Shown in pieces: positions 1 to 64,000 of a DNA stretch of 64,000 nt. The DNA is from Solidesulfovibrio sp. (GTDB taxonomy: Bacteria > Desulfobacterota > Desulfovibrionia > Desulfovibrionales > Desulfovibrionaceae). Within the stretch, counting starts at the first letter, position 1; each line of letters starts with the position of its first letter. The notes below the pieces were generated by a model, which worked only from the letters and a program-made list of their open reading frames with translations, did no database searches and had not been told where the DNA came from. The DNA lies in NCBI RefSeq assembly GCF_038562415.1, contig NZ_JBCFBA010000016.1:1-64000 (forward strand). Direction: 5' to 3'. The translations under genes were made by a program, and so were the position numbers.

Positions 1-2
1 AC

Positions 3-104
3 AAACTCAAGCACTTTCGGAGAATTGCGACTCGCTACGACAAGCTTGCGGCCACCTATCTCGGTTTTGTGTTGGTTGCAGCCATTTGGCTTTGGCTGAA
101 GTGA
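3..104 (+). CDS. IS5-type transposase, C-terminal end (cut by window edge)
   Basis: An open frame runs in from the window edge and stops with TGA at 102-104. Its residues read KLKHFRRIATRYDKLAATYL followed by a hydrophobic end and a terminal Lys. The RYDKLA..YL pattern is the usual C-terminus of IS5-family DDE transposases. The bases just after the stop (about 105-121, TGTCGACACAGCC then CTAG) could be the terminal inverted repeat and a CTAG target, but the other end of the element is outside the window. Catalytic residues are not visible here. Confidence 0.6.
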   Translation, partial: KLKHFRRIATRYDKLAATYLGFVLVAAIWLWLK

Positions 105-136
105 ATGTCGACACAGCCTAGGTCGGGGAAATGTCG

Positions 137-595
137 TTATCGTCTTTCTCGTCGAAACCCGCACTGAGTGCAAAACGCCTTGTCCCCTGCTTTCCAGGAA
201 GGTTTCCCGCAGGCTGGGCAACGCGGTCCATGTACGGCTCCGCAGTCCGGACATTTCAGGACGTAGGCATCTTGCGGCATGGTCAACCGTTGTCGCTTAT
301 CCGGTTCATGTCCGCAGGGGGGATGAGGCCAGCTTTCCTTTTGTTGTGCCGCATCAAACCACGTCTGGAACCAATCGGCCTCTATCATCACGTACGGCTC
401 CTCCTCGCCGCACTGGTGGCAAACGGCCACACCCTGGCGGATGACATTCTCCGAGCCGCAGATACCACAGCACCCTCTGTTCCGCCTTTTGTCCTTGCAA
501 GCCGTTTCGTGTCGATCACGGCGACCCTTGCGATCATCTGGGGTATCTACTTCACTGGCTTCCCGCATGAGGTCGTGTTTTAGTTTGGAATCCAT
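137..595 (-). CDS. Zinc-ribbon protein of unknown function
   Basis: Taking the ATG at 595 gives a protein of 152 residues starting MDSKLKHDLMREASEVD; an upstream ATG at 643 would add 16 residues. It is rich in paired cysteines: CCGICGS and CHQCGEE in the middle, then CPDC, CPAC and CTQC at the C-terminus. These pairs would form two or three zinc ribbons. Between them lies a conserved-looking segment with Trp and Phe (ADWFQTWFDAAQQ). It sits inside the integrated element with the integrase and toxin genes, all on the minus strand. I do not recognise a named family. A DNA- or RNA-binding role is plausible from the ribbons only. Confidence 0.6.
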   Translation of the reverse strand: MDSKLKHDLMREASEVDTPDDRKGRRDRHETACKDKRRNRGCCGICGSENVIRQGVAVCHQCGEEEPYVMIEADWFQTWFDAAQQKESWPHPPCGHEPDKRQRLTMPQDAYVLKCPDCGAVHGPRCPACGKPSWKAGDKAFCTQCGFRRERR

Positions 596-676
596 ATACC
601 CTTCGTCAGGCGTCAGCACCACAGGGGAAGCGCAGCATCTCAAAGCTCCTTGGGGCCAATGCCCCCATGGGGGTGT

Positions 677-922
677 CTACCGCGCCAGGAAATCGAGGGT
701 CACTCCCGCTTGTTTCAGCCCAGCAAGGGCACGACACAGGGCCTCCGTTTCGGCGTCGTTCTCCTCGGGCGCGGAGCGAACAGCTTTCAGCACATCATGA
801 ATGGCCACGGCCAATGCACGGGGGTCGCTTTCTTCCATGGCGGCGCGGAGATATTGAACCGCCTGTTCCGGGTCGCTCAAAAGCTCTTTAAGCGTGTCAT
901 CGAAGTCACGGACGGGACTCAT
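677..922 (-). CDS. Antitoxin of a HigBA-like addiction module
   Basis: 81 residues starting MSPVRDFDDTLKELLSDPEQ. The segment with AVQYLRAAMEESDPRALAVA resembles the N-terminal part of the addiction-module antidote family that pairs with Gp49/HigB-like toxins (COG3636-type). The start codon overlaps the 3' end of the upstream toxin gene by 17 bases, so the two are translationally coupled, with the toxin first. The C-terminal half lacks the clear helix-turn-helix of longer family members, so DNA binding is uncertain. The family call is inference from order, size and the N-terminal pattern. Confidence 0.6.
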   Translation of the reverse strand: MSPVRDFDDTLKELLSDPEQAVQYLRAAMEESDPRALAVAIHDVLKAVRSAPEENDAETEALCRALAGLKQAGVTLDFLAR

Positions 923-1256
923 ATTTTTCCCTCCTGTACGCCTGCCAAAGGCTGCGAGCCCTTTTGATGTCCTTCCCCTGGCTCGATTTGTCGCCGCCAC
1001 AGAGCAGGACAACCACCGTCTGGCCATCCAACCCGAGGTAGACGCGATATCCCGGCCCGAAGTCAATACGCAGTTCATACAGGCCGCCATCAAGGGATTT
1101 GGCGTCTCCCAGGCTCCCAGCCCGGACCGTGGCAAGGCGGGTTAATACCTTGGCCACGGCCCTTTTGTCCTTAAGAACCGCAAGCCACTCCCGGAAAGGC
1201 CAGCTCCCGCCCGGGGCTTGGTATTCGATGGTACGCCGGGTTTTCGCTTCCTGCAT
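906..1256 (-). CDS. RelE/HigB-like toxin (phage-derived Gp49-type killer protein)
   Basis: 116 residues. The core YELRIDFGPGYRVYL, followed by a hydrophobic strand and CGGDKSSQGKDIKRA, is the hallmark of the addiction-module killer family (COG3657-type, RelE fold). Members of this family usually act as translation-dependent mRNA endonucleases. The gene begins two bases after the integrase stop codon and overlaps the antitoxin gene. Integrase, toxin and antitoxin are therefore probably co-transcribed from the integrase promoter. Toxin-first order is typical for this family. Confidence 0.75.
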   Translation of the reverse strand: MQEAKTRRTIEYQAPGGSWPFREWLAVLKDKRAVAKVLTRLATVRAGSLGDAKSLDGGLYELRIDFGPGYRVYLGLDGQTVVVLLCGGDKSSQGKDIKRARSLWQAYRREKYESRP

Positions 1257-1258
1257 AT

Positions 1259-2515
1259 CTACCTCGTGCCGTCGATAGCCAGAACTTTGCCATTTGCCCT
1301 GGCCTTGTCCATACCCGCCTCCAGGGTCTTGACCGCCCGGCGCAGCTTGTCCGGGGAAAGGTGGCTGTAACGCTCAGTCATTGCCAGCGTGCCATGGCCC
1401 ATGAGTTCCTTGACGGAATACAAATCCACGCCTTGCTCGACCAGCCAGGACGCGAATGTATGGCGTAAAGTGTGGAAAACGACCTTCTGGCGCGGATCGG
1501 TGACGCCATTGTTGAAGCCGAGCGCGGCGACCACGCGGTTGAACGTCTCGGAAATCTGGACGATGCGCCCGCCATTGGCGGACAGGAAGACCAGATCGTT
1601 GTGGCCTCGACGTTCCATGCCTGCCAGCATCGCCGCCACGGCCTCGGTCATGTAGGCAGCCCGGGTCTTGCCGCTTTTGGTGTCGCGCAGGATGAGGACA
1701 CCGCGCTCCATGTCCACGTCGCCCCAGGTCAGGGAAAAGATTTCGCCGGCTCGCAGGCCACAGTGCAGGGCAAGTAGGGCCATGTCATGGACGTTGGATT
1801 CCCGTTCGGCCAGGGCGGCAAGCAATCGGTCGGCTTCGTCGTGGGTCAGGAAGCGCAATCGGCGTGCATCGGCAGAGGGCTTCTTGACCATGGAAACCGG
1901 GTTGTCGCCGGCATAGAGGCCGTTGCGCTTAGCGAAGTTGAATACCTGCCGCAGGGCCGCCAGGACATGACGGACGGTTTGGGCGGAACGGCCGGCCTCG
2001 GCCATGGTCTTCTTGATGCGCTCCAAATGGATCGGTTTGATGTCACGCAAGGGTTTGCCGGCCAGGGTAGGGGAGAGCCAAAGCCTATAGGCGGCTTCCT
2101 CGGCGTAGGCGGTATGGGCGGCCTTGTTGGCTTGGGCAACGGGAAGATACTTTTCCCAGGCTTGGGCGAGGGTGATGTTTTCGCGTTCCTCGACGGCCCG
2201 GGCTTCGGCCTCGGCTTGGCGTTTAGCCTCTGCTTGTTGGCGTTTTTCTGCAAGTGTAACAGCCCCTTGACCTGTTCGCTGGGCTTCCTTCAATTCTGCC
2301 AACCGTGCGTTGGCTTTTAGTTCCGTCCACCCCTGGCTGGCCCAGCCAAGAGTCTCCTGGCGGTCCTTACCGCCGAGTTTGTATCGGATTACATAATATC
2401 GGTCGAAGTTGACGCCGTGCTTTCGCTCGGGATGTTCTCTCCACCTGACTCCTGGGTATCGTTTCGACTTGATGTAGGCCCGGGCGTCTTTCATGTTTCG
2501 CCTCATATCGGTCAA
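1259..2515 (-). CDS. Tyrosine recombinase (site-specific integrase)
   Basis: 418 residues with the usual three-part layout: an N-terminal arm-binding region (about 10-60), a charged coiled stretch (about 75-112), a SAM-like core-binding domain (about 114-205) and the catalytic domain (about 215-395). Catalytic residues are Arg255 (HCGLRAGEI), a Lys in TKSGKTR, His348 and Arg351 (HTLRHTF), His374 (MGHG) and Tyr383 (TERYSHL), so the enzyme looks intact. Its start lies 140 bases from the tRNA-Arg 3' fragment, which is the expected position for an integrase that uses a tRNA attachment site. Other in-frame ATGs at 2506 and 2494 are possible starts. Confidence 0.9.
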   Translation of the reverse strand: MTDMRRNMKDARAYIKSKRYPGVRWREHPERKHGVNFDRYYVIRYKLGGKDRQETLGWASQGWTELKANARLAELKEAQRTGQGAVTLAEKRQQAEAKRQAEAEARAVEERENITLAQAWEKYLPVAQANKAAHTAYAEEAAYRLWLSPTLAGKPLRDIKPIHLERIKKTMAEAGRSAQTVRHVLAALRQVFNFAKRNGLYAGDNPVSMVKKPSADARRLRFLTHDEADRLLAALAERESNVHDMALLALHCGLRAGEIFSLTWGDVDMERGVLILRDTKSGKTRAAYMTEAVAAMLAGMERRGHNDLVFLSANGGRIVQISETFNRVVAALGFNNGVTDPRQKVVFHTLRHTFASWLVEQGVDLYSVKELMGHGTLAMTERYSHLSPDKLRRAVKTLEAGMDKARANGKVLAIDGTR

Positions 2516-2656
2516 ATTTTGGGTCCGCTATGGGTCCGCTATTTTCCCTGAAATGGTATGCTGCCGTGTGAAGCTTAGTGAGAATGAAATAGGCATTAGT
2601 TGGTGTTTTGTCTATGTTTTTATGGATTCAAGTGAAGTCAAGTGAGGGTTTTTGAA

Positions 2657-2706
2657 ATCGCCTCCTAAGCGATAGGCTGTGCGTTCGAATCGCGCCGGGA
2701 GCACCA
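2657..2706 (+). other. 3' half of tRNA-Arg(CCT): attachment-site remnant
   Basis: The bases form an anticodon arm (ATCGC, loop CTCCTAA, GCGAT; anticodon CCT at 2664-2666), a T-arm (GTGCG, TTCGAAT, CGCGC), the 3' acceptor strand CGGGAGC, discriminator A and an encoded CCA. No matching 5' half (GCTCCCG plus D-arm) precedes it, so this is not a working tRNA gene. A tRNA 3' end beside an integrase is the classic scar of integration into a tRNA gene. The intact copy should lie left of this window, at the far end of the element. Confidence 0.8.
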
Positions 2707-2716
2707 TAAAAATCAA

Positions 2717-2747
2717 GGGGTTGGACTGAATGCGTCCAACCCCTTTT
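2717..2747 (+). terminator. Rho-independent terminator behind the tRNA-Arg fragment
   Basis: A perfect 10-bp stem (GGGGTTGGAC / GTCCAACCCC) with a 7-base loop is followed by TTTT. It sits 11 bases after the CCA end, as expected for the original terminator of the tRNA-Arg gene. This supports reading the right-hand side as host chromosome. Confidence 0.8.
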
Positions 2748-3137
2748 GCGTTGGTGGTGATTTTGTCCCCCATGTGTCCCCCCAGTTTGGGATTACGGAC
2801 GGCTCAGAGGTGGATTTTGCTTCCCTCTGCCACTCTCCCATGGATGCCGCAAGAACAGTCGCGTGATGGGCTCTGCCGGTTCTCACCCTCGGTAAGGCGT
2901 GCCCATTTGGGAACTGTAAATCCGAGTATGCTCCGGCGGTAGTCCGGCATGGCATCCTCTCGCCCGAAGCTGTTCGTTCCTTGAGGATCGGATACTGCAG
3001 AGCACACCCGCCTGCCGGCGTTCGGATTTTTGCCCTTGCACGGGGCGCGGTTTCCATTGGAGGTTCTTTTGAAGGTCACGAGGGTTGCGTCTCGAGATAT
3101 AGAGGCGTATATTTGCGGCATCGGTTAGGCAGTAGAG
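2748..3137. other. Intergenic region between the element end and cas3
   Basis: About 390 bases with no gene I can support. Several open frames cross it on the minus strand, but none has a recognisable product or a good ribosome site. The cas3 promoter must lie here; I could not pick a convincing -10/-35 pair. Confidence 0.4.
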
Positions 3138-5408
3138 GTGCCTGATATGCCCGAGGAATGTCCTTGGTATGCCCACAGTGTTCCCGACAGGCCGCAGGAC
3201 ACGTGGCAGACGCTGCCCGAACATCTTCATGGCGTGGCCAGACGGGCTGCGGCGTTTGCCGAGGCCTTCGGCGCAAGACAATGGGGGCATGCGGCCGGGT
3301 TGCTGCACGACGCCGGCAAATACACGGAAGCGTTTCAGCGTCGCCTGGCCGGAGGGGCCGAGCGGGTGGACCATTCCACGGCCGGGGCCAAGCTGGCGGT
3401 CGACACGATGCAGCCCAAAAACTGGGGCAGGGCACTGGCGTATTGCATTGCCGGGCACCATGCCGGGCTCCCTGACGGAAAGGAAAGCGGCGACCCTTCC
3501 TGCCTCACCTTGCGGCTGCGAAACGCCGTCCTCCCCGCGGCGATGCCGGATTGGCTGACACGGGCGGCTGCGCCGCAGGCGCTCCCGTTTACCCAGGTCG
3601 CGGGGCGGTCGGGCTTTCAAGCGGCCTTTTTCATCCGCATGCTGTATTCCTGCCTGGTCGATGCGGATTTTCTCGATACCGAGGTGTTTCTCGAAAAGGG
3701 CAAACAGGCCTTGCGGGAAGGCCATCCACCGCTTGAAGCACTTTGGGAACGGTTGCAGGAGCATCTGGGCAAGTTCAAAGCGAAGGAAAAGCCTTCGCCG
3801 GTCGATCCCTGGCGCAATGCCGTGCTCGGCTGGTGTCTGGAGGCGGCCGGACATGCGCCGGGACTGTTTTCCCTGACCGTGCCGACCGGCGGGGGCAAGA
3901 CGCTTTCCTCGCTGGCCTTCGCGCTGCAACACGCCGTGACCCATGATTTGAAGCGCGTCATCTACGTCATCCCCTACACGAGCATCATCGAGCAAAACGC
4001 CGATGTGTTCCGGGAGGCCGTGGGGGCTGACGCGGTTGTCGAGCATCACAGCAATTTCGATCCGCTGGCCAGGAAAGGGCAAAAGCGGGAAGACCCGGCC
4101 GGCGACGAGGTCCTCGCCGCGCGCCATGACCTGGCTTGCGAAAACTGGGATGCGCCCCTTGTCGTGACCACCAGCGTGCAGTTTTTCGAATCGCTTTTTG
4201 CGGCGCGTTCCTCCCGCTGTCGCAAACTCCATAACATCGCCAAAAGCGTGGTCATCCTGGACGAGGCGCAGATGTTGCCGCCACGGATTTTGCGGCCGTG
4301 CATGGAGGCCCTGCGCGCGCTTACCGAAAGCTACGGCACGACGGTGGTGCTGTGCACGGCCACACAGCCGGCCCTGACGCAAACCGACACGTTCCCGCAT
4401 GGGCTCGACCGGCCGGTGAAAATCGTTCGGGACAAGGATAAGGAGGAGCTTTTTCGGGCGCTTCGGCGCACGCGGGTGGAGCACCTGGGCAAGCTGACCG
4501 ACGAGGGGCTTGCGGCGCGGCTCGGGGGGCACAGGCAGGTGTTGTGCGTGGTCAACTGCCGGCGCCATGCCCGCCTGTTGCGGGGGCGGCTTGGGGCGGC
4601 GGAGGGCGTTTTTCATCTCAGCGCCGGCATGTGTCCGGTCCACCGGAGCCGTAGGTTGGCCGATATCCGCGCGGCGTTGCAAGCCGGCCGGCCCTGTCGC
4701 GTGGTCAGCACGACGCTGATCGAGTGCGGCGTCGACGTCAGTTTTCCCGTGGTCTACCGGGCCGAGGCGGGCATCGACTCGGTGGCCCAGGCCAGCGGCC
4801 GCTGCAACCGCGAAGGGGAGTTGCCGGAGAGGGGCGTGGTATACGTTTTCGAGCCCGTGGACGTGCCGACGCCCGGCGGGGACATGGCCCGGGCGGCGGA
4901 AATTGGGGCGGGCATCATGCGCCGGCGTCCGGACGTGCTGTCGCCGGAGGCGGTAACGGCCTATTTTCGGGAGCTGTACTGGACGGCCGGCGAGGACGGG
5001 CTGGATGCGCTGGAGTGGGATCGAAGGGGGCCGGACGTTTTGCGGGGGATTGTGAGCGCCTTGCAATCCGACGGCAATCGCTGGAATTTTCCGTTTCGCA
5101 AGGTGGCCGACGCGTTCCAGTTCATCACGAGTTGTTACCGGCCGGTCCTTGTTCCCTGGGACGAGGAGGGGGAGGCGATCGTGGCCGGGCTGCGGCATGC
5201 CGCGCATGCCGGGAAGCTGGCCCGCCGGGCCCAGCGCTACACGGTGCAGATTCCGCCCTGGGAGTTCGCCGCGCTTGAAGCCGACGGCGCGCTGGAGTGC
5301 GTCCGGGAGCGATTTTTCGTGCTGGCCCGCATGGACCGCTACGACGACGAAGAGGGGCTCTTCGTGGACGTTGGCGGGGCGTTTCGGGCGGAGGATTGGA
5401 TTGCTTAA
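3138..5408 (+). CDS. cas3: Cas3 helicase-nuclease, type I-C
   Basis: 756 residues from a GTG at 3138; an ATG at 3147 is an equally good start. Cas3 is recruited by target-bound Cascade and unwinds and degrades the target strand. The N-terminal HD nuclease domain shows HAAGLLHDAGKYT (about 51-63, His57-Asp58) and a later HHAGLPDG. The SF2 helicase follows, with Walker A TVPTGGGKTL (about 246-255), DEAQ (about 375), a CTATQP motif, and motif VI QASGRCNREGE (about residue 551). All core motifs are intact. The gene lies 0.8 kb upstream of the other cas genes, behind its own terminator, so it is probably a separate transcript. Confidence 0.95.
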   Translation: MPDMPEECPWYAHSVPDRPQDTWQTLPEHLHGVARRAAAFAEAFGARQWGHAAGLLHDAGKYTEAFQRRLAGGAERVDHSTAGAKLAVDTMQPKNWGRALAYCIAGHHAGLPDGKESGDPSCLTLRLRNAVLPAAMPDWLTRAAAPQALPFTQVAGRSGFQAAFFIRMLYSCLVDADFLDTEVFLEKGKQALREGHPPLEALWERLQEHLGKFKAKEKPSPVDPWRNAVLGWCLEAAGHAPGLFSLTVPTGGGKTLSSLAFALQHAVTHDLKRVIYVIPYTSIIEQNADVFREAVGADAVVEHHSNFDPLARKGQKREDPAGDEVLAARHDLACENWDAPLVVTTSVQFFESLFAARSSRCRKLHNIAKSVVILDEAQMLPPRILRPCMEALRALTESYGTTVVLCTATQPALTQTDTFPHGLDRPVKIVRDKDKEELFRALRRTRVEHLGKLTDEGLAARLGGHRQVLCVVNCRRHARLLRGRLGAAEGVFHLSAGMCPVHRSRRLADIRAALQAGRPCRVVSTTLIECGVDVSFPVVYRAEAGIDSVAQASGRCNREGELPERGVVYVFEPVDVPTPGGDMARAAEIGAGIMRRRPDVLSPEAVTAYFRELYWTAGEDGLDALEWDRRGPDVLRGIVSALQSDGNRWNFPFRKVADAFQFITSCYRPVLVPWDEEGEAIVAGLRHAAHAGKLARRAQRYTVQIPPWEFAALEADGALECVRERFFVLARMDRYDDEEGLFVDVGGAFRAEDWIA

Positions 5409-5455
5409 TGAGCAAAGTGCTTCACTTGACGTTAGAAGACGGCATTAGTAAAAGA

Positions 5456-5544
5456 TGGTGCCGGCGGCGGGATTTGAACCCGCAAGGCCTCCACAGCCGC
5501 CAATCTCCAAAATTGGTGCGTCTACCATATTCCGCCACACCGGC
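5456..5544 (-). tRNA. Leucine-type (class II) tRNA with UGG anticodon
   Basis: The minus strand folds into a full cloverleaf: acceptor GCCGGTG / CGCCGGC (7 bp), TG linker, D-arm GCG...CGC with GG, anticodon stem CCAAT / ATTGG, loop TTTGGAG, a long variable arm with GGC/GCC, T-arm GCGGG / CCCGC with TTCAAAT, discriminator A and encoded CCA. Acceptor, TGGCGGAAT...GGTAGACGC D-arm, long variable arm and A73 are all tRNA-Leu features. Positions 34-36 of the 7-base loop read TGG (5507-5509), which pairs with proline codons. The gene is antisense to the cas3 transcript end. A normal Leu call by a scanner would need a different loop register, which the stem does not allow. Confidence 0.85.
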
Positions 5545-5559
5545 ACTCTCTTCGCAGGG

Positions 5560-5610
5560 CAAGGGGAAGCGTACTCCAAGCAAGGGTTCGCGCTTCCCCT
5601 TGTTCATTTT
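5560..5610 (+). terminator. Intrinsic terminator after cas3
   Basis: A perfect 12-bp stem (CAAGGGGAAGCG at 5560-5571, CGCTTCCCCTTG at 5591-5602) with a 19-base loop is followed by TTCATTTTTG. The T-run is on the plus strand, so it would stop the cas3 transcript after it has crossed the antisense of the tRNA. It separates cas3 from cas5c and the rest. Confidence 0.7.
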
Positions 5611-5777
5611 TGTCGTCACGCCGGCCCGTGGCTTTTAGCCCCGGCGCTCGTCGGTTTGGCGGCGGCATACATCGCTCCTTCTGTTGTTGTATCTGGTTAG
5701 CGATCTCGGTAAACCTCTATGCGGGGAGTATCTGGTTGAAGGGCTATTTGTCAATGCTAACAAACGCTTTAGCTTGA

Positions 5778-5806
5778 TTGAATATTGATTTGCGCTAAAT
5801 TAAAAT
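5778..5806 (+). promoter_or_regulatory. Candidate promoter of the cas5c-cas2 operon
   Basis: TTGAAT (5778-5783) and TAAAAT (5801-5806) are 17 bases apart, in a strongly AT-rich stretch (about 5740-5990) that stands out in this GC-rich window. Transcription from it would give a leader of about 420 bases containing the degenerate repeats at 6031-6116. Its -35 box overlaps the seed match of the crRNA-like element at 6086-6150. A TTGACA at 5928 has no good -10 partner. Confidence 0.45.
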
Positions 5807-6030
5807 ATATAAATAAAATCAATATGATATTGCATTGTGCGGAGCTTGTTTAATTTTTCTAGTCAAGATATGCTGTCGCTTGCCCTCGGGGTAAGCACGC
5901 TAAGATGTTTGAATTTTCTATTACAAATTGACAACTGGTGTTGCGTTAATTCAACGATCCCTAAACGGGGGTGAAAAAGCAATTTGTGGGGAGCTAAATA
6001 AGCTCAGCCCATAGTGATGGCTTGCGTGCG

Positions 6031-6078
6031 GAGGCGAGGATTGAAATTTTAACTGAGGCGAGGATTGAAACTTTAACT
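6031..6078 (+). repeat. Two tandem 24-base degenerate CRISPR-like repeats
   Basis: Two adjacent copies (6031-6054 and 6055-6078) differ at one base. Each contains GGCGAGGATTGAAA, close to the 3' part of the array repeat (GGCGTGGATTGAAAC). The second keeps the full ATTGAAAC handle. They lack the hairpin half of the repeat. They stand just upstream of the third, hairpin-bearing copy. Confidence 0.6.
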
Positions 6079-6085
6079 ATTGAAT

Positions 6086-6150
6086 GTCGCTCCAATTTTG
6101 GGGCGTGGATTGAAACAATCATGCGTGCAGCGTATTGTATGACATGGCCC
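6086..6150 (+). ncRNA. crRNA-like element (degenerate repeat plus 34-base spacer-like tail)
   Basis: Bases 6086-6116 are a 31-base variant of the array repeat. The stem CGCTCC...GGGGCG is kept with different paired bases than the array stem (CGCCCCC...GGGGGCG), and the 3' GGCGTGGATTGAAAC is identical. The following bases start AATCATGC. On the minus strand at 5772-5782 the sequence TTC-AATCAAGC occurs, that is, an I-C PAM (TTC) followed by a match at seed positions 1-5, 7 and 8; position 6 is normally not paired in type I complexes. The site covers the -35 box of the candidate cas5c promoter. This is the arrangement of crRNA-like cas-regulating or CreA-type RNAs. Transcription and processing are inferred, not seen. 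Confidence 0.5.
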
Positions 6151-6183
6151 TGGCTTGTCTTGGTCAGGGCCAGAAGGAGGAAT

Positions 6184-6218
6184 TTGTTTAAATAATTTAT
6201 ATTTGTTGTTGTAAACAA
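6184..6218 (+). promoter_or_regulatory. Inverted repeat between two Shine-Dalgarno sites, with a 3-codon mini-ORF
   Basis: TTGTTTA (6184-6190) and TAAACAA (6212-6218) form a 7-bp inverted repeat. One strong ribosome site (AAGGAGG, 6174-6180) lies before it and a second (AAGGAGG, ending at 6223) after it. The first site is followed at proper distance by TTG TTT AAA TAA, a possible three-codon reading frame ending before cas5c. The second serves the cas5c ATG at 6229. It may be a translation-control element for cas5c or a decoy site; function is inference. Confidence 0.4.
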
Positions 6219-6228
6219 GGAGGTTGCC

Positions 6229-6879
6229 ATGTCCTTTGGCGTCCGTCTCAAGGTCTGGGGCGATTTCGCCTGTTTCACACGGCCGGAGATGAAATCCGAA
6301 CGCGTGTCCTACGACGTGATGACGCCGTCGGCCGCACGCGGCATACTGGAAGCCATCTACTGGAAACCGGCCATGACCTGGATCATCGACCGCATACACG
6401 TCCTTTCCCCCATCCGCTTCACCACCATACGCCGCAACGAACTCGGCGGAAAAATGCCCTACGGCACGGTCAAATCGGCCATGAAGGGCGGCATCCCCCC
6501 AAGCGTCTTCATCGAGGACGACAGACAGCAGCGCGCCGCCTTGGTGCTGCGCGACGTCGCCTACGTCATAGACGCCCACTTCGACGTCAAAGGCGGGGAA
6601 AACAACACCGCCAAGCACAAGGAGATGTTCGAGCGCCGGGCGCGCAAGGGCCAGTGCTTCCACCAGCCCTATCTCGGCTGCCGCGAATTCCCGGCCGCCT
6701 TCGAGCCGGTGGAAGGCGAGCCGCCGCAAACCGGCCTGCCGACCGCCGACCAGGACAAAGAGCTGGGATTCATGCTCCACGACATCGATTTTGCCCACGA
6801 CATGACGCCCCGGTTCTTCCGGGCGCGCCTGAGCGGCGGCATACTCGCCGTGCCGCCTTTTGCGGAGGCCACGGCATGA
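6229..6879 (+). CDS. cas5c: Cas5c (Cas5d), pre-crRNA endoribonuclease of type I-C Cascade
   Basis: 216 residues, MSFGVRLKVWGDFACFTRPE. In type I-C, Cas5c replaces Cas6: it cuts the repeat below its hairpin and stays bound to the 5' handle. The N-terminal RAMP strand (VRLKVWGDFACFTRPEMK), the ERVSYDVMTPSAARGILEAIYWKP segment and the central HFDV strand are typical, and length is normal. The AAGGAGG ribosome site is 5 bases before the ATG. The stop overlaps the cas8c start (ATGA), so the two are coupled. Confidence 0.93.
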   Translation: MSFGVRLKVWGDFACFTRPEMKSERVSYDVMTPSAARGILEAIYWKPAMTWIIDRIHVLSPIRFTTIRRNELGGKMPYGTVKSAMKGGIPPSVFIEDDRQQRAALVLRDVAYVIDAHFDVKGGENNTAKHKEMFERRARKGQCFHQPYLGCREFPAAFEPVEGEPPQTGLPTADQDKELGFMLHDIDFAHDMTPRFFRARLSGGILAVPPFAEATA

Positions 6880-8597
6880 TCCTTTCCGCTTTGGCCGACT
6901 ATTATTACGACAGGAGCAGCCGGGGGACGGATACCGACATGCCGTTGTCCGGATTTTCCCGCCAGAAAATCCACTTCGCCCTGGCCCTCGACGCCGCGGG
7001 CCGGCTCGTTGCCCCGTATGTCTACGATCTGCGGACCCGCGAAGGGACAAAGCTCGTTGCCAGGGAACTGGTTGTCCCCGAAGCGGTGAAGCGCTCGGTC
7101 GGCGTCGCCGCCAATTTCCTCTGGGACAACGCCGGATACGTGCTGGGGGCCGACGACAAGGGCAAACCCGAACGCGCGGCCAAAACCTTCGAAGCCTTCA
7201 AGGCGCTGTGCCACGCCATCGGCGACGGCCTGGACGACGCCGGCATGGTCGCCGTGCTGCGCTTTTTGGACGCCTGGGACCCGGCCGACGGGCCGGCCCT
7301 TTTCGGCAATCGCTGGGAGGAGATGCTCAAGGCCGCCAACCTCGTTTTCCGCCTGGAAGACGAAAGCCTCGCGTATGTCCACGAACGGCCGGCCGTGCGC
7401 GAGGCCTGGCTGCGCCACCGGGCAAGCGGCACACGGGACGCGCGCCAGGGCATGTGCCTTGTTACCGGCTCCAAAGCGCCGATCGCCAGGTTGCACCCGA
7501 GCATAAAAGGCGTGCGCGACGCCCAATCCTCGGGCGCGTCGCTCGTCTCCTTCAACCAGGAATCCTTCACCTCCTACGGCAAGGAGCAAAGCTACAACGC
7601 CCCCGTGGGCGAGCCGGCCGCCTTTGCCTACACGACCGCGCTGAACCACTTGCTGCGCAAGGGGAGCAGGCAGCGGGTGCAGATCGGGGACGCGTCCACC
7701 GTGTTTTGGACCGAACGGCCGTCCAAGGCCGAGGCGCTCGTGGGCGAGTTCTTCGACCCCACGGCCGACGAAGGCCGGCTGATCGATCTGCGCCAGACCC
7801 TCGAAAGCGTCCGGGACGGCACCATGCCCATCGACGACCCGGAGGAGTTCGAAAACGGGTTTTGCATCCTGGGCCTTGCCCCCAACGCCTCGCGGCTGTC
7901 CGTGCGCTACTGGCACCGGGATACCGTGGGCGGCATGTATACCGCGCTGCTGCGGCACTTCGACGCGCTCGCCCTCGAACGCACCTGGGACAGCGATCCG
8001 GAATTCCCCGGCATGTGGCGGTTGTTGCTGGAAACCGCCGCCCAAAAAGACCCCAAGAACATCAACCCGGCCCTTGCCGGGGCGTTTATGCGTTCCGTAC
8101 TGACCGGCCAGCCCTATCCGGCCAGCCTGCCGGCCGCCGTCATCGGCCGCATACGGGCCGATCAGACCGTCAATTACCTGCGCGCCGCCATGCTCAAGGC
8201 CTGCCTGACGCGCAATGCACACAAGGAGGTGTTCGTGAGTCTCGACCCCGCGTCCCCCGACATCGGCTACAGGCTCGGACGGCTCTTCGCCGTCCTGGAA
8301 AAGGCCCAACAAGAAGCCATACCCGGCGCCAACACCACCATCCGCGACCGCTACTACGGCTCGGCCTCGGCCACGCCGGCGGCGGTTTTTCCCCAGCTCA
8401 TGCGGCTGGCCCAGCACCATATCGAAAAAGCCGAATACGGCGCTGTTTCCGATCGCCGCCTCGAGGAAATCCTGGACGGCATCCAAGCCTTCCCCAAACA
8501 CCTGTCTCTGAACGAACAAGGCATGTTCGCCATCGGCTACTACCACCAGCGCCGCGAAAACTACAAAAAGACCGCCAAAACCGAAGGGGATGCCTAA
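6876..8597 (+). CDS. cas8c: Cas8c (Csd1), large subunit of type I-C Cascade
   Basis: 573 residues from the ATG at 6876, whose A is in the ATGA overlap with cas5c; longer in-frame starts inside cas5c are not credible. Cas8c recognises the PAM and, in type I-C, also supplies a small subunit (Cas11c) by internal translation. The N-terminal MILSALADYYYDR, the SFNQESFTSYGKEQSYNAPVGEPAAFAYTTALN core and a C-terminal helical part are typical of Csd1. An internal start for Cas11c would be expected in the C-terminal third. I did not identify a clear ribosome site for it. Confidence 0.93.
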   Translation: MILSALADYYYDRSSRGTDTDMPLSGFSRQKIHFALALDAAGRLVAPYVYDLRTREGTKLVARELVVPEAVKRSVGVAANFLWDNAGYVLGADDKGKPERAAKTFEAFKALCHAIGDGLDDAGMVAVLRFLDAWDPADGPALFGNRWEEMLKAANLVFRLEDESLAYVHERPAVREAWLRHRASGTRDARQGMCLVTGSKAPIARLHPSIKGVRDAQSSGASLVSFNQESFTSYGKEQSYNAPVGEPAAFAYTTALNHLLRKGSRQRVQIGDASTVFWTERPSKAEALVGEFFDPTADEGRLIDLRQTLESVRDGTMPIDDPEEFENGFCILGLAPNASRLSVRYWHRDTVGGMYTALLRHFDALALERTWDSDPEFPGMWRLLLETAAQKDPKNINPALAGAFMRSVLTGQPYPASLPAAVIGRIRADQTVNYLRAAMLKACLTRNAHKEVFVSLDPASPDIGYRLGRLFAVLEKAQQEAIPGANTTIRDRYYGSASATPAAVFPQLMRLAQHHIEKAEYGAVSDRRLEEILDGIQAFPKHLSLNEQGMFAIGYYHQRRENYKKTAKTEGDA

Positions 8598-8599
8598 CC

Positions 8600-9469
8600 A
8601 TGAGCGAGCCCATCAAAAACCGCTGCGAGTTCGTGTATCTGTTCGACGTGGAAAACGGCAATCCCAACGGCGACCCCGACGCCGGCAACATGCCGCGCCT
8701 GGACCCGGAAACGAACTACGGCCTCGTCACGGACGTCTGCCTCAAGCGCAAGATCCGCAACTACGTGGAGCTGGCCAAGGGCAACGCCGACCCCTTCGAA
8801 ATCTACGTCCGGGAAAAAGCCGTGCTCGGTACGGTCCAGGGCCGCGCCCATGCCGCCGTGGCCAAGGAAGGCGGCAAGAAGGCCGACGTCATCAAGGAAG
8901 CCCGGGATTGGATGTGCGCCCATTTCTACGACGTGCGCACCTTCGGCGCGGTCATGTCGCTTAAGGAAAACAACTGCGGCCAGGTGCGGGGGCCGGTGCA
9001 GCTCAACTTCGCCCGCAGCATCGAACCCATCGTGCCGCTGGAGGTCAGCATCACCCGCATGGCCGTGGCCACGGAAAAAGAGGCCGAAAGCCAGTCCGGC
9101 GACAACCGTACCATGGGCCGCAAACATATCGTGCCCTACGCCCTCTACCGGGCCGAAGGCTTCGTCTCCGCCCACCTGGCCGCGCAGACCGGCTTTTCCG
9201 AGGACGACCTGGCCCTTTTGTGGGAGGCGCTGGCCAACATGTTCGATCACGACCATTCGGCCGCGCGGGGCAAGATGAGCGCGCGCAAGCTGGTCGTCTT
9301 CAAGCACGATTCGGCGCTGGGCAACGCGCCGGCGCAAAAGCTCTTCGACCTGGTCGGCGTGGCCCGGGCCACGGACCCGGATTCCCCGGCCCGGTCTTTT
9401 GCCGATTATGCCGTGACCGTGGACAAGACCGGCGTCCCCGCCGGCGTTGCGCTCATCGAAAAACTGTAA
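8600..9469 (+). CDS. cas7c: Cas7c (Csd2), crRNA-binding backbone subunit
   Basis: 289 residues from the ATG at 8600, starting MSEPIKNRCEFVYLFDVENGNPNGDPD. The segment around NGNPNGDPDAGNMPRLDPET is the diagnostic N-terminus of Cas7/Csd2 proteins. RTFGAVMSLKENNCGQVRGPVQL and GRKHIVPYALYR are further family motifs. Several copies line the crRNA in the I-C Cascade. It begins two bases after cas8c ends and is followed 10 bases later by cas4. Length is normal. Confidence 0.94.
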   Translation: MSEPIKNRCEFVYLFDVENGNPNGDPDAGNMPRLDPETNYGLVTDVCLKRKIRNYVELAKGNADPFEIYVREKAVLGTVQGRAHAAVAKEGGKKADVIKEARDWMCAHFYDVRTFGAVMSLKENNCGQVRGPVQLNFARSIEPIVPLEVSITRMAVATEKEAESQSGDNRTMGRKHIVPYALYRAEGFVSAHLAAQTGFSEDDLALLWEALANMFDHDHSAARGKMSARKLVVFKHDSALGNAPAQKLFDLVGVARATDPDSPARSFADYAVTVDKTGVPAGVALIEKL

Positions 9470-9479
9470 GAGGGCGGCC

Positions 9480-10109
9480 ATGTACGCGGAGGACGAGCTG
9501 CTTTCGATCTCGGCGCTCCAGCACCTGCTTTTTTGCCGGCGGCAGTGCGCGCTGATCCACATCGAACGCGTGTGGGCCGAAAACGCCTTCACCGTCCGGG
9601 GCGGCATCCTCCACGAAAAGGCCCACGAGCAGGGGTACGCGTCCCGCGACGGCGTGCGCGTCGCGCGGGCCGTGCCCCTGCGCTCCATGGAACTCGGGCT
9701 TTCCGGCGTGGCCGACGTGGTGGAATTCCACGAGGGCCGGGATGGGGAAATCGTTTTTCCGGTGGAATACAAGCTCGGCCAGCCCAAGGCCGACGCCTGC
9801 GATACGGTGCAGCTGTGCGCGCAGGCGCTTTGCCTGGAAGAGATGCTGTCGCGGCCCATCGAGGCCGGGGCGATCTTCTACGGCCGCACGCGGCGACGCC
9901 TGGCCGTGGCCTTCGACGCGGCGCTTCGCGAGGCAACCAGGGCGGCCTGCGACGACCTGCACGCCTTCATCCGGGCCGGCGTCACCCCCAAAGCCCGCTA
10001 TGATGCACGCTGCCGTTCCTGTTCGCTCGAGGCGACGTGCCTGCCGCGGGCCTGCGGCGGCAAACGCTCGGCGCGGGCCTATCTGCGACAAGCCATCGAG
10101 GAGCCATGA
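9480..10109 (+). CDS. cas4: Cas4 Fe-S nuclease (adaptation, PAM trimming)
   Basis: 209 residues from the ATG at 9480. Cas4 trims prespacers next to the PAM and sets spacer orientation with Cas1-Cas2. The RecB-like nuclease motifs are visible: GVADVVEF, then VEYKLGQPK (E-x-K) and the QLCAQALCLEE helix. An N-terminal Cys (FCRRQC) and the C-terminal CRSCSLEATC...C would bind the 4Fe-4S cluster. The stop overlaps the cas1 ATG (ATGA). Confidence 0.92.
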   Translation: MYAEDELLSISALQHLLFCRRQCALIHIERVWAENAFTVRGGILHEKAHEQGYASRDGVRVARAVPLRSMELGLSGVADVVEFHEGRDGEIVFPVEYKLGQPKADACDTVQLCAQALCLEEMLSRPIEAGAIFYGRTRRRLAVAFDAALREATRAACDDLHAFIRAGVTPKARYDARCRSCSLEATCLPRACGGKRSARAYLRQAIEEP

Positions 10110-11137
10110 AACGCCATCTCAATACGCTGTTCGTCACCACGCAAGGCACATACCTGTTCAAGGACGGGGAGACGCTGGCGCTTAAGGTCGAGGACACGGT
10201 CAAGCTGCGCCTGCCCATCCACACCCTCGAAGGCGTGGTCTGTTTCGGGCAGGTTTCGGCGAGCCCGTTTCTGCTCGGGCACTGCGCCGCACACGGCGTC
10301 TCCGTGAGCTTTCTTACGGAGCACGGCCGGTTTCTGGCCAGTGTGCAAGGGCCGACGTCGGGCAACGTGCTGTTGCGGCGGCGGCAATACCGCCTGGCCG
10401 ACGACCCGGCGGCATCCGCGGCCCTGGCCCGATTTTTTCTTTCGGGCAAGCTGGCCAACGCGCGCGCCGTGTTGCGCCGCGCCCTGCGCGACCACGGCGG
10501 CAAGATCGAAGCCGAAGCGGTCGGGCAGGCCATCGACCGCCTTTCGCAGCATCTCGATCGGTTGCGAACGGACATGGCCCTTGACGCCGCGCGGGGCATG
10601 GAGGGCGACGCGGCCCATGCCTATTACGGCGTCTTCGACCACCTGATCGTTGCGGGCAAGGGCGATTTCGCCTTTGCCGGGCGCAACCGCCGGCCGCCCC
10701 TCGACCCGGTCAATTGCCTGCTGTCGTTTCTCTACGTGCTGCTTGCCCATGACGTGCGTTCGGCGCTGGAGACCACGGGGCTCGATCCGGCCGTGGGGTT
10801 CCTGCATCGGGACAGGCCGGGCCGGCCGGGGCTGGCGCTGGACCTTATGGAGGAGTTTCGGCCGTTTTTCGCGGACCGGCTGGCGCTGACGCTGATGAAT
10901 CTGGGGAAGGTCAAGGGCAAGGGATTCAAGCGGCTGGAGAGCGGAGCCGTGGTCATGGACGACGCGACGCGCAAGGAGGTGCTCATGGCCTATCAGGAAC
11001 GCAAGCAGGACGTGGTCGAGCACCCGTTTTTGCGGGAGAAGATGCCGATCGGGCTGTTGTTCCATACGCAGGCGCTGCTATTTGCGCGCCATTTGCGGGG
11101 GGACCTGGACGGCTATCCGCCGTATTTGTGGAAGTGA
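10106..11137 (+). CDS. cas1: Cas1 integrase (spacer acquisition)
   Basis: 343 residues from the ATG at 10106, MKRHLNTLFVTTQGTYLFKDG. The N-terminal beta domain is followed by the helical catalytic domain. The conserved Glu, His and Asp positions lie in the DPVNCLLSFLY...SALETTGLDP region, GFLHRDRPG and LALDLMEEFRP. Cas1 forms the integration complex with Cas2 next door. It is coupled to cas4 by a 4-base overlap. The large array indicates that this module has been very active. Confidence 0.95.
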   Translation: MKRHLNTLFVTTQGTYLFKDGETLALKVEDTVKLRLPIHTLEGVVCFGQVSASPFLLGHCAAHGVSVSFLTEHGRFLASVQGPTSGNVLLRRRQYRLADDPAASAALARFFLSGKLANARAVLRRALRDHGGKIEAEAVGQAIDRLSQHLDRLRTDMALDAARGMEGDAAHAYYGVFDHLIVAGKGDFAFAGRNRRPPLDPVNCLLSFLYVLLAHDVRSALETTGLDPAVGFLHRDRPGRPGLALDLMEEFRPFFADRLALTLMNLGKVKGKGFKRLESGAVVMDDATRKEVLMAYQERKQDVVEHPFLREKMPIGLLFHTQALLFARHLRGDLDGYPPYLWK

Positions 11138-11140
11138 GCC

Positions 11141-11431
11141 ATGATGGTGCTTGTGAGTTATGACGTCGCGACGTCCGATGCGGGCGGCGCGGGGCGGCTA
11201 CGGCGCGTGGCCAAGGCGTGCCAGGATTTCGGGCAACGTGTGCAGTTTTCGGTGTTCGAGTGCGTTGTCGATCCGGGGCAATGGGAGCGGCTGCGGCATC
11301 GGCTCACGGGGCTGATCGACGCAGAGAAAGACAGCCTGCGTTTTTATTATCTCGGCGCGAACTGGCGCGGGCGTGTGGAGCATGTCGGTGCGAAAGCTTC
11401 CCTTGATCCCGAGGGGCCTCTTATCGTGTAG
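11141..11431 (+). CDS. cas2: Cas2, structural partner of Cas1
   Basis: 96 residues, MMVLVSYDVATSDAGGAGRL; a second ATG at 11144 is an equal candidate. The VLVSYDV first strand with its Asp, the RLRRVAKACQDFGQRVQFSVFEC helix-strand and the LRFYYLG strand define the ferredoxin-like Cas2 fold. It is the last cas gene. Its stop codon is followed immediately by an inverted repeat and then the leader. Confidence 0.94.
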   Translation: MMVLVSYDVATSDAGGAGRLRRVAKACQDFGQRVQFSVFECVVDPGQWERLRHRLTGLIDAEKDSLRFYYLGANWRGRVEHVGAKASLDPEGPLIV

Positions 11432-11480
11432 TCTGTGCGAACCGGAAGCGGGCGCGGGAGCCCCGGGAGGTTCGCACAGA
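11432..11480. promoter_or_regulatory. 12-bp inverted repeat at the cas2-leader junction
   Basis: TCTGTGCGAACC (11432-11443) and GGTTCGCACAGA (11469-11480) are perfect complements separated by 25 GC-rich bases. The left arm starts one base after the cas2 stop. No T-run follows, so it is not a standard terminator. It could end the cas mRNA with Rho, stabilise its 3' end, or be bound by an adaptation or leader factor. Confidence 0.5.
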
Positions 11481-11608
11481 AAGAACATAAACAATTATAG
11501 GCTGTTAATTTTTAGTTCTCTGAAAAAGGAGGAAGGGATACGTTGCGTTCGTCGGTTCGCGGTCCCAAGGCCGGGAAAGCCCTTTGTACCTTGGCTGCGC
11601 GTCCGGCC
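11481..11608 (+). promoter_or_regulatory. CRISPR leader
   Basis: About 130 bases between the inverted repeat and the first repeat. The left part (11481-11520) is AT-rich (AACATAAACAATTATAGG) and should hold the array promoter. The part next to the array is GC-rich. The leader is on the cas2 side, and the degenerate last repeat at the far end supports this polarity. Confidence 0.65.
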
Positions 11609-19008
<7,400 letters not shown>

Positions 19009-19092
19009 GTTGACCGTGCCGTCGGCGACCATCCCGGCCAGAAAGCATCAGGGTGTGCGCGCCATTGGCCAACATCCCGAGCGGCGACGGGT

Positions 19093-20187
19093 TCAGTCGA
19101 GCGGCATCGACTTTGGGGATGCGGCGACAGTTGCCTGGTCCGGGCGAGCCTCGAGGATCTTGGCCAGCAACATGTGGAAATGCTTCTTGGACACCGAGGC
19201 GCGGCCCGACTCGGCCTGGCAGAGATGGACGATCACCAGGCGGCGGGAGGGAATGACGACAAGCACCTGCCCCCCGTGTCCGCGCGCGGAATAGCTGCCC
19301 GGCCCCAGGCGAACGTCGAACTGCCTGTCCCCGCTGGCCACCCACCACAGATAGCCATACCCGAGCCCCGGACTGACGGGGGAATAGGGCTGGATGCTTT
19401 GCCCGACCCAGCGGGCGGGCACGACTTGCCGGCCCTGCCATTGCCCCCGGTTGAGATACAGCAGCCCGAAACGTGCCAGGTCGCGGGCGCTCATGCGCAG
19501 GGTGTAGGCGGGGTATATGGACGAGGGGGCGTATATCCAGTCGCCATCCCGAAGGGTGTAATCCTGCATGCCGACGGGTTCGGCGATCCACCGTTGGAGC
19601 GCCTCATAGAAGTCAATGCCGGTGGCGTCCTGCAGAATCGTTGCCAATACGTTGAAATCCCAGTTGTTGTAATACCAGAACGTGCCCGGAGGGTGGCTGC
19701 CGCGGGCCGGCCGCCGTTCCCGCATCGTTCGCGTTTCGTAGGCGGCCTCGTGGTAGACGCCCGAGCGGGCCATGATCAGGTCGCGGATCCTAGCCTGTTT
19801 TTCGTCCTCGGTCAGCGACGGCGTGGAATCGTCGATGCCCAATTGGCCGAGGGTGGTGTCGAGTTCCAGGCGGCCCTTGGCCACGGCGATGCCGAGCAGG
19901 GCGCTCATGAGGCTTTTGCGCATGGAATGGATGGGGAACGGCTCTCGCGTGTCGCCCCATTCGGCCAGGACCTTGCCGTCCCACACGATCATGACCGCCG
20001 AGGACCCGATGGCCTCGGCGAAGCGGCGGGCGGAGTCGAGTCTGGCGGCGTCCCAACCCAGGGAGCCCGGATCGACGATATCCCAAGCGCCGGCGGGAAA
20101 GGCGGTATCGGCCCGGGCCGAGGCGGCCAAGACCGACACCGAAACGAGGACCAAAGCCGCGAGGGAGCGTCGGATGACATGCCGCAT
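19093..20187 (-). CDS. Secreted serine hydrolase, beta-lactamase/penicillin-binding family
   Basis: 364 residues. A signal peptide (MRHVIRRSLAALVLVSVSVL, cleavage near ASARA) points to export. The class C-like motifs are present: SxxK as HSMRKS with the catalytic Ser and Lys, YxN as WYYNNW, and a C-terminal GHGGQ in the place of the KTG motif. Such proteins are usually esterases, D-amino-acid peptidases or similar rather than true lactamases, and the substrate cannot be told. It ends 85 bases past the CRISPR array on the opposite strand. The RCC1-repeat gene upstream is 43 bases away, so they may share a transcript. Confidence 0.88.
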   Translation of the reverse strand: MRHVIRRSLAALVLVSVSVLAASARADTAFPAGAWDIVDPGSLGWDAARLDSARRFAEAIGSSAVMIVWDGKVLAEWGDTREPFPIHSMRKSLMSALLGIAVAKGRLELDTTLGQLGIDDSTPSLTEDEKQARIRDLIMARSGVYHEAAYETRTMRERRPARGSHPPGTFWYYNNWDFNVLATILQDATGIDFYEALQRWIAEPVGMQDYTLRDGDWIYAPSSIYPAYTLRMSARDLARFGLLYLNRGQWQGRQVVPARWVGQSIQPYSPVSPGLGYGYLWWVASGDRQFDVRLGPGSYSARGHGGQVLVVIPSRRLVIVHLCQAESGRASVSKKHFHMLLAKILEARPDQATVAASPKSMPLD

Positions 20188-20230
20188 AGCGTTGGGTGCA
20201 CCAAGTCAGGACCGGTGTTCCAGGAAGCCC

Positions 20231-21421
20231 CTACTGCAACAAGAGCGTTGTCCCCGGGACAAAGGTCGGAGTATCGGACCAGGAAACCGGTTGCGGTTGG
20301 TACTGGTCATCGGTGTTTCCCAGGCCCAATTGCCCCTTGGTATTCTTGCCCCAGGCCCAAAGCGTCCTGTCGGTCTTCAGTCCCAGGCTGTGCATGTTGC
20401 CTGCGGCCACGGCCGCGTAGCCGCTGCCAACCGGGGTGGGTGTGGAACGATGGACTGCATCTCCAAGGCCCAACTGCCCGTAATAGTTGTAGCCCCAGGC
20501 CCAAAGGGATCCGTCGGCCGCAAGGGCCAGGCTATGCGAGCCGGCGGCCACGGCCACATAGCCGATCCCTTGGGCCGCTTGCGGCACCTGGGCGGGGGTG
20601 GGATGGGCGTCAAAATCGGCTGTGCCGAGCCCCAACTGCCCTTTGTTGTTGAGTCCCCAGGCCCAAAGCGAGCCATCGGCCTTGAGGGCCAGGCTATGGG
20701 AACCGGCGGCCAGGGCCGTGTAGCCCGTGCCCACCTGGGCCGGGGTGGGATGGGGCTGGCGGTCGGCGCTCCCCAGACCCAGTTGGCCGAAGTTGTTGAG
20801 CCCGAAGGCCCAGAGCGAGCCGTCGGCCTTGAGGGCCAGGCTGTGGGCATAACCGGCGGCCAGGGCCACGTAGCCGGTCCCCACCAGGGCCGGGACCGGG
20901 TGGGCCTGGTGGTCGGCGGTCCCCAGACCCAGTTGGCCGTAGGAATTGTCGCCCCAGGCCCAAAGCGAGCCGTCGGCCTTGAGGGCCAGGCTGTGTTGCT
21001 GTCCGGCGGACACGGCCACGTAGGTATCGCTCCCCACTTGGGTCGGGGTGAAATGCGCACTGTACGTGTGATGGGCAGTGTAATCGGCCGTACCGAGCCC
21101 CAGTTGCCCGGCCACGTTGCCGCCAAAGCTCCAGAGCGAGCCATCGGCCTTGAGGGCCAGGCTGTGGATATAGCCGGCGGCCATGGCCCGGTACCCGGAG
21201 CCGAGCCTGGTGGGTGTGGAGGTCTGCGCCGGGTCCTCCCCCAGGCCGAGTTGGCCTTTGCCGTTGTCGCCCCAGGCCCACAGGGAAGCGTCCGCCTTGA
21301 GGGCCAGGGTCTGTTTCCCGCCGCCGGACAGGATGGGCATTGTCGTCGCGCCCGCTGCCGCGTGCAGGCTCAGGGCCATGCACAGGAGCATGGCGGCCAG
21401 AGCCGGGTGTCGCGATTTCAT
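20231..21421 (-). CDS. Secreted RCC1-repeat (beta-propeller) protein
   Basis: 396 residues if it starts at the ATG at 21421 (MKSRHPALAAMLLCMALSLH), which has GGAGGA just upstream; the ATG 15 bases earlier overlaps that ribosome site. After a signal peptide come about seven repeats of roughly 50 residues, each with HSLALKADGSLWAWG and a YGQLGLG or FGQLGLG strand. This is the RCC1/ATS1 seven-blade propeller. In bacteria such proteins are extracytoplasmic scaffolds or binding proteins of mostly unknown role. Each repeat unit is strongly conserved at DNA level, so copy number could vary between strains. Confidence 0.88.
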   Translation of the reverse strand: MKSRHPALAAMLLCMALSLHAAAGATTMPILSGGGKQTLALKADASLWAWGDNGKGQLGLGEDPAQTSTPTRLGSGYRAMAAGYIHSLALKADGSLWSFGGNVAGQLGLGTADYTAHHTYSAHFTPTQVGSDTYVAVSAGQQHSLALKADGSLWAWGDNSYGQLGLGTADHQAHPVPALVGTGYVALAAGYAHSLALKADGSLWAFGLNNFGQLGLGSADRQPHPTPAQVGTGYTALAAGSHSLALKADGSLWAWGLNNKGQLGLGTADFDAHPTPAQVPQAAQGIGYVAVAAGSHSLALAADGSLWAWGYNYYGQLGLGDAVHRSTPTPVGSGYAAVAAGNMHSLGLKTDRTLWAWGKNTKGQLGLGNTDDQYQPQPVSWSDTPTFVPGTTLLLQ

Positions 21422-21480
21422 GTGTTTTTCCTCCAAGGATCGGGTGGCGGAGAGGGCTGTTTGCGGTCAGGCGCAACCCG

Positions 21481-22491
21481 CTACTGGCAAGGTTGACCGA
21501 CGATCCGATGGGCATGGGAAAACCGTTGATAATAAAACTCGTCCTTGCGAAAGGGCCTGATCTGGATGCCCGGAGGGATGGTCACCCCGTTGGCGTCCTT
21601 GATCGCCGGGGAGTTGTCGTGGCTGTCGATGACCAGCGGTTGCTGCTCTATGGGATCGGAGCCGACGGAGCCTACCCACATGATGACATGGTCAACTTTG
21701 TCTTCATTTTCCCTCATGATATACAACAAATCCCCGGTTTGCAGTTCTTTCACCAAGGTTTCATAGCTGTCGCCCGCCCCGATGACCAAGGGCGTGATGT
21801 TCCCCCGGGTGTTGTCGTCGCGCTGACAGCCGATGGGGGTGTCGGCCTCGGCCTGCTTGCTGACGCAGAAATAATGACGATGAATGCCAAGTCCGAAATT
21901 GTATATCCAGGTCGAGGTGGTTGAGCAACTCATGCCGGCGGTTTGATAATAGATCTTGACCTCAGGGCAACTGCTTGGCCAATCGGGGATGATGGGTAAT
22001 GGATCGAAATCAGGGATATAATGGTGCTGGTATTGGTAGCCGAGGTATCTTTGCGCGGTGGCGATGAGCCGTTCCCGCTTCCAGGTGTTTGCATCGCAGG
22101 CCCCGGCCGGGGCATCAACCCTTGGGTACAATCTTGCTTTCGGTCCATAGGATCTTTTGTCGGTGCAAGATGATCCCCAACACTCGGGAGGCGACCCGTC
22201 GTAGTAGGCGTTGCTTTTGTCGTACCAGTCCGAATATGGAATGACGTCTTTGGATTCATCGTTTGGATCCACTTCCGATTCCTTGCCAATGTCGTTGCGG
22301 GGAGACGCATCGAAGCCGATGGTGAGATTGTCGCAAGTGAAATTAAAGCTGTACGGCGAAGTATATCCGAAAGCGGCCGTATTGGCCCCTTGCGCCAGCG
22401 CCTGGGTCTTGTCAGTCACCAGGAGGAGGGCGACAAACGCGAGGATAAACAGGGATGCCAGAACTGGAGAGGGGTAGCCGCGGTGGGTCAT
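21481..22491 (-). CDS. Secreted NlpC/P60-like cysteine peptidase (putative)
   Basis: 336 residues with an N-terminal signal peptide (hydrophobic 9-26, then TQALAQ). The C-terminal half has the order of an NlpC/P60 fold: RYLGYQYQHHY, then Cys189 in GMSCSTTSTW, LQTGDLLYIM, His268 in KVDHVIMWVG, and a polar residue in VIDSHDN (about 289-292). NlpC/P60 enzymes cut peptidoglycan stem peptides or related amide bonds. The N-terminal half (about 35-140) is Asp/Ser/Tyr rich with paired Cys and I do not recognise it. The gene is lower in GC than its neighbours. It lies 60 bases upstream of the RCC1 gene on the same strand. Confidence 0.7.
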   Translation of the reverse strand: MTHRGYPSPVLASLFILAFVALLLVTDKTQALAQGANTAAFGYTSPYSFNFTCDNLTIGFDASPRNDIGKESEVDPNDESKDVIPYSDWYDKSNAYYDGSPPECWGSSCTDKRSYGPKARLYPRVDAPAGACDANTWKRERLIATAQRYLGYQYQHHYIPDFDPLPIIPDWPSSCPEVKIYYQTAGMSCSTTSTWIYNFGLGIHRHYFCVSKQAEADTPIGCQRDDNTRGNITPLVIGAGDSYETLVKELQTGDLLYIMRENEDKVDHVIMWVGSVGSDPIEQQPLVIDSHDNSPAIKDANGVTIPPGIQIRPFRKDEFYYQRFSHAHRIVGQPCQ

Positions 22492-23118
22492 CTGGGTGTA
22501 CCTTCCATATTGTGGGCCGTTTCATTTTGAATACAATGATGCAGAGGGAAGATGTCAAGAACAATATCGTGACCATGAAATTATATCGCCCGACGGCTCG
22601 TGTTCAGGGGTGTGGTGGTTGGTGCGTCAATAAATATCTTGCTGATTTCTATTTTGAAATGGAATGGTTCGCCGCAAAGTATGCTTTGCCGCCAATCCCT
22701 AATATATTTGTTGAGATTCAAGCATTTGCAGGCGGAACATACCAAATAAGAATTGAGCACAGGCGAGTTGTTTGCGAATACTCCATTCTACGGCCAGGAA
22801 GAGCGAACATCGATCGCCTGTTATTATTGGGATGGCTCGTGAACTTGGCCGGAGCCTCATTGTGCTCGAAAGAAACGAACCAATTTGTCCCTGTGTCAGA
22901 TTTTTGCTTGACAAAAAGCGCCTTCCAGGAACAGTCTTTTTCAATCATGATCCGTTTATTGGCTAGGCGTGGTGCCCGACGCTACAGGCGCGCAAGGTGT
23001 CCGGGCGCAACAGGCTGGTGATCGGCAGCCCCCTTTGTGGCGGCATCCGAAAGGTGGTCGGTTTGGATTGTTGAGGGGCCTTCGCCCCGCCGGATATTGG
23101 GAAGGGAAAGGAGATACT
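22492..23118. other. Low-GC intergenic stretch, possibly with one small gene
   Basis: About 630 bases, more AT-rich than the surroundings. A plus-strand frame from ATG 22536 to 23021 would give 161 residues (MMQREDVKNNIVTM...) and a minus-strand frame from 22948 to 22718 would give 76. Neither has a known motif and they exclude each other over most of their length. Promoters for the divergent neighbours should be here. The frames may be remnants of a transferred gene. Confidence 0.3.
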
Positions 23119-23739
23119 ATGAGCAGCCGAATCCCGAAATCGCTTGCCCTGTCTATTCTGTGTGGATGCCTCCTTTTTTCTCAATGGGCGTATGCGCAGG
23201 CCCCTGCGGAGCAGGCAGCCGCGCCGGCCGCCCCGCTCGCCGAGCAGAAAATGGGGCTGCCCGCGCCAATGGATAAGGATCTCGCCTTTCTCCTGGGAAA
23301 ATGGGAGACCAAGCTGAAGATTTTGCCCAATCCTCTTTCCGGCAATACCGAAGAGATAAAAGGGGGCGGCACGGCGGAATATCAATTTTTCGGAAAGGTC
23401 ATCCAAGGCACGCTCGCCAACGAAACCAGTAATGGCAAATACGAATTCAAAGAATTTCTCTGGTACGACGAGAGCAACAACATATACAACATATTTTCCA
23501 TCAGCAGCGAAGGCTATGCCATCAACAAGACGCTGACCCCGACGAAATCCAGCGAAAAGTTTGTCGTTCATTACTCCGGCACGCACAAAACCAATGCCGG
23601 CAAGGAAATCAAATTCACCGTCCAGGCAAAATACAAGATAATTTCCGACACCGAAGTCAAATACTCTTCGGACGTCAAGATCGGAAACGCCGATTTCGTT
23701 CCGTTCATACAACTCAAGATGCAGCGCGTGTCCCAGTAA
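23119..23739 (+). CDS. Secreted DUF1579-like beta-barrel protein
   Basis: 206 residues from the ATG at 23119, preceded by AAAGGAG. A signal peptide (MSSRIPKSLALSILCGCLLF, cleavage near YAQA) is followed by an Ala/Pro linker. The domain then starts LAFLLGKWETKLKILPNP and carries alternating strands ending FIQLKMQRVSQ. The LxGxW start is typical of DUF1579-type lipocalin-like barrels. Function unknown; a small-ligand binder is possible. It ends 18 bases before the putative peptide precursor and is on the same strand, so it may belong to that operon. Confidence 0.6.
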   Translation: MSSRIPKSLALSILCGCLLFSQWAYAQAPAEQAAAPAAPLAEQKMGLPAPMDKDLAFLLGKWETKLKILPNPLSGNTEEIKGGGTAEYQFFGKVIQGTLANETSNGKYEFKEFLWYDESNNIYNIFSISSEGYAINKTLTPTKSSEKFVVHYSGTHKTNAGKEIKFTVQAKYKIISDTEVKYSSDVKIGNADFVPFIQLKMQRVSQ

Positions 23740-23757
23740 CCGTGCAAGGATATGGCC

Positions 23758-23952
23758 ATGCAAAAAAAAGATATTCGTGATGCCGTGGAAAATCCTGTCC
23801 TGCGCGAAGCCCTTGACCGGATAGAAAAAGAGCGGGAGGGGCGCTGTGCCTTCCCCTTCTGGGGCAACTGGGGGAACTGGAGGAACTGGAGCAACTGGGG
23901 AAACTGGAGGAACTGGCGGAACTGGCATAACGGTTGGCACAACGGCTGGTAG
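23758..23952 (+). CDS. Putative RiPP precursor with nine Trp-x-Asn motifs
   Basis: 64 residues from the ATG at 23758, which has AAGGA seven bases upstream; the ATG at 23752 is too close to that site. Residues 1-29 form a charged, helical leader (DIRDAVENPVLREALDRIEK). From residue 35 the peptide is WGNWGNWRNWSNWGNWRN and so on, giving W-x-N at 35, 38, 41, 44, 47, 50, 53, 56 and 60, and ending at Trp64. Aromatic-x-Asn is the substrate pattern of radical SAM enzymes that make three-residue cyclophanes (triceptides). Two radical SAM/SPASM genes and an ABC exporter follow directly. The core is a 9-base DNA tandem repeat. Confidence 0.75.
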   Translation: MQKKDIRDAVENPVLREALDRIEKEREGRCAFPFWGNWGNWRNWSNWGNWRNWRNWHNGWHNGW

Positions 23953-24108
23953 CGGGAGCGTGCGGAAACCCTGCCAGGGCTCTGGCGGTTTCCGTTGCAC
24001 CGTCCAGGAGCAGGCGTTGGCCGACGGCTGCCAGCGGCCGGCCAGGTCGCCGCTTGCCCTCGCCAAACGGCCCGCTTCTGGTCGGCCGCCCCTGGAGAAT
24101 CCTGCGTC

Positions 24109-25362
24109 ATGTCGCTGTATCGTATGGCTGAATCGGTCTTTTTCCCCGTCATCCCGCAAATACAGGTTACCCTCAACTGTAACTTCCGCTGCACGTATTG
24201 CTTCCAGGATCACCGCGCAAGCGAGGTCATGGAACCCGCCACGGCGGAGGCGATCCTTGTCAAATGCGCCGAATACAACCGGGGCTGGATGCGCGGCGGC
24301 GCCCGGGGCGTTGTCGACGTGTTCTGGCATGGCGGCGAACCGCTCCTGGCCGGCCTGGATTTCTACCGCGAGATGCTGCGGATTCAGGCGAAGATGCCGG
24401 ACGTCACCTTCAAAAACCACCTCCAGACGAACGGGGCGCTGTTAAACGACGCCCTTGCGCGTTTTTTCGTCGAAAACGGCTTCCAGCTCGGCTTCAGCCT
24501 GGATGGGCCGCCGGAAATCAACGACCGCAGCCGCCGCACGGCAACCGGCCAACAGTCCGCCCACGAGGCCGCCATGCGCGGCATTGCCGCCTTTCGCCGC
24601 TTCTCGCCGCCGGGCGGCCGCGTGCCCATCATCGCCGTGGTGACGCGCGAGACCATGGCCCAGGCGGAAGCCTTCTACGCCTTTTTCAAGGAGATGGGCG
24701 CCGAGGTGCAACTGGACATCTACGACCTGCGCTGCGACGACCTGCGCCCCGCCTCCCCGGATGGCCTGTTCCGCCAGGCTCCGGCCGCGGCGCAGATCGA
24801 GCGGTTCCTGATACGGCTCTTCGACCTCTGGTTTTACGACCCGTAGCGCAGGGTCGATTTCAAGGAACTGCGCGACGACCTCGATCTCGTCCTGCGTGAC
24901 GAAGCGATCCTGGCCACCCCCCTGCACAAGAAGCGCTGCAACCCCGGGAGAACGATCTTCAACCCCCGGGGCCTCGTTTTCCCCTGCGACCAGTATGTCG
25001 GCGACGCGGCCACGGCCATCGGCGATATCCGCCGCGACGCGCTCGCGACGATCATGCGCCGCAAGGCGGCCTTGTGGGACGCGATCAAGATCGGCGTTCG
25101 CAAATCCGCCGAGGCCATGGCCTGTTCCACGTGCGACTGGGGGCTGTCCTGCATGGGCGGCTGCCTGACCTGCATGAAATACAACGCCATGCTGCTGGCG
25201 GCCCGGGCCAGGGGCCTGCCCGACGATCGCTGGCGGGACATGCCGGTGCCGGCGTCCCTTGGGGACCTGGCCGGCGAGACCTACTATTGCGAGGCGCTGC
25301 GCGGCTTGCGGCGGCATATAAAGGCTGCCGTGCGGCGGGAGCTGGACAAGGCGCATGGCTAG
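24109..25362 (+). pseudogene. Radical SAM/SPASM peptide-modifying enzyme 1, split by an in-frame TAG
   Basis: From the ATG at 24109 the frame encodes a radical SAM domain with C24-x3-C28-x2-C31 (CNFRCTYC), the WHGGEPLL motif and an LQTNGALL strand. It then meets TAG at 24844-24846 (codon 246). The same frame continues without any shift to 25362 and encodes RRVDFKELRDDL, then a Cys-rich SPASM domain: CNPGR, FPCDQY, CSTCDWGLSCMGGCLTC and YYC. With the TAG read through, the protein would have 417 residues, a normal length. TAG is one base from CAG, GAG or AAG. Options are a nonsense mutation, a sequencing error, natural readthrough, or two separate polypeptides. It overlaps enzyme 2 by 8 bases. 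Confidence 0.75.
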
Positions 25363-26419
25363 CCGGGCCTTCACCGTCACCCTGGAGCCGGTGGCGGCCT
25401 GCAACCTCGCCTGCGCCTACTGCTATGCGGTAAAAGGGACCGCCGCCCAGCCGGATGCGGGCCTTTTCCTGCGCAGCCTCGCCCGGATCGGCCGCTACGC
25501 CGCGGACCAGGGCTTTGACGAGGTCCACTGCGTCTGGCTGGGGGGGGAGCCGCTGCTGGCCGGGCATGCCTTCTTCGAAGGCGTGGCGGACTGGACGGCC
25601 GCGGCCCCCGCGGGGATCAGGGTCCGGCATTTCCTGCAGACCAACGGCCTGTTGCTGGATGACGCCTATTGCCGCCTGTTCAAGGCCGCGGACGTCCAAC
25701 TGGGCCTGAGCCTGGACGGCCCCCAAGCCGTCCATGACGCCTTGCGGCGCACCAGCCAGGGAGGGCCGACCTTCCCCCGGGTCATGGCGGCCGCCGAGCT
25801 GCTGCGGCGGCACGCAGTCCCCTTCGGCTGCGCCGCGGTGGTCACCCGGATGACGCTCGGCCGGGAGCAGGAAATCTACGATTTTTTCTGCGGCCTGGGC
25901 TGCGGCTTCCGGATCAACCCCGTCATCCCCGGCCCGGGGGCCGCGCGGCGGAACGTCCTGATCGAACCCGAGGAATACGGCCGTTGCCTCGTCCGCTTCT
26001 TTGACGCCTGGAGCGACCCGCGAGGGGACCGGGTGCCTGTCTCCCCCCTGGACAACTACGTGGTGGCGCTTTTGGGCGGCGAACTTCGGGAATGCCAGCA
26101 ACAGCCTTCGTGCGCCCGCCAGGGCCTGGGGCTCAAACCCAACGGCGATGTGGTGCGTTGCGGCCGTTTCCAGGACAGGATCCTGGGCAATCTCGAGGAA
26201 GCCGACCTGGACGCGCTCCTGGCGGGCCGGGAGCCCGACCCGTTCGAGGCTCGGGTTGCCGCGCTCACGGGCTGTCATGGCTGTTCCTATTGGCGGCAAT
26301 GCCATGGGGGCTGCCCGCATAACGCGGTCGCCTTCGGGCGCGACCTTCAGGCCAGGGATCCTTTCTGTGCCGCATTCAAGATGATTTTTTCCCACATCGC
26401 GCGTGCCTTGTCCCTATGA
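25355..26419 (+). CDS. Radical SAM/SPASM peptide-modifying enzyme 2
   Basis: 354 residues. The radical SAM motif is C16-x3-C20-x2-C23 (CNLACAYCY), followed by WLGGEPLLAG, HFLQTNGLLLDD and LSLDGP. The C-terminal SPASM region shows CQQQPSC, RCGRFQD, then CHGCSYWRQCHGGCPHN and a final FC, enough for two auxiliary 4Fe-4S clusters. Resemblance to FxsB- or GrrM-like maturases is by motif only. It overlaps enzyme 1 by 8 bases and the exporter by 4 (ATGA), so all are translationally coupled. It is intact, so it could modify the precursor even if enzyme 1 is dead. Confidence 0.88.
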   Translation: MASRAFTVTLEPVAACNLACAYCYAVKGTAAQPDAGLFLRSLARIGRYAADQGFDEVHCVWLGGEPLLAGHAFFEGVADWTAAAPAGIRVRHFLQTNGLLLDDAYCRLFKAADVQLGLSLDGPQAVHDALRRTSQGGPTFPRVMAAAELLRRHAVPFGCAAVVTRMTLGREQEIYDFFCGLGCGFRINPVIPGPGAARRNVLIEPEEYGRCLVRFFDAWSDPRGDRVPVSPLDNYVVALLGGELRECQQQPSCARQGLGLKPNGDVVRCGRFQDRILGNLEEADLDALLAGREPDPFEARVAALTGCHGCSYWRQCHGGCPHNAVAFGRDLQARDPFCAAFKMIFSHIARALSL

Positions 26420-28131
26420 ACACCCCCGCGCCCCACGCCCCTGTCCGGACCTGGCTTGCCCGCAACCTCAAGCGCCATGGGGGCGTGCTGTCTGTCCTGC
26501 TGCTGTTGCAGGTGTTTTGCGCGCTGCTCGTTTCCGTGCAGCCGCTGCTGTTTCAGCGCATCGTTTCCCTGGTCGTCTCCGGCGACCAGGTGTTTCCCCT
26601 CGGCAAGGGGCTGCGCTTGCTGGCCGACCTGGCCCTCGTCTACCTGGCCGGCGCGCTCTTTCAGGGCCTGGGCGGCTATGCCGCCTCGCGATTTGCCGCG
26701 AATTTTTCCCGCCAACTGCAAGTCGATTTTTTCGAAAAGATGCTCCGGTTGCCGATCCAGACCCTGCGTAGCCAATCCGCCGGCGAATTTTTCACCAAGT
26801 TCAGTTTCGACACCTCCCAGGCGGAGATGTTCCTCGTCGTTTTCCTTCCGTCGGTCACCCGGGAACTGCTCACGGTCCTGGCGGTCACGATCATCCTTCT
26901 GGCGAGCTGTCCCCTCATGCTGACGGCTACCGCCCTTGGCATCGTCGTCGTGACCAGCGCCACGACCGCGTCGCTCCATGTCGTCATGGCGCGGTTCGCC
27001 CAAACGCAGCGGACCCAGTCCGGCACGATCAACAGCCTGCTCGATGAAACGCTCCAGGGCATCGACACGCTCAAGACGCTCGCTTCGGAAGGACGGCATG
27101 GTCGCCGGTTCGAACGGCTCGCCACGCAACTGCGCGATGTTTCCGTCAAGGCCGGCTTGACCGGCGCAGGCTTTTCCTCCGTCTTGGACCTTGTCGCCAA
27201 GGGGGGGGGCATTCTCCTCATATTCCTGGCCTATCGCCTCATCGCCCGGGGAGAAATCGATTCCGAGGCCTTTCTGCTCTTTTTCTTCTACGCCAGCATC
27301 CTGCAAATGAGTGTGGCGGCCCTCGTCAATACGCTCTCGAATTTCCAGCCCCAGTTGGTCGGACTGCGCAACGTCGCGGCCTTTCTGGCCGAGCCGGTGG
27401 AGGACCGGGTGGGGCCGGTCGGCACGGAAACCCTCACCGCATCCGTGCCCATCGAGATTTCCGGGCTCACCTTCGGATATCCGGGCAAGAGGCTGCTGTT
27501 TTGCGACGCCCGGCTCCTGGCCCCGGCCAACGGCACCACCCTCATCCACGGGCCGAGTGGTGCGGGCAAATCGACCCTGATCAATCTCCTGCACGGGTTT
27601 TATGCGCCAAGCCGAGGGCGGATTTTTTTCGGCGCATTGCCCCTGGAGCGCCTGGAGCGGTCGGAGCTGCGGCGCAAGGTCGGGGTGGTGACCCAGGATC
27701 ACTTTATTTTCAGCGAATCGATCCGGGACAACATCCGCATCGGCAATCCCGATGCCGATGATGCCCGGGTCATGACCGCCGTGGCCAAGGCCCATCTCGA
27801 AGGCGTGGTGGGGCGCCTGCCGGGCGGCCTGGACTTTCGCCTGGACCCTCGGGGCAAGGGCCTGAGCGCCGGCGAGCGCCAGCGGATCGCTATCGCGCGC
27901 ATCCTGCTCACCGATGCGCCCATCATGCTGCTCGACGAACCGTGGTCGAACCTCGACATGGATGTGCGGTTCCTGCTGGCCGAGGTCATCAACGAATGCC
28001 GCACGCACAAGACGATCGTGATCATGTCCCACGAAGATATTCCCACGCTGATCGTCGATCGTGTCTATCGGCTCGATCCGGAAACAGGAACATTCGTGCC
28101 CGAGGCGCACCGCCTGGGAAGCCGGCCCTGA
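26416..28131 (+). CDS. ABC exporter (fused permease-ATPase) of the RiPP locus
   Basis: 571 residues. The N-terminal transmembrane domain (about 20-310) has six hydrophobic spans. The ATPase domain follows, with Walker A GPSGAGKST (about 379), the LSAGERQRIAIARI signature (about 484) and Walker B IMLLDEP (about 505). It is a homodimeric MsbA/LapB-type half-transporter. There is no N-terminal C39 peptidase domain, so leader removal must be done elsewhere. Coupled to enzyme 2 by ATGA, it most likely exports the modified peptide. Confidence 0.9.
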   Translation: MNTPAPHAPVRTWLARNLKRHGGVLSVLLLLQVFCALLVSVQPLLFQRIVSLVVSGDQVFPLGKGLRLLADLALVYLAGALFQGLGGYAASRFAANFSRQLQVDFFEKMLRLPIQTLRSQSAGEFFTKFSFDTSQAEMFLVVFLPSVTRELLTVLAVTIILLASCPLMLTATALGIVVVTSATTASLHVVMARFAQTQRTQSGTINSLLDETLQGIDTLKTLASEGRHGRRFERLATQLRDVSVKAGLTGAGFSSVLDLVAKGGGILLIFLAYRLIARGEIDSEAFLLFFFYASILQMSVAALVNTLSNFQPQLVGLRNVAAFLAEPVEDRVGPVGTETLTASVPIEISGLTFGYPGKRLLFCDARLLAPANGTTLIHGPSGAGKSTLINLLHGFYAPSRGRIFFGALPLERLERSELRRKVGVVTQDHFIFSESIRDNIRIGNPDADDARVMTAVAKAHLEGVVGRLPGGLDFRLDPRGKGLSAGERQRIAIARILLTDAPIMLLDEPWSNLDMDVRFLLAEVINECRTHKTIVIMSHEDIPTLIVDRVYRLDPETGTFVPEAHRLGSRP

Positions 28132-28257
28132 ATGTCCTCTGTCGAAAGGATACTGCATGCCGATGGACTTGACGTGTTGATTTTGCTAGGGGCGAGATGG
28201 CTACTCGAATAGCGTCTTGTTGTTTCGCCATCATATACGCGGGAGGCTTGTCGAATC

Positions 28258-28860
28258 ATGAACAGCGAGAAAGGAGTGGGGAGCCGAGGCGCTGGGTTTC
28301 CGAGAATGGCCTTGATAATGACAATTGTCTGCCTGGCTGCCAGCATTACACAGGTCCGCCCCGCGGCGGGGCAAGCAAATCCGGACAAGATCAAGGTCGT
28401 CGGCTACCTGCTGGACAGCACATATTCTGAGGATCCTCAGAAGATGAAGCAGCTCCGTCGGAACCTGCGCGAGATATATTGCAAACAAAAGAATGTGGAA
28501 GGGCTGCTGCCGGTCCTGTTCTCCAGCGAAATAAATGCCTCCAAGACGGTTCAGCCCCTCCCCATCGGGGACAGCGCCGCCAAGCTGCTCTATATTTATG
28601 CCAATTCCGACAAGGATTCCCCGGAGAACAAGGTGAAAGTGATCCTGGTCATAGCATTCCCGGACGAAGTTGCCGGAACGCTGCAGTTTCACCGGGTATC
28701 CAAGCAAACCAACGTCAAGCCGTGGTCCTTCACAAAGGAAATGAAAGGGCAGCGTTGCGATATCTCCGGTCAACGCCCCGAGTCCTTTGTTCCAGGCTTT
28801 GGAACCACGTGGACCATTTTGGCCAATGACGAGGAATGGAAGTTCCAGGTGGAGCGATGA
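28258..28860 (+). CDS. Secreted protein of unknown function
   Basis: 200 residues. A hydrophobic segment after a charged N-terminus (MALIMTIVCLAASI, then VRPAAGQA) looks like a signal peptide. The rest is a mixed alpha/beta domain with no motif I recognise; Cys pairs are sparse. The stop overlaps the start of the next gene (ATGA). It follows the exporter by 126 bases on the same strand, so it may be part of the peptide locus. Confidence 0.6.
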   Translation: MNSEKGVGSRGAGFPRMALIMTIVCLAASITQVRPAAGQANPDKIKVVGYLLDSTYSEDPQKMKQLRRNLREIYCKQKNVEGLLPVLFSSEINASKTVQPLPIGDSAAKLLYIYANSDKDSPENKVKVILVIAFPDEVAGTLQFHRVSKQTNVKPWSFTKEMKGQRCDISGQRPESFVPGFGTTWTILANDEEWKFQVER

Positions 28861-29450
28861 GAATTCTCGATTATCTGGCCAAGACCGAGACCGAAACCAG
28901 GCTGGAAAAACTGGTCTACACGTTTTTTGACAAGATCATCATCGGCCTGCTCACCGCCGTCCTGCTTGTCAGCTTTCAGCAGCGCAATGCCTTTCAAGAA
29001 AAAAGGAAAGATGCCCTCCTTGCCGTCAACAAGGTAACGACGGACAACATGGTGCAAAAGCGCAATGAATTTGAAACGAGCTTTGAAAATTTCTATATCC
29101 TGTGCATGAACAACAGTTATGCCTGCCAACTTTCCTCGGAGGAACAATCGAGTGCCATGCAGTTGACGAACCGGGTCTATCTCGCACTCACAAACCTGCG
29201 GTCAACCATGCATCTGGATAACGACAATGACTATACATCCGCCCAGAAAAAGCTGGTAAGGGAGATGAATACCATAACAGCCAAACTGTCTGTGGCTTTC
29301 ACCAACAAAACAAGAGCCTATACAACGCAACAGTTGACCGACGACCTGGACAACTTGAACAAAGACTATTTGAACATGCTTCAAATATTGAAGAATGCCA
29401 TTTCCGACAAGGTCAAGCACGATTACGATCTGGTGCAGCACGAAGAATAG
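28857..29450 (+). CDS. Membrane-anchored helical protein of unknown function
   Basis: 197 residues from the ATG at 28857. One transmembrane segment lies near the N-terminus (about 27-41, IIIGLLTAVLLVSF), followed by about 150 residues that look mostly helical and coiled. Two Cys occur at about 83 and 89. No family recognised. Coupled to the gene upstream by a 4-base overlap, which suggests that the two products act together. Confidence 0.6.
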   Translation: MRILDYLAKTETETRLEKLVYTFFDKIIIGLLTAVLLVSFQQRNAFQEKRKDALLAVNKVTTDNMVQKRNEFETSFENFYILCMNNSYACQLSSEEQSSAMQLTNRVYLALTNLRSTMHLDNDNDYTSAQKKLVREMNTITAKLSVAFTNKTRAYTTQQLTDDLDNLNKDYLNMLQILKNAISDKVKHDYDLVQHEE

Positions 29451-30095
29451 CGGTCCCTGGAACATGCCGTGCCGCCTTGCGGGGCTGCTCCACGCAATAT
29501 GCCGACGGTTCGGCTCGTCCCTTGGGCCACGGCAACGCTCTTTCCGCCGGAGGCGGGCTTTCCCTCGATCCGGCCCCTCTCGCGATCCTGCAAGAGGCGA
29601 TCGCCGCCTGCCAGCGGTTCTTCCGGGAACAACGCGACTTGTCCCTGGCCCGCGACGCCATATCCTGGTGCCGGCCCGGGACAAGGGGGGATTTTCCCGA
29701 TTGCCGGCGAACGCCAGCCGCGCGCCGGCGGATCGGGCCGTCCGCCGGGCGGACGTGGTGCTCGCCTAAGGAGAACAACCACGGCCCGGTGAGCGGGCCG
29801 GCGCAACACGGCTTCGCCCGGGGCAGCGAGCCCGTCGTGCCCCTGGAGGGGAGCCATGCCCCCTGGGCGGGGGCGTGGCTTGATGCCGTTGCGGCGGTCG
29901 AGGCCCGCGCCGTCGTGTGACCGTCTCGGAAAGCGGGCCAAGTCTCGTCTCCCGCCTCGCCGGCAGCCCCGGACCGGGGCGGCCTGCCTTTCAAATTTGG
30001 AATCCCCTTTGATGGATCAGAAACAGCGCAGGGCATCGCTTTTGCGGTCTTGTTTTTTGTCCAATGAAAACAGGAAGATATCTGCTTGATCCGGT
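29451..30095. other. GC-rich intergenic region with an orphan CRISPR-like repeat
   Basis: About 640 bases without a gene I can support; open frames on both strands are low-complexity. At 29855-29886 the sequence (GCCCCCTGGGCGGGGGCGTGG core) matches the array repeat at about 25 of 32 positions. The stretch just before the sigma-54 promoter is less GC-rich. Confidence 0.4.
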
Positions 30096-30111
30096 TGGCA
30101 CGAGGTCTGCA
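30096..30111 (+). promoter_or_regulatory. Sigma-54 promoter of the MmgE/PrpD-lyase operon
   Basis: TGGCACG (30096-30102), four bases, then CTGCA (30107-30111) matches the -24/-12 consensus TGGCACR-N4-TTGCW with a single mismatch. It lies 45 bases before the ATG at 30156, a normal leader length. A sigma-54 activator gene of matching function is at 40321. Confidence 0.7.
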
Positions 30112-30155
30112 ATGCCAAGGAGTGATAGAATCATAAATCGTATGAGAGGTGTTGT

Positions 30156-31508
30156 ATGGAAGAATCATCCACGCAAATACTTTCAAAATTTCTTCATTCT
30201 CTGAAATATGAGGATTTGCCAGAATCGACGATAAATATAATCAAGCAATGTGCTGTCGATTATTTTGCATCTGCATGGAATAGTTATGGATCTCCATTAT
30301 TTTACAAGTATGTCGATTATGCCATTTCTCTAGGTGTCGTCGACAGATTCCCAATCATAGGAGGATATCGTACATCATTATATTGGTCTGTCTTTGCCAA
30401 CGCGGCCATATCGCATATAACAGAAGTTGACGATATTCACAGGGCAAGCACGATGCATGTGGGCATATCGATTTTCCCCGTCGTGCTTGGTATTGCAAAG
30501 GAGAGGAAATTAAGCGGAAAAGAGATCGTCCAGAGTATTGCCTGCGGGTATGAGGCGTCTATTCGCGTCGGCGAGTTCCTGGGGCGCAGTCACTACAACA
30601 TCTTTCATACGACGGGCACGGCCGGCAGTTTCGGCGCCGCCGCCGCCGCGGCCAAGGCCTTGGGCCTGGATGCGGAGAAGACCGCCCACGCCCTGGGGCA
30701 TGCCGGAACCCAGGCCAACGCCCTGTGGCAGTTCCTGGATGACGGCGCCCTGGCCGCCAAGGCCTTCCATCCCGGCCGGGCGGCGCAAAACGGCATCGCC
30801 GCCGCCTATCTGGCGGCGCAAGGCATCCCGGGCGCGACCCGCATCCTGGAAGGGCAGCGGGGATACGGCAGCTACGCCACCTGCACGCCCAACCTGGAGG
30901 CCGTGACCGCCAACCTCGGCAGCCCCGACAAGGTCGAGGAAATCTGTTTCAAGAGCTATCCGACCTGCGGCCAGACGCATTCCATGCTCGACGCGCTGCG
31001 GGACCTCCTGGCCGAACACCGGCTGGCGGCCTCGGATGTCCGGGAAATCGAGGCCCGGGTCTACCAGCAGGCCATCAATATCGCCGGGATCGCCCAGCCC
31101 CGGACGCTGGAGGAGGCGAAGTTCTCGCTTCCGACCTGCCTGGCCATCATGCTGGTCATGGGCGATCTGACCTTTTCCAACATGACCTGGGAGACCGTGT
31201 CCCAGCCGGCCGTGCGGGAGGCGGCCGCCAAGATCCGCCTCGTCTTTGACCCCGGGATCGACGCCAAATTCCCCGCCACCCGCCCGTGCCGCATCATCGT
31301 GCGCACCAGGGACGGCCGCGAACTGTCGCGGGAAAACTACTACCGGACCGGGGATCCCGAAAAGCCCATGAGCCTGGCCCGCATGCGGGACAAGTTCCGC
31401 GACCTGACGGGCCATTCCCTGTCCCGGGACAGGCAGAACATGATCCTTGACTGGTGCGAGGCGCTCCCGGACAGCGTCATGACCACCGACCTGTTCCTGA
31501 ATAACTGA
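30156..31508 (+). CDS. MmgE/PrpD-family enzyme (iminodisuccinate-epimerase-like or 2-methylcitrate dehydratase-like)
   Basis: 450 residues, full length for the family. Motifs include AAISHITEVDDIHRASTMHVG, YEASIRVGEFLG, the Ala-rich helix near 150, GHAGTQANALWQF and the KSYPTCGQTHSMLDAL segment with its Lys and His. The family includes 2-methylcitrate dehydratase, cis-aconitate decarboxylase and the iminodisuccinate epimerase of Agrobacterium. No methylcitrate synthase or lyase is near, but a C-N lyase gene follows 58 bases later. This favours an epimerase or racemase of an amino- or iminodicarboxylate; that choice is inference. The first 130 codons are AT-richer than the rest. Expression should depend on sigma-54. 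Confidence 0.8.
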   Translation: MEESSTQILSKFLHSLKYEDLPESTINIIKQCAVDYFASAWNSYGSPLFYKYVDYAISLGVVDRFPIIGGYRTSLYWSVFANAAISHITEVDDIHRASTMHVGISIFPVVLGIAKERKLSGKEIVQSIACGYEASIRVGEFLGRSHYNIFHTTGTAGSFGAAAAAAKALGLDAEKTAHALGHAGTQANALWQFLDDGALAAKAFHPGRAAQNGIAAAYLAAQGIPGATRILEGQRGYGSYATCTPNLEAVTANLGSPDKVEEICFKSYPTCGQTHSMLDALRDLLAEHRLAASDVREIEARVYQQAINIAGIAQPRTLEEAKFSLPTCLAIMLVMGDLTFSNMTWETVSQPAVREAAAKIRLVFDPGIDAKFPATRPCRIIVRTRDGRELSRENYYRTGDPEKPMSLARMRDKFRDLTGHSLSRDRQNMILDWCEALPDSVMTTDLFLNN

Positions 31509-31566
31509 TACGCCCCGGCCGTATGCCGGATATCGCCGCAACACTGTAACCACAGGAGTACGATTC

Positions 31567-32943
31567 ATGGCCGCCCATATCTTCGAGTCCAAGTATTTCA
31601 AGAACAATTGGGGCACCCAGGAAATGCGGGACATCTTCGACGATGACCGCAAGCTGCAATACTGGCTCGACATCGAAGTCGCCCTGGCCGACACCCAGGC
31701 GGAATTGGGCATCATCCCCAAGGAGGCCGCCGCGGCCATCGCGGAAAACGGCAAGCTCGAACTCCTGGATATGGACATCTACCGGGAACGCCTGGCCGCC
31801 ACCGGCCATGCCCTGGTCCCCTTGCTCCACGTCCTGGAGCTGCGCTGTCGCGAGGGCCTCGGCGAGTTCATCCATTTCGGGGCCACGACCCAGGACATCC
31901 TGGACACGGCCCAGGTCCTGGTCACGCGCGATGCCACGCGCGTGATCCTGCGCGACGCCCTGCGCCTGGAAAAGGCCTTGCTCGGCCTGGCCGAGCAATA
32001 CCAGAGCCTGCCCATGGCCGGGCGGACCCACAACCAGCAGGGCCTGCCCATCACCCTGGGGCTCAAGTTCGCCAATTTCGCCGCCGAATTGCGTCGCGAC
32101 ATCGAACGGATCAAGGAGATGCCCAAGCGCTGCTTCATCATCATGCTCCACGGCGGCGCCGGCACCATGGCCGGGTTCGGCGAGCAGGCCTATCCCGTGA
32201 TCGAGGGCGTCGCCAAGCGCCTCGGCCTGATCGTTCCGCCGACCTGCTGGGCCAACGCCCGCGACACCGTCGCCGAATACCTGTGCGTCCTGGGCGTCCT
32301 TGCCGGCAGCCTGGCGCGCATGGCCAATGAAATCGTCTCCCTCTCCTGCAGCGAGATCGCCGAACTCCAGGAGCCCATCTCCAAGGAGAACGTCGGCTCT
32401 TCGACCATGCCCCACAAGCGCAACGCCAATGTCTGCGAGATGACCGTGGCCCAGGCCAGGATCGTCCAGGCCAACGTCGTCATCGGCCTCGACTCCATGA
32501 TCTGCGAACACGAGCGCGATGCCCGCATCTGGCGGCTGGACCTGCACAACATCCCGGAATCCAGCATCCTCGTCGGCAAGATGCTGGCGGCCATGATCAC
32601 GGTCATGGAAGGCCTCAACGTCCAGACCGCCAACATCGCCAAGAACCTGGACCTGCTCGGCGGCCTGCTCCTGTCCGAGGCGGTCATGTTCTACCTGGGC
32701 GAAAAGCTCGGCAAGCAGACCGCCCACCACCTGCTCCACGACATCACCATGATCACCCCGGACGACACTCGCACCTTCCGGCAAAAGCTCCTGGACACGC
32801 CGGAGATCCGCAAGGTCCTGACGCCGGAAAAGCTGGAAGAGATCATGGACTACAGCAAGTACCTGGGACAGTCGGAGAACCAAGTGCGCAGCACCATCGC
32901 CTTCTGCGGCGAGGCCGCCAAGACGGACGCCGGCGCCGTCTAG
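31567..32943 (+). CDS. Fumarase/aspartase-superfamily C-N lyase (adenylosuccinate lyase-like)
   Basis: 458 residues. The superfamily signature GSSTMPHKRNANVCE is complete, and GATTQDILDT and AGRTHNQQGLPITLG form the other conserved regions. Members release fumarate from aspartate-type substrates. A purine gene context is missing; instead an MmgE/PrpD gene precedes and a C4-dicarboxylate carrier follows. The closest functional models are iminodisuccinate and ethylenediamine-disuccinate lyases, but 3-carboxymuconate cycloisomerase-like or adenylosuccinate-lyase-like activity cannot be excluded. Product fumarate would feed the fumarate reductase encoded downstream. Confidence 0.85.
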   Translation: MAAHIFESKYFKNNWGTQEMRDIFDDDRKLQYWLDIEVALADTQAELGIIPKEAAAAIAENGKLELLDMDIYRERLAATGHALVPLLHVLELRCREGLGEFIHFGATTQDILDTAQVLVTRDATRVILRDALRLEKALLGLAEQYQSLPMAGRTHNQQGLPITLGLKFANFAAELRRDIERIKEMPKRCFIIMLHGGAGTMAGFGEQAYPVIEGVAKRLGLIVPPTCWANARDTVAEYLCVLGVLAGSLARMANEIVSLSCSEIAELQEPISKENVGSSTMPHKRNANVCEMTVAQARIVQANVVIGLDSMICEHERDARIWRLDLHNIPESSILVGKMLAAMITVMEGLNVQTANIAKNLDLLGGLLLSEAVMFYLGEKLGKQTAHHLLHDITMITPDDTRTFRQKLLDTPEIRKVLTPEKLEEIMDYSKYLGQSENQVRSTIAFCGEAAKTDAGAV

Positions 32944-33366
32944 CGCCGTGCCGGGTGCGGTCCGCTGTTTTCGCCTCTCGGGAGGCGGGCAACGGCGGGC
33001 CGCCATCCGGGCGGAGGCTGGGTGTTACCGGAAGGTGGCGAATCGGTGTGACAGCCTTCGGGATGCATTGGTTCGAGGAGAATATTGTGAATCGGTTGTC
33101 TGCGCATGATGGGACGGCGAATGTGCTCGATATGACTCTGGAATAATAGAATAATAAATTGATAATGTTGTTTTGTGGAATGGTAACGGGTGATGATTCG
33201 ACGAATATGTTTCGCTTGCTTGCGTCATGCACAGGGAACCGTTGAGTGCAATCGATATCATGATTGAATTTCCGGGAGGTGCTGCCGGTCTGCCGTCTGT
33301 CCAAGGCATACTGGAGCCTTGACAAGCTGACATTGTTGCATTGCAATACATTCCCAAGGAGTTCAC
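32944..33366. other. Intergenic region before the C4-dicarboxylate carrier
   Basis: About 420 bases, GC-rich at first and AT-rich from 33110. No gene seen. A -35-like TTGACA occurs at about 33320 but I see no good -10. The AAGGAG ribosome site for the carrier is at its end. Confidence 0.4.
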
Positions 33367-34752
33367 ATGCTGGGATTATTGATTTCCGGTCTTGTCGTCG
33401 CCTGGATAGCCTGGGCGATCGCCAAGAAGACCTATGCTCCCGCCGTGCTTCTGGTCGGTGGTATGGTCCTGATCACCATCGGCGGCGTCATGGGCATCAC
33501 GCCCATCCTGTCCGTGAAAAAAAGCACCGGGCTGATGGCCTTCGATATTTTCGAAGCCGTGCGCAACATGTTTTCCACCCGTCTTGCCGGCCTTGGCCTC
33601 AACATCATGATGATCGCGGGCTACTCGCGCTACATGGACCACCTCCATGCCAGCACCGCCCTGTATTCGGTCGTCGCCGCCCCTCTGCGCTACATGAAGT
33701 CGCAGACGCTCATTTTCACCTTCGCCTTTCTCATCACCCAGTGTCTTTCCATCTTTGTGCCCAGCGGTGCCGGCATGGCCCTGCTGACCATGGTCACCGT
33801 CTACCCGATCCTCGTGCGCACGGGCATGAGCCGATTGACGGCCCTGGCCCTGGTCGGGGTCACGCGCATGTTCGGCTGGGGCCCGGCTTCGCCGAATTTG
33901 AATTATGCCTGCCAGATCCTCAACATCGATGCCGGGACGTATTTCCTCAAATACCAGACGCCCATCGTGCTGCCGATGATTTTCGTGGTCCTGGTGGCCA
34001 TGCTGCTCGTGCAGAAATGGTGGGACAAGAAGGAAGGCCCGGACCTGGAAGGCCGGGCCATGCTCTCGGCGGAGGATACGACCGCGGAGAGGCCGCCCCT
34101 GATCTACGCCATCCTGCCCGTGCTGCCGCTGTGCTTCATCCTGGCCTGCAGCCCCTTGGTCACCAATTACTTCCACCTCAACTACAAGGTGAACATGGAT
34201 GTGGGCACCGCCATGTTCATGTGCACCTTCATCGCCCTCGGATTCGAGATCGTCCGTTACCGTTCGTTGCTGAAGACCTTGCCGTCGCTCAAAAAGTACT
34301 TCGAGGCCATGGGGCAGATGTTCACCCTGGTCGTGGCCCTCATCGTCGCCGGCGAGGTCCTGGCCAAGGGCCTGGTCAACACCGGCGCCCTCAAGACCAT
34401 GATCGACAGCGCCCAGGCCGCCGGCCTCGGCTACCGCTCCATGACCATCGCCTCCAGCTTCATCGTCATCGTCTCGGCCTTCCTGATGGGATCGGGCAAC
34501 GCCGCCTTCTTCTCCTTCGGCGCCATGATCCCGGAATTCGCCAAGCTGCTCAACGTGTCGGGCGAAGTGATGATGGTCATCCTGGACCTCATGAGCTGTT
34601 ACGGCCGTTCGATTTCGCCCGTCTTCGGCGCCATCATCGCCATCGCCGGCATGGCCGGCTGTTCGCCGTTCCAGGTGGCCAAGCGGACGGCCATCCCGGT
34701 GATCGTCTGCGCGATCCTGACGCCGATATGGCTCTTCATATACTTCGGCTAG
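33367..34752 (+). CDS. dcuC: DcuC-family C4-dicarboxylate transporter
   Basis: 461 residues with about twelve hydrophobic spans. Features of the DcuC group are the GLGLNIMMIAGYSRYMDHL region, an FVPSGAGMALLTM loop, GWGPASPNLNYA and the C-terminal FSFGAMIPEFAKLLNVSGEVMM...SCYGRSISPVFGA. DcuC proteins move succinate out and fumarate or related acids in or out during anaerobic growth. Its place between a fumarate-producing lyase and fumarate reductase fits substrate uptake with succinate export. AAGGAG lies before the ATG. The MFS gene follows 37 bases later. Confidence 0.85.
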   Translation: MLGLLISGLVVAWIAWAIAKKTYAPAVLLVGGMVLITIGGVMGITPILSVKKSTGLMAFDIFEAVRNMFSTRLAGLGLNIMMIAGYSRYMDHLHASTALYSVVAAPLRYMKSQTLIFTFAFLITQCLSIFVPSGAGMALLTMVTVYPILVRTGMSRLTALALVGVTRMFGWGPASPNLNYACQILNIDAGTYFLKYQTPIVLPMIFVVLVAMLLVQKWWDKKEGPDLEGRAMLSAEDTTAERPPLIYAILPVLPLCFILACSPLVTNYFHLNYKVNMDVGTAMFMCTFIALGFEIVRYRSLLKTLPSLKKYFEAMGQMFTLVVALIVAGEVLAKGLVNTGALKTMIDSAQAAGLGYRSMTIASSFIVIVSAFLMGSGNAAFFSFGAMIPEFAKLLNVSGEVMMVILDLMSCYGRSISPVFGAIIAIAGMAGCSPFQVAKRTAIPVIVCAILTPIWLFIYFG

Positions 34753-34789
34753 GCGTTTCTTCTACAGTGTAATTGTGAAGGAGTTCAGT

Positions 34790-36082
34790 GTGGAAAGGGT
34801 TTGCAACGACCGCCGCCTCCAGTACGGCCTGTTCATCTTCGGGATTCTGTGCCTGGCCTACCTCTTCGTGACCTTTCACAGAGTCAGCCCGGCCATCATC
34901 GCCGTCGACATCATGCGGGACATCCATATCGACGGCACGACCATGGGCATCATGTCCTCGGTGTTCTTCCTGACGTTCGGCTTCATGCAGCTTCCCTCCG
35001 GGATCCTGGCCGATTCCCTGGGGCCTCGGCGGACCCTGCCGCTGTTTTTCTCCCTGGCCGGCCTTGGCGCCATCGCCTTCGGCAACGTGGACAGCGTGGG
35101 CTGGCTCATGCTCAGCCGGGCGCTCATGGGCCTCGGCGTTTCCGTGGTCTTTGTCTGCGGGGTGAAGCTCATCGGCAACTGGTTCCCGCCCGAGCTTTTT
35201 GCCCGCATGAACGGCCTGTACCTCGGCATGGGCGGCGCCGGCCTGATCCTTGGCGCCGGCCCCATGGCCTATTTGTGCAACATGCTCGGCTGGCGCAGTT
35301 CCCTCTCCATCTGCGGCTTCCTGACCATCCTCATCTCCGTGGCCCTGTGGATCTGGGTGCGCGACAAACCGGAGGACAAGGGCTTCGGCGCCCAGCATTC
35401 GCTGGCGGCGGCCGCTCCGGCCGCGCCGGCCATGAGCATCCGCGACTCCGTGCTCATGATCTCCCGCAACCGACAGTTCTGGTGCGTCGCCATCTGGTTT
35501 TTTTGCCACTTCGCCCTGCAGAATTCGTTCGGCGGGCTTTGGGGCGGGCCGTATCTCATCGACGTGCACGGCATGAGCCGGGTCGAAGCCGGGAATGTCC
35601 TGAACATGATGGGGGTTGGCATGCTGGCCGGTGGTCCCTTCGCCGGTTGGCTTTCCGATTCCTTCTTCAAAGCCCGCCGTCCCGTCATGCTGCTGTACGC
35701 GGTGGCCCTGGCCGCCACCTTCGCCGTACTGGCCTTTGCCGGCCAGCGGCTGCCGGTCTGGGGCCTGTATGTCTGGTTTTTCTGCCTGGCCGCCTGCGGC
35801 ATGGGCTCCCTGTCCGTCGGTTTCGCCGCCGTGCGCGACATCTTCGGTCCGTCCGTGACGGGCACGGCCAGCGGCTTCCTCAACATGCTGCCGTCCATCG
35901 GCGTGGTCGCCCTGCAACCGCTGACCGGATGGATTTTGGAGCTGCAAGGGAAAAGCCCCTCCGGCGGTTTTCTGCCCGAAGCCTATTCCACGGCCTGCTA
36001 CATGTACATCGCAACCGCCGTTGTCGGCTTCGTCGCCGCCGCCATGCTTCGGGAACCGACAAGGGCAGCCGGCAAACGTTAG
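34790..36082 (+). CDS. MFS transporter
   Basis: 430 residues taking the GTG at 34790, which has AAGGAG six bases upstream; an earlier GTG at 34775 overlaps that ribosome site. Twelve transmembrane spans are expected. MFS motifs include the loop GILADSLGPRR after span 2 and RALMGLGVSVVFVCGVKLIGNWF. The C-terminal half starts after a variable Ala/Pro loop near residue 205. It is probably a second carrier for the pathway substrate, an anion symporter by resemblance. Substrate unknown. Confidence 0.82.
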   Translation: MERVCNDRRLQYGLFIFGILCLAYLFVTFHRVSPAIIAVDIMRDIHIDGTTMGIMSSVFFLTFGFMQLPSGILADSLGPRRTLPLFFSLAGLGAIAFGNVDSVGWLMLSRALMGLGVSVVFVCGVKLIGNWFPPELFARMNGLYLGMGGAGLILGAGPMAYLCNMLGWRSSLSICGFLTILISVALWIWVRDKPEDKGFGAQHSLAAAAPAAPAMSIRDSVLMISRNRQFWCVAIWFFCHFALQNSFGGLWGGPYLIDVHGMSRVEAGNVLNMMGVGMLAGGPFAGWLSDSFFKARRPVMLLYAVALAATFAVLAFAGQRLPVWGLYVWFFCLAACGMGSLSVGFAAVRDIFGPSVTGTASGFLNMLPSIGVVALQPLTGWILELQGKSPSGGFLPEAYSTACYMYIATAVVGFVAAAMLREPTRAAGKR

Positions 36083-36130
36083 ACACGCGACTCCCATACG
36101 CACCTCCAGTGGAACACTCTAACCTTCAGT

Positions 36131-36159
36131 CTGGGGACGGTAGCCATGGCCGTCCCCAG
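36131..36159 (+). terminator. Hairpin between the MFS gene and frdC
   Basis: CTGGGGACGG and CCGTCCCCAG form a perfect 10-bp stem with a 9-base loop. No T-run follows. It may be a Rho-type or partial terminator that sets frd expression apart from the transport genes. Confidence 0.4.
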
Positions 36160-36366
36160 AAGGAAGCCTCGACGGCAACCGTCGAAAGTGTCGCAATGCA
36201 CGTTCACGGCCCCTCCACGGCAGCGGCCCAATGGAAAAGGCCCGGATGCCGGCCGCCCGCGCCGGGTCCTTGCCAGGGCGGACGGCGACGGCGCCTTCCG
36301 TGACCGCCGAACCGAGGCCGCCGCGCGCGCGGTCGTGGAACACCAATAACGCAACAGGAGAATCGC

Positions 36367-37026
36367 ATGTCCCTCCCAACCACGGCGACCCACGAGGGCC
36401 TGCCCGTCGGCAAGCTCCCGGCCGCCTTCGACTGGCTGCAGATGCTCACCGGCGCCGGGCTCGTCCTTTTCATGTGGTGCCACCTCATCCTTGTTTCCAG
36501 CGTCCTCGTGAGCCCCAGGGTCATGAACGCCCTGGCCTGGTTTTTCGAGGTCACCTACATGGCGCAGGTCGGCGGCCCGCTGATCTTCCTGGCCTTCCTG
36601 CTCCATTTCGTCCTGGCCGCCCGCAAGATCCCCTTCGCCACCGGCCAGCAGCGCCTGATGCTTTCCAACGCAAAACGCCTGCGCCACCGCGACACCTGGC
36701 TGTGGGTCGTCCAGGCGGCAACGGCCATGGGCATCCTCGTCATGGGCGGCATCCATATGTGGGTGATCCTCACCGACCTGCCGATCTCGGCCGAGAAATC
36801 GGCCGCCCGCATCCAGACCGGCTTCTGGTTCGTCTTCTACCTGTTCCTGCTGCCCATGGTCGAACTGCACGTGGGCATCGGCTTCTACCGCATCCTGGTC
36901 AAATGGGGCTTTCTCGACCGCAAGGAACGCTTTTCCGTCAAAAGGAAGGAAAACGTCCTCACCGCCCTTTTCATCTGCATCGGCCTGCTGACCCTGCTGC
37001 GTTACTACTTCCTGCCGCTCAAATAA
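36367..37026 (+). CDS. frdC: Fumarate reductase cytochrome b subunit
   Basis: 219 residues with about five transmembrane helices. Histidines in or near the helices (MWCHLILV, FLLHFVLA, MGGIHMWV, VELHVGIG) fit a di-haem b type like that of Wolinella FrdC. It anchors FrdAB and oxidises menaquinol. It starts the frdCAB gene set; the ATG at 36367 has CAGGAG before it. frdA follows 13 bases later. Confidence 0.88.
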   Translation: MSLPTTATHEGLPVGKLPAAFDWLQMLTGAGLVLFMWCHLILVSSVLVSPRVMNALAWFFEVTYMAQVGGPLIFLAFLLHFVLAARKIPFATGQQRLMLSNAKRLRHRDTWLWVVQAATAMGILVMGGIHMWVILTDLPISAEKSAARIQTGFWFVFYLFLLPMVELHVGIGFYRILVKWGFLDRKERFSVKRKENVLTALFICIGLLTLLRYYFLPLK

Positions 37027-37039
37027 GGATGACCACATT

Positions 37040-38872
37040 ATGAACATCATACAGACCGATCTGCTGTGCGTCGGCGCCGGCCTGGCCGGCGAACGCGTGG
37101 CCATCGAGGCGGCCGGGGCCGGCTTCTCCGTCATCTGCCTGTCCATCGTCCCGGCCAGGCGCTCCCATTCCTCGGCCGCCCAGGGCGGCATGCAGGCGGC
37201 GCTGGGCAACTCGGCCATGGGCGCGGGCGATAGCCCGGACGTCCATTTCGCCGACACCGTCAAGGGCTCGGACTGGGGCTGCGACCAGGAAGTGGCCCGG
37301 TTGTTCTGTGACAACGCGCCCATCGCCATGCGCCAGATGGCCTATTGGGGCGTGCCCTGGAACCGCGTCGTGCCGGGCGAGCAGACCTACTACAAGGGCG
37401 GCAAGCCGTTTACCGCCTTCGAAAAACCCGAAAACGCCGGCCTCATCCATTCGCGCAACTTCGGCGGCACGGCCAAGTGGCGCACCTGCTACACCTCCGA
37501 CGGCACCGGGCACTGCGTCCTGTACACCCTGGACAACAAGGCCGCCCAGATGGGTGTCAACGTCGTGGACAAGGTCGAGGCCATTGCCCTGATCCACGAC
37601 GGCGCGACCTGCATGGGCGCCATCGCCAGGTGCCTCAAAACCGGTCGGTTGACCGCCTACCTGGCCCGGGCCACGCTCATCGCCACCGGCGGCTTCGGCC
37701 GCATCTACCGCGAGACGACCAACGCCGTGATCTGCGACGGCGGCGGCATCATCACCGCCCTGGACACCGGCGTGGTGCCGCTCGGCAACATGGAGGCCGT
37801 GCAGTTTCACCCCACCGGCATCGTGCCCATCGACATCCTGGTCACCGAGGGCTGCCGCGGCGACGGCGGCACCCTGCTCGACAAGAACGAATACCGCTTC
37901 ATGCCCGACTACGAGCCCGACAAGGCCGAACTGGCCTCCCGCGACGTGGTGTCGCGCCGCATGACCGAGCACATGCGCAAGGGCCTGGGCGTGCCGTCCC
38001 CTTACGGCGACCACCTCTGGCTCGACATCCGGCACCTCGGCGAACAGCACATCCGCCACAAGCTGCGCGAGGTCGACGAGATCTGCCAGTCGTTTCTCGG
38101 CATCGACCCGGTCCACCAACTCATCCCGGTGCGCCCCACCCAGCACTATTCCATGGGCGGCGTGCGCACCAACAAGGACGGCGCGGCCTACGGCCTCACG
38201 GGCCTGTTCGCCGCCGGCGAGGCCGCCTGCTGGGACATGCACGGCTTCAACCGCCTGGGCGGCAATTCGCTGGCCGAGACGGTCGTGGCCGGCATGCTCA
38301 TCGGCGGCAAGGTCGTGGAATTCCTCGAGGGTCACGACACGACCTTCAAGACCTCCGCCGTACGCGAGGCCATGGCCAAGCAGACCGCCCGCATCAGCGA
38401 CCTGGTCGCCTGCAAGAAAGGCTGCGAAAACCTCTACGTCGTGCGGGGCGCCATGTTCGACTCGATCATGAAAGGCGCCGGCATCTTCCGCAACGGCAAG
38501 GACCTGCAGGCCTGCGTCAGCGAACTGCAAACGATTCTCGGCCGTGCCCGCCAGGTCGGGCTGCGCAGCAACGGCAAGGGCGCCAACCCCGAACTCACCC
38601 TGGCGCTCAAGATCGAAGGCATGGTGAAACTCGCCCTGTGCGTGGCCTACGGCGCGCTTCAACGCACCGAATCGCGCGGCGCCCACACCCGCGAGGACTT
38701 CCCCGAACGCAACGACCGCGACTGGCTGACCCGTACCCTCGCCACCTGGGCCCCCGGCGCCGACCTGCCCACCCTCGACTACGAACCGGCAACCGCGGTC
38801 TTCGAGATGCCCCCCGGCGACCGCGGCTACGGCGGCGGCAAGATCATCCCCAGGGAGGGGACGAAAGCGTAA
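37040..38872 (+). CDS. frdA: Fumarate reductase flavoprotein subunit
   Basis: 610 residues. The FAD-binding VGAGLAGERVAIEAA (about 11-25) and His43 in RSHSSAAQGGMQAA (covalent FAD site) are present. Active-site motifs include QFHPTGI, GCRGDGG, DVVSRRM and the HYSMGGVRTN loop, then AAGEAACWDMHGFNRLGGNSLAE. It reduces fumarate to succinate in the cytoplasm with electrons from FrdB. About 40 residues shorter than Wolinella FrdA but all catalytic parts are there. Succinate dehydrogenase activity in reverse cannot be excluded from sequence. Confidence 0.92.
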   Translation: MNIIQTDLLCVGAGLAGERVAIEAAGAGFSVICLSIVPARRSHSSAAQGGMQAALGNSAMGAGDSPDVHFADTVKGSDWGCDQEVARLFCDNAPIAMRQMAYWGVPWNRVVPGEQTYYKGGKPFTAFEKPENAGLIHSRNFGGTAKWRTCYTSDGTGHCVLYTLDNKAAQMGVNVVDKVEAIALIHDGATCMGAIARCLKTGRLTAYLARATLIATGGFGRIYRETTNAVICDGGGIITALDTGVVPLGNMEAVQFHPTGIVPIDILVTEGCRGDGGTLLDKNEYRFMPDYEPDKAELASRDVVSRRMTEHMRKGLGVPSPYGDHLWLDIRHLGEQHIRHKLREVDEICQSFLGIDPVHQLIPVRPTQHYSMGGVRTNKDGAAYGLTGLFAAGEAACWDMHGFNRLGGNSLAETVVAGMLIGGKVVEFLEGHDTTFKTSAVREAMAKQTARISDLVACKKGCENLYVVRGAMFDSIMKGAGIFRNGKDLQACVSELQTILGRARQVGLRSNGKGANPELTLALKIEGMVKLALCVAYGALQRTESRGAHTREDFPERNDRDWLTRTLATWAPGADLPTLDYEPATAVFEMPPGDRGYGGGKIIPREGTKA

Positions 38873-38906
38873 AGAGGGAAGAGGGGAGAGGGAAGATGCC
38901 CCCGGC

Positions 38907-38935
38907 GTCCAGGAGGGGGTGCCCCCCTCCTGGAC
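38907..38935. repeat. Perfect 13-bp palindrome between frdA and frdB
   Basis: GTCCAGGAGGGGG and its complement face each other across two or three bases. A second inverted repeat (CCTCCCC AAA GGGGGG) overlaps its right side up to about 38953. The sequence looks like a mobile REP-type unit or an mRNA stability hairpin that could set frdA:frdB ratio. Whether it occurs elsewhere in the genome cannot be seen here. Confidence 0.5.
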
Positions 38936-38995
38936 CTCCCCAAAGGGGGGAGGGGCCGGTGTGATGTTGCGTAGGACCGTAAGGAGAATAGGAAA

Positions 38996-39751
38996 ATGGG
39001 TAGAACGCTGACCTTTGAAATATTCCGGTACAACCCGGCCGATGCGGCCGCGTCGCCGCACATGGACCGCTTCAGCCTGGACGAGACCGAGCGCATGACG
39101 CTTTTCATCGCGCTCAACCGGATCCGCGAGGAGCTCGACCCGAGCCTGATGTTCGACTTCTGCTGCCGGGCCGGCATCTGCGGCGCCTGCGCCATGGTCA
39201 TAAACGGCCGACCGGGCCTGGCCTGCCACACCAAGACCAAGGACCTGCCCGGCGAGATCACGCTCATGCCGCTGCCGGTCTTCAAGCTCGTCGGCGACCT
39301 GTCCGTGGACACCGGCACCTGGTTTCGCGGCATGTACCGGAAGGTCGAATCCTGGGTGCACACGGACAAGGTCTTCGACCCCAAGGCCCAGGAAGAGCGC
39401 ATGGACAACGCCCTGGCCGAGCGGATCTACGAACTCGACCGCTGCATCGAGTGCGGCTGCTGCGTGGCGGCCTGCGGCACGGCCATCATGCGCGAGGATT
39501 TCCTGGGCGCGGTGGCCCTCAATCGCCTGGCCCGGTTCATCCTGGACCCGCGCGATACGCGCACGGAAAAGGACTATTTCGACGTGGTCGGCACGGACGA
39601 GGGCATCTTCGGCTGCATGGGGCTTTTAGCCTGCGAGGACGTCTGCCCCAAGGAGATCCCCCTCCAGGAACAGCTCGGCAAGCTGCGCCGCAAGATGGCC
39701 CTGGCGGCTGCAAAGAATATCTTGCCGAAATTCCTAAAGAAAGATTTCTAA
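38996..39751 (+). CDS. frdB: Fumarate reductase iron-sulfur subunit
   Basis: 251 residues. N-terminal 2Fe-2S ligands are in CCRAGICGACAMV and the later C of GLACHTK. The C-terminal ferredoxin part has CIECGCCVAACG and CMGLLACEDVCPKEIP for the 4Fe-4S and 3Fe-4S clusters. It carries electrons from cytochrome b to FrdA. AAGGAG lies nine bases before the ATG. The 123-base gap from frdA with hairpins is longer than usual for this operon. Confidence 0.92.
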   Translation: MGRTLTFEIFRYNPADAAASPHMDRFSLDETERMTLFIALNRIREELDPSLMFDFCCRAGICGACAMVINGRPGLACHTKTKDLPGEITLMPLPVFKLVGDLSVDTGTWFRGMYRKVESWVHTDKVFDPKAQEERMDNALAERIYELDRCIECGCCVAACGTAIMREDFLGAVALNRLARFILDPRDTRTEKDYFDVVGTDEGIFGCMGLLACEDVCPKEIPLQEQLGKLRRKMALAAAKNILPKFLKKDF

Positions 39752-39825
39752 AAGCCGTGCGGAAGAGAATTCGAATCAGGAGCGTGCCGGCACGCCGGAA
39801 GGAGTGGTAGCCAATCGCTCACCGA

Positions 39826-39852
39826 GTGGGACGGCATTCTCTGCCGTCCCAC
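39826..39852 (+). terminator. Hairpin after frdB
   Basis: GTGGGACGGCA and TGCCGTCCCAC form an 11-bp perfect stem with a 5-base loop. It is 75 bases past the frdB stop. The T-run is absent, so it is a probable but atypical terminator of the frd operon. Confidence 0.5.
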
Positions 39853-40320
39853 CCATTGCATTTGAGACATTCCTGGATAAGGATAGGCTGGGACATGCGC
39901 TTTTGAGCGTAACGAGGAAGCATATGTCTGCTCTTGAAAATAGAGTGACATGCTAGAGAAAGCTGATAGTCGAGCAGGAAGGCCGAAGAATCCTGTCCGT
40001 TTTCCGGAAAGATTTGAAGAGGGAAGTCGCGCGAGTGATTCATATAATAATTCACGGCATGGCTATTGCTGTCCTCACAATGCATACTGTGCCATAATTA
40101 TTCCAAATTATTTGTCGTTAAAGAAAGGTTGCGATAGGCGTATGAAGTATGAGGTGAGGTGATCTCGGTCAGGAAGTGCGGCGGTGTTCCCGGCAGGCGG
40201 GCAAAGAATCCGTGACGGTTGTTGTGAGGCCGGAGGACCCCGTCAGGATGCCGAGGCATCGTCTCCGCAGGACGATGGCGATGTGCAAGACGGCAGTCAG
40301 GTTCTAGCCGCGGAGGTCCC
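39853..40320. other. Intergenic region before the sigma-54 activator gene
   Basis: About 470 bases, AT-rich from 39860 to 40150 and GC-rich near the gene. No gene seen. The promoter of the activator should be here; no sigma-54 site was found. Confidence 0.4.
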
Positions 40321-42237
40321 ATGATTGCATCGGATAAATACAAGTTTGCTCTGATATTCCATTCATGGAAGCTGCAAAGGAGCGTGCAACGCTGTCTTGC
40401 CGGAATAGAAGACGTTGTCATGAGTTATCATGTCGTTGAGATAGGCCATGAATCCGCCAAGGCCAGAGAGCTTCTTGATAACGGAATCGAATCGATCTTA
40501 TGCTATGGGGGGACGGCGCAAACCCTTCTGCGAGAAATCGGAAATTCATTGTCGATAATAGAGCGGTCGGATATCGACACGATTCAAGGGTTGATCAAGG
40601 CCAAGGAGATATCGAATAAGATCGTGCTGAGTACGGACTATCGTGATCCATGCAATATAAAAATAATTGAAGGGCTTCTTGACATAAAAATATTCCATGT
40701 AAAATATGCGAATTGGGATGAAATACGCTATGGCGTGATTGAGGCGCGAAAGCTGGATTTTTCCGTCATGGTCGGCGGTGGGCACAGTTGCCAATGCATG
40801 GTGGAGGAGGGTGGTGTCGGCATCGTTGTCGAGCCTTCACGGCATTACATCATGCGGGCCCTTGAGCAGGCCAAGGCCATTGCCAAGCATAAAAGGCAGG
40901 AAGTCCAACGCCAGGCCGATTTCCTTGCCATCCTGAAGCAGCTCGACGACGGCGTCATCTGCGTGGACCAGGCCGGCGACGCGGTCTTTTGTAGCCCGAC
41001 GGCCTTGCGTCTGCTCAAACTTCCGCCGCAAACCCCGCTGACGGGCATCGGAAAATACCTGGAGCCCTTGTCGCTCAAAGAAGTGTTGGCCACTGGAATT
41101 CCCAGGGCCAATGCTCTGGTGACGATACGCAATGAGCAATTCATGGCCAATTCGTTGCCGATTTCGTTGTATTCCGGCAATCGCGGCGCCGTGGCCCTGT
41201 TTCGGGATATCACCTCCTTTCAAAACATCGATCGCAAGATTCGGTCTGAATTGTATGCACGCGGTTTCGTTTCCCGCTACAGCAGAAAGGACTTGAAGGG
41301 GAAAAGCCAACCTCTGCGGTCGTTGCTCGACAAGGTGCGGCACTATGCGGCCACCAATGCCGCCGTGCATATCTGGGGTGAAACCGGTACCGGCAAGGAG
41401 CTGGTGGCCCATACGCTCCATGCGGAAAGCGATCGCAGTACGAAGCCCTTTATTGCCATCAATTGCGCCGCGCTTCCCGAATCCTTGCTGGAAAGCGAAT
41501 TGTTCGGATACGAGGAAGGCGCCTTTACGGGGGCCAAGCGTGGCGGCAAGGCCGGCCTGTTTGAATTGGCCAACCAGGGCACGCTGTATCTGGATGAAAT
41601 CGGCGACATCAATCACAGTACGCAAATTCGGCTGTTGCGCGTGCTGGAAGCCAAGGAAGTGATGCGTGTGGGCGGGGCGCGCGTGTTGCCCGTGGATGTC
41701 CGCATCATCAGCGCTTCGCACAAGCCTCTGGCCGAGTTGGTGCGAAACTCCAAGTTTCGGTCGGATCTCTTCTTTCGTCTCGTCGTCTTGCAACTCATCA
41801 CCCCGCCCTTGCGCCAGCGCCTCGATGATATCCCTTTGCTCCTGGAATCGCTGTTGCAGCGGTATCACAAGACCATGGCCTCGATTTCGAAGACAATCCT
41901 TGATTGCATGTACAGTTATGCCTGGCCGGGAAACATTCGGGAACTCTTCTCCGTCGTGGAGCGGTACTTCATCCTCCTCGGCGACCGGGAACTCGATGAG
42001 GATCTTTTTATTTCCCTTTTCGATGAGAATATCGACTGTTCCACCTCGTCCTGTGTCGAGCCGTCGCCCATTCCCGCGGACATTTCCTCGGGTGGTTCGA
42101 TGAAGGAGTGCCTGGAACAGCTCAAAATGCAGTTGGTGCAACAGGCCTTGCGCGACACGGGGGGGGACCGCCAAGCGGCGGCCCGCCAGCTTGGCATCAG
42201 CTACAACAGCCTTTGGCGGATTTTGCGCGGCATCTGA
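40321..42237 (+). CDS. PrpR-like sigma-54-dependent transcriptional activator
   Basis: 638 residues. The N-terminal part (about 1-190) resembles the PrpR/propionate-catabolism sensor domain, with VVEIGHESAKARELL and ILCYGGTAQTLLREI. A PAS-like domain follows (about 200-300). The AAA+ domain has Walker A GETGTGKE (about 352), the sigma-54 contact motif GAFTGAKR (about 400) and LDEIGDI. A Fis-type helix-turn-helix ends the protein (QAAARQLGISYNSLWRIL). No phospho-acceptor receiver is present, so a small molecule probably binds the N-terminus. Likely targets are the sigma-54 promoters at 30096 and 42606. Confidence 0.9.
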   Translation: MIASDKYKFALIFHSWKLQRSVQRCLAGIEDVVMSYHVVEIGHESAKARELLDNGIESILCYGGTAQTLLREIGNSLSIIERSDIDTIQGLIKAKEISNKIVLSTDYRDPCNIKIIEGLLDIKIFHVKYANWDEIRYGVIEARKLDFSVMVGGGHSCQCMVEEGGVGIVVEPSRHYIMRALEQAKAIAKHKRQEVQRQADFLAILKQLDDGVICVDQAGDAVFCSPTALRLLKLPPQTPLTGIGKYLEPLSLKEVLATGIPRANALVTIRNEQFMANSLPISLYSGNRGAVALFRDITSFQNIDRKIRSELYARGFVSRYSRKDLKGKSQPLRSLLDKVRHYAATNAAVHIWGETGTGKELVAHTLHAESDRSTKPFIAINCAALPESLLESELFGYEEGAFTGAKRGGKAGLFELANQGTLYLDEIGDINHSTQIRLLRVLEAKEVMRVGGARVLPVDVRIISASHKPLAELVRNSKFRSDLFFRLVVLQLITPPLRQRLDDIPLLLESLLQRYHKTMASISKTILDCMYSYAWPGNIRELFSVVERYFILLGDRELDEDLFISLFDENIDCSTSSCVEPSPIPADISSGGSMKECLEQLKMQLVQQALRDTGGDRQAAARQLGISYNSLWRILRGI

Positions 42238-42605
42238 TCCGTCAGGCGCCGGTCGTGCCGCAGGGATGCTCGGCCGGGCCGACGCCCGCCTCAGACAGGG
42301 GCGGGGCCGGGCCTGCCCGGTGTCTCGGCCGTGGCATCTTCGTCACGGCCTTTCTTCCGGGAAGCATTCCTTGGGTGTGCCGCGGCGTCGCCCGGCCCGG
42401 CCCGGCGGCCTCCAAGGCGGCGTGGGCCCCAGCCGGACTATGGCCTGACGCTGCCGCCACCCTGTCCAACCGATTCGGACCACCTCACCCCAGCGTCTTT
42501 CAAAACTGATAGCTGATTTGAATTTTCCGCAAGCCTGAGCCTGGTCCGGCGGGGGCAGCGTGATTTTTATTCATTTAAATCAGTTGGTTGGTTGATCTGT
42601 CTGCA
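42238..42605. other. Intergenic region after the activator gene
   Basis: About 370 bases, GC-rich until 42500. No gene or terminator with a clear T-run seen. Confidence 0.35.
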
Positions 42606-42621
42606 TGGCACGAATCGTGCT
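42606..42621 (+). promoter_or_regulatory. Sigma-54 promoter upstream of the porin gene
   Basis: TGGCACG (42606-42612), four bases, GTGCT (42617-42621) matches TGGCACR-N4-TTGCW with one mismatch. It lies 414 bases before the porin ATG at 43035, so the leader would be long. The same bases contain the palindrome GCACGA-A-TCGTGC. Confidence 0.6.
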
Positions 42622-42666
42622 CAAGCATTGTCGATGCAAGAGGGCAGACATACTGCACAATGCTTG
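42622..42666. promoter_or_regulatory. 10-bp inverted repeat just after the sigma-54 site
   Basis: CAAGCATTGT (42622-42631) and ACAATGCTTG (42657-42666) are perfect complements 25 bases apart. Position overlaps the expected transcription start. It may be an operator or an mRNA leader hairpin. The remaining 42667-43034 is AT-rich and carries no gene I can support. Confidence 0.5.
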
Positions 42667-43034
42667 AATGGGATTTGTCGGGAAGCAGATTGCTGCGGGA
42701 GACCTGAGTAGAGAATGAAAAATACCTCGTCATGATTTCGAATGGAGTGGCCGGTTTCGAAAAGAGACAGCTATGCGCTTGCCTTGTAGAGAGAAGTGTG
42801 CGGTCTGCTTTTCCTGGATTGAATATGTGACGCATTTATGAATAGATATGTTTGTATGATGATAATAATCTCATAAGCAGCAATCGATTTATACGCATAG
42901 AATAGAACCGCCTGTTTGTGAAAATGGCGGCGTGGGTTTCTTTTGCCTTGTTTCCGTCAGGTATGTGTTGATTGTTACGGGATAGAAGTTTGGTGTTATT
43001 GTTTAACAGTTGCAACAGGAGTGAGGAGGAAGAC

Positions 43035-44504
43035 ATGAAGCGATGTTGTGTTTGGGTATTGACAGTGGCCGTCTGCCTGGGAGCCTTCGCCAGCGCCCAG
43101 GCCGCCACGGAAGTCAGGATGGCCGGCGACGTTCGCGTCTATGGCAACTGGTTCGCCCACAGGGATTTCACCGGCTGGAACAAGGCGGGGACAAAGACCG
43201 AGGACTGCTTCGAGGTGTGGGAGCGTTTTCGGTTGCGCACCGATTTCGTGGCCAATGAAGCGGTCAAGTTCCGTCTCGGCATCAAGGTGGAAAATACCTG
43301 GGGTTATGACACCTTCACCGCCGCCAACCCCACTGCGGCCATCCAGGCCGAAATCGCCTACCTGCAGTTCAAGCTGCCCGGCACGGACGCCGAGGTGACC
43401 GCCGGCCTGCAGCCCGTGAACCTGCCGCAAAGCTCGCTGTTCTACAACAGCGTCCTGTGGAGCGGGCAGATGGCCGCCTTGACCGTCAAGGTGCCGCTGA
43501 TCCCCAAGACCCTGTCGCTCCTGACCGGGTTTGGCCGCCTCATCGACTCCAACCGGACCTTCGACACCACCACCACCCAGGTGTCCGACGAATTCGACGC
43601 CTACTTCCTGACTCTGCCCGTGACCATCGAAGGCTTCAAGGCCACTCCTTGGGCCATGGCCTCCGTGGCGGGGCGCAATGCCAACTACGCCTACAAGGAC
43701 ACCTCGGACGTGGCCGAATGGGGCAACACCTTTGCCAACACCCTGTTCTCGGCCGCCAGCGCCAAGAACATGGCCACCCCCGGCGCCGTGGGTTATTGGA
43801 AGAACAGCCAGAATCCCTTCATCTGGGCCGGCGGCGCCTTCGAGGTTTCCGCCCTCGATCCGGTCCGTTTCTACGGCGACGTGATCTACGGGGCCGGCGC
43901 CATGGCCGACAACAAGGCCGCCAGCCGCAAGGGCTGGTTGATCGATGCCGGTTTCGAATACACCGGCCTGGAAACCGTGACCCCGCAGCTGTTCGGCTTC
44001 TGGTCCACCGGCGAGGACAATTCCACGCGCAACGGCTCGGAACGCATGCCCTACATGCGGTCGTTGTGGGGACCCGGCAACAGCTTCCTGTTCGATAACA
44101 GCCAGGCCTTCGGCAAGGGTTCCAACATGTACGTGGACCCCGTCGGCAACTACGGGATCGGCGCTTCGCTCAAAAACATCGCCTTCATCGACAAGCTCAC
44201 GAACTGCCTGACCTTCGTCTACCTGCGCGGCAACAACGCGCCCCGGGCCCTCCGGGACGCGCGGGCCACCTTGGGCAACACGTATTTCGCCATGGGGCAT
44301 GACCTGACCTACAACGAATACCTCGTCGGCCTCAACTTCGACACGAAATACATGATCTATGAGAACCTGGCCGCCATTGTCGAAACCGGCTGGTCCCACG
44401 GCCAGTTCCAGGAAAGCGTCTGGGGACACCGCATGGTGAGCCGGTCGGAAGACAACGGGAACAATGCCTGGAAAGTCGCCTTCGGCTTTACCTACAAGTT
44501 CTAG
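43035..44504 (+). CDS. Outer-membrane trimeric porin, Desulfovibrio type (copy 1)
   Basis: 489 residues from the ATG at 43035 with GAGGAGGA upstream. The signal peptide (MKRCCVWVLTVAVCLGAFAS, AQA cleavage) is followed by a beta-barrel pattern of alternating strands with many Asn, Trp and Tyr, and a C-terminal Phe (GFTYKF) as needed for barrel assembly. Very similar to the protein at 60055, for example GWNKTGTKTED and FDAYFLTLPVT-type segments. It should let small acids through the outer membrane. Its sigma-54 promoter and position suggest co-regulation with the dicarboxylate module. Confidence 0.9.
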   Translation: MKRCCVWVLTVAVCLGAFASAQAATEVRMAGDVRVYGNWFAHRDFTGWNKAGTKTEDCFEVWERFRLRTDFVANEAVKFRLGIKVENTWGYDTFTAANPTAAIQAEIAYLQFKLPGTDAEVTAGLQPVNLPQSSLFYNSVLWSGQMAALTVKVPLIPKTLSLLTGFGRLIDSNRTFDTTTTQVSDEFDAYFLTLPVTIEGFKATPWAMASVAGRNANYAYKDTSDVAEWGNTFANTLFSAASAKNMATPGAVGYWKNSQNPFIWAGGAFEVSALDPVRFYGDVIYGAGAMADNKAASRKGWLIDAGFEYTGLETVTPQLFGFWSTGEDNSTRNGSERMPYMRSLWGPGNSFLFDNSQAFGKGSNMYVDPVGNYGIGASLKNIAFIDKLTNCLTFVYLRGNNAPRALRDARATLGNTYFAMGHDLTYNEYLVGLNFDTKYMIYENLAAIVETGWSHGQFQESVWGHRMVSRSEDNGNNAWKVAFGFTYKF

Positions 44505-44514
44505 CCCCGCCACG

Positions 44515-44558
44515 GGGGCCGGGCGCGGGAAGGCTCGCCGTCTTCCCCGCCCGGCCCC
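44515..44558 (+). terminator. GC-rich hairpin after the porin gene
   Basis: GGGGCCGGGCGCGGGAAG pairs with CTTCCCCGCCCGGCCCC with one bulge and a 9-base loop. It starts 11 bases past the stop. No T-run. Confidence 0.5.
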
Positions 44559-44873
44559 GCCCATGCCTGCCCCCGCGCCCGGGCGCGGCCCGGGCGCCTC
44601 CCTTGGAACGCCAAGGCTTTTTCGCGCCTCGCCCCTGGACGGCCCCGTTCCCCCGCGTCCCGCAATCGAACAGCCCGTCGCGGCTGGTCCGGCCCGATCC
44701 CGGCCTTGCCCGGCGGAGGGGGATGCCGGCCTGGTCGCGTTTGGTCAAACCGGGAATTGACAATACGTTAACATTGGTTCACCTGATCCCCATGTCGCAG
44801 CGCGTGGCATGGCCGGCGGCCCGCGCGCCGTTGTCCGCGAATGCGCAAGTCCCTGTTCCAGGAGTCCGTGACG
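44559..44873. other. GC-rich intergenic region before the efflux genes
   Basis: About 315 bases with no gene seen. An AT-richer patch at 44755-44780 (TTGACAATACGTTAACATTGG) may be the promoter of the efflux operon; TTGACA at 44757 is a good -35. Confidence 0.4.
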
Positions 44874-46103
44874 ATGCAGACCAAACGTCTTTTCCGGTAT
44901 GCGCCCCGTGGTTGTTCCCTCTGCCTGCTCGTCCTCGGTGGGCTGCTGCTCCTGGCGGGATGCGAGCGAAAGCCCCAGGCCGCCCCGGCCATGCGCACGC
45001 CCGAGGTGTCGTTCGTCACCATCGCCCCGCAGGAGGTGCTCCTGTCCACGGAACTCTCCGGCCGCACCTCCGCCTTCCGGGTGGCCGAGATCCGGCCCCG
45101 GGTCAACGGCCTGATCCAGCGGCGGCTTTTCACCGAGGGTGCCGATGTCAAGGAAGGGCAAGTGCTCTACCAGATCGACCCGGCCCCGTTCGAGGCCGAA
45201 CTGGCCAATGCCCAGGCCGCCCTGGCCGAGGCCGAGGCCCGGTTGCCCAGCATCCAGGCCAAGGCCGAACGCTACGCCAAGCTGCTCGGCCACAGTGCGC
45301 TGAGCCAACAGGACTACGACGACGCCGCCGCGGCGCTCAATCAGTTGCGGGCCACCATCATCTCGCTGCAGGCCAAGGTGGAGACCGCCCGCATCAACCT
45401 GGGCTACACCAAGGTCACGGCGCCCATTTCCGGGCGCATCGGCAAATCGAGCGTCACCGACGGCGCCATCGTCACGGCCTACCAGGCCACGGCCCTGGCC
45501 ACCATCCAGCAGCTCGACCCCATCTATGTGGACGTGCCCCAGTCCACGGCCGAACTGACGCGCATGAAGGAACGCCTGAAAGCCGGGCTGCTCGACTCCC
45601 GGGCCAAGGATCCGGACAAGGTCAGCCTCGTCCTGGAAAGCGGCGCGCCCTATCCCCTGGAGGGCACCCTCCAGTTCAGCGACGTCACCGTGGACCCGAC
45701 CACGGGCTCGGTCATCGTGCGCCTGGTCTTCCCCAACCCGGAAGGGGACATCCTGCCCGGCATGTTCGTCAAGGCCACCATCAAGGAGGGCGTCGACGCC
45801 GCCGCCATCCTCGTGCCCCAGCAGGGCGTGTCCCGGGACAGCAAGGGCAATCCCTTCGCCCTGGTCGTGGGCGCCGACAACAAGATCGAGCGGCGCGCCC
45901 TGACCCTGGACCGGGCCATCGGCAACCAGTGGCTGGTGCTCGCCGGCCTGGCCGCCGGCGACCGGGTCGTCGTGGAGGGGCTGCAAATGCTGCGCCCCGG
46001 CACCTCGGTCACGGCCACGCCCGCCGGCCAGCCCCAGGGCGGCGGGAGCCCGGCGGCCCAGTCCGCCGCGCCCGGCCCCAAGGCTGACGGGGGAGCCAAG
46101 TAA
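44874..46103 (+). CDS. RND efflux periplasmic adaptor (membrane fusion protein)
   Basis: 409 residues from the ATG at 44874, with GGAG nine bases before; an ATG at 44841 would add 11 residues. Lipoprotein signal with lipobox LLLLAGC. The lipoyl and hairpin domain is marked by RPRVNGLIQRRLFTEGADVKEGQVLYQIDPAPFEAEL and a long coiled coil, then the beta-barrel (ITKVTAPISGRIG-like segment) and membrane-proximal domains. It links the RND pump to an outer-membrane channel. Its stop overlaps the pump start by one base (TAATG). Confidence 0.93.
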   Translation: MQTKRLFRYAPRGCSLCLLVLGGLLLLAGCERKPQAAPAMRTPEVSFVTIAPQEVLLSTELSGRTSAFRVAEIRPRVNGLIQRRLFTEGADVKEGQVLYQIDPAPFEAELANAQAALAEAEARLPSIQAKAERYAKLLGHSALSQQDYDDAAAALNQLRATIISLQAKVETARINLGYTKVTAPISGRIGKSSVTDGAIVTAYQATALATIQQLDPIYVDVPQSTAELTRMKERLKAGLLDSRAKDPDKVSLVLESGAPYPLEGTLQFSDVTVDPTTGSVIVRLVFPNPEGDILPGMFVKATIKEGVDAAAILVPQQGVSRDSKGNPFALVVGADNKIERRALTLDRAIGNQWLVLAGLAAGDRVVVEGLQMLRPGTSVTATPAGQPQGGGSPAAQSAAPGPKADGGAK

Positions 46104-49100
46104 TGCTGTCGAAATTTTTCCTCGACAGGCCGGTCTTCGCCTGGGTCATCGCCATCGTCATGATGTCGCTGGGCGCCCTGGCGATCTACAAGATGCCCAT
46201 CGCCCAGTATCCGCCCATCGCGCCGCCCTCCATCGCCATCGACGCCTATTTTCCCGGCGCCTCGGCCGAGACCGTGGAAAACACCGTCACCCAGATCATC
46301 GAGCAGAAGATGACGGGCCTCGACGGCATGCTCTACCTGACCGGCACGAGCTCCTCCTCCGGCTCCGCCCGGCTGGAGATGACCTTCGCCCCGGGCACGG
46401 ACCCGGACCTGGCCTGGGCCAAGGTGCAAAACAAACTGCAACTGGCCATGGCCAGCCTGCCCGACACGGTGCAGCGCTCGGGCGTCAAGGTCAGCAAGTC
46501 CACCCGCAACTACCTCATCGTGGTGGGACTCATCTCGGAAGACGGCAGCATGAACGGCGAGGACCTGCGGGACTACTCCCAGTCCACCCTGGAGAAGATC
46601 CTCTCCCGCGTGCCTGGCGTCGGCGAGGTGGAGAACTTCGGCACCCAGTACGCCATGCGCGTCTGGGTCGATCCCGACAAGCTGCACAGTTTCAGCCTGA
46701 CCATGAGCGACGTGACCGAGGCCCTTTCCGCCTACAACGTCGAGGTCTCGGCCGGACAGCTCGGCGGCACGCCGGCCGTGCCCGGCCAGAACCTCAACGC
46801 CGCCATCGTGGTCCAGCACCTGCTGGAGACCCCGGAGCAATTCGCCAACATCCCCATCCGCATCAATCCCGACGGCTCGGTGGTGCGCGTCAAGGACATC
46901 GGCCGCACGGAACTGGGCACCCAGCGCTACGATATCGTGGGCACCTACAACGGCCTGCCCTCGGCGGCCATGGCCATCCGCCAGGCCTCGGGCGCCAACG
47001 CCCTGGAAACCGCCGACGCCATCAAGGCGAAGATGGAGGAAATGAGCCGGTATTTCCCCCCGGGCATGAAGGTCATCTATCCCTACGACACCACGCCGTT
47101 TACCAAGGTGGCCATCAACGAGGTGGTGGAGACGCTTTTCGAGGCCGTGCTGCTGGTCTTTCTGATCATGTACCTGTTTATGGGCAACATCCGGGCCACG
47201 CTGATCCCGACCATCGCCGTGCCGGTGGTGCTGCTCGGCACCTTCGCCACCCTCAATTTCTTCGGCTACTCCATCAACATGCTGACCATGTTCGCCATGG
47301 TGCTGGCCATCGGCTTGCTCGTGGACGACGCCATCGTGGTGGTGGAAAACGTCGAGCGCATCATGTCCGAGGAGGGCCTTTCCCCCCGGGAGGCCACGGC
47401 CAAGTCCATGGACGAGATCACCAGCGCCCTGGTCGGCATCGGCCTGGTGCTCTCGGCGGTCTTCGGCCCCATGGCCTTTTTCCAGGGCTCCACCGGCGTG
47501 CTCTACCGGCAGTTCTCCATCACCATCATCGCCTCCATGATGCTGTCGGTGGTGGTGGCCTTGGTCCTGACCCCGGTCCTTTGCGCCACGTTCCTCAAAC
47601 CCGTGGCCAAGGGGCATCAGCCCTCGGAAAACGTGATCTTTTTCCTGCGCCCGTTTTTCGCCTGGTTCGACAAGGTGTTCTTCGCGGTGCGCGGCTATTA
47701 CGTGGGCCTGGTCGGCCGGTCCTTTTCCCGGGCCACCCGCTACCTGATTCTCTATGTCCTCATCCTCGGCACGGTGGCCTATCTTTTCAAGCGCATGCCC
47801 ACGGCCTACATCCCGGACGAGGACCAGGGCATCCTGACCATCCAGGCCACCCTGCCGCCCGGCACCTCCACCCTGGAGCAGACCACGCGCCTTTTGGAGA
47901 AGGTCAAGAACTATTTCGACACCCACGAGAAGGAGTCCGTGGAATCCTTCATGAGCGTCGCCGGCATCAGCTTCAGCGGCCAGGGCCAGAACATGGCCCT
48001 GGGCTTCGTCAAGCTCAAGGACTGGCACCTGCGCGACCGCGAGGACCTGCGGGTCAAGGCCGTGGCCGCCCGGGCCATGGGCTATTTTGCCGGGCTCAAG
48101 GAGGCCATGGTCTTCGCCTTTCCGCCGCCGCCGGTGGTGGAGCTGGGCATGGCCTCGGGATTCGACTTCGAACTCCAGGATCGCGGCGGCATCGGCCACG
48201 AAAAGCTCATGGAGGCGCGCAACCAGATCATCGGCATGGCCCGCCAGGACCCGCGCCTGACCCGCGTGCGCCCCAACGGCATGGACGACGTGCCGGAATA
48301 CCACGTCGACGTGGACTGGGACAAGGCCGGCGCCCTGGGCGTGCCCATCACCTCCATCCACACCACCATCGCCGCGGCCTTCGGCAGCGCCTACGTCAAC
48401 GACTTCGTCCAGGCCGGCCGGGTCAAGCAGGTCAACATCCAGGCCGACGCCCCCTTCCGCATGCAGCCCCAAGACCTCGACCGGCTCTACGTGCGCAACA
48501 CCGTGGGCAAGATGGTGCCCCTGTCGGCCTTCGCCACGGGCCGCTGGACCATGGGCTCGCCCAAGCTCGAACGCTACAACGCCTTTCCGGCCATCAACAT
48601 CTGGGGCGAACCCTCGCCCGGCCACAGCACCGGCGAGGCCATGGCCGCCATGGAGGGCTTCGCCGCCAAGATGCCCCAGGGCATCGGCTTCGACTGGACG
48701 GGGCTGTCCTACCAGGAGCGCATCGCCACGGCCCAGGGCCCCATCCTCTACGCCTTTTCCGTGTTCGTGATCTTTTTGTGCGTGGCCGCCCTCTACGAGA
48801 GCTGGACCATCCCCATCGTCAACATGCTGATGCTGCCCTTGGGCGTGCTCGGCGCCATCGTGGCCACCTCCATGCGGGGACTGCCCAACGACGTCTACTT
48901 CCAGATCGGGTTTCTCACGACCTTGGGGCTTTCCACCAAGAACGCCATCCTCATCATCCAGTTCATCAAGGAGCGCATGGGGCAGGGGGAGACGCTGACC
49001 GAGGCCACCCTCGGCGCGGTCAAGACCCGGTTCCGGCCGGTCATGATGACCTCCCTGGCCTTTTTCTTCGGCGTGCTGCCCCTGGCCATCGCCAAGGGCG

Positions 49101-49228
49101 CCGGCGCCGGGGCCATGAACGCCATCGGCACGGCCGTGTGCGGCGGCATGCTCTCGGCCACCTTCATCGACCTCCTCTTCATTCCGCTTTTCTTCGTCCT
49201 GACCTCCCGGCTGTTCAAGGGCCGTTGA
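46103..49228 (+). CDS. RND multidrug efflux transporter (HAE1 type)
   Basis: 1041 residues, the normal length of AcrB/MexB-type pumps. MLSKFFLDRPVFAWVIAIVMM is the classic N-terminus. The proton-relay aspartates are in IGLLVDDAIVVVENVERIM (transmembrane span 4). Two large periplasmic loops and the repeat of six spans in the second half are clear. Exports hydrophobic compounds out of the cell with proton uptake. No TolC-type channel gene and no local regulator gene lie next to it, so the channel must be shared. Confidence 0.95.
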   Translation: MLSKFFLDRPVFAWVIAIVMMSLGALAIYKMPIAQYPPIAPPSIAIDAYFPGASAETVENTVTQIIEQKMTGLDGMLYLTGTSSSSGSARLEMTFAPGTDPDLAWAKVQNKLQLAMASLPDTVQRSGVKVSKSTRNYLIVVGLISEDGSMNGEDLRDYSQSTLEKILSRVPGVGEVENFGTQYAMRVWVDPDKLHSFSLTMSDVTEALSAYNVEVSAGQLGGTPAVPGQNLNAAIVVQHLLETPEQFANIPIRINPDGSVVRVKDIGRTELGTQRYDIVGTYNGLPSAAMAIRQASGANALETADAIKAKMEEMSRYFPPGMKVIYPYDTTPFTKVAINEVVETLFEAVLLVFLIMYLFMGNIRATLIPTIAVPVVLLGTFATLNFFGYSINMLTMFAMVLAIGLLVDDAIVVVENVERIMSEEGLSPREATAKSMDEITSALVGIGLVLSAVFGPMAFFQGSTGVLYRQFSITIIASMMLSVVVALVLTPVLCATFLKPVAKGHQPSENVIFFLRPFFAWFDKVFFAVRGYYVGLVGRSFSRATRYLILYVLILGTVAYLFKRMPTAYIPDEDQGILTIQATLPPGTSTLEQTTRLLEKVKNYFDTHEKESVESFMSVAGISFSGQGQNMALGFVKLKDWHLRDREDLRVKAVAARAMGYFAGLKEAMVFAFPPPPVVELGMASGFDFELQDRGGIGHEKLMEARNQIIGMARQDPRLTRVRPNGMDDVPEYHVDVDWDKAGALGVPITSIHTTIAAAFGSAYVNDFVQAGRVKQVNIQADAPFRMQPQDLDRLYVRNTVGKMVPLSAFATGRWTMGSPKLERYNAFPAINIWGEPSPGHSTGEAMAAMEGFAAKMPQGIGFDWTGLSYQERIATAQGPILYAFSVFVIFLCVAALYESWTIPIVNMLMLPLGVLGAIVATSMRGLPNDVYFQIGFLTTLGLSTKNAILIIQFIKERMGQGETLTEATLGAVKTRFRPVMMTSLAFFFGVLPLAIAKGAGAGAMNAIGTAVCGGMLSATFIDLLFIPLFFVLTSRLFKGR

Positions 49229-49248
49229 GCCCGGCCAAGGGCGGACTC

Positions 49249-49282
49249 AAAAAAAGGGAGCGCGGACCGATTCCGCGCTCCC
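49249..49282 (-). terminator. Intrinsic terminator of the minus-strand ABC operon
   Basis: GGGAGCGCGGA (49256-49266) and TCCGCGCTCCC (49272-49282) form an 11-bp stem with a 5-base loop. On the minus strand it is followed by seven T (49255-49249). It terminates transcripts coming from 52.4 kb; it is 32 bases past the last stop codon. Confidence 0.85.
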
Positions 49283-49313
49283 TGCCGGGGACACCGGGCC
49301 GCAGGCCCGGCCG

Positions 49314-49703
49314 TTACTTTTTCAGGTGCAAATGGACGCCCATGCCGCCGGTGAAGCAGTCGGGCGTGCACAGGAGATGCGCGGGTTGGCCCCGACATGG
49401 CGCCGGGCCTGGGCCATGGCCTCGTCGAAGGTGGCGGTGGGGATGAAGCCCATGCCCCGGGCGAAGCGCGGCGCCTTGGCCCCGGCCACGTACACGGCGC
49501 TGGTGCGCTTGGCCGGGCCGCTCCAGGCCGCCGATGATGTTGAGCAGCACGGTCTTGCCGCACTGGCCCGGGCCCAGGATGACCAGGAACTCGTTGTCGT
49601 AGACGTCAAGGGAGATGTTGACGATGGCGTCGCGCACGGCGTCGCCGACGACATAGCTTTGGGAGACGCCCCGCAGGCTCAGTTTGACCGTTTTTTCGTC
49701 CAT
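49314..49703 (-). pseudogene. ABC ATPase N-terminus joined to a foreign C-terminus (possibly LarA)
   Basis: From the ATG at 49703 the frame encodes a normal start of a taurine/nitrate-type ABC ATPase (KLSLRGVSQSYVV...VYDNEFLVILGPG with Walker A GPGQCGKT, normally SGCGKS/T) up to GGLERP near 49520. Then the coding frame changes. The next frame reads AVYVAGAKAPRFARGMGFIP, TFDEAMAQA and ARRHVGANPRI, and after another shift LCTPDCFTGGMGVHLHLKK. These do not belong to an ATPase (no signature or Walker B) and resemble the end of a LarA-like lactate racemase. So a deletion fused two genes. The LarA call is tentative. Confidence 0.55.
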
Positions 49704-50358
49704 GGGCACAAAATCCTTTCGGTAAGTTGCGTGAGCACGGCCAGCAGCGCCCCGACCAGGCCGATGAAGATCATGGACAGCAGCACCAGCGGCATATCCA
49801 GGGAGTCCATGCCTCGGATGATGAGGAAGCCCGCGCCGGATTTGCCGCCGAGCATCTCCGCGGCCAGCACCACCATCCAGGCGGCGCTGGTGGAGGTGCG
49901 CACGCCGGCGAAGATGGCGTCCAGGGCCGAGGGGATGGCGATCTTCATGAGCTTCTGGCGCGAGGTGGCGTTGAACATGGTGCCGACGTCGAGGGAGGTC
50001 TTCTGGACGTAGCGCATGCCGGCGTGGGTGTTGACCACGATGGCCGGCAGGGAGCCGATGAAGACGAGGAGGATCTTGGGGAATTCGCCCAGGCCGAACC
50101 AGATGGTGATCAGCGGTATCCAGGCCAGGGGCGGCACGGACCGGAAGGCCGTGAACAGGGGCGTCAGCAGGGCGTCCATCCGGCGGTTCCAGCCGGTCAG
50201 GATGCCGAAGGCGATGCCGAACACCCAGGCCAGGGCCAATCGGACACCCACACCCACAAGGCCAGCAGCAGGCCCAGGGAGACGAAGGGCAGCACCACGT
50301 AGACGCGGCCAAGGGTCTGCTCGCGGCGTTCCATCGGGCTCAGTTCGTGTGTTTTCAT
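49679..50358 (-). pseudogene. Sulfonate/nitrate-type ABC permease, internally deleted and frameshifted
   Basis: The start at 50358 (MKTHELSPMERREQTLGRVY, then the first transmembrane span) is coupled to the upstream permease by ATGA. Near 50240 the frame changes, and the second frame gives RLALAWVFGIAFGILTGWN and a normal permease core with the EAA-type loop (AAEMLGGKSGAGFLI). The usual 40-50 residues between the first span and this core are missing. So a deletion has removed one span and shifted the frame. The product is almost certainly inactive. Confidence 0.7.
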
Positions 50359-51197
50359 TGTTTTTTCCACCCGAGGACCTTGTTTTCCACCACGTCGAGC
50401 ACGGCCACGAACAGCGTGCCGATGACGCCGATGACCGCGATGCCCAGGATGACGATGTCCGCCCGGGCGAACTGGCGGCCCATGATGATCATGTAGCCGA
50501 GGCCACTGTCCGCCGCGAGCATCTCCGCCGCGACCAGGGTCGCCCAGGAGTTGCCAAGCGCCACGCGGATGCCGGCGAAGACCATGGTCATGGCCGAGGG
50601 GCAGCCCACCTTGCGAAAGATCGTGAAGTTGGAGGCGCCGCAGGTCTTGGCCACGTTGATCAGCACCGGGCTCGTCTGGCGGATGCCGGTGTAGGCGTTG
50701 ATCAGGCAGGGCACGAAGGCGGCGAAGAAGACGATGAAGGCTTTCGCCCGCAGGTCGATGCCCAGCCAGACGATGGTCAGGGGAATCCAGGACACGGGCG
50801 GGATGGGGCGCACGATCTCGAAGATGGGGCGCACGAAGCGGTCGAAGCCGCGGTACCAGCCCATGAAAAGCCCCAGAGGCACGCCGATGACGATGGCCAG
50901 GACGAAGCCCGTGAGCGCCACGGTGAGGCTGGAGAGGATGTTGACGCCAAGGGTCGCCCCGTCGGGGCTGGGATCGACGAGCTTGACGAAGAAAAGCCGC
51001 ACGATTTCCATGGGCGAGGCCAGAAATCGCTCCGACAGGACACCCGAGGCCGCAACGACCTGCCAGATGATGAGGAACCCCAGGACGCCGGCCACGGACA
51101 GGCTGGTGGCCGTGTATTTGTCCCGTGTCTTCTGGCGCTGTACCAGGGCGACGCGTTCGGCTTCGTTCAGGCGCGCCACGCTCGGCTGCTGTGCCAT
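50355..51197 (-). CDS. ABC permease, taurine/sulfonate/nitrate type (SsuC/TauC-like)
   Basis: 280 residues with about six transmembrane spans. Family motifs: EIVRPIPPVSWIPLTIVWLG and the cytoplasmic loop WATLVAAEMLAADSGLGYMI. Intact by sequence, but its partner permease, ATPase and binding protein are all broken, so it probably has no function now. It lies between the binding-protein gene (120 bases upstream) and the second permease, which it overlaps. Confidence 0.85.
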   Translation of the reverse strand: MAQQPSVARLNEAERVALVQRQKTRDKYTATSLSVAGVLGFLIIWQVVAASGVLSERFLASPMEIVRLFFVKLVDPSPDGATLGVNILSSLTVALTGFVLAIVIGVPLGLFMGWYRGFDRFVRPIFEIVRPIPPVSWIPLTIVWLGIDLRAKAFIVFFAAFVPCLINAYTGIRQTSPVLINVAKTCGASNFTIFRKVGCPSAMTMVFAGIRVALGNSWATLVAAEMLAADSGLGYMIIMGRQFARADIVILGIAVIGVIGTLFVAVLDVVENKVLGWKKQ

Positions 51198-51320
51198 ACC
51201 CTTTTGACCCCCTGCTCCGTCGCTTGGCCGCCTTGGCGCGGCGGGGACGGCGTCCCGCCGGCCGGCTCCTGCTCGGGGCGGGGGCCGCCGCCGCGTCCCC
51301 CGCCGGATGCCACGCCCGCC

Positions 51321-52464
51321 TTACTGGGCGGCAAGGCCCTGCTGTTCCATGACCTTTTTCGCCGCTTCGGCGATGACCGGGTCGATGAGGTGGTCCTTGA
51401 GGATTTTTTCCTTGTCCTCGGGGCTGTACTTTTTCTGGGAGATGTAGAAGTCCATGCCGGCGAGGATCTCGCGCTCGGCCTGGGTGAGGGAGCGGCCCTT
51501 GTAGGGACCGTCGGCGGCCGCGGTGGCCACGGTCATGATCTCCACGGACTGCTTGAGGGAGGGGCCGAGGTACCATTCGATGACGCGTTCGGCGATGCTC
51601 GGCGTGCAGGCGATGCCCTCGTCCTGGCAGCTTTCCAGGAAGTGCTTGGCCGCCTTTTTCATGTTGGCCTCGCTGGCCTTGATCCACGAGGCAGGTCAGG
51701 TGGAAGACGAGGTAGGCGTTGGTGAGCAGTTCCTTGTTTTTTTCCAGGGAGGCCTTGGTGGCCAGGGTGCCGCAGGGGGCGACGATGTCCAGGGTCCGGC
51801 CGTCGGCGATGCGCACGAAGCCCTTGTCGTCGGCGGTGAAGGCGATGGCGTTCCACACGGCCAGGCCGTCGCCCTGCTTGCCCATGAAGCCGGTGAGCGC
51901 GCTGGCCACATCCATGTTGATGGATTTGACATCCGTGAGGTTGAGCCCGACGTTTTTGAGCGCCGCGACCAGCGCGGCCCGGGCCGTGGTGCCCAGGGGA
52001 TAGAGCCAGGTGGTGCCCTTCCAACTGGCCGGGTCCTTGGGGTTTTTGGCCAGGGGGCTGTCCGGGCGGGCGAAAAGCGCCAGGTTTTTCTCGTAATCCG
52101 AGACGCCGATGACCCGGATGTCGTAGCCGACCATGCCGGCCAGCATGCCGCCCAGGCCGCAGCCGGCGATGTCCCAGTTGGCGTTGGCTTCCATCATGGC
52201 CGGGCCGTTGGTGAAGGTCTCGTATTTGACCTCGATGTTGAGTTCCTTGAAGAAGCCTTCCTTGTCGGCGATGTAGAAGGGGATGGACAGGGGCGAGCCG
52301 GCGAAAAAGCCCAGGCGCAGTGTCTGCTTCTGGGCGAACGGCTTGAGCCCGAACGTGGTTTTCGCGCCTTCCCCGGCGGCCAGGGCGTGCGTGATGCGTC
52401 CGGCGAAGGTCAGGGACAGCGCCGCACACAGGACCAGGATCGTCAACCGTCGCGTCATGCTCAT
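51321..52464 (-). pseudogene. ABC substrate-binding protein (SsuA/NMT1-like), frameshifted
   Basis: The frame from ATG 52464 encodes a signal peptide (MSMTRRLTILVLCAALSLTF) and a binding-protein domain (LRLGFFAGSPLSIPFYIADKEGFFKE, DIAGCGLGGMLAG) up to YLVFHLT near 51696. The rest (SWIKASEANMKKAAKHF...to the stop at 51321) is in another frame. One extra base near 51693 explains the shift exactly, since the joined reading HLT-ASWIKASEAN is smooth. Without it the protein would be of about 380 residues, a normal length. It could be a sequencing error, but its neighbours are broken too. Confidence 0.75.
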
Positions 52465-52549
52465 CCGGACGTCTGGCTCGCGGGCGGGTTGACCCCAGCG
52501 GCCGGCCCGGAGCGCCTCCCGTACAGCCCCGCCCGGGGCGCATCGGCGA

Positions 52550-52864
52550 TCAGGAATCGTTGGGGCCCAGGGCCTCCCGCATGGCGTTGCCCTCGCAGTC
52601 CCTGGGCGCGGGCACGCCGAGGAGCGCGGCCAGGGTCGGGGCGATGTCGATGATGTTGGCCGGAATGTCCCGCTGGCCGGCGGCCACGCCCGGGCCGTGC
52701 AGGAGCAGCAGGCAGTGCATGTCCGGCTCGTGGGGAAGCGCCGTGTGCACGCCGGTGAAATGGCGGCCGAGGATGGCCGGTTCGAACATCTCCGGGCTTT
52801 CGATGATCCGCTCGGTGCCGTCGCGGTATTGGATGGCCGCGCGGTAGACGAAGGGGCAGTTCAT
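52550..52864 (-). pseudogene. C-terminal fragment of an alkaline phosphatase/phosphodiesterase-like protein
   Basis: 104 residues with the C-terminal pattern of type I phosphodiesterase/phosphatase-like enzymes: GVHTALPHEPDMHCLLLLHG, then DIAPTLAALLGVPAP. The metal-binding and nucleophile parts of the enzyme are missing, and upstream of about 52890 the strand switches to a TauE/SafE fragment. So only the tail remains, probably left by a deletion or rearrangement. Confidence 0.6.
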
Positions 52865-52906
52865 GTAGCGGCGGCGGATGGCAAAGAGCCCGGGGCCGGG
52901 CTGCGG

Positions 52907-53290
52907 TTCGACCCGTCCCGCAAGGCGCACCGGGCGCTCATGGCCGGCGTCGGCGGGCTGGTGGGCTTTTTTTCGGGCCTGACCGGCGCGGGCGGGCCGA
53001 TTCTGTCGATCCCGGTCATGGTGGCCCTGGGCTTTCCGCCCCTTGTTTCCATCGCCGCCGGCCAGGTGTTGCAGGTGGTCGTCGCCGCCAGCGGCACCCT
53101 GGGCAACCTCTGGTACGGCGTGGTCGATTTCGAGGTGGCGGCGGGTATCACCGCGTTGCAGCTTTTGGGGCTCGTCGTCGGCATCCGGCTGTCCCACCGC
53201 GTTTCCCCGGCGCGGTTGCGCCGGCTGGTCGCCGTGGTGTGCCTTCTCGTGGGGGCGTACGGCTGCCTGCGCGCCCTCTCCGCCCTGTGA
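52907..53290 (+). pseudogene. C-terminal half of a TauE/SafE-family sulfite/sulfonate exporter
   Basis: The reading frame (for example from ATG 52940, 116 residues) shows GGLVGFFSGLTGAGGPILSIP, LVSIAAGQVLQVVVAASGT and the closing spans of TauE/SafE permeases. The N-terminal half is absent. The left junction meets the tail of the phosphatase gene on the other strand. The stop codon at 53288-53290 is in the same frame as the following larB piece. Confidence 0.65.
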
Positions 53291-53983
53291 GGCGGCCGGC
53301 CCTGGCCGCGCAACCTGCCCTTCCTGGACCTGGGGCATACCAAGCTCGACCTGCACCGCGCCCTGCGAAACGGCTTTCCCGAGGTGATCTACGCCGAGGG
53401 CAAGACGCCGGAGCAGGTCGGCGAGATCTTTGCGCGCCTGCGCGAGCACGGCAACATCCTGGCCACGCGGATTTCGCCCGCCGTGGCCAGGCAGGTGCGC
53501 TCCGTGTGCCCCGGGGCGCGCTACAACGCCCTGGCCCGCACCCTGAGCTGGGTCGCGGGCGAGATCGCCTTCAAGGAAGGGGAGATCGCCATCGTCACGG
53601 CCGGCACGTCCGATCTGCCCGTGGCCGAGGAGGCCCGCGAGACCTGCGTCATGTTCGGCAGCCGGGCCTTTGTCGTGCCCGACGTGGGCGTGGCCGGCCT
53701 CCATCGGCTGCTGGACCGGTTGGACGAGCTGCGCCGGGCCAGGGTGGTCATCGTGGTGGCGGGCATGGAAGGGGCGCTGGCCAGCGTCGTCGGCGGGCTA
53801 TTGCCCCAGCCCATCGTGGCCGTGCCCACGTCGGTTGGCTACGGGGCGGCGCTTGCGGGTTTTGCCGCCTTGTGCGGCATGCTCACCTCCTGCGCCAGCG
53901 GCGTGACCGTGGTCAACATCGACAACGGCTTCGGCGCGGCCTGCGCCGCCTGCAAGATCAACAACCTCTTCGCGTCCGGCTAG
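53291..53983 (+). pseudogene. larB: LarB (nickel-pincer cofactor synthase), 5'-truncated
   Basis: The frame right after the TauE stop reads NLPFLDLGHTKLDLHRALRN and FPEVIYAEGKTPEQVGEIFA, then the LarB core IVTAGTSDLPVAEEA, VVPDVGVAGLHRLL, VIVVAGMEGALASVVGG and AVPTSVGYGA, ending SCASGVTVVNIDNGFGAAC. LarB carboxylates and hydrolyses nicotinic acid adenine dinucleotide in making the lactate-racemase cofactor. The normal first 30 or so residues and a start codon are missing. The first possible start, GTG at 53384, is inside the conserved part. Hence a truncated gene; function doubtful. It overlaps the tex stop by 4 bases (convergent). Confidence 0.75.
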
Positions 53984-56115
53984 CTCCCGGCCCCGAGGCC
54001 GCGCAGACTCAGGCCGATGCGGCCGCGCGGCAGGTCCACCTCGATCACGCGCACCAGCACCTCCCGGCCGACGGCGACGACCTCGGCCGGATCGGCCACG
54101 TAGCGGTCGGCCAGCTGGCTGACGTGGACCAGGCCGTCGCGGTGGACGCCCACGTCCACGAAAGCCCCGAACTTGGTGACGTTGGTGACGATGCCCGGCA
54201 GCTCCATGCCGACTTCCAGGTCCTCGATGCTGGCGACGCCCTCGGCGAAGGCGAAGGCGCTGAAATGCTCCCGAGGGTCCCGGCCGGGCTTTTCCAGTTC
54301 GGCCAGGATGTCGGCGAGGGTGGGCAGGCCGATGTCTTCCGACACATAGTCTTGGGGGCGTATCCCGGCCCTGGCCGTGGCGTCGGACAAGAGCTCGGCC
54401 ACGGTGCGCCCGGCGTCGCGGGCCATGCGCCGCACCAGGGCGTAGCGCTCGGGGTGCACGGCGCTGGCGTCGAGGGGCTCCGCGCCGCGCACGCGCAAAA
54501 ACCCGGCCGCCTGCTCGAAGGCCTTGGGCCCAAGCCCCCGCACCTGGCGCAGGGCGGCCCGGCTGGGGAAGGGGCCGCCCGCGTCGCGGTGGGCGACCAC
54601 GGCCTTGGCCAGGGCCGGCCCCAGCCCGGACACGAAGGTCAGCAGTTCGAGGCTCGCCGTGTTGACGTCCACGCCCACGGCGTTGACGCAGCTGGTCACC
54701 ACGTCGTTGAGGGCCCGGCGCAGGCCGGCCTGGTCCACGTCGTGCTGGTACTGCCCCACGCCGATGGATTTGGGGTCCAGCTTGACCAGTTCGGCCAGCG
54801 GGTCCATGAGCCGGCGGCCGATGCTCACCGAGCCGCGCACGGTCAGGTCCAGATCCGGGAATTCCCGCCGGGCGGCCTCGGAGGCGGAATAGATCGAGGC
54901 GCCGGCCTCGTTGACCAGGGCCACGGGCAGGGGCAGGCCGAGTTCGCGCACGAAGGCCTCGGTTTCGCGGCCGGCCGTGCCGTTGCCGATGGCGATGGCC
55001 TGGACGTCGAAACGGGCGCACAGTTCCGTGACCGTCCGTCCGGCGGCCTCCCGCTGGCCGGGCGAGGTGGTGGGGTGGATCGTGGCGTGGTGCAGCAGGC
55101 GCCCCTGGGCGTCGAGCACCGTCAGCTTGGCCCCGGTGCGAAAGCCCGGGTCCAGGGCCAGCACCCGCTTCTGGCCGAGCGGCGGGGCCAGGAGCAGGCC
55201 GCGCAGGTTGGCGGCGAACACCCGGATGGCCTCGGCGTCGGCCTTGGCCTTGACCAGGGCCCGGGTTTCGGTCTCCAGCGACGGGGCCAGCAGCCGCTTG
55301 CAGCCGTCGGCCACGGCCGCCGCCACTTCCTGGGCATCGGGGCCGTTGCCGCGCACGAACCGCCGCCTGGCCAGGTCGAGGAGTTCCTCCTCGGGCGGGC
55401 GCAGGCGCAGGCTCAGAATGCCTTCGGCCTCGCCCCGGAACATGGCCAGGGCCCGGTGGCTCGGGATGGCGCGCAAGGGCTCGTCCCAGTCGAACCAGTC
55501 GCGAAAGGTGGCTCCGGCCGCCTCCTTGCCCTTGGCGACCTTGGAGACGAACCGGCCGCGCCGGACGAAGAGGTCGCGGGCCCTGGCCCGAAGCCCCGGG
55601 TCCTCGGCCGTGTCCTCGGCCAGGATGTCCCGGGCGCCGGCCAGGGCGGCCGGGATGTCGGCCAGGCCCTTGGCCGCGTCCACGAAGGGCCCGGCCAGGG
55701 CCTGGGGGTCGCGGCCCCGCTGGGCCAGGAGCGCCTGGGCCAGGGGGGTAAGTCCCCGTTCCCGGGCCATGGCCGCCCTTGTGCGCCGCTTGGGCCGGTG
55801 GGGCAGGTAGATGTCTTCCAGCCGGGCCTTGTCCGGGGCCTGTTCCACGGCGGCCCGGAGCTCGGCCGAGAGCAGGCCGCGTTCCTCCAGGGAGGACAGG
55901 ATGGCCTGGCGGCGCTTGTCCAGTTCGGCCAGTTCCTCCAGGCGGTCGCGGATGGCGGCGACGGCCACTTCGTCCAGGGAGCCGGTGGCTTCCTTGCGGT
56001 AGCGGGCCACGAAGGGGACCGTGGCGCCCTCGGCCACCAGTTGGGCCACGGCGGCGACCTGGGCCACGGACAGGGACAATTCCTCGGCGATACGCGGGCA
56101 ATGGGTTTCGTTCAC
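53980..56115 (-). CDS. tex: Tex, S1-domain RNA-binding transcription accessory protein
   Basis: 711 residues from the GTG at 56115 (NETHCPRIAEELSLSVAQVA), with AAGGA upstream; an ATG at 56178 would add 21 residues of poor quality. The N-terminal Tex helical part (VPFVARYRKEATGSLDE), the YqgF/RuvX-like domain (LALDPGFRTGAKLTVLD), helix-hairpin-helix motifs (VGVDVNTASLELLTFVSGLG) and a C-terminal S1 domain (GMELPGIVTNVTKFGAFVDVG) are in the usual order. Tex interacts with nucleic acids during transcription; role in this organism unknown. Intact. Confidence 0.95.
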   Translation of the reverse strand: MNETHCPRIAEELSLSVAQVAAVAQLVAEGATVPFVARYRKEATGSLDEVAVAAIRDRLEELAELDKRRQAILSSLEERGLLSAELRAAVEQAPDKARLEDIYLPHRPKRRTRAAMARERGLTPLAQALLAQRGRDPQALAGPFVDAAKGLADIPAALAGARDILAEDTAEDPGLRARARDLFVRRGRFVSKVAKGKEAAGATFRDWFDWDEPLRAIPSHRALAMFRGEAEGILSLRLRPPEEELLDLARRRFVRGNGPDAQEVAAAVADGCKRLLAPSLETETRALVKAKADAEAIRVFAANLRGLLLAPPLGQKRVLALDPGFRTGAKLTVLDAQGRLLHHATIHPTTSPGQREAAGRTVTELCARFDVQAIAIGNGTAGRETEAFVRELGLPLPVALVNEAGASIYSASEAARREFPDLDLTVRGSVSIGRRLMDPLAELVKLDPKSIGVGQYQHDVDQAGLRRALNDVVTSCVNAVGVDVNTASLELLTFVSGLGPALAKAVVAHRDAGGPFPSRAALRQVRGLGPKAFEQAAGFLRVRGAEPLDASAVHPERYALVRRMARDAGRTVAELLSDATARAGIRPQDYVSEDIGLPTLADILAELEKPGRDPREHFSAFAFAEGVASIEDLEVGMELPGIVTNVTKFGAFVDVGVHRDGLVHVSQLADRYVADPAEVVAVGREVLVRVIEVDLPRGRIGLSLRGLGAGS

Positions 56116-56301
56116 TCCGGCAGTTCCTTTGGGGGGCGGTCCGTCCGTCCCATGCCCGGTTGCCGTCGTGGCGGTCAAGCCCCTTGGTGCCGCGCTCCGG
56201 TTTTCGATCGGTTTTGCCTCGCCGCGACAGGCCCGGCCCGGGGGCGAACGCTTTCGCGCCCCGACGGGACGGGTGTCCCGCCGGGGCGCGGGCAGCCAAG
56301 G

Positions 56302-57270
56302 CTAGGGCTGCTTGATCTCGCCCACTTCCCACAGGCTGGGGCTGGTCATCAAATCCCCGGGCGTGACGAAATCGGCGCATACGCCGAGAATCGGCGGCGC
56401 GCCGAGGCCCAGCGCGCCCACCGCCCCCCCGGTGGCCAGGGCCTTGGTCGCGGCGGCGCCGAAGCCGGCCAGGGAGCGGCCCAGGGCCTGCACTTCCTCG
56501 GTCGACACGGCCGCTTCCGTGGCCCCGGCCTGGGTTTCCACCAGGAAGGCGTTGATGAGTCCGTCGAGTTCCTCGCGGCTGACGGGTTCCGGCGCCGGCG
56601 CCCCGGCCGCGACGTCCAGGGCCGTCAGGCGTGACCGGCCGGGCGTGGCGGCCGCGAACATGGCCCGCCGGCTCGGGGGAGGCCCGGCCGGCCGGGCCGC
56701 GCCCGGCGCGGCCAGGCCAAGGCCGGTCATCCCGCCCGGATAGGCCCGGCCGAGGATCTCCAGGGTATAGGCGTCCACCGGGGCCGGCAGGGCCTCGTCG
56801 TAGCTGCGGAAGACGAATTCCGAACAGATCATGGGCTGTTGCCCCTGCGCCGTGAGGTTGGCCAGAAAGCTGGCCGCCTTGTCCAGGATGCCCCGCAACA
56901 GCACGGACAGGACCGGCGTCAGGGTGATTTTCCGCGTGGTGGCCAGCAGGGCCAGGAGCAAGATGCCTTCGTAGGCGTAGCGATGGCCCTCGGCCAGCAC
57001 CGTGTCGGCCACGGCCAGCACCGGCTCCATCCCCGGGGGCGTGGCCTTGAGCCGGTAGGCGAAGACGTGGTCCCCCTTGATGCTTTCGGCCAGGTCCGTT
57101 TTGACCACGCCCTGGCCCAGGGCCTCGCCGACCTGGCCGTTCCCCAGATACAGCCCGGCATGGTTCACGGGTTTGCCGTCGAAAAAGCGGATCAGCCGGC
57201 CAAGCAGGGAGTCGCCGCGAAAAAGCAGCACATCCCCGGCCTTGAGGTCCTTGGTTTCGATCATGGCCAT
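56302..57270 (-). CDS. Permuted papain-like amidase (YiiX/NlpC-type), putative
   Basis: 322 residues from the ATG at 57270 with AAGGAGA upstream. The N-terminal AGDVLLFRGDSLLGRLIRFF, then VNHAGLYLGNGQVGEAL with a His, and later PMICSEFVFRSYDEAL with a Cys give the His-before-Cys order of circularly permuted NlpC/P60 enzymes (lecithin-retinol acyltransferase-like/YiiX). No signal peptide is seen. The C-terminal 130 residues are Ala/Gly/Pro rich and I do not recognise them. It starts 25 bases after the hydrolase-subtilase gene and is most likely in its operon. Confidence 0.7.
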   Translation of the reverse strand: MAMIETKDLKAGDVLLFRGDSLLGRLIRFFDGKPVNHAGLYLGNGQVGEALGQGVVKTDLAESIKGDHVFAYRLKATPPGMEPVLAVADTVLAEGHRYAYEGILLLALLATTRKITLTPVLSVLLRGILDKAASFLANLTAQGQQPMICSEFVFRSYDEALPAPVDAYTLEILGRAYPGGMTGLGLAAPGAARPAGPPPSRRAMFAAATPGRSRLTALDVAAGAPAPEPVSREELDGLINAFLVETQAGATEAAVSTEEVQALGRSLAGFGAAATKALATGGAVGALGLGAPPILGVCADFVTPGDLMTSPSLWEVGEIKQP

Positions 57271-57295
57271 ACCGTCTCCTTGGGTTGGGGTTGGA

Positions 57296-59548
57296 TCAGG
57301 TGGTGGCGAGCATCCTGACCAGGTTGGGCATGCCGGCCCCTTGGGAGTAGGGGTCGCGGCCGAGGTCCGTGCAGTTGTCGCGCAGGATGGCCTTGACCTT
57401 GTCGGGAAAGCCGATGAATTCCCGACGCACGGACAGGAATCCCGCCAGCAGGCCGGAAACGTGGGGACAGGCCATGCTGGTGCCGCTTTGGGCCACGAAG
57501 AGCCGGTCAAAGGCCGAGGCCCCGGCCGGGGCGGAGCCGGGATCGGCCCGCACGGACACGATGTTCTCCCCGGGCGCCACCAGGTCGGGCTTGCACCTGC
57601 CGTCGGCCGTGGGGCCCCGGGAGGAGAAGTAGGAAATGCCGTAGGTGTGGGGGTTGGTCTTGTGCACGGAGCCCACGGCGATGGCCTCGTCGAGGTTGGC
57701 CGGGTCGCCGATGCAGATGTCCTGGTTGAATTCGGCCATGCCGAGGATGTTGAGCACCCCCTCGTTGCCGGCGGCCACGCAGGCCAGGCAGCCCTGCCGC
57801 CACAGGCGGCGCAGTTCCCGGCAGATGGGCGAGAAGCCGCAACCGTAGACCCGGTAGTCGAAGGGGCCGCCCAGGCTCAGGTTGACGCCGTGCACGGCCA
57901 GTTCGACCGAGGCCTCGTTGCGCGCGGCGATGTCGTCCAGGGCCTTGATGATGGCGGAATCCTGGCCCCGGCCGTCGTCGTCGAGGACTTTGTAGACCAG
58001 CAGCCTGGTCTTGGGCGCCACGCCGGAAAGGACCGGCCCGGGCGCGCCGGGCCGGTCGGAGCAGTCGGTCTGGCCGGCGATGATGCCGCAGACGTGGCTG
58101 CCGTGCACGGCGGGCTTGGGGTTGGTGACGGTCTGGGGCCTGCCCTGGCCCGTGCAGTCGAGGACCTCGACGATGGTCTTGTGGGCCTGGAAATGGATAT
58201 GGCCGCTGGCGACGCCCGTATCCAGCACCGCCCAGGTGATGCCGTGGCCGTCGGCCTCGTAGGGGCCGCGGGCCGGGGCGGCCTGGATGGTGCGGCAGGA
58301 TTCGATGAGCTGGATGGACTTGATGCCGTTGCGCCACACGGCGGTTATCCGAAGCCCTTCGCCGGTCGCGCCCGGGGCGGTCGCGCCGGTCGCCGCGTCC
58401 TTGGGCGTGAATGTGTCCCGCAGCGCCTCCAGTTCCTGGCGGGTGAGCCTGGCGGCGACGTAGCGTTTGAGGGTGTCGGGTTCCGCTGCCGGTGGCAGGT
58501 GCCGCCTCACCTCCTCGGCCGTATGCCCGTCGGCCTGGCCGTCGAGCTCGATGAGCACGGGCAGGCGCTGCTCGGGCAGGGCGTCCTCCATGTCGGCGGC
58601 CACGTCCTTGGCGATGTGGAACGGGGCCACGGCATTGCTGTATTCGGCCCCGGCCACCTCCTTGACGGCCTGTTGCACCCGGGGGACGCGCAAATAGCCT
58701 GTGCCGGAATGGGGTTGCCGGGGGCTGTCGGGATTGAGCCCGGCGGCGGCGAGGTTTTCGATGACCACGTTGGGGTGGAAGTCGTTGCTGATGTCGCGGT
58801 CGAGGGCCACGATGTCGAGCTTGTCCGCCGCGTTGAGCCAATGGGCCACGCCGTCCGGCGGAGCCAGGGTATCGCGCCCGAGCCAGCGGCGCAGCCCGTC
58901 CATGACTTCCGTCAGGGCCAGGGGGGAGCCGATGGTGACGAACAGGGGCACGTCGTAGGTTTGGCGGCACAGGGCCTCGTAGGCGATGACCGAGCCGAGG
59001 CTGTGGCCGACCACGACGAAGGGGCCGCCGCTGGCCAGGCGCTGCGTCACCGCGTCGAGCATGGCCTGATGGCGTTGCTTGCCGAACAGGTAGTCGTTGA
59101 CGTCGCGCAGGAAAAGCCCGGTGACGAACCGGGTGAGGAAGCGGCGCAGTGCCTCGGGCAGGGGCAGGACCTTGGCCGCCATTCCGGCGGCGGCCGCGGT
59201 TTCGGCCGAGTCCTGCATTTTTTCGGCGATGGACCGCAGGATCGCCAACTGCCCCGGGTCCTGCACGGACAGCCGGTCCGGGTCCAGGCTGAAGCCGCCC
59301 CCGGCCTCCAGGCGCAAGGGCAGGTCCATGGCCCGGAAGCCGGCCTCGGGCTGTCCGATGTCCCCCTGGACGGAGGCGGCCTCGGGCGTGGGGTAGTATT
59401 CGCGGTTCACCCAGTAGGCCATGCGGCTTTTGTCTCCCAGGTCGCGGCCGAACAGGGCCGTGTCCCACAGGAGCTTCAAGGCGCTGGCCGGGGGTTTGTT
59501 GCCGATGCCATGGACGTAAACGATGGTTTTCGCACACGCCTTACCCAT
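57296..59548 (-). CDS. Alpha/beta-hydrolase fused to a subtilisin-like serine protease
   Basis: 750 residues. N-terminal part (about 1-330): TIVYVHGIGNKPP and FVVVGHSLGSVIAYEAL with the lipase nucleophile Ser, so an esterase/lipase-type fold. After a linker (about 330-430) comes an S8 subtilase: Asp in WAVLDTGVASGH, His in HGSHVCGIIAG, the oxyanion Asn in VAAGNEGVLN, and Ser in QSGTSMACPHVSG. All catalytic residues are present. No signal peptide, so the enzyme is probably cytoplasmic, which is rare for subtilases and fits a regulated effector rather than a nutrient protease. Partner gene 56302. Confidence 0.88.
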   Translation of the reverse strand: MGKACAKTIVYVHGIGNKPPASALKLLWDTALFGRDLGDKSRMAYWVNREYYPTPEAASVQGDIGQPEAGFRAMDLPLRLEAGGGFSLDPDRLSVQDPGQLAILRSIAEKMQDSAETAAAAGMAAKVLPLPEALRRFLTRFVTGLFLRDVNDYLFGKQRHQAMLDAVTQRLASGGPFVVVGHSLGSVIAYEALCRQTYDVPLFVTIGSPLALTEVMDGLRRWLGRDTLAPPDGVAHWLNAADKLDIVALDRDISNDFHPNVVIENLAAAGLNPDSPRQPHSGTGYLRVPRVQQAVKEVAGAEYSNAVAPFHIAKDVAADMEDALPEQRLPVLIELDGQADGHTAEEVRRHLPPAAEPDTLKRYVAARLTRQELEALRDTFTPKDAATGATAPGATGEGLRITAVWRNGIKSIQLIESCRTIQAAPARGPYEADGHGITWAVLDTGVASGHIHFQAHKTIVEVLDCTGQGRPQTVTNPKPAVHGSHVCGIIAGQTDCSDRPGAPGPVLSGVAPKTRLLVYKVLDDDGRGQDSAIIKALDDIAARNEASVELAVHGVNLSLGGPFDYRVYGCGFSPICRELRRLWRQGCLACVAAGNEGVLNILGMAEFNQDICIGDPANLDEAIAVGSVHKTNPHTYGISYFSSRGPTADGRCKPDLVAPGENIVSVRADPGSAPAGASAFDRLFVAQSGTSMACPHVSGLLAGFLSVRREFIGFPDKVKAILRDNCTDLGRDPYSQGAGMPNLVRMLATT

Positions 59549-60006
59549 ACCATTGCCTCCAATGCCTGTTGTGGACGTTGGGATGCGAAAGGGTACGCCG
59601 CCTGGGTTTCACGCAGCTCGGACCGGAGAGGGAAGATGTATGTTGGTATATGCGAAATTCGTTTTTCCGGCAAGATGAAATCACTGGGTCCGCATTTCCG
59701 TGCGCCTGGCGGATTTTTGTTTTTCGCATTGACGGAAAAAATCTTTTTTGCATAAGTGAATAGATCGAAGGTCATGGCGGCCGTACGCGGCCAGCCCACA
59801 GCACCGGGAGGCGCGGCGCTGCGGCCATGCATCCCCTGCAGGAGATCGCGGCCATGGCCGGCGTGGTTTTCGATCCGGTCATCCTGGACGCCGATCAGTT
59901 CGGGACGGTGCGGGGCATGGAGGTCGGCCTGCGCGCCGGAGTGCGGAGGCGGTGAGGCAACGGGTTTCTCGCCTGCCGCTGCCGGGCCGCAACGGGCCGG
60001 CCGATA
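59549..60006. other. Intergenic region between the hydrolase operon and porin 2
   Basis: About 460 bases. The left half (59580-59770) is AT-rich and should carry the promoter of the hydrolase operon. A small plus-strand frame, 59827-59955, would give 42 residues (MHPLQEIAAMAGVVFDPVIL...) without known motifs. It may be a remnant. Confidence 0.35.
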
Positions 60007-60038
60007 CCGGACGGGGGGGCGTCGGCCCCCTCGTCCGG
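60007..60038 (-). terminator. GC-rich hairpin after porin 2
   Basis: CCGGACGGGGGGGC and GCCCCCTCGTCCGG form a stem of about 13 bp with one mismatch. It is 17 bases past the porin stop on the minus strand. No T-run. Confidence 0.5.
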
Positions 60039-60054
60039 GTGTGCGCGTCGGTGC

Positions 60055-61521
60055 TCAGAACTTGTAGCTGAAGCCCAGGGCCAGCAGCCAGATGTTGTTG
60101 CCGTTGCTTTCGGCCTGGCTGACCAGGCGGTGGCCCCAGACGCTTTCCTGGAATTGGCCGTGGGCCCAGCCCGTTTGCAGGATCACATCCAGATTCTCGT
60201 AGAGGCTGTATTTCGTGTCCACGTTGAACCCCAGCAGGTGCTCGTTGCGCGACAGGTCGTGGCCCATGGTCATGTAGGAGGCGTTGAGCAGGCGGGCCGC
60301 CCGGATGGCCCGGGGGCTGTTGTTGCCCTGCACGTAGACGAAGGTCGCCCGGTTGCTCAGTTTTTCCATGAAGGAGATGTCGTTGAGCGAGGCGCCGAAG
60401 CCGTAGATGCCCACGGGCGTGGTGTAGGTCGAGGTGTCGCGGGGCAGGTCCTGGCCGCTCTCGAACAGGAAGCTTCTGCCCGGTCCCCATTGGGAGCGCA
60501 GGTAGGGCAGGCGTTCGGAGCCGTTGGCCGTGGAATTGTCCTCGCCGGTGGACCAGAAGGCGAAGACCTGGGGCGTGACGACGCTTAAGCCCGTGTACTG
60601 GGCGGCGAAATCGACCATCCAGCCGCGCCGCTTGGCCGCCTTGGAATCGCTCATGGCGCCCTGGCCGTAAATGACGTCGGCGTAAAAGCGCACCGGATCC
60701 AGGGCGGCGACCTCCAGGCTGCCGCCGGCCCAGAAATAGGGGTTCTGGGAATTCTTCCAGCGCCCCATGCCGTTGGCGGTGTTCATGTTGGCGATGCTGG
60801 CGGCGGAGAACAGGGCGTTGTCGAAACTGTTGCCGATCTCGGGCACGTCGGCGGTGTTCTTGTAGGTGTAGGTGGCGTTGCGGCCGGCCACGCCGATCAT
60901 GCCCCAGGGCGTGGCCTTGAAGCCTTCCAGGGTGACGGGCAGGGCCAGGAAATAGGCATCGAACTCGTCACTGGCCTGGGTGGTGTTGTTGTCGTAGGTC
61001 CGGTTGGAGTCGAAAAACCGCCCGAAACCGGCCAGGACGGAAAGGGTGTCGGGAAGCAGCGGCGCGCGCACGGTCAGGGCGGCCACCAGGTCGCTGTAGA
61101 TGACGCTGCTGTTGAAAATGGCGTTTTGCGGCAGTTCCAGCGCCTGGTAGCCGGCGGTGATCTCGATGTCGGTGTCGGGCCATTTGAATTGCAGGTAGGC
61201 GACATCGACCAGCACTTCGGCGGCCGGGTTGGCGGCGGTGAACGTTCCCTGGCCCCAGGTGTTGATGATGCGAAGGCCCAGGCGGAAGTAGACGGACTTG
61301 TTCGCTTCGAAGTCGGCCCGCAGGCGGAAGCGCTCCCAGATCTCGAAGGTGTCCTCGGTTTTGGTGCCGGTCTTGTTCCAGCCGGTATAGTTGTGATTCT
61401 GGAAATAGTTGGCCATGATGAACGCGTCGCCGCGCATCTTGACCCGTGTTTCGGCCCGCGCTTTTTGGCAGATCCCCAATGCCAGGACGAGCAACAACAG
61501 TGAAAGCGCCCCTCGTTTCAT
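60055..61521 (-). CDS. Outer-membrane trimeric porin, Desulfovibrio type (copy 2)
   Basis: 488 residues with a signal peptide (MKRGALSLLLLVLALGICQK, cleavage near KARA) and a C-terminal Phe (LGFSYKF). Barrel strands are similar over the whole length to the protein at 43035, with matching GWNKTGTKTEDTFE, SDEFDAYFLALPVTLEGFKA and HGQFQESVWGHR segments. Copy 2 lacks the sigma-54 site. Its neighbour is a two-component system. Likely a general porin. Confidence 0.9.
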   Translation of the reverse strand: MKRGALSLLLLVLALGICQKARAETRVKMRGDAFIMANYFQNHNYTGWNKTGTKTEDTFEIWERFRLRADFEANKSVYFRLGLRIINTWGQGTFTAANPAAEVLVDVAYLQFKWPDTDIEITAGYQALELPQNAIFNSSVIYSDLVAALTVRAPLLPDTLSVLAGFGRFFDSNRTYDNNTTQASDEFDAYFLALPVTLEGFKATPWGMIGVAGRNATYTYKNTADVPEIGNSFDNALFSAASIANMNTANGMGRWKNSQNPYFWAGGSLEVAALDPVRFYADVIYGQGAMSDSKAAKRRGWMVDFAAQYTGLSVVTPQVFAFWSTGEDNSTANGSERLPYLRSQWGPGRSFLFESGQDLPRDTSTYTTPVGIYGFGASLNDISFMEKLSNRATFVYVQGNNSPRAIRAARLLNASYMTMGHDLSRNEHLLGFNVDTKYSLYENLDVILQTGWAHGQFQESVWGHRLVSQAESNGNNIWLLALGFSYKF

Positions 61522-61705
61522 TCAACCCTCCAAGGTCTTGCCTGTTTTCGTGGCCACATGGACCGTCGTCCCCAATCGCCCGCACGACGACCGCCGCCCC
61601 GCAAGGCGCGCGGCCCTGGGATGGCGCAGGTGTCACATGCCACCAGGCCAACGGCCTGCCGTGCACTTTTTTGAAAGGGTACGGACCATCGGGCGCGGAG
61701 AACAA

Positions 61706-61721
61706 CTCGTAAAATTACGAG
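61706..61721. promoter_or_regulatory. 16-bp palindrome upstream of porin 2
   Basis: CTCGTAA AA TTACGAG is a perfect palindrome 185 bases before the porin 2 start and 148 bases past the response-regulator stop. It is a plausible operator for the NarL-type regulator encoded next door or for another dimeric protein. The rest of 61522-61868 shows no gene. Confidence 0.5.
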
Positions 61722-61868
61722 GTGATGTCTGTATTTTTCCCAGTATTGGGACGGCCGTCGGGCAGGGGCGGGACCTCGGACCAGGGCGGCCGCCTTGGCC
61801 CCCCGGGGCGAGGGAGGCGTCGTTGCGGGGAGGCGACAGGGCGCGCGGGCGTCGGGGCCGCGCGCGCC

Positions 61869-62561
61869 CTAGGAACGGCTGGAGGAGGGGTCAACGGAAC
61901 AGGAAAGCCGGACCCCGGACCGGGAGACCCCTTTCGCATGCTGTACGGCGAAACGGATCAGTTCGGCCGAACTTTTAAATCCCAACGATTCGATCATCGT
62001 GTATTTGTGAAACTCCACGGTCCGGGTGGAGATGCCCAGAATGGCGGCGGATTCCTTGACGGAAAAGCCCTCGGCGATGAGTTGCAGCACTTCGCGTTGC
62101 CGGGTGGTCAGCTGGGTGAAGGCCTCCTGGGGGACGGACGGCTTGTCGCGCTGGTATTGCAACAATTCGCCGGCCAGCATCGGGGTGATGTACGTCTTGC
62201 CCTTGAGCCCGCAGTGAAGGGCCGTGAGCAGTTCCGACGAGGCGGAATGCTTGAGCACATAGCCCGAGGCCCCGGCCTCGAAGGCGCTGGCCGCGTACTG
62301 GACGTCCATGTGCATGGTCAGGAAGACGATCACCATGGACTTGTGGCGCTTTTTTATCTGCCGCACCGCCTCGATGCCGTTGAGCAGCGGCATGGAGATG
62401 TCGGCCACCACGGCATCCGGCCGCAACCTGTCCACGGCTTCCAGCAGGGCCCGGCCGTCCTCGACGATCCCGACCAGCTGGTATTCGGGTTCGAGCAGGC
62501 CGCGCACGCCTTCGGCCACCATGCGATGGTCGTCGGCCAGCAATATTCTCGGTTTCAGCAT
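61869..62561 (-). CDS. NarL/FixJ-family response regulator
   Basis: 230 residues from the ATG at 62561. The receiver domain shows ILLADDHRMVAEG, the phospho-acceptor Asp in AVVADISMPLLNG, a Thr in VFLTMH and a Lys in GYVLKHSA. The LuxR-type helix-turn-helix is LTTRQREVLQLIAEGFSVKE and ISTRTVEFHKYTMIESLGF. It overlaps the histidine-kinase gene by 7 bases, so they form one pair. Targets may include porin 2 next door. Confidence 0.92.
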   Translation of the reverse strand: MLKPRILLADDHRMVAEGVRGLLEPEYQLVGIVEDGRALLEAVDRLRPDAVVADISMPLLNGIEAVRQIKKRHKSMVIVFLTMHMDVQYAASAFEAGASGYVLKHSASSELLTALHCGLKGKTYITPMLAGELLQYQRDKPSVPQEAFTQLTTRQREVLQLIAEGFSVKESAAILGISTRTVEFHKYTMIESLGFKSSAELIRFAVQHAKGVSRSGVRLSCSVDPSSSRS

Positions 62562-64000
62562 GTCCCTCCCTCCCGCAAGGGCACACGGACGTGGATGACC
62601 GTTCCCTGGCCCGGTTCCGACTGCATGGTGAATTCCCCCTTGGCGTACTGCACGCGTTCCCGCATGCTGGCCAGGCCGATGCCGGGGGTGAGCTTGGCGC
62701 ATTGCGGCTTGAACCCGGCGCCGTCGTCCCGCATGGTCAGCACGAGCCGGTCGTCCGCGCCCTCCAGGGCGATGGCGACGTGGCGGGCATGGGCGTGTTT
62801 GGCGATATTGCGCAGTCCTTCCTGGGTGACCCTGTAGAGGCACAGCGCCGTGTCCAGGGGGATGTCCTCGAATGTCCCTTCGAAGCGGCAATCCACGGCC
62901 AGGCCTTCCCGGTCGTTGAAATCGAGGCAAAGCACGTTGATGGCTCGGACCAGGCCGAAGTCCTTGAGGATCGAGGGATGCAACTGCCGGGACAGGGCAT
63001 GCATGTCCCCGGAGAGGTCGATGATTTTTTCCTTGATCGAAGCGAGCTTGCCAAGCGCCTGGGCGCCCAGGCCCTGGAAGTGGATCTCGATGGTGCCGAT
63101 CTCGATGGCGATGGCGGCCAGGCGCTGGACGAAGTCGTCGTGGAATTCGCGGGAAAGCCGCCGCAATTCGTCCTCCTGGGAGGAAATCAGGCGGCCGGCC
63201 AGGGTTTGCAGTTCCTTCTGGCTGCCGCGCAAGGCTATTTCCGCCTTCTTGCGCTGGCGCAGGTTGAACAGCAGGCCGATGACCAGCAGGGACTGCAAGG
63301 CGAACAGGGCGGCCGCGCCGAGGATGTAGTGCCGGTACCGCTGCCAGGTCGTTTCTTCCTTGAAGGCGATGACGGCCCCTGGCGGCAGCAGGTTTTCGTC
63401 GAGATGGAAGCGTGTGAGTTGCCGCCAGTCGTAGAGGGTGACGGCGCTGTCCAGGCCGGTGTCGAAGGGTATTTCGCCGGCCGGTTGGCCGGAGAGGATG
63501 CGAAGGGCGATCTCCCCCGATTTGAGCCCTTGCAGTCGCATGCTGACCATCGGGCCGCCGACGATGCCGTTGCCGAAGTATGAATCATACAGGCCCCAGA
63601 TGGGCGCTTTCGCGTAATCCATGAGGGTGGGAAGGACGTCTCGCGGGACGAAGAAACGCCCCTTGGCATCGACAAAGAGGGTCGAGAAAAAAATCAACGC
63701 ATCCGGGGGCAGGGACTGGCATTGCATCAGGATGTCGCCGATGGAAAGGCCGCCGAGGTCGATGAGTTCGAGGCGGGGCCGGAATGCCCCGATCGCCTCG
63801 CGCAACAGGGTCGCCCGGATGAGATCGTTTTCGAAGCCCCCGGAAATGAGCACCGCATGCCTGGCCTCGGGTTTGAGGCGCAGGGCCGAGGCGACGAGCT
63901 CCCGCGCCAGTTGGCCGGGTTCCAGGACGCCGCTGACCCGTTTGCCGAAGGAGGAGGCCAGGACCGTGTCCCTGAAGGGCTCGGGGATGTCGCACACGAC
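62555..64000 (-). CDS. NarX/UhpB-type sensor histidine kinase (N-terminus cut by window end)
   Basis: At least 480 residues; the start lies beyond the window. The N-terminal half (about 1-210 of the visible part) resembles a periplasmic ABC binding-protein-like sensor (LIFFSTLFVDAKGRFFVP, GLKSGEIALRILSGQPAGEIP). A transmembrane span follows (ILGAAALFALQSLLVIGLLF). The HisKA_3 dimerisation helix carries EFHDDFVQRL with the phospho-accepting His, and the ATPase domain shows RVTQEGLRNIAKHAHA and MRDDGAGF. The sensor type suggests a small periplasmic ligand. Confidence 0.9.
   Translation of the reverse strand, partial: VVCDIPEPFRDTVLASSFGKRVSGVLEPGQLARELVASALRLKPEARHAVLISGGFENDLIRATLLREAIGAFRPRLELIDLGGLSIGDILMQCQSLPPDALIFFSTLFVDAKGRFFVPRDVLPTLMDYAKAPIWGLYDSYFGNGIVGGPMVSMRLQGLKSGEIALRILSGQPAGEIPFDTGLDSAVTLYDWRQLTRFHLDENLLPPGAVIAFKEETTWQRYRHYILGAAALFALQSLLVIGLLFNLRQRKKAEIALRGSQKELQTLAGRLISSQEDELRRLSREFHDDFVQRLAAIAIEIGTIEIHFQGLGAQALGKLASIKEKIIDLSGDMHALSRQLHPSILKDFGLVRAINVLCLDFNDREGLAVDCRFEGTFEDIPLDTALCLYRVTQEGLRNIAKHAHARHVAIALEGADDRLVLTMRDDGAGFKPQCAKLTPGIGLASMRERVQYAKGEFTMQSEPGQGTVIHVRVPLREGGTC

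Follow-up and report, generated by a model that had tools for sequence, protein, structure and literature searches.

Gene organization of the cassette

The window, a 64,000-nucleotide stretch of a Solidesulfovibrio genome, contains a cassette of four consecutive rightwards-transcribed (+ strand) genes encoding a short peptide, two radical SAM/SPASM maturases and an ABC exporter. The first (coordinates 23758..23952) encodes a 64 aa precursor peptide, with an ATG start at 23758 and an AAGG upstream (8 bases lie between the two). It consists of the leader MQKKDIRDAVENPVLREALDRIEKEREGRCAFPF, nine W-x-N units and a terminal GW, and has no signal peptide evident by eye. The core (23860..23949, +) is WGNWGNWRNWSNWGNWRNWRNWHNGWHNGW, in which x is G, R, S or H, and is laid out as eight contiguous units, one inserted Gly and the ninth unit; the sequence-only reading was right in its count of nine and wrong in taking all of them to be contiguous.

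The second gene, rSAM1 (24109..25362), is a radical SAM/SPASM maturase frame divided by an in-frame TAG at 24844-24846 into a radical SAM half of 245 codons and a SPASM half of 171 codons, such that the window genome does not have the intact two-enzyme set previously ascribed to it. It is followed by rSAM2 (25355..26419), an intact radical SAM/SPASM maturase of 354 aa whose Pfam match to Radical_SAM is over the cut-off and that to SPASM just under it (20.1 vs 21.5), and by the gene for the 571 aa exporter (26416..28131), in which a membrane and an ATPase domain are fused. The exporter matches the Pfam families ABC_membrane and ABC_tran and, as the sequence-only reading had it, lacks a peptidase domain. 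The rSAM1 frame, ending at 25362, overlaps the start of rSAM2 by 8 bases, and rSAM2, ending at 26419, overlaps the start of the ABC gene by 4 bases, in agreement with the 4-8 bases first given. We see in the cassette neither a gene for a peptidase or for immunity nor an extension large enough to be a recognition domain.

A small open reading frame (23119..23739, +; start codon chosen by eye), whose product has a signal-peptide-like N terminus as judged by eye, ends 18 bases before the precursor gene and is probably on the same transcript. It is not conserved with the cassette: it lacks a Pfam match, is matched in its own genome only (0/58 other relatives), and shares 16-20% identity with the upstream proteins of two other cassettes, L280 and L035. 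A weak terminator-like hairpin between the precursor gene and rSAM1 (23971..23988, +) is a possible attenuator. The region has nine terminator-like sites (shuffle mean 6.4, sd 2.4), and 24 of 200 shuffles of the hairpin stretch fold at least as well (z -1.2). Among the six post-precursor stretches that were folded, only that of L280 beats all of its shuffles (z -4.2), the other four having z scores of -1.5 to +0.4, and a shared RNA structure behind the precursor is not claimed.

Conservation of the cassette and the rSAM1 stop codon

The order precursor, rSAM1, rSAM2 and ABC exporter recurs in five other genomes of the same phylum (L280, L293, L294, L295 and L035+L281, the last being one cassette split over two contigs), and the proposed search for other (W-x-N)n precursors next to such enzyme pairs was thus productive. 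Five of the six copies come from one family. The window proteins share 49.6-52.0% (rSAM1, to five intact homologues), 43.2-48.3% (rSAM2) and 44.0-49.8% (exporter, one of its five homologues being cut at the locus edge) identity with their cassette counterparts.

The six precursors contain 49 W-x-N units, nine in the window and 7-9 in each of the homologues, at a spacing of three everywhere except at the single inserted Gly in the window. Leader residues V14, L15, E17, L19, I22, E25, R29, F32 and P33 are identical in all six, as is the first W-G-N-W of the core, and a stop codon directly follows every core. The 64-residue gene is real; the frame, its stop and the W-x-N spacing, any of whose absence from homologues had been named as grounds for abandoning it, are all present there. 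The repeat exceeds chance, with the pattern occurring in one of 14 genomes of the genus, namely the window genome, and with leader and register conserved in five further genomes.

In a 395-genome sample of the phylum the repeat pattern occurs in eight genomes, which include all five carriers of rSAM1 (Fisher p 7e-10, a value that is overstated because the genomes are related). Three single pattern matches in the phylum (G233, G285 and G367) have no CxxxCxxC frame longer than 200 residues in their 1.8-3.0 kb loci and look incidental. The locus is therefore well supported as a radical SAM RiPP cassette of Trp-x-Asn type, its precursor, enzymes and exporter being conserved in six genomes and its repeat co-occurring with the enzyme. 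Overall, the genome pattern search yielded 117 stretches, with adjacency to a radical SAM gene shown for all but 108. Viral contigs contain at least 120 stretches of three consecutive W-x-N, and none of 120 has a tblastn match to either enzyme. Plasmids provide 255 records with rSAM2-like proteins, all below 60% identity, and 12 of the best 15 of these 255 are annotated as sulfatase maturases. A search with the L280 rSAM1 at E <= 1e-40, run without a positive control, matched none of 398 genomes from the phylum of an Alphaproteobacterium. A second DNA match in the window genome (contig C8, L025) does not represent a second cassette; it resembles a sulfatase maturase gene and precedes an open reading frame that resembles a sulfatase (both named by eye). 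No paper on this cassette was found in a literature search whose reach excluded most subscription triceptide papers.

Because rSAM1 is uninterrupted in the other five copies, the window genome may have a broken pathway; barring a sequence error at the TAG, the pathway has probably lost its activity recently in that genome. It is about as likely as not that the window genome carries a decaying or already defunct cassette, acquired by transfer and losing function through the rSAM1 nonsense codon. Besides the TAG itself, such a history is favored by rSAM2 matches that do not exceed 37% identity, or 34% at full length, in 58 other relatives, by the occurrence of rSAM1 or the repeat in 0/16 other same-family genomes of the phylum sample, and by the absence of a PylB match over the cut-off in the genome, where the best of seven reaches 129 bits vs 348.2. 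A pyrrolysine reading of the TAG, for which PylB alone was sought, is thus unsupported; PylB is over the cut-off in one of 14 control genomes. Against a dying copy, rSAM2, the exporter and the precursor are intact, and rSAM1 is closer to its homologues behind the stop (54.1-57.6% identity) than before it (46.0-48.7%), a tilt also seen when intact homologues are compared with one another, such that the decay is recent or the TAG an error. A dying window copy is compatible with the preferred explanation given below, which concerns the intact cassette.

Relationships of the two maturases

CxxxCxxC and the SPASM CxxC-x5-C were looked for in five cassettes and occur in both enzymes of each, L294 being covered for CxxxCxxC only. 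The suggested kinship with Xye, Grr and Fxs enzymes holds at the level of the superfamily and fails at that of the family, as both enzymes score far below the cut-offs in the HMM search that had been called for. Against GrrM/OscB (TIGR04261, cut-off 310) the rSAM1 front half scores 108.5, rSAM2 110.4, and the L280 homologues 110.3 and 131.4 bits. The rSAM2 scores, with cut-offs in parentheses, are 59.2 bits for XyeB (450), 106.3 for FxsB (370), 116 for YhhB (445) and 134.4 for AmcB (425), and the L280 enzymes reach 77-133 bits against these four (cut-offs 370-450). The nearest named families of both enzymes are DynA, the best-scoring (cut-off 450 bits; rSAM2 221.2, rSAM1 front half 130.4, L280 enzymes 180.8 and 238.9), and the anaerobic sulfatase maturases (TIGR03942, cut-off 349.45; rSAM2 218.7, L280 enzymes 173.4 and 222.0), all of these scores likewise being below the cut-offs. 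For DarE, of the daropeptides, rSAM2 scores 98.9 (cut-off 650 bits). New here are these two lineages, which fall far short of every one of these maturase-family cut-offs, and their combination with an ABC exporter and a precursor lacking an evident signal peptide. We know of no characterized enzyme from the lineage of either rSAM1 or rSAM2.

The nearest solved structure is that of an anaerobic sulfatase maturase, anSME (4k37; E 4.5e-32 for rSAM2 and 1.3e-30 for the L280 rSAM1), although the cassette contains no sulfatase. All six copies of rSAM1 share with anSME an Asp that follows a SPASM Cys; it is found in rSAM2 in 0/6, and GrrM-type enzymes differ from both at this position, so that the chemistry may differ among the three, and rSAM1 and rSAM2 probably have different roles or form a complex. 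A tree of the enzymes carries a warning of long branches, and rSAM1 and rSAM2 may or may not be sisters in it (p-AU 0.488). Thuricin CD also uses two radical SAM enzymes, TrnC and TrnD, for RiPP precursors, and in an excerpt of PMC12093266 these act as one complex; it differs in having thioether chemistry and two precursors.

GrrM/OscB triceptide systems resemble the cassette in that a radical SAM/SPASM enzyme adjoins a precursor with W-x-N units, but have one enzyme rather than two, and differ from it in the signal peptide (none evident by eye in the cassette precursor) and in the ABC exporter of the cassette operon. Contiguous W-x-N ladders lie beside GrrM-family enzymes in four loci of other phyla (L088, L048, L057 and L045), with scores of 363-451 bits vs the cut-off of 310 in 4/4 scanned, and dense ladders are accordingly not peculiar to the cassette. 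The window precursor has no match at E <= 1 to the GrrA/OscA1 model (TIGR04260, cut-off 31), a weak test in that only L062 of seven ladder precursors matched it, at 20.5 bits. As in triceptides, the cores of the window and its five homologues have the aromatic-x-Asn (i, i+2) motif, and a radical SAM/SPASM gene is beside the precursor in all six cassettes, that of the window being the interrupted rSAM1.

Predicted product and its alternatives

The enzyme pair of this RiPP cassette most likely links each Trp to the Asn at i+2, forming one ring per unit, a reading we consider probable. The idea of a Trp-x-Asn cross-link has precedents in the ladders beside GrrM/OscB-family enzymes and in OscB chemistry, where Trp C7 is joined to Cbeta of Asn or Asp at i+2 (PMC11002830, in part). 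The anatomy of the cassette, its conservation, the co-occurrence of repeat and enzyme, and the premature stop are observed; we infer the cross-links and their number, enzyme roles, export and product function, and predict the following course. The conserved leader V-L-x-E-x-L-x-x-I-x-x-E, likely helical, would deliver the peptide to the radical SAM/SPASM pair, whose members probably act in different roles or as a complex, and each Trp would be bonded through an indole carbon to Cbeta of the Asn at i+2. Up to 7-9 three-residue rings, one next to the other, would make the mature peptide a stiff aromatic rod with mostly Arg, Gly and His as middle residues; export from the cytoplasm would fall to the ABC exporter, and removing the leader would require a protease encoded outside the cassette. 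The fused ladder envisaged in the sequence-only reading does not follow, because each Trp and Asn is used once in i to i+2 links, and the rings would abut without sharing a residue.

It is rather improbable that the pair forms another linkage on these repeats or modifies just part of the units, even though the enzymes are nearest DynA and the sulfatase maturases and not GrrM, the presence of two unlike enzymes for a single repeat points to more than a single reaction, and darobactin's enzyme makes a Trp-Trp ether (an excerpt of PMC9055067). Linkages of this sort would include Trp(i)-Trp(i+3) ether or C-C bonds, Asn beta-oxidation and epimerization. Counted over the six cores, residue i+2 is Asn for 49 of the 54 in-register Trp, the five Thr being the terminal W-W-T of homologues, whereas the middle residue of the 49 W-x-N units is of seven kinds, as expected if Asn is the acceptor. 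The Trp-x-Trp core of daropeptides is absent, i+2 being Asn. Dynobactin, whose maturase is DynA in NCBIfam and DynE in PMC11002830, has a Trp-Asn C-C link as proposed here, but the excerpted text of that paper places the Asn at i+3, and the contiguous tract, with Trp at i+3, has no place for this Trp-x-x-Asn register. That W-x-N is an artefact of reading a Gly-x-Thr (collagen-like) low-complexity repeat in the wrong frame is very improbable: all six copies, read in the +1 frame, do give mostly Gly-x-Thr, and many of the listed pattern matches elsewhere look similar by eye, but the W frame has a start codon and conserved leader, stops right after the core in all six, shows synonymous third-position changes in Gly, Arg, His, Phe, Thr and Asn codons, and precedes rSAM1 in 6/6.

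Trp-to-Asn(i+2) linkage, if correct, would provide a genetically encoded route to stiff, dense polycyclophane peptides, and the cassette a test of how an enzyme pair acts on a repeated substrate (order, processivity and division of labor). More tentatively, and at somewhat less than even confidence, a pair from outside the named cyclophane-forming families may jointly make an unbroken three-residue cyclophane rod from 7-9 triplets, with at least three lineages serving the same grammar convergently. Besides the cassette pair, those lineages would include GrrM/OscB and a set of Hxs type from a genome of the Nanohalarchaeota. As different maturase lineages adjoin the same kind of Trp-x-Asn ladder, convergence on it as a structural solution becomes testable.

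Cassette organization and distribution

The candidate RiPP cassette lies on the forward strand and begins with a 64-codon precursor frame (23758-23952) with an ATG start, preceded by AAGG with eight bases between, and a TAG end. After a gap of 156 bases follow two radical SAM/SPASM genes, rSAM1 (24109-25362, a frame with an in-frame TAG) and rSAM2 (25355-26419), which overlap by 8 bases. The ABC exporter gene (26416-28131) comes next and overlaps rSAM2 by 4 bases, in agreement with the sequence-only reading. A Pfam scan of the exporter gives matches to membrane and ATPase domains but to no peptidase, also as described there. The nine W-x-N units it counted are present, although they are not fully contiguous: a Gly is inserted between the first eight and the ninth. 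Directly 3' of the exporter (28258-29450) are two small proteins without Pfam matches, which are possible partners or unrelated. The region 20231-22491 (reverse strand) encodes an RCC1-like repeat protein (by eye; no NCBIfam match at E <= 1e-8). A second protein there, of 336 aa, has no Pfam match, and its start looks like a signal peptide by eye.

The genome_contigs collection (84,980 species) was scanned for codons of W-x-N-W-x-N-W-x-N-W, giving at least 117 stretches. Eight of the 117 listed have a tblastn match to the window enzymes inside the locus, and for a ninth (L102) the enzymes lie just beyond the locus edge; two of these nine loci, L035 (Syntrophobacterales) and L102/L280 (Deltaproteobacteria), are closely related to the window cassette. 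The L280 rSAM1 used as query (E <= 1e-45) against a sample of the window's phylum identifies 5 of 395 genomes, four of them from one other family, f12, and the fifth being that of the window; in the order of G344 there are carriers in 5 of 29 genomes, equal to 5 of 22 in f12. With G060 merged with G344 and G462 with G059 (identical contig number and coordinates), there are six distinct carriers: the window, L280 (G344), L035+L281 (G059), L293 (G384), L294 (G420) and L295 (G257). Pattern scan and enzyme searches together, the former as proposed in the sequence-only reading, yield five further cassettes, and the order precursor, rSAM1, rSAM2, exporter is common to all six; the L035/L281 cassette is spread over two contigs and the L293 exporter is cut at the locus edge. 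The W-x-N repeat pattern occurs in 8 of the 395 genomes and a backward-read control pattern in 2; all five rSAM1 carriers fall within the eight (Fisher p 7e-10, inflated by relatedness), and the remaining three have single matches and no radical SAM frame within the short loci scanned.

The precursor frame, its stop and the W-x-N spacing, whose loss in homologues would have spoken against the proposal, are kept in the five other genomes. Residues V14, L15, E17, L19, I22, E25 and R29 are identical in all six aligned precursors and are followed by F-P-[FY]-W-G-N-W, and codons differ among the copies at third positions of the W frame. The cores contain 49 units (nine in the window and L280, seven in L035, eight in L293, L294 and L295), with R (17), G (14), H (8), F (4), W (3), S (2) or L (1) as the middle residue, and end in W-W-T in the five homologues and G-W-H-N-G-W in the window. 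The +1 frame of each copy gives a reading that is mostly Gly-x-Thr, but this leaves leader, start and stop unexplained.

Each homologue also has a small upstream protein whose start looks, by eye, like a signal peptide (L280 708-1184, L035 1924-2433, L293 3751-4215, L294 698-1261, L295 4874-5464), with sub-threshold Metal_resist matches in both of those scanned (L280 and L035). The window's upstream small protein is unrelated to these and matches none of 58 other relatives.

The two radical SAM enzymes

The sequence-only reading described two SPASM radical SAM genes and overlooked an in-frame TAG at 24844-24846 that splits rSAM1 between its radical SAM and SPASM halves; rSAM1 is intact in all five other carrier genomes. 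The TAG is taken as a stop because the window's genome has no PylB over the cut-off (best 129 bits vs 348.2), pyrrolysine being tested through PylB only. Identity to the homologues is 54.1-57.6% behind the TAG vs 46.0-48.7% before it, and the intact L280 rSAM1 has the same tilt relative to other intact copies (78.2-87.1% for the back part vs 71.5-79.2% for the front). There is thus no sign of decay behind the TAG, which could be a recent nonsense change, a sequence error, or a site of read-through.

Membership of the Xye/Grr/Fxs types is not supported by profile searches. The families closest to both enzymes are DynA and sulfatase maturase, and neither enzyme reaches the cut-off of any maturase family among the best 25 of 63 NCBIfam families. 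In that set rSAM2 scores (bits/cut-off) 221/450 for DynA, 219/349 for sulfatase maturase, 134/425 for AmcB, 116/445 for YhhB, 110/310 for GrrM, 106/370 for FxsB and 59/450 for XyeB; only the generic SPASM-domain model TIGR04085 exceeds its cut-off, with the back half of rSAM1 (39.2 vs 27). Scores of the intact L280 enzymes follow this pattern too. In a 30-row tree, which carries a long-branch warning, rSAM1 (6), rSAM2 (6), GrrM-type (6) and sulfatase-maturase-like (12) enzymes each form one group (support at least 100/99); the window enzyme is the first branch within both rSAM groups, and rSAM1 and rSAM2 may or may not be sisters (p-AU 0.488).

Both enzymes have CxxxCxxC and SPASM CxxC-x5-C motifs in the five cassettes checked (for L294, CxxxCxxC only). 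In the window and L280 at most about 31 residues precede CxxxCxxC, which from length appears too few for an N-terminal recognition domain. The Asp after a SPASM Cys in sulfatase maturase 4k37, which we take to be the general base, is kept in rSAM1 (6/6) and the sulfatase-maturase-like relatives (12/12), and is absent from the GrrM-type enzymes (0/6) and from rSAM2, which has N, S, S, C, S or G; rSAM1 and rSAM2 are therefore not redundant copies.

Predicted rings and product

OscB is described as forming a bond between Trp C7 and the Cbeta of an Asn or Asp two residues on (i+2; PMC11002830), and by analogy a constant Asn with a varying middle residue is what an OscB-like enzyme would need. Each W-x-N unit would then form a Trp(i)-Asn(i+2) ring using each Trp and Asn once, so that the rings would be adjacent in a string, rather than the fused Trp-Asn ladder envisaged earlier. 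Within the contiguous tract, the Trp(i)-Asn(i+3) link portrayed for dynobactin (PMC11002830) is impossible. The two enzymes could act as one complex, as is described for the radical SAM pair TrnC/TrnD (PMC12093266). The ABC protein would export the peptide, with the leader presumably removed by something outside the cassette; we would guess, weakly, at a secreted or envelope-active antagonist.

W-x-N ladders beside other enzymes

Contiguous W-x-N ladders also adjoin single GrrM/OscB-family enzymes, at all four loci scanned (L088, L048, L057 and L045; 363-451 bits vs 310), and the tree places the L042 and L058 enzymes with this type. An adjacent GrrM-type enzyme is thus present in six of seven such loci (four by score, two by tree), and at the seventh, L121, no enzyme matched within the locus. 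L042, L045, L058 and L121 are from Alphaproteobacteria, L057 from Roseobacter, and L048 and L088 from Bacteroidota. A Nanohalarchaeota locus (L286 2448-7057, G063:C31; also L032) combines, in an archaeon, a precursor with a Trp core rich in W-x-N/W-x-D and His-Xaa-Ser-type enzymes: HxsC (300.2 bits, over the cut-off of 267.9), HxsB-like (300.1, under 370) and HxsD-like (40.1, under 50). Kostenko et al. describe Aro-Xaa-Xaa-Asn repeats, with mention of Aro-Xaa-Asn motifs in further clusters (PMC9062424). Taken together, these place repeated Trp-Asn rings near the known.

What is new is the paired-enzyme lineage with an exporter and a precursor lacking an evident signal peptide. The ladder precursors at the GrrM-type loci and at L121 have hydrophobic N-terminal stretches (by eye). 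No description of the cassette was found in the open-licence literature, where most triceptide papers are missing. The GrrA/OscA1 precursor model matches one ladder precursor among those tried, below threshold (20.5 vs 31 bits); this precursor is one of two divergent W-x-N precursors on opposite strands of a Leptolyngbya contig (L062 1187-2638).
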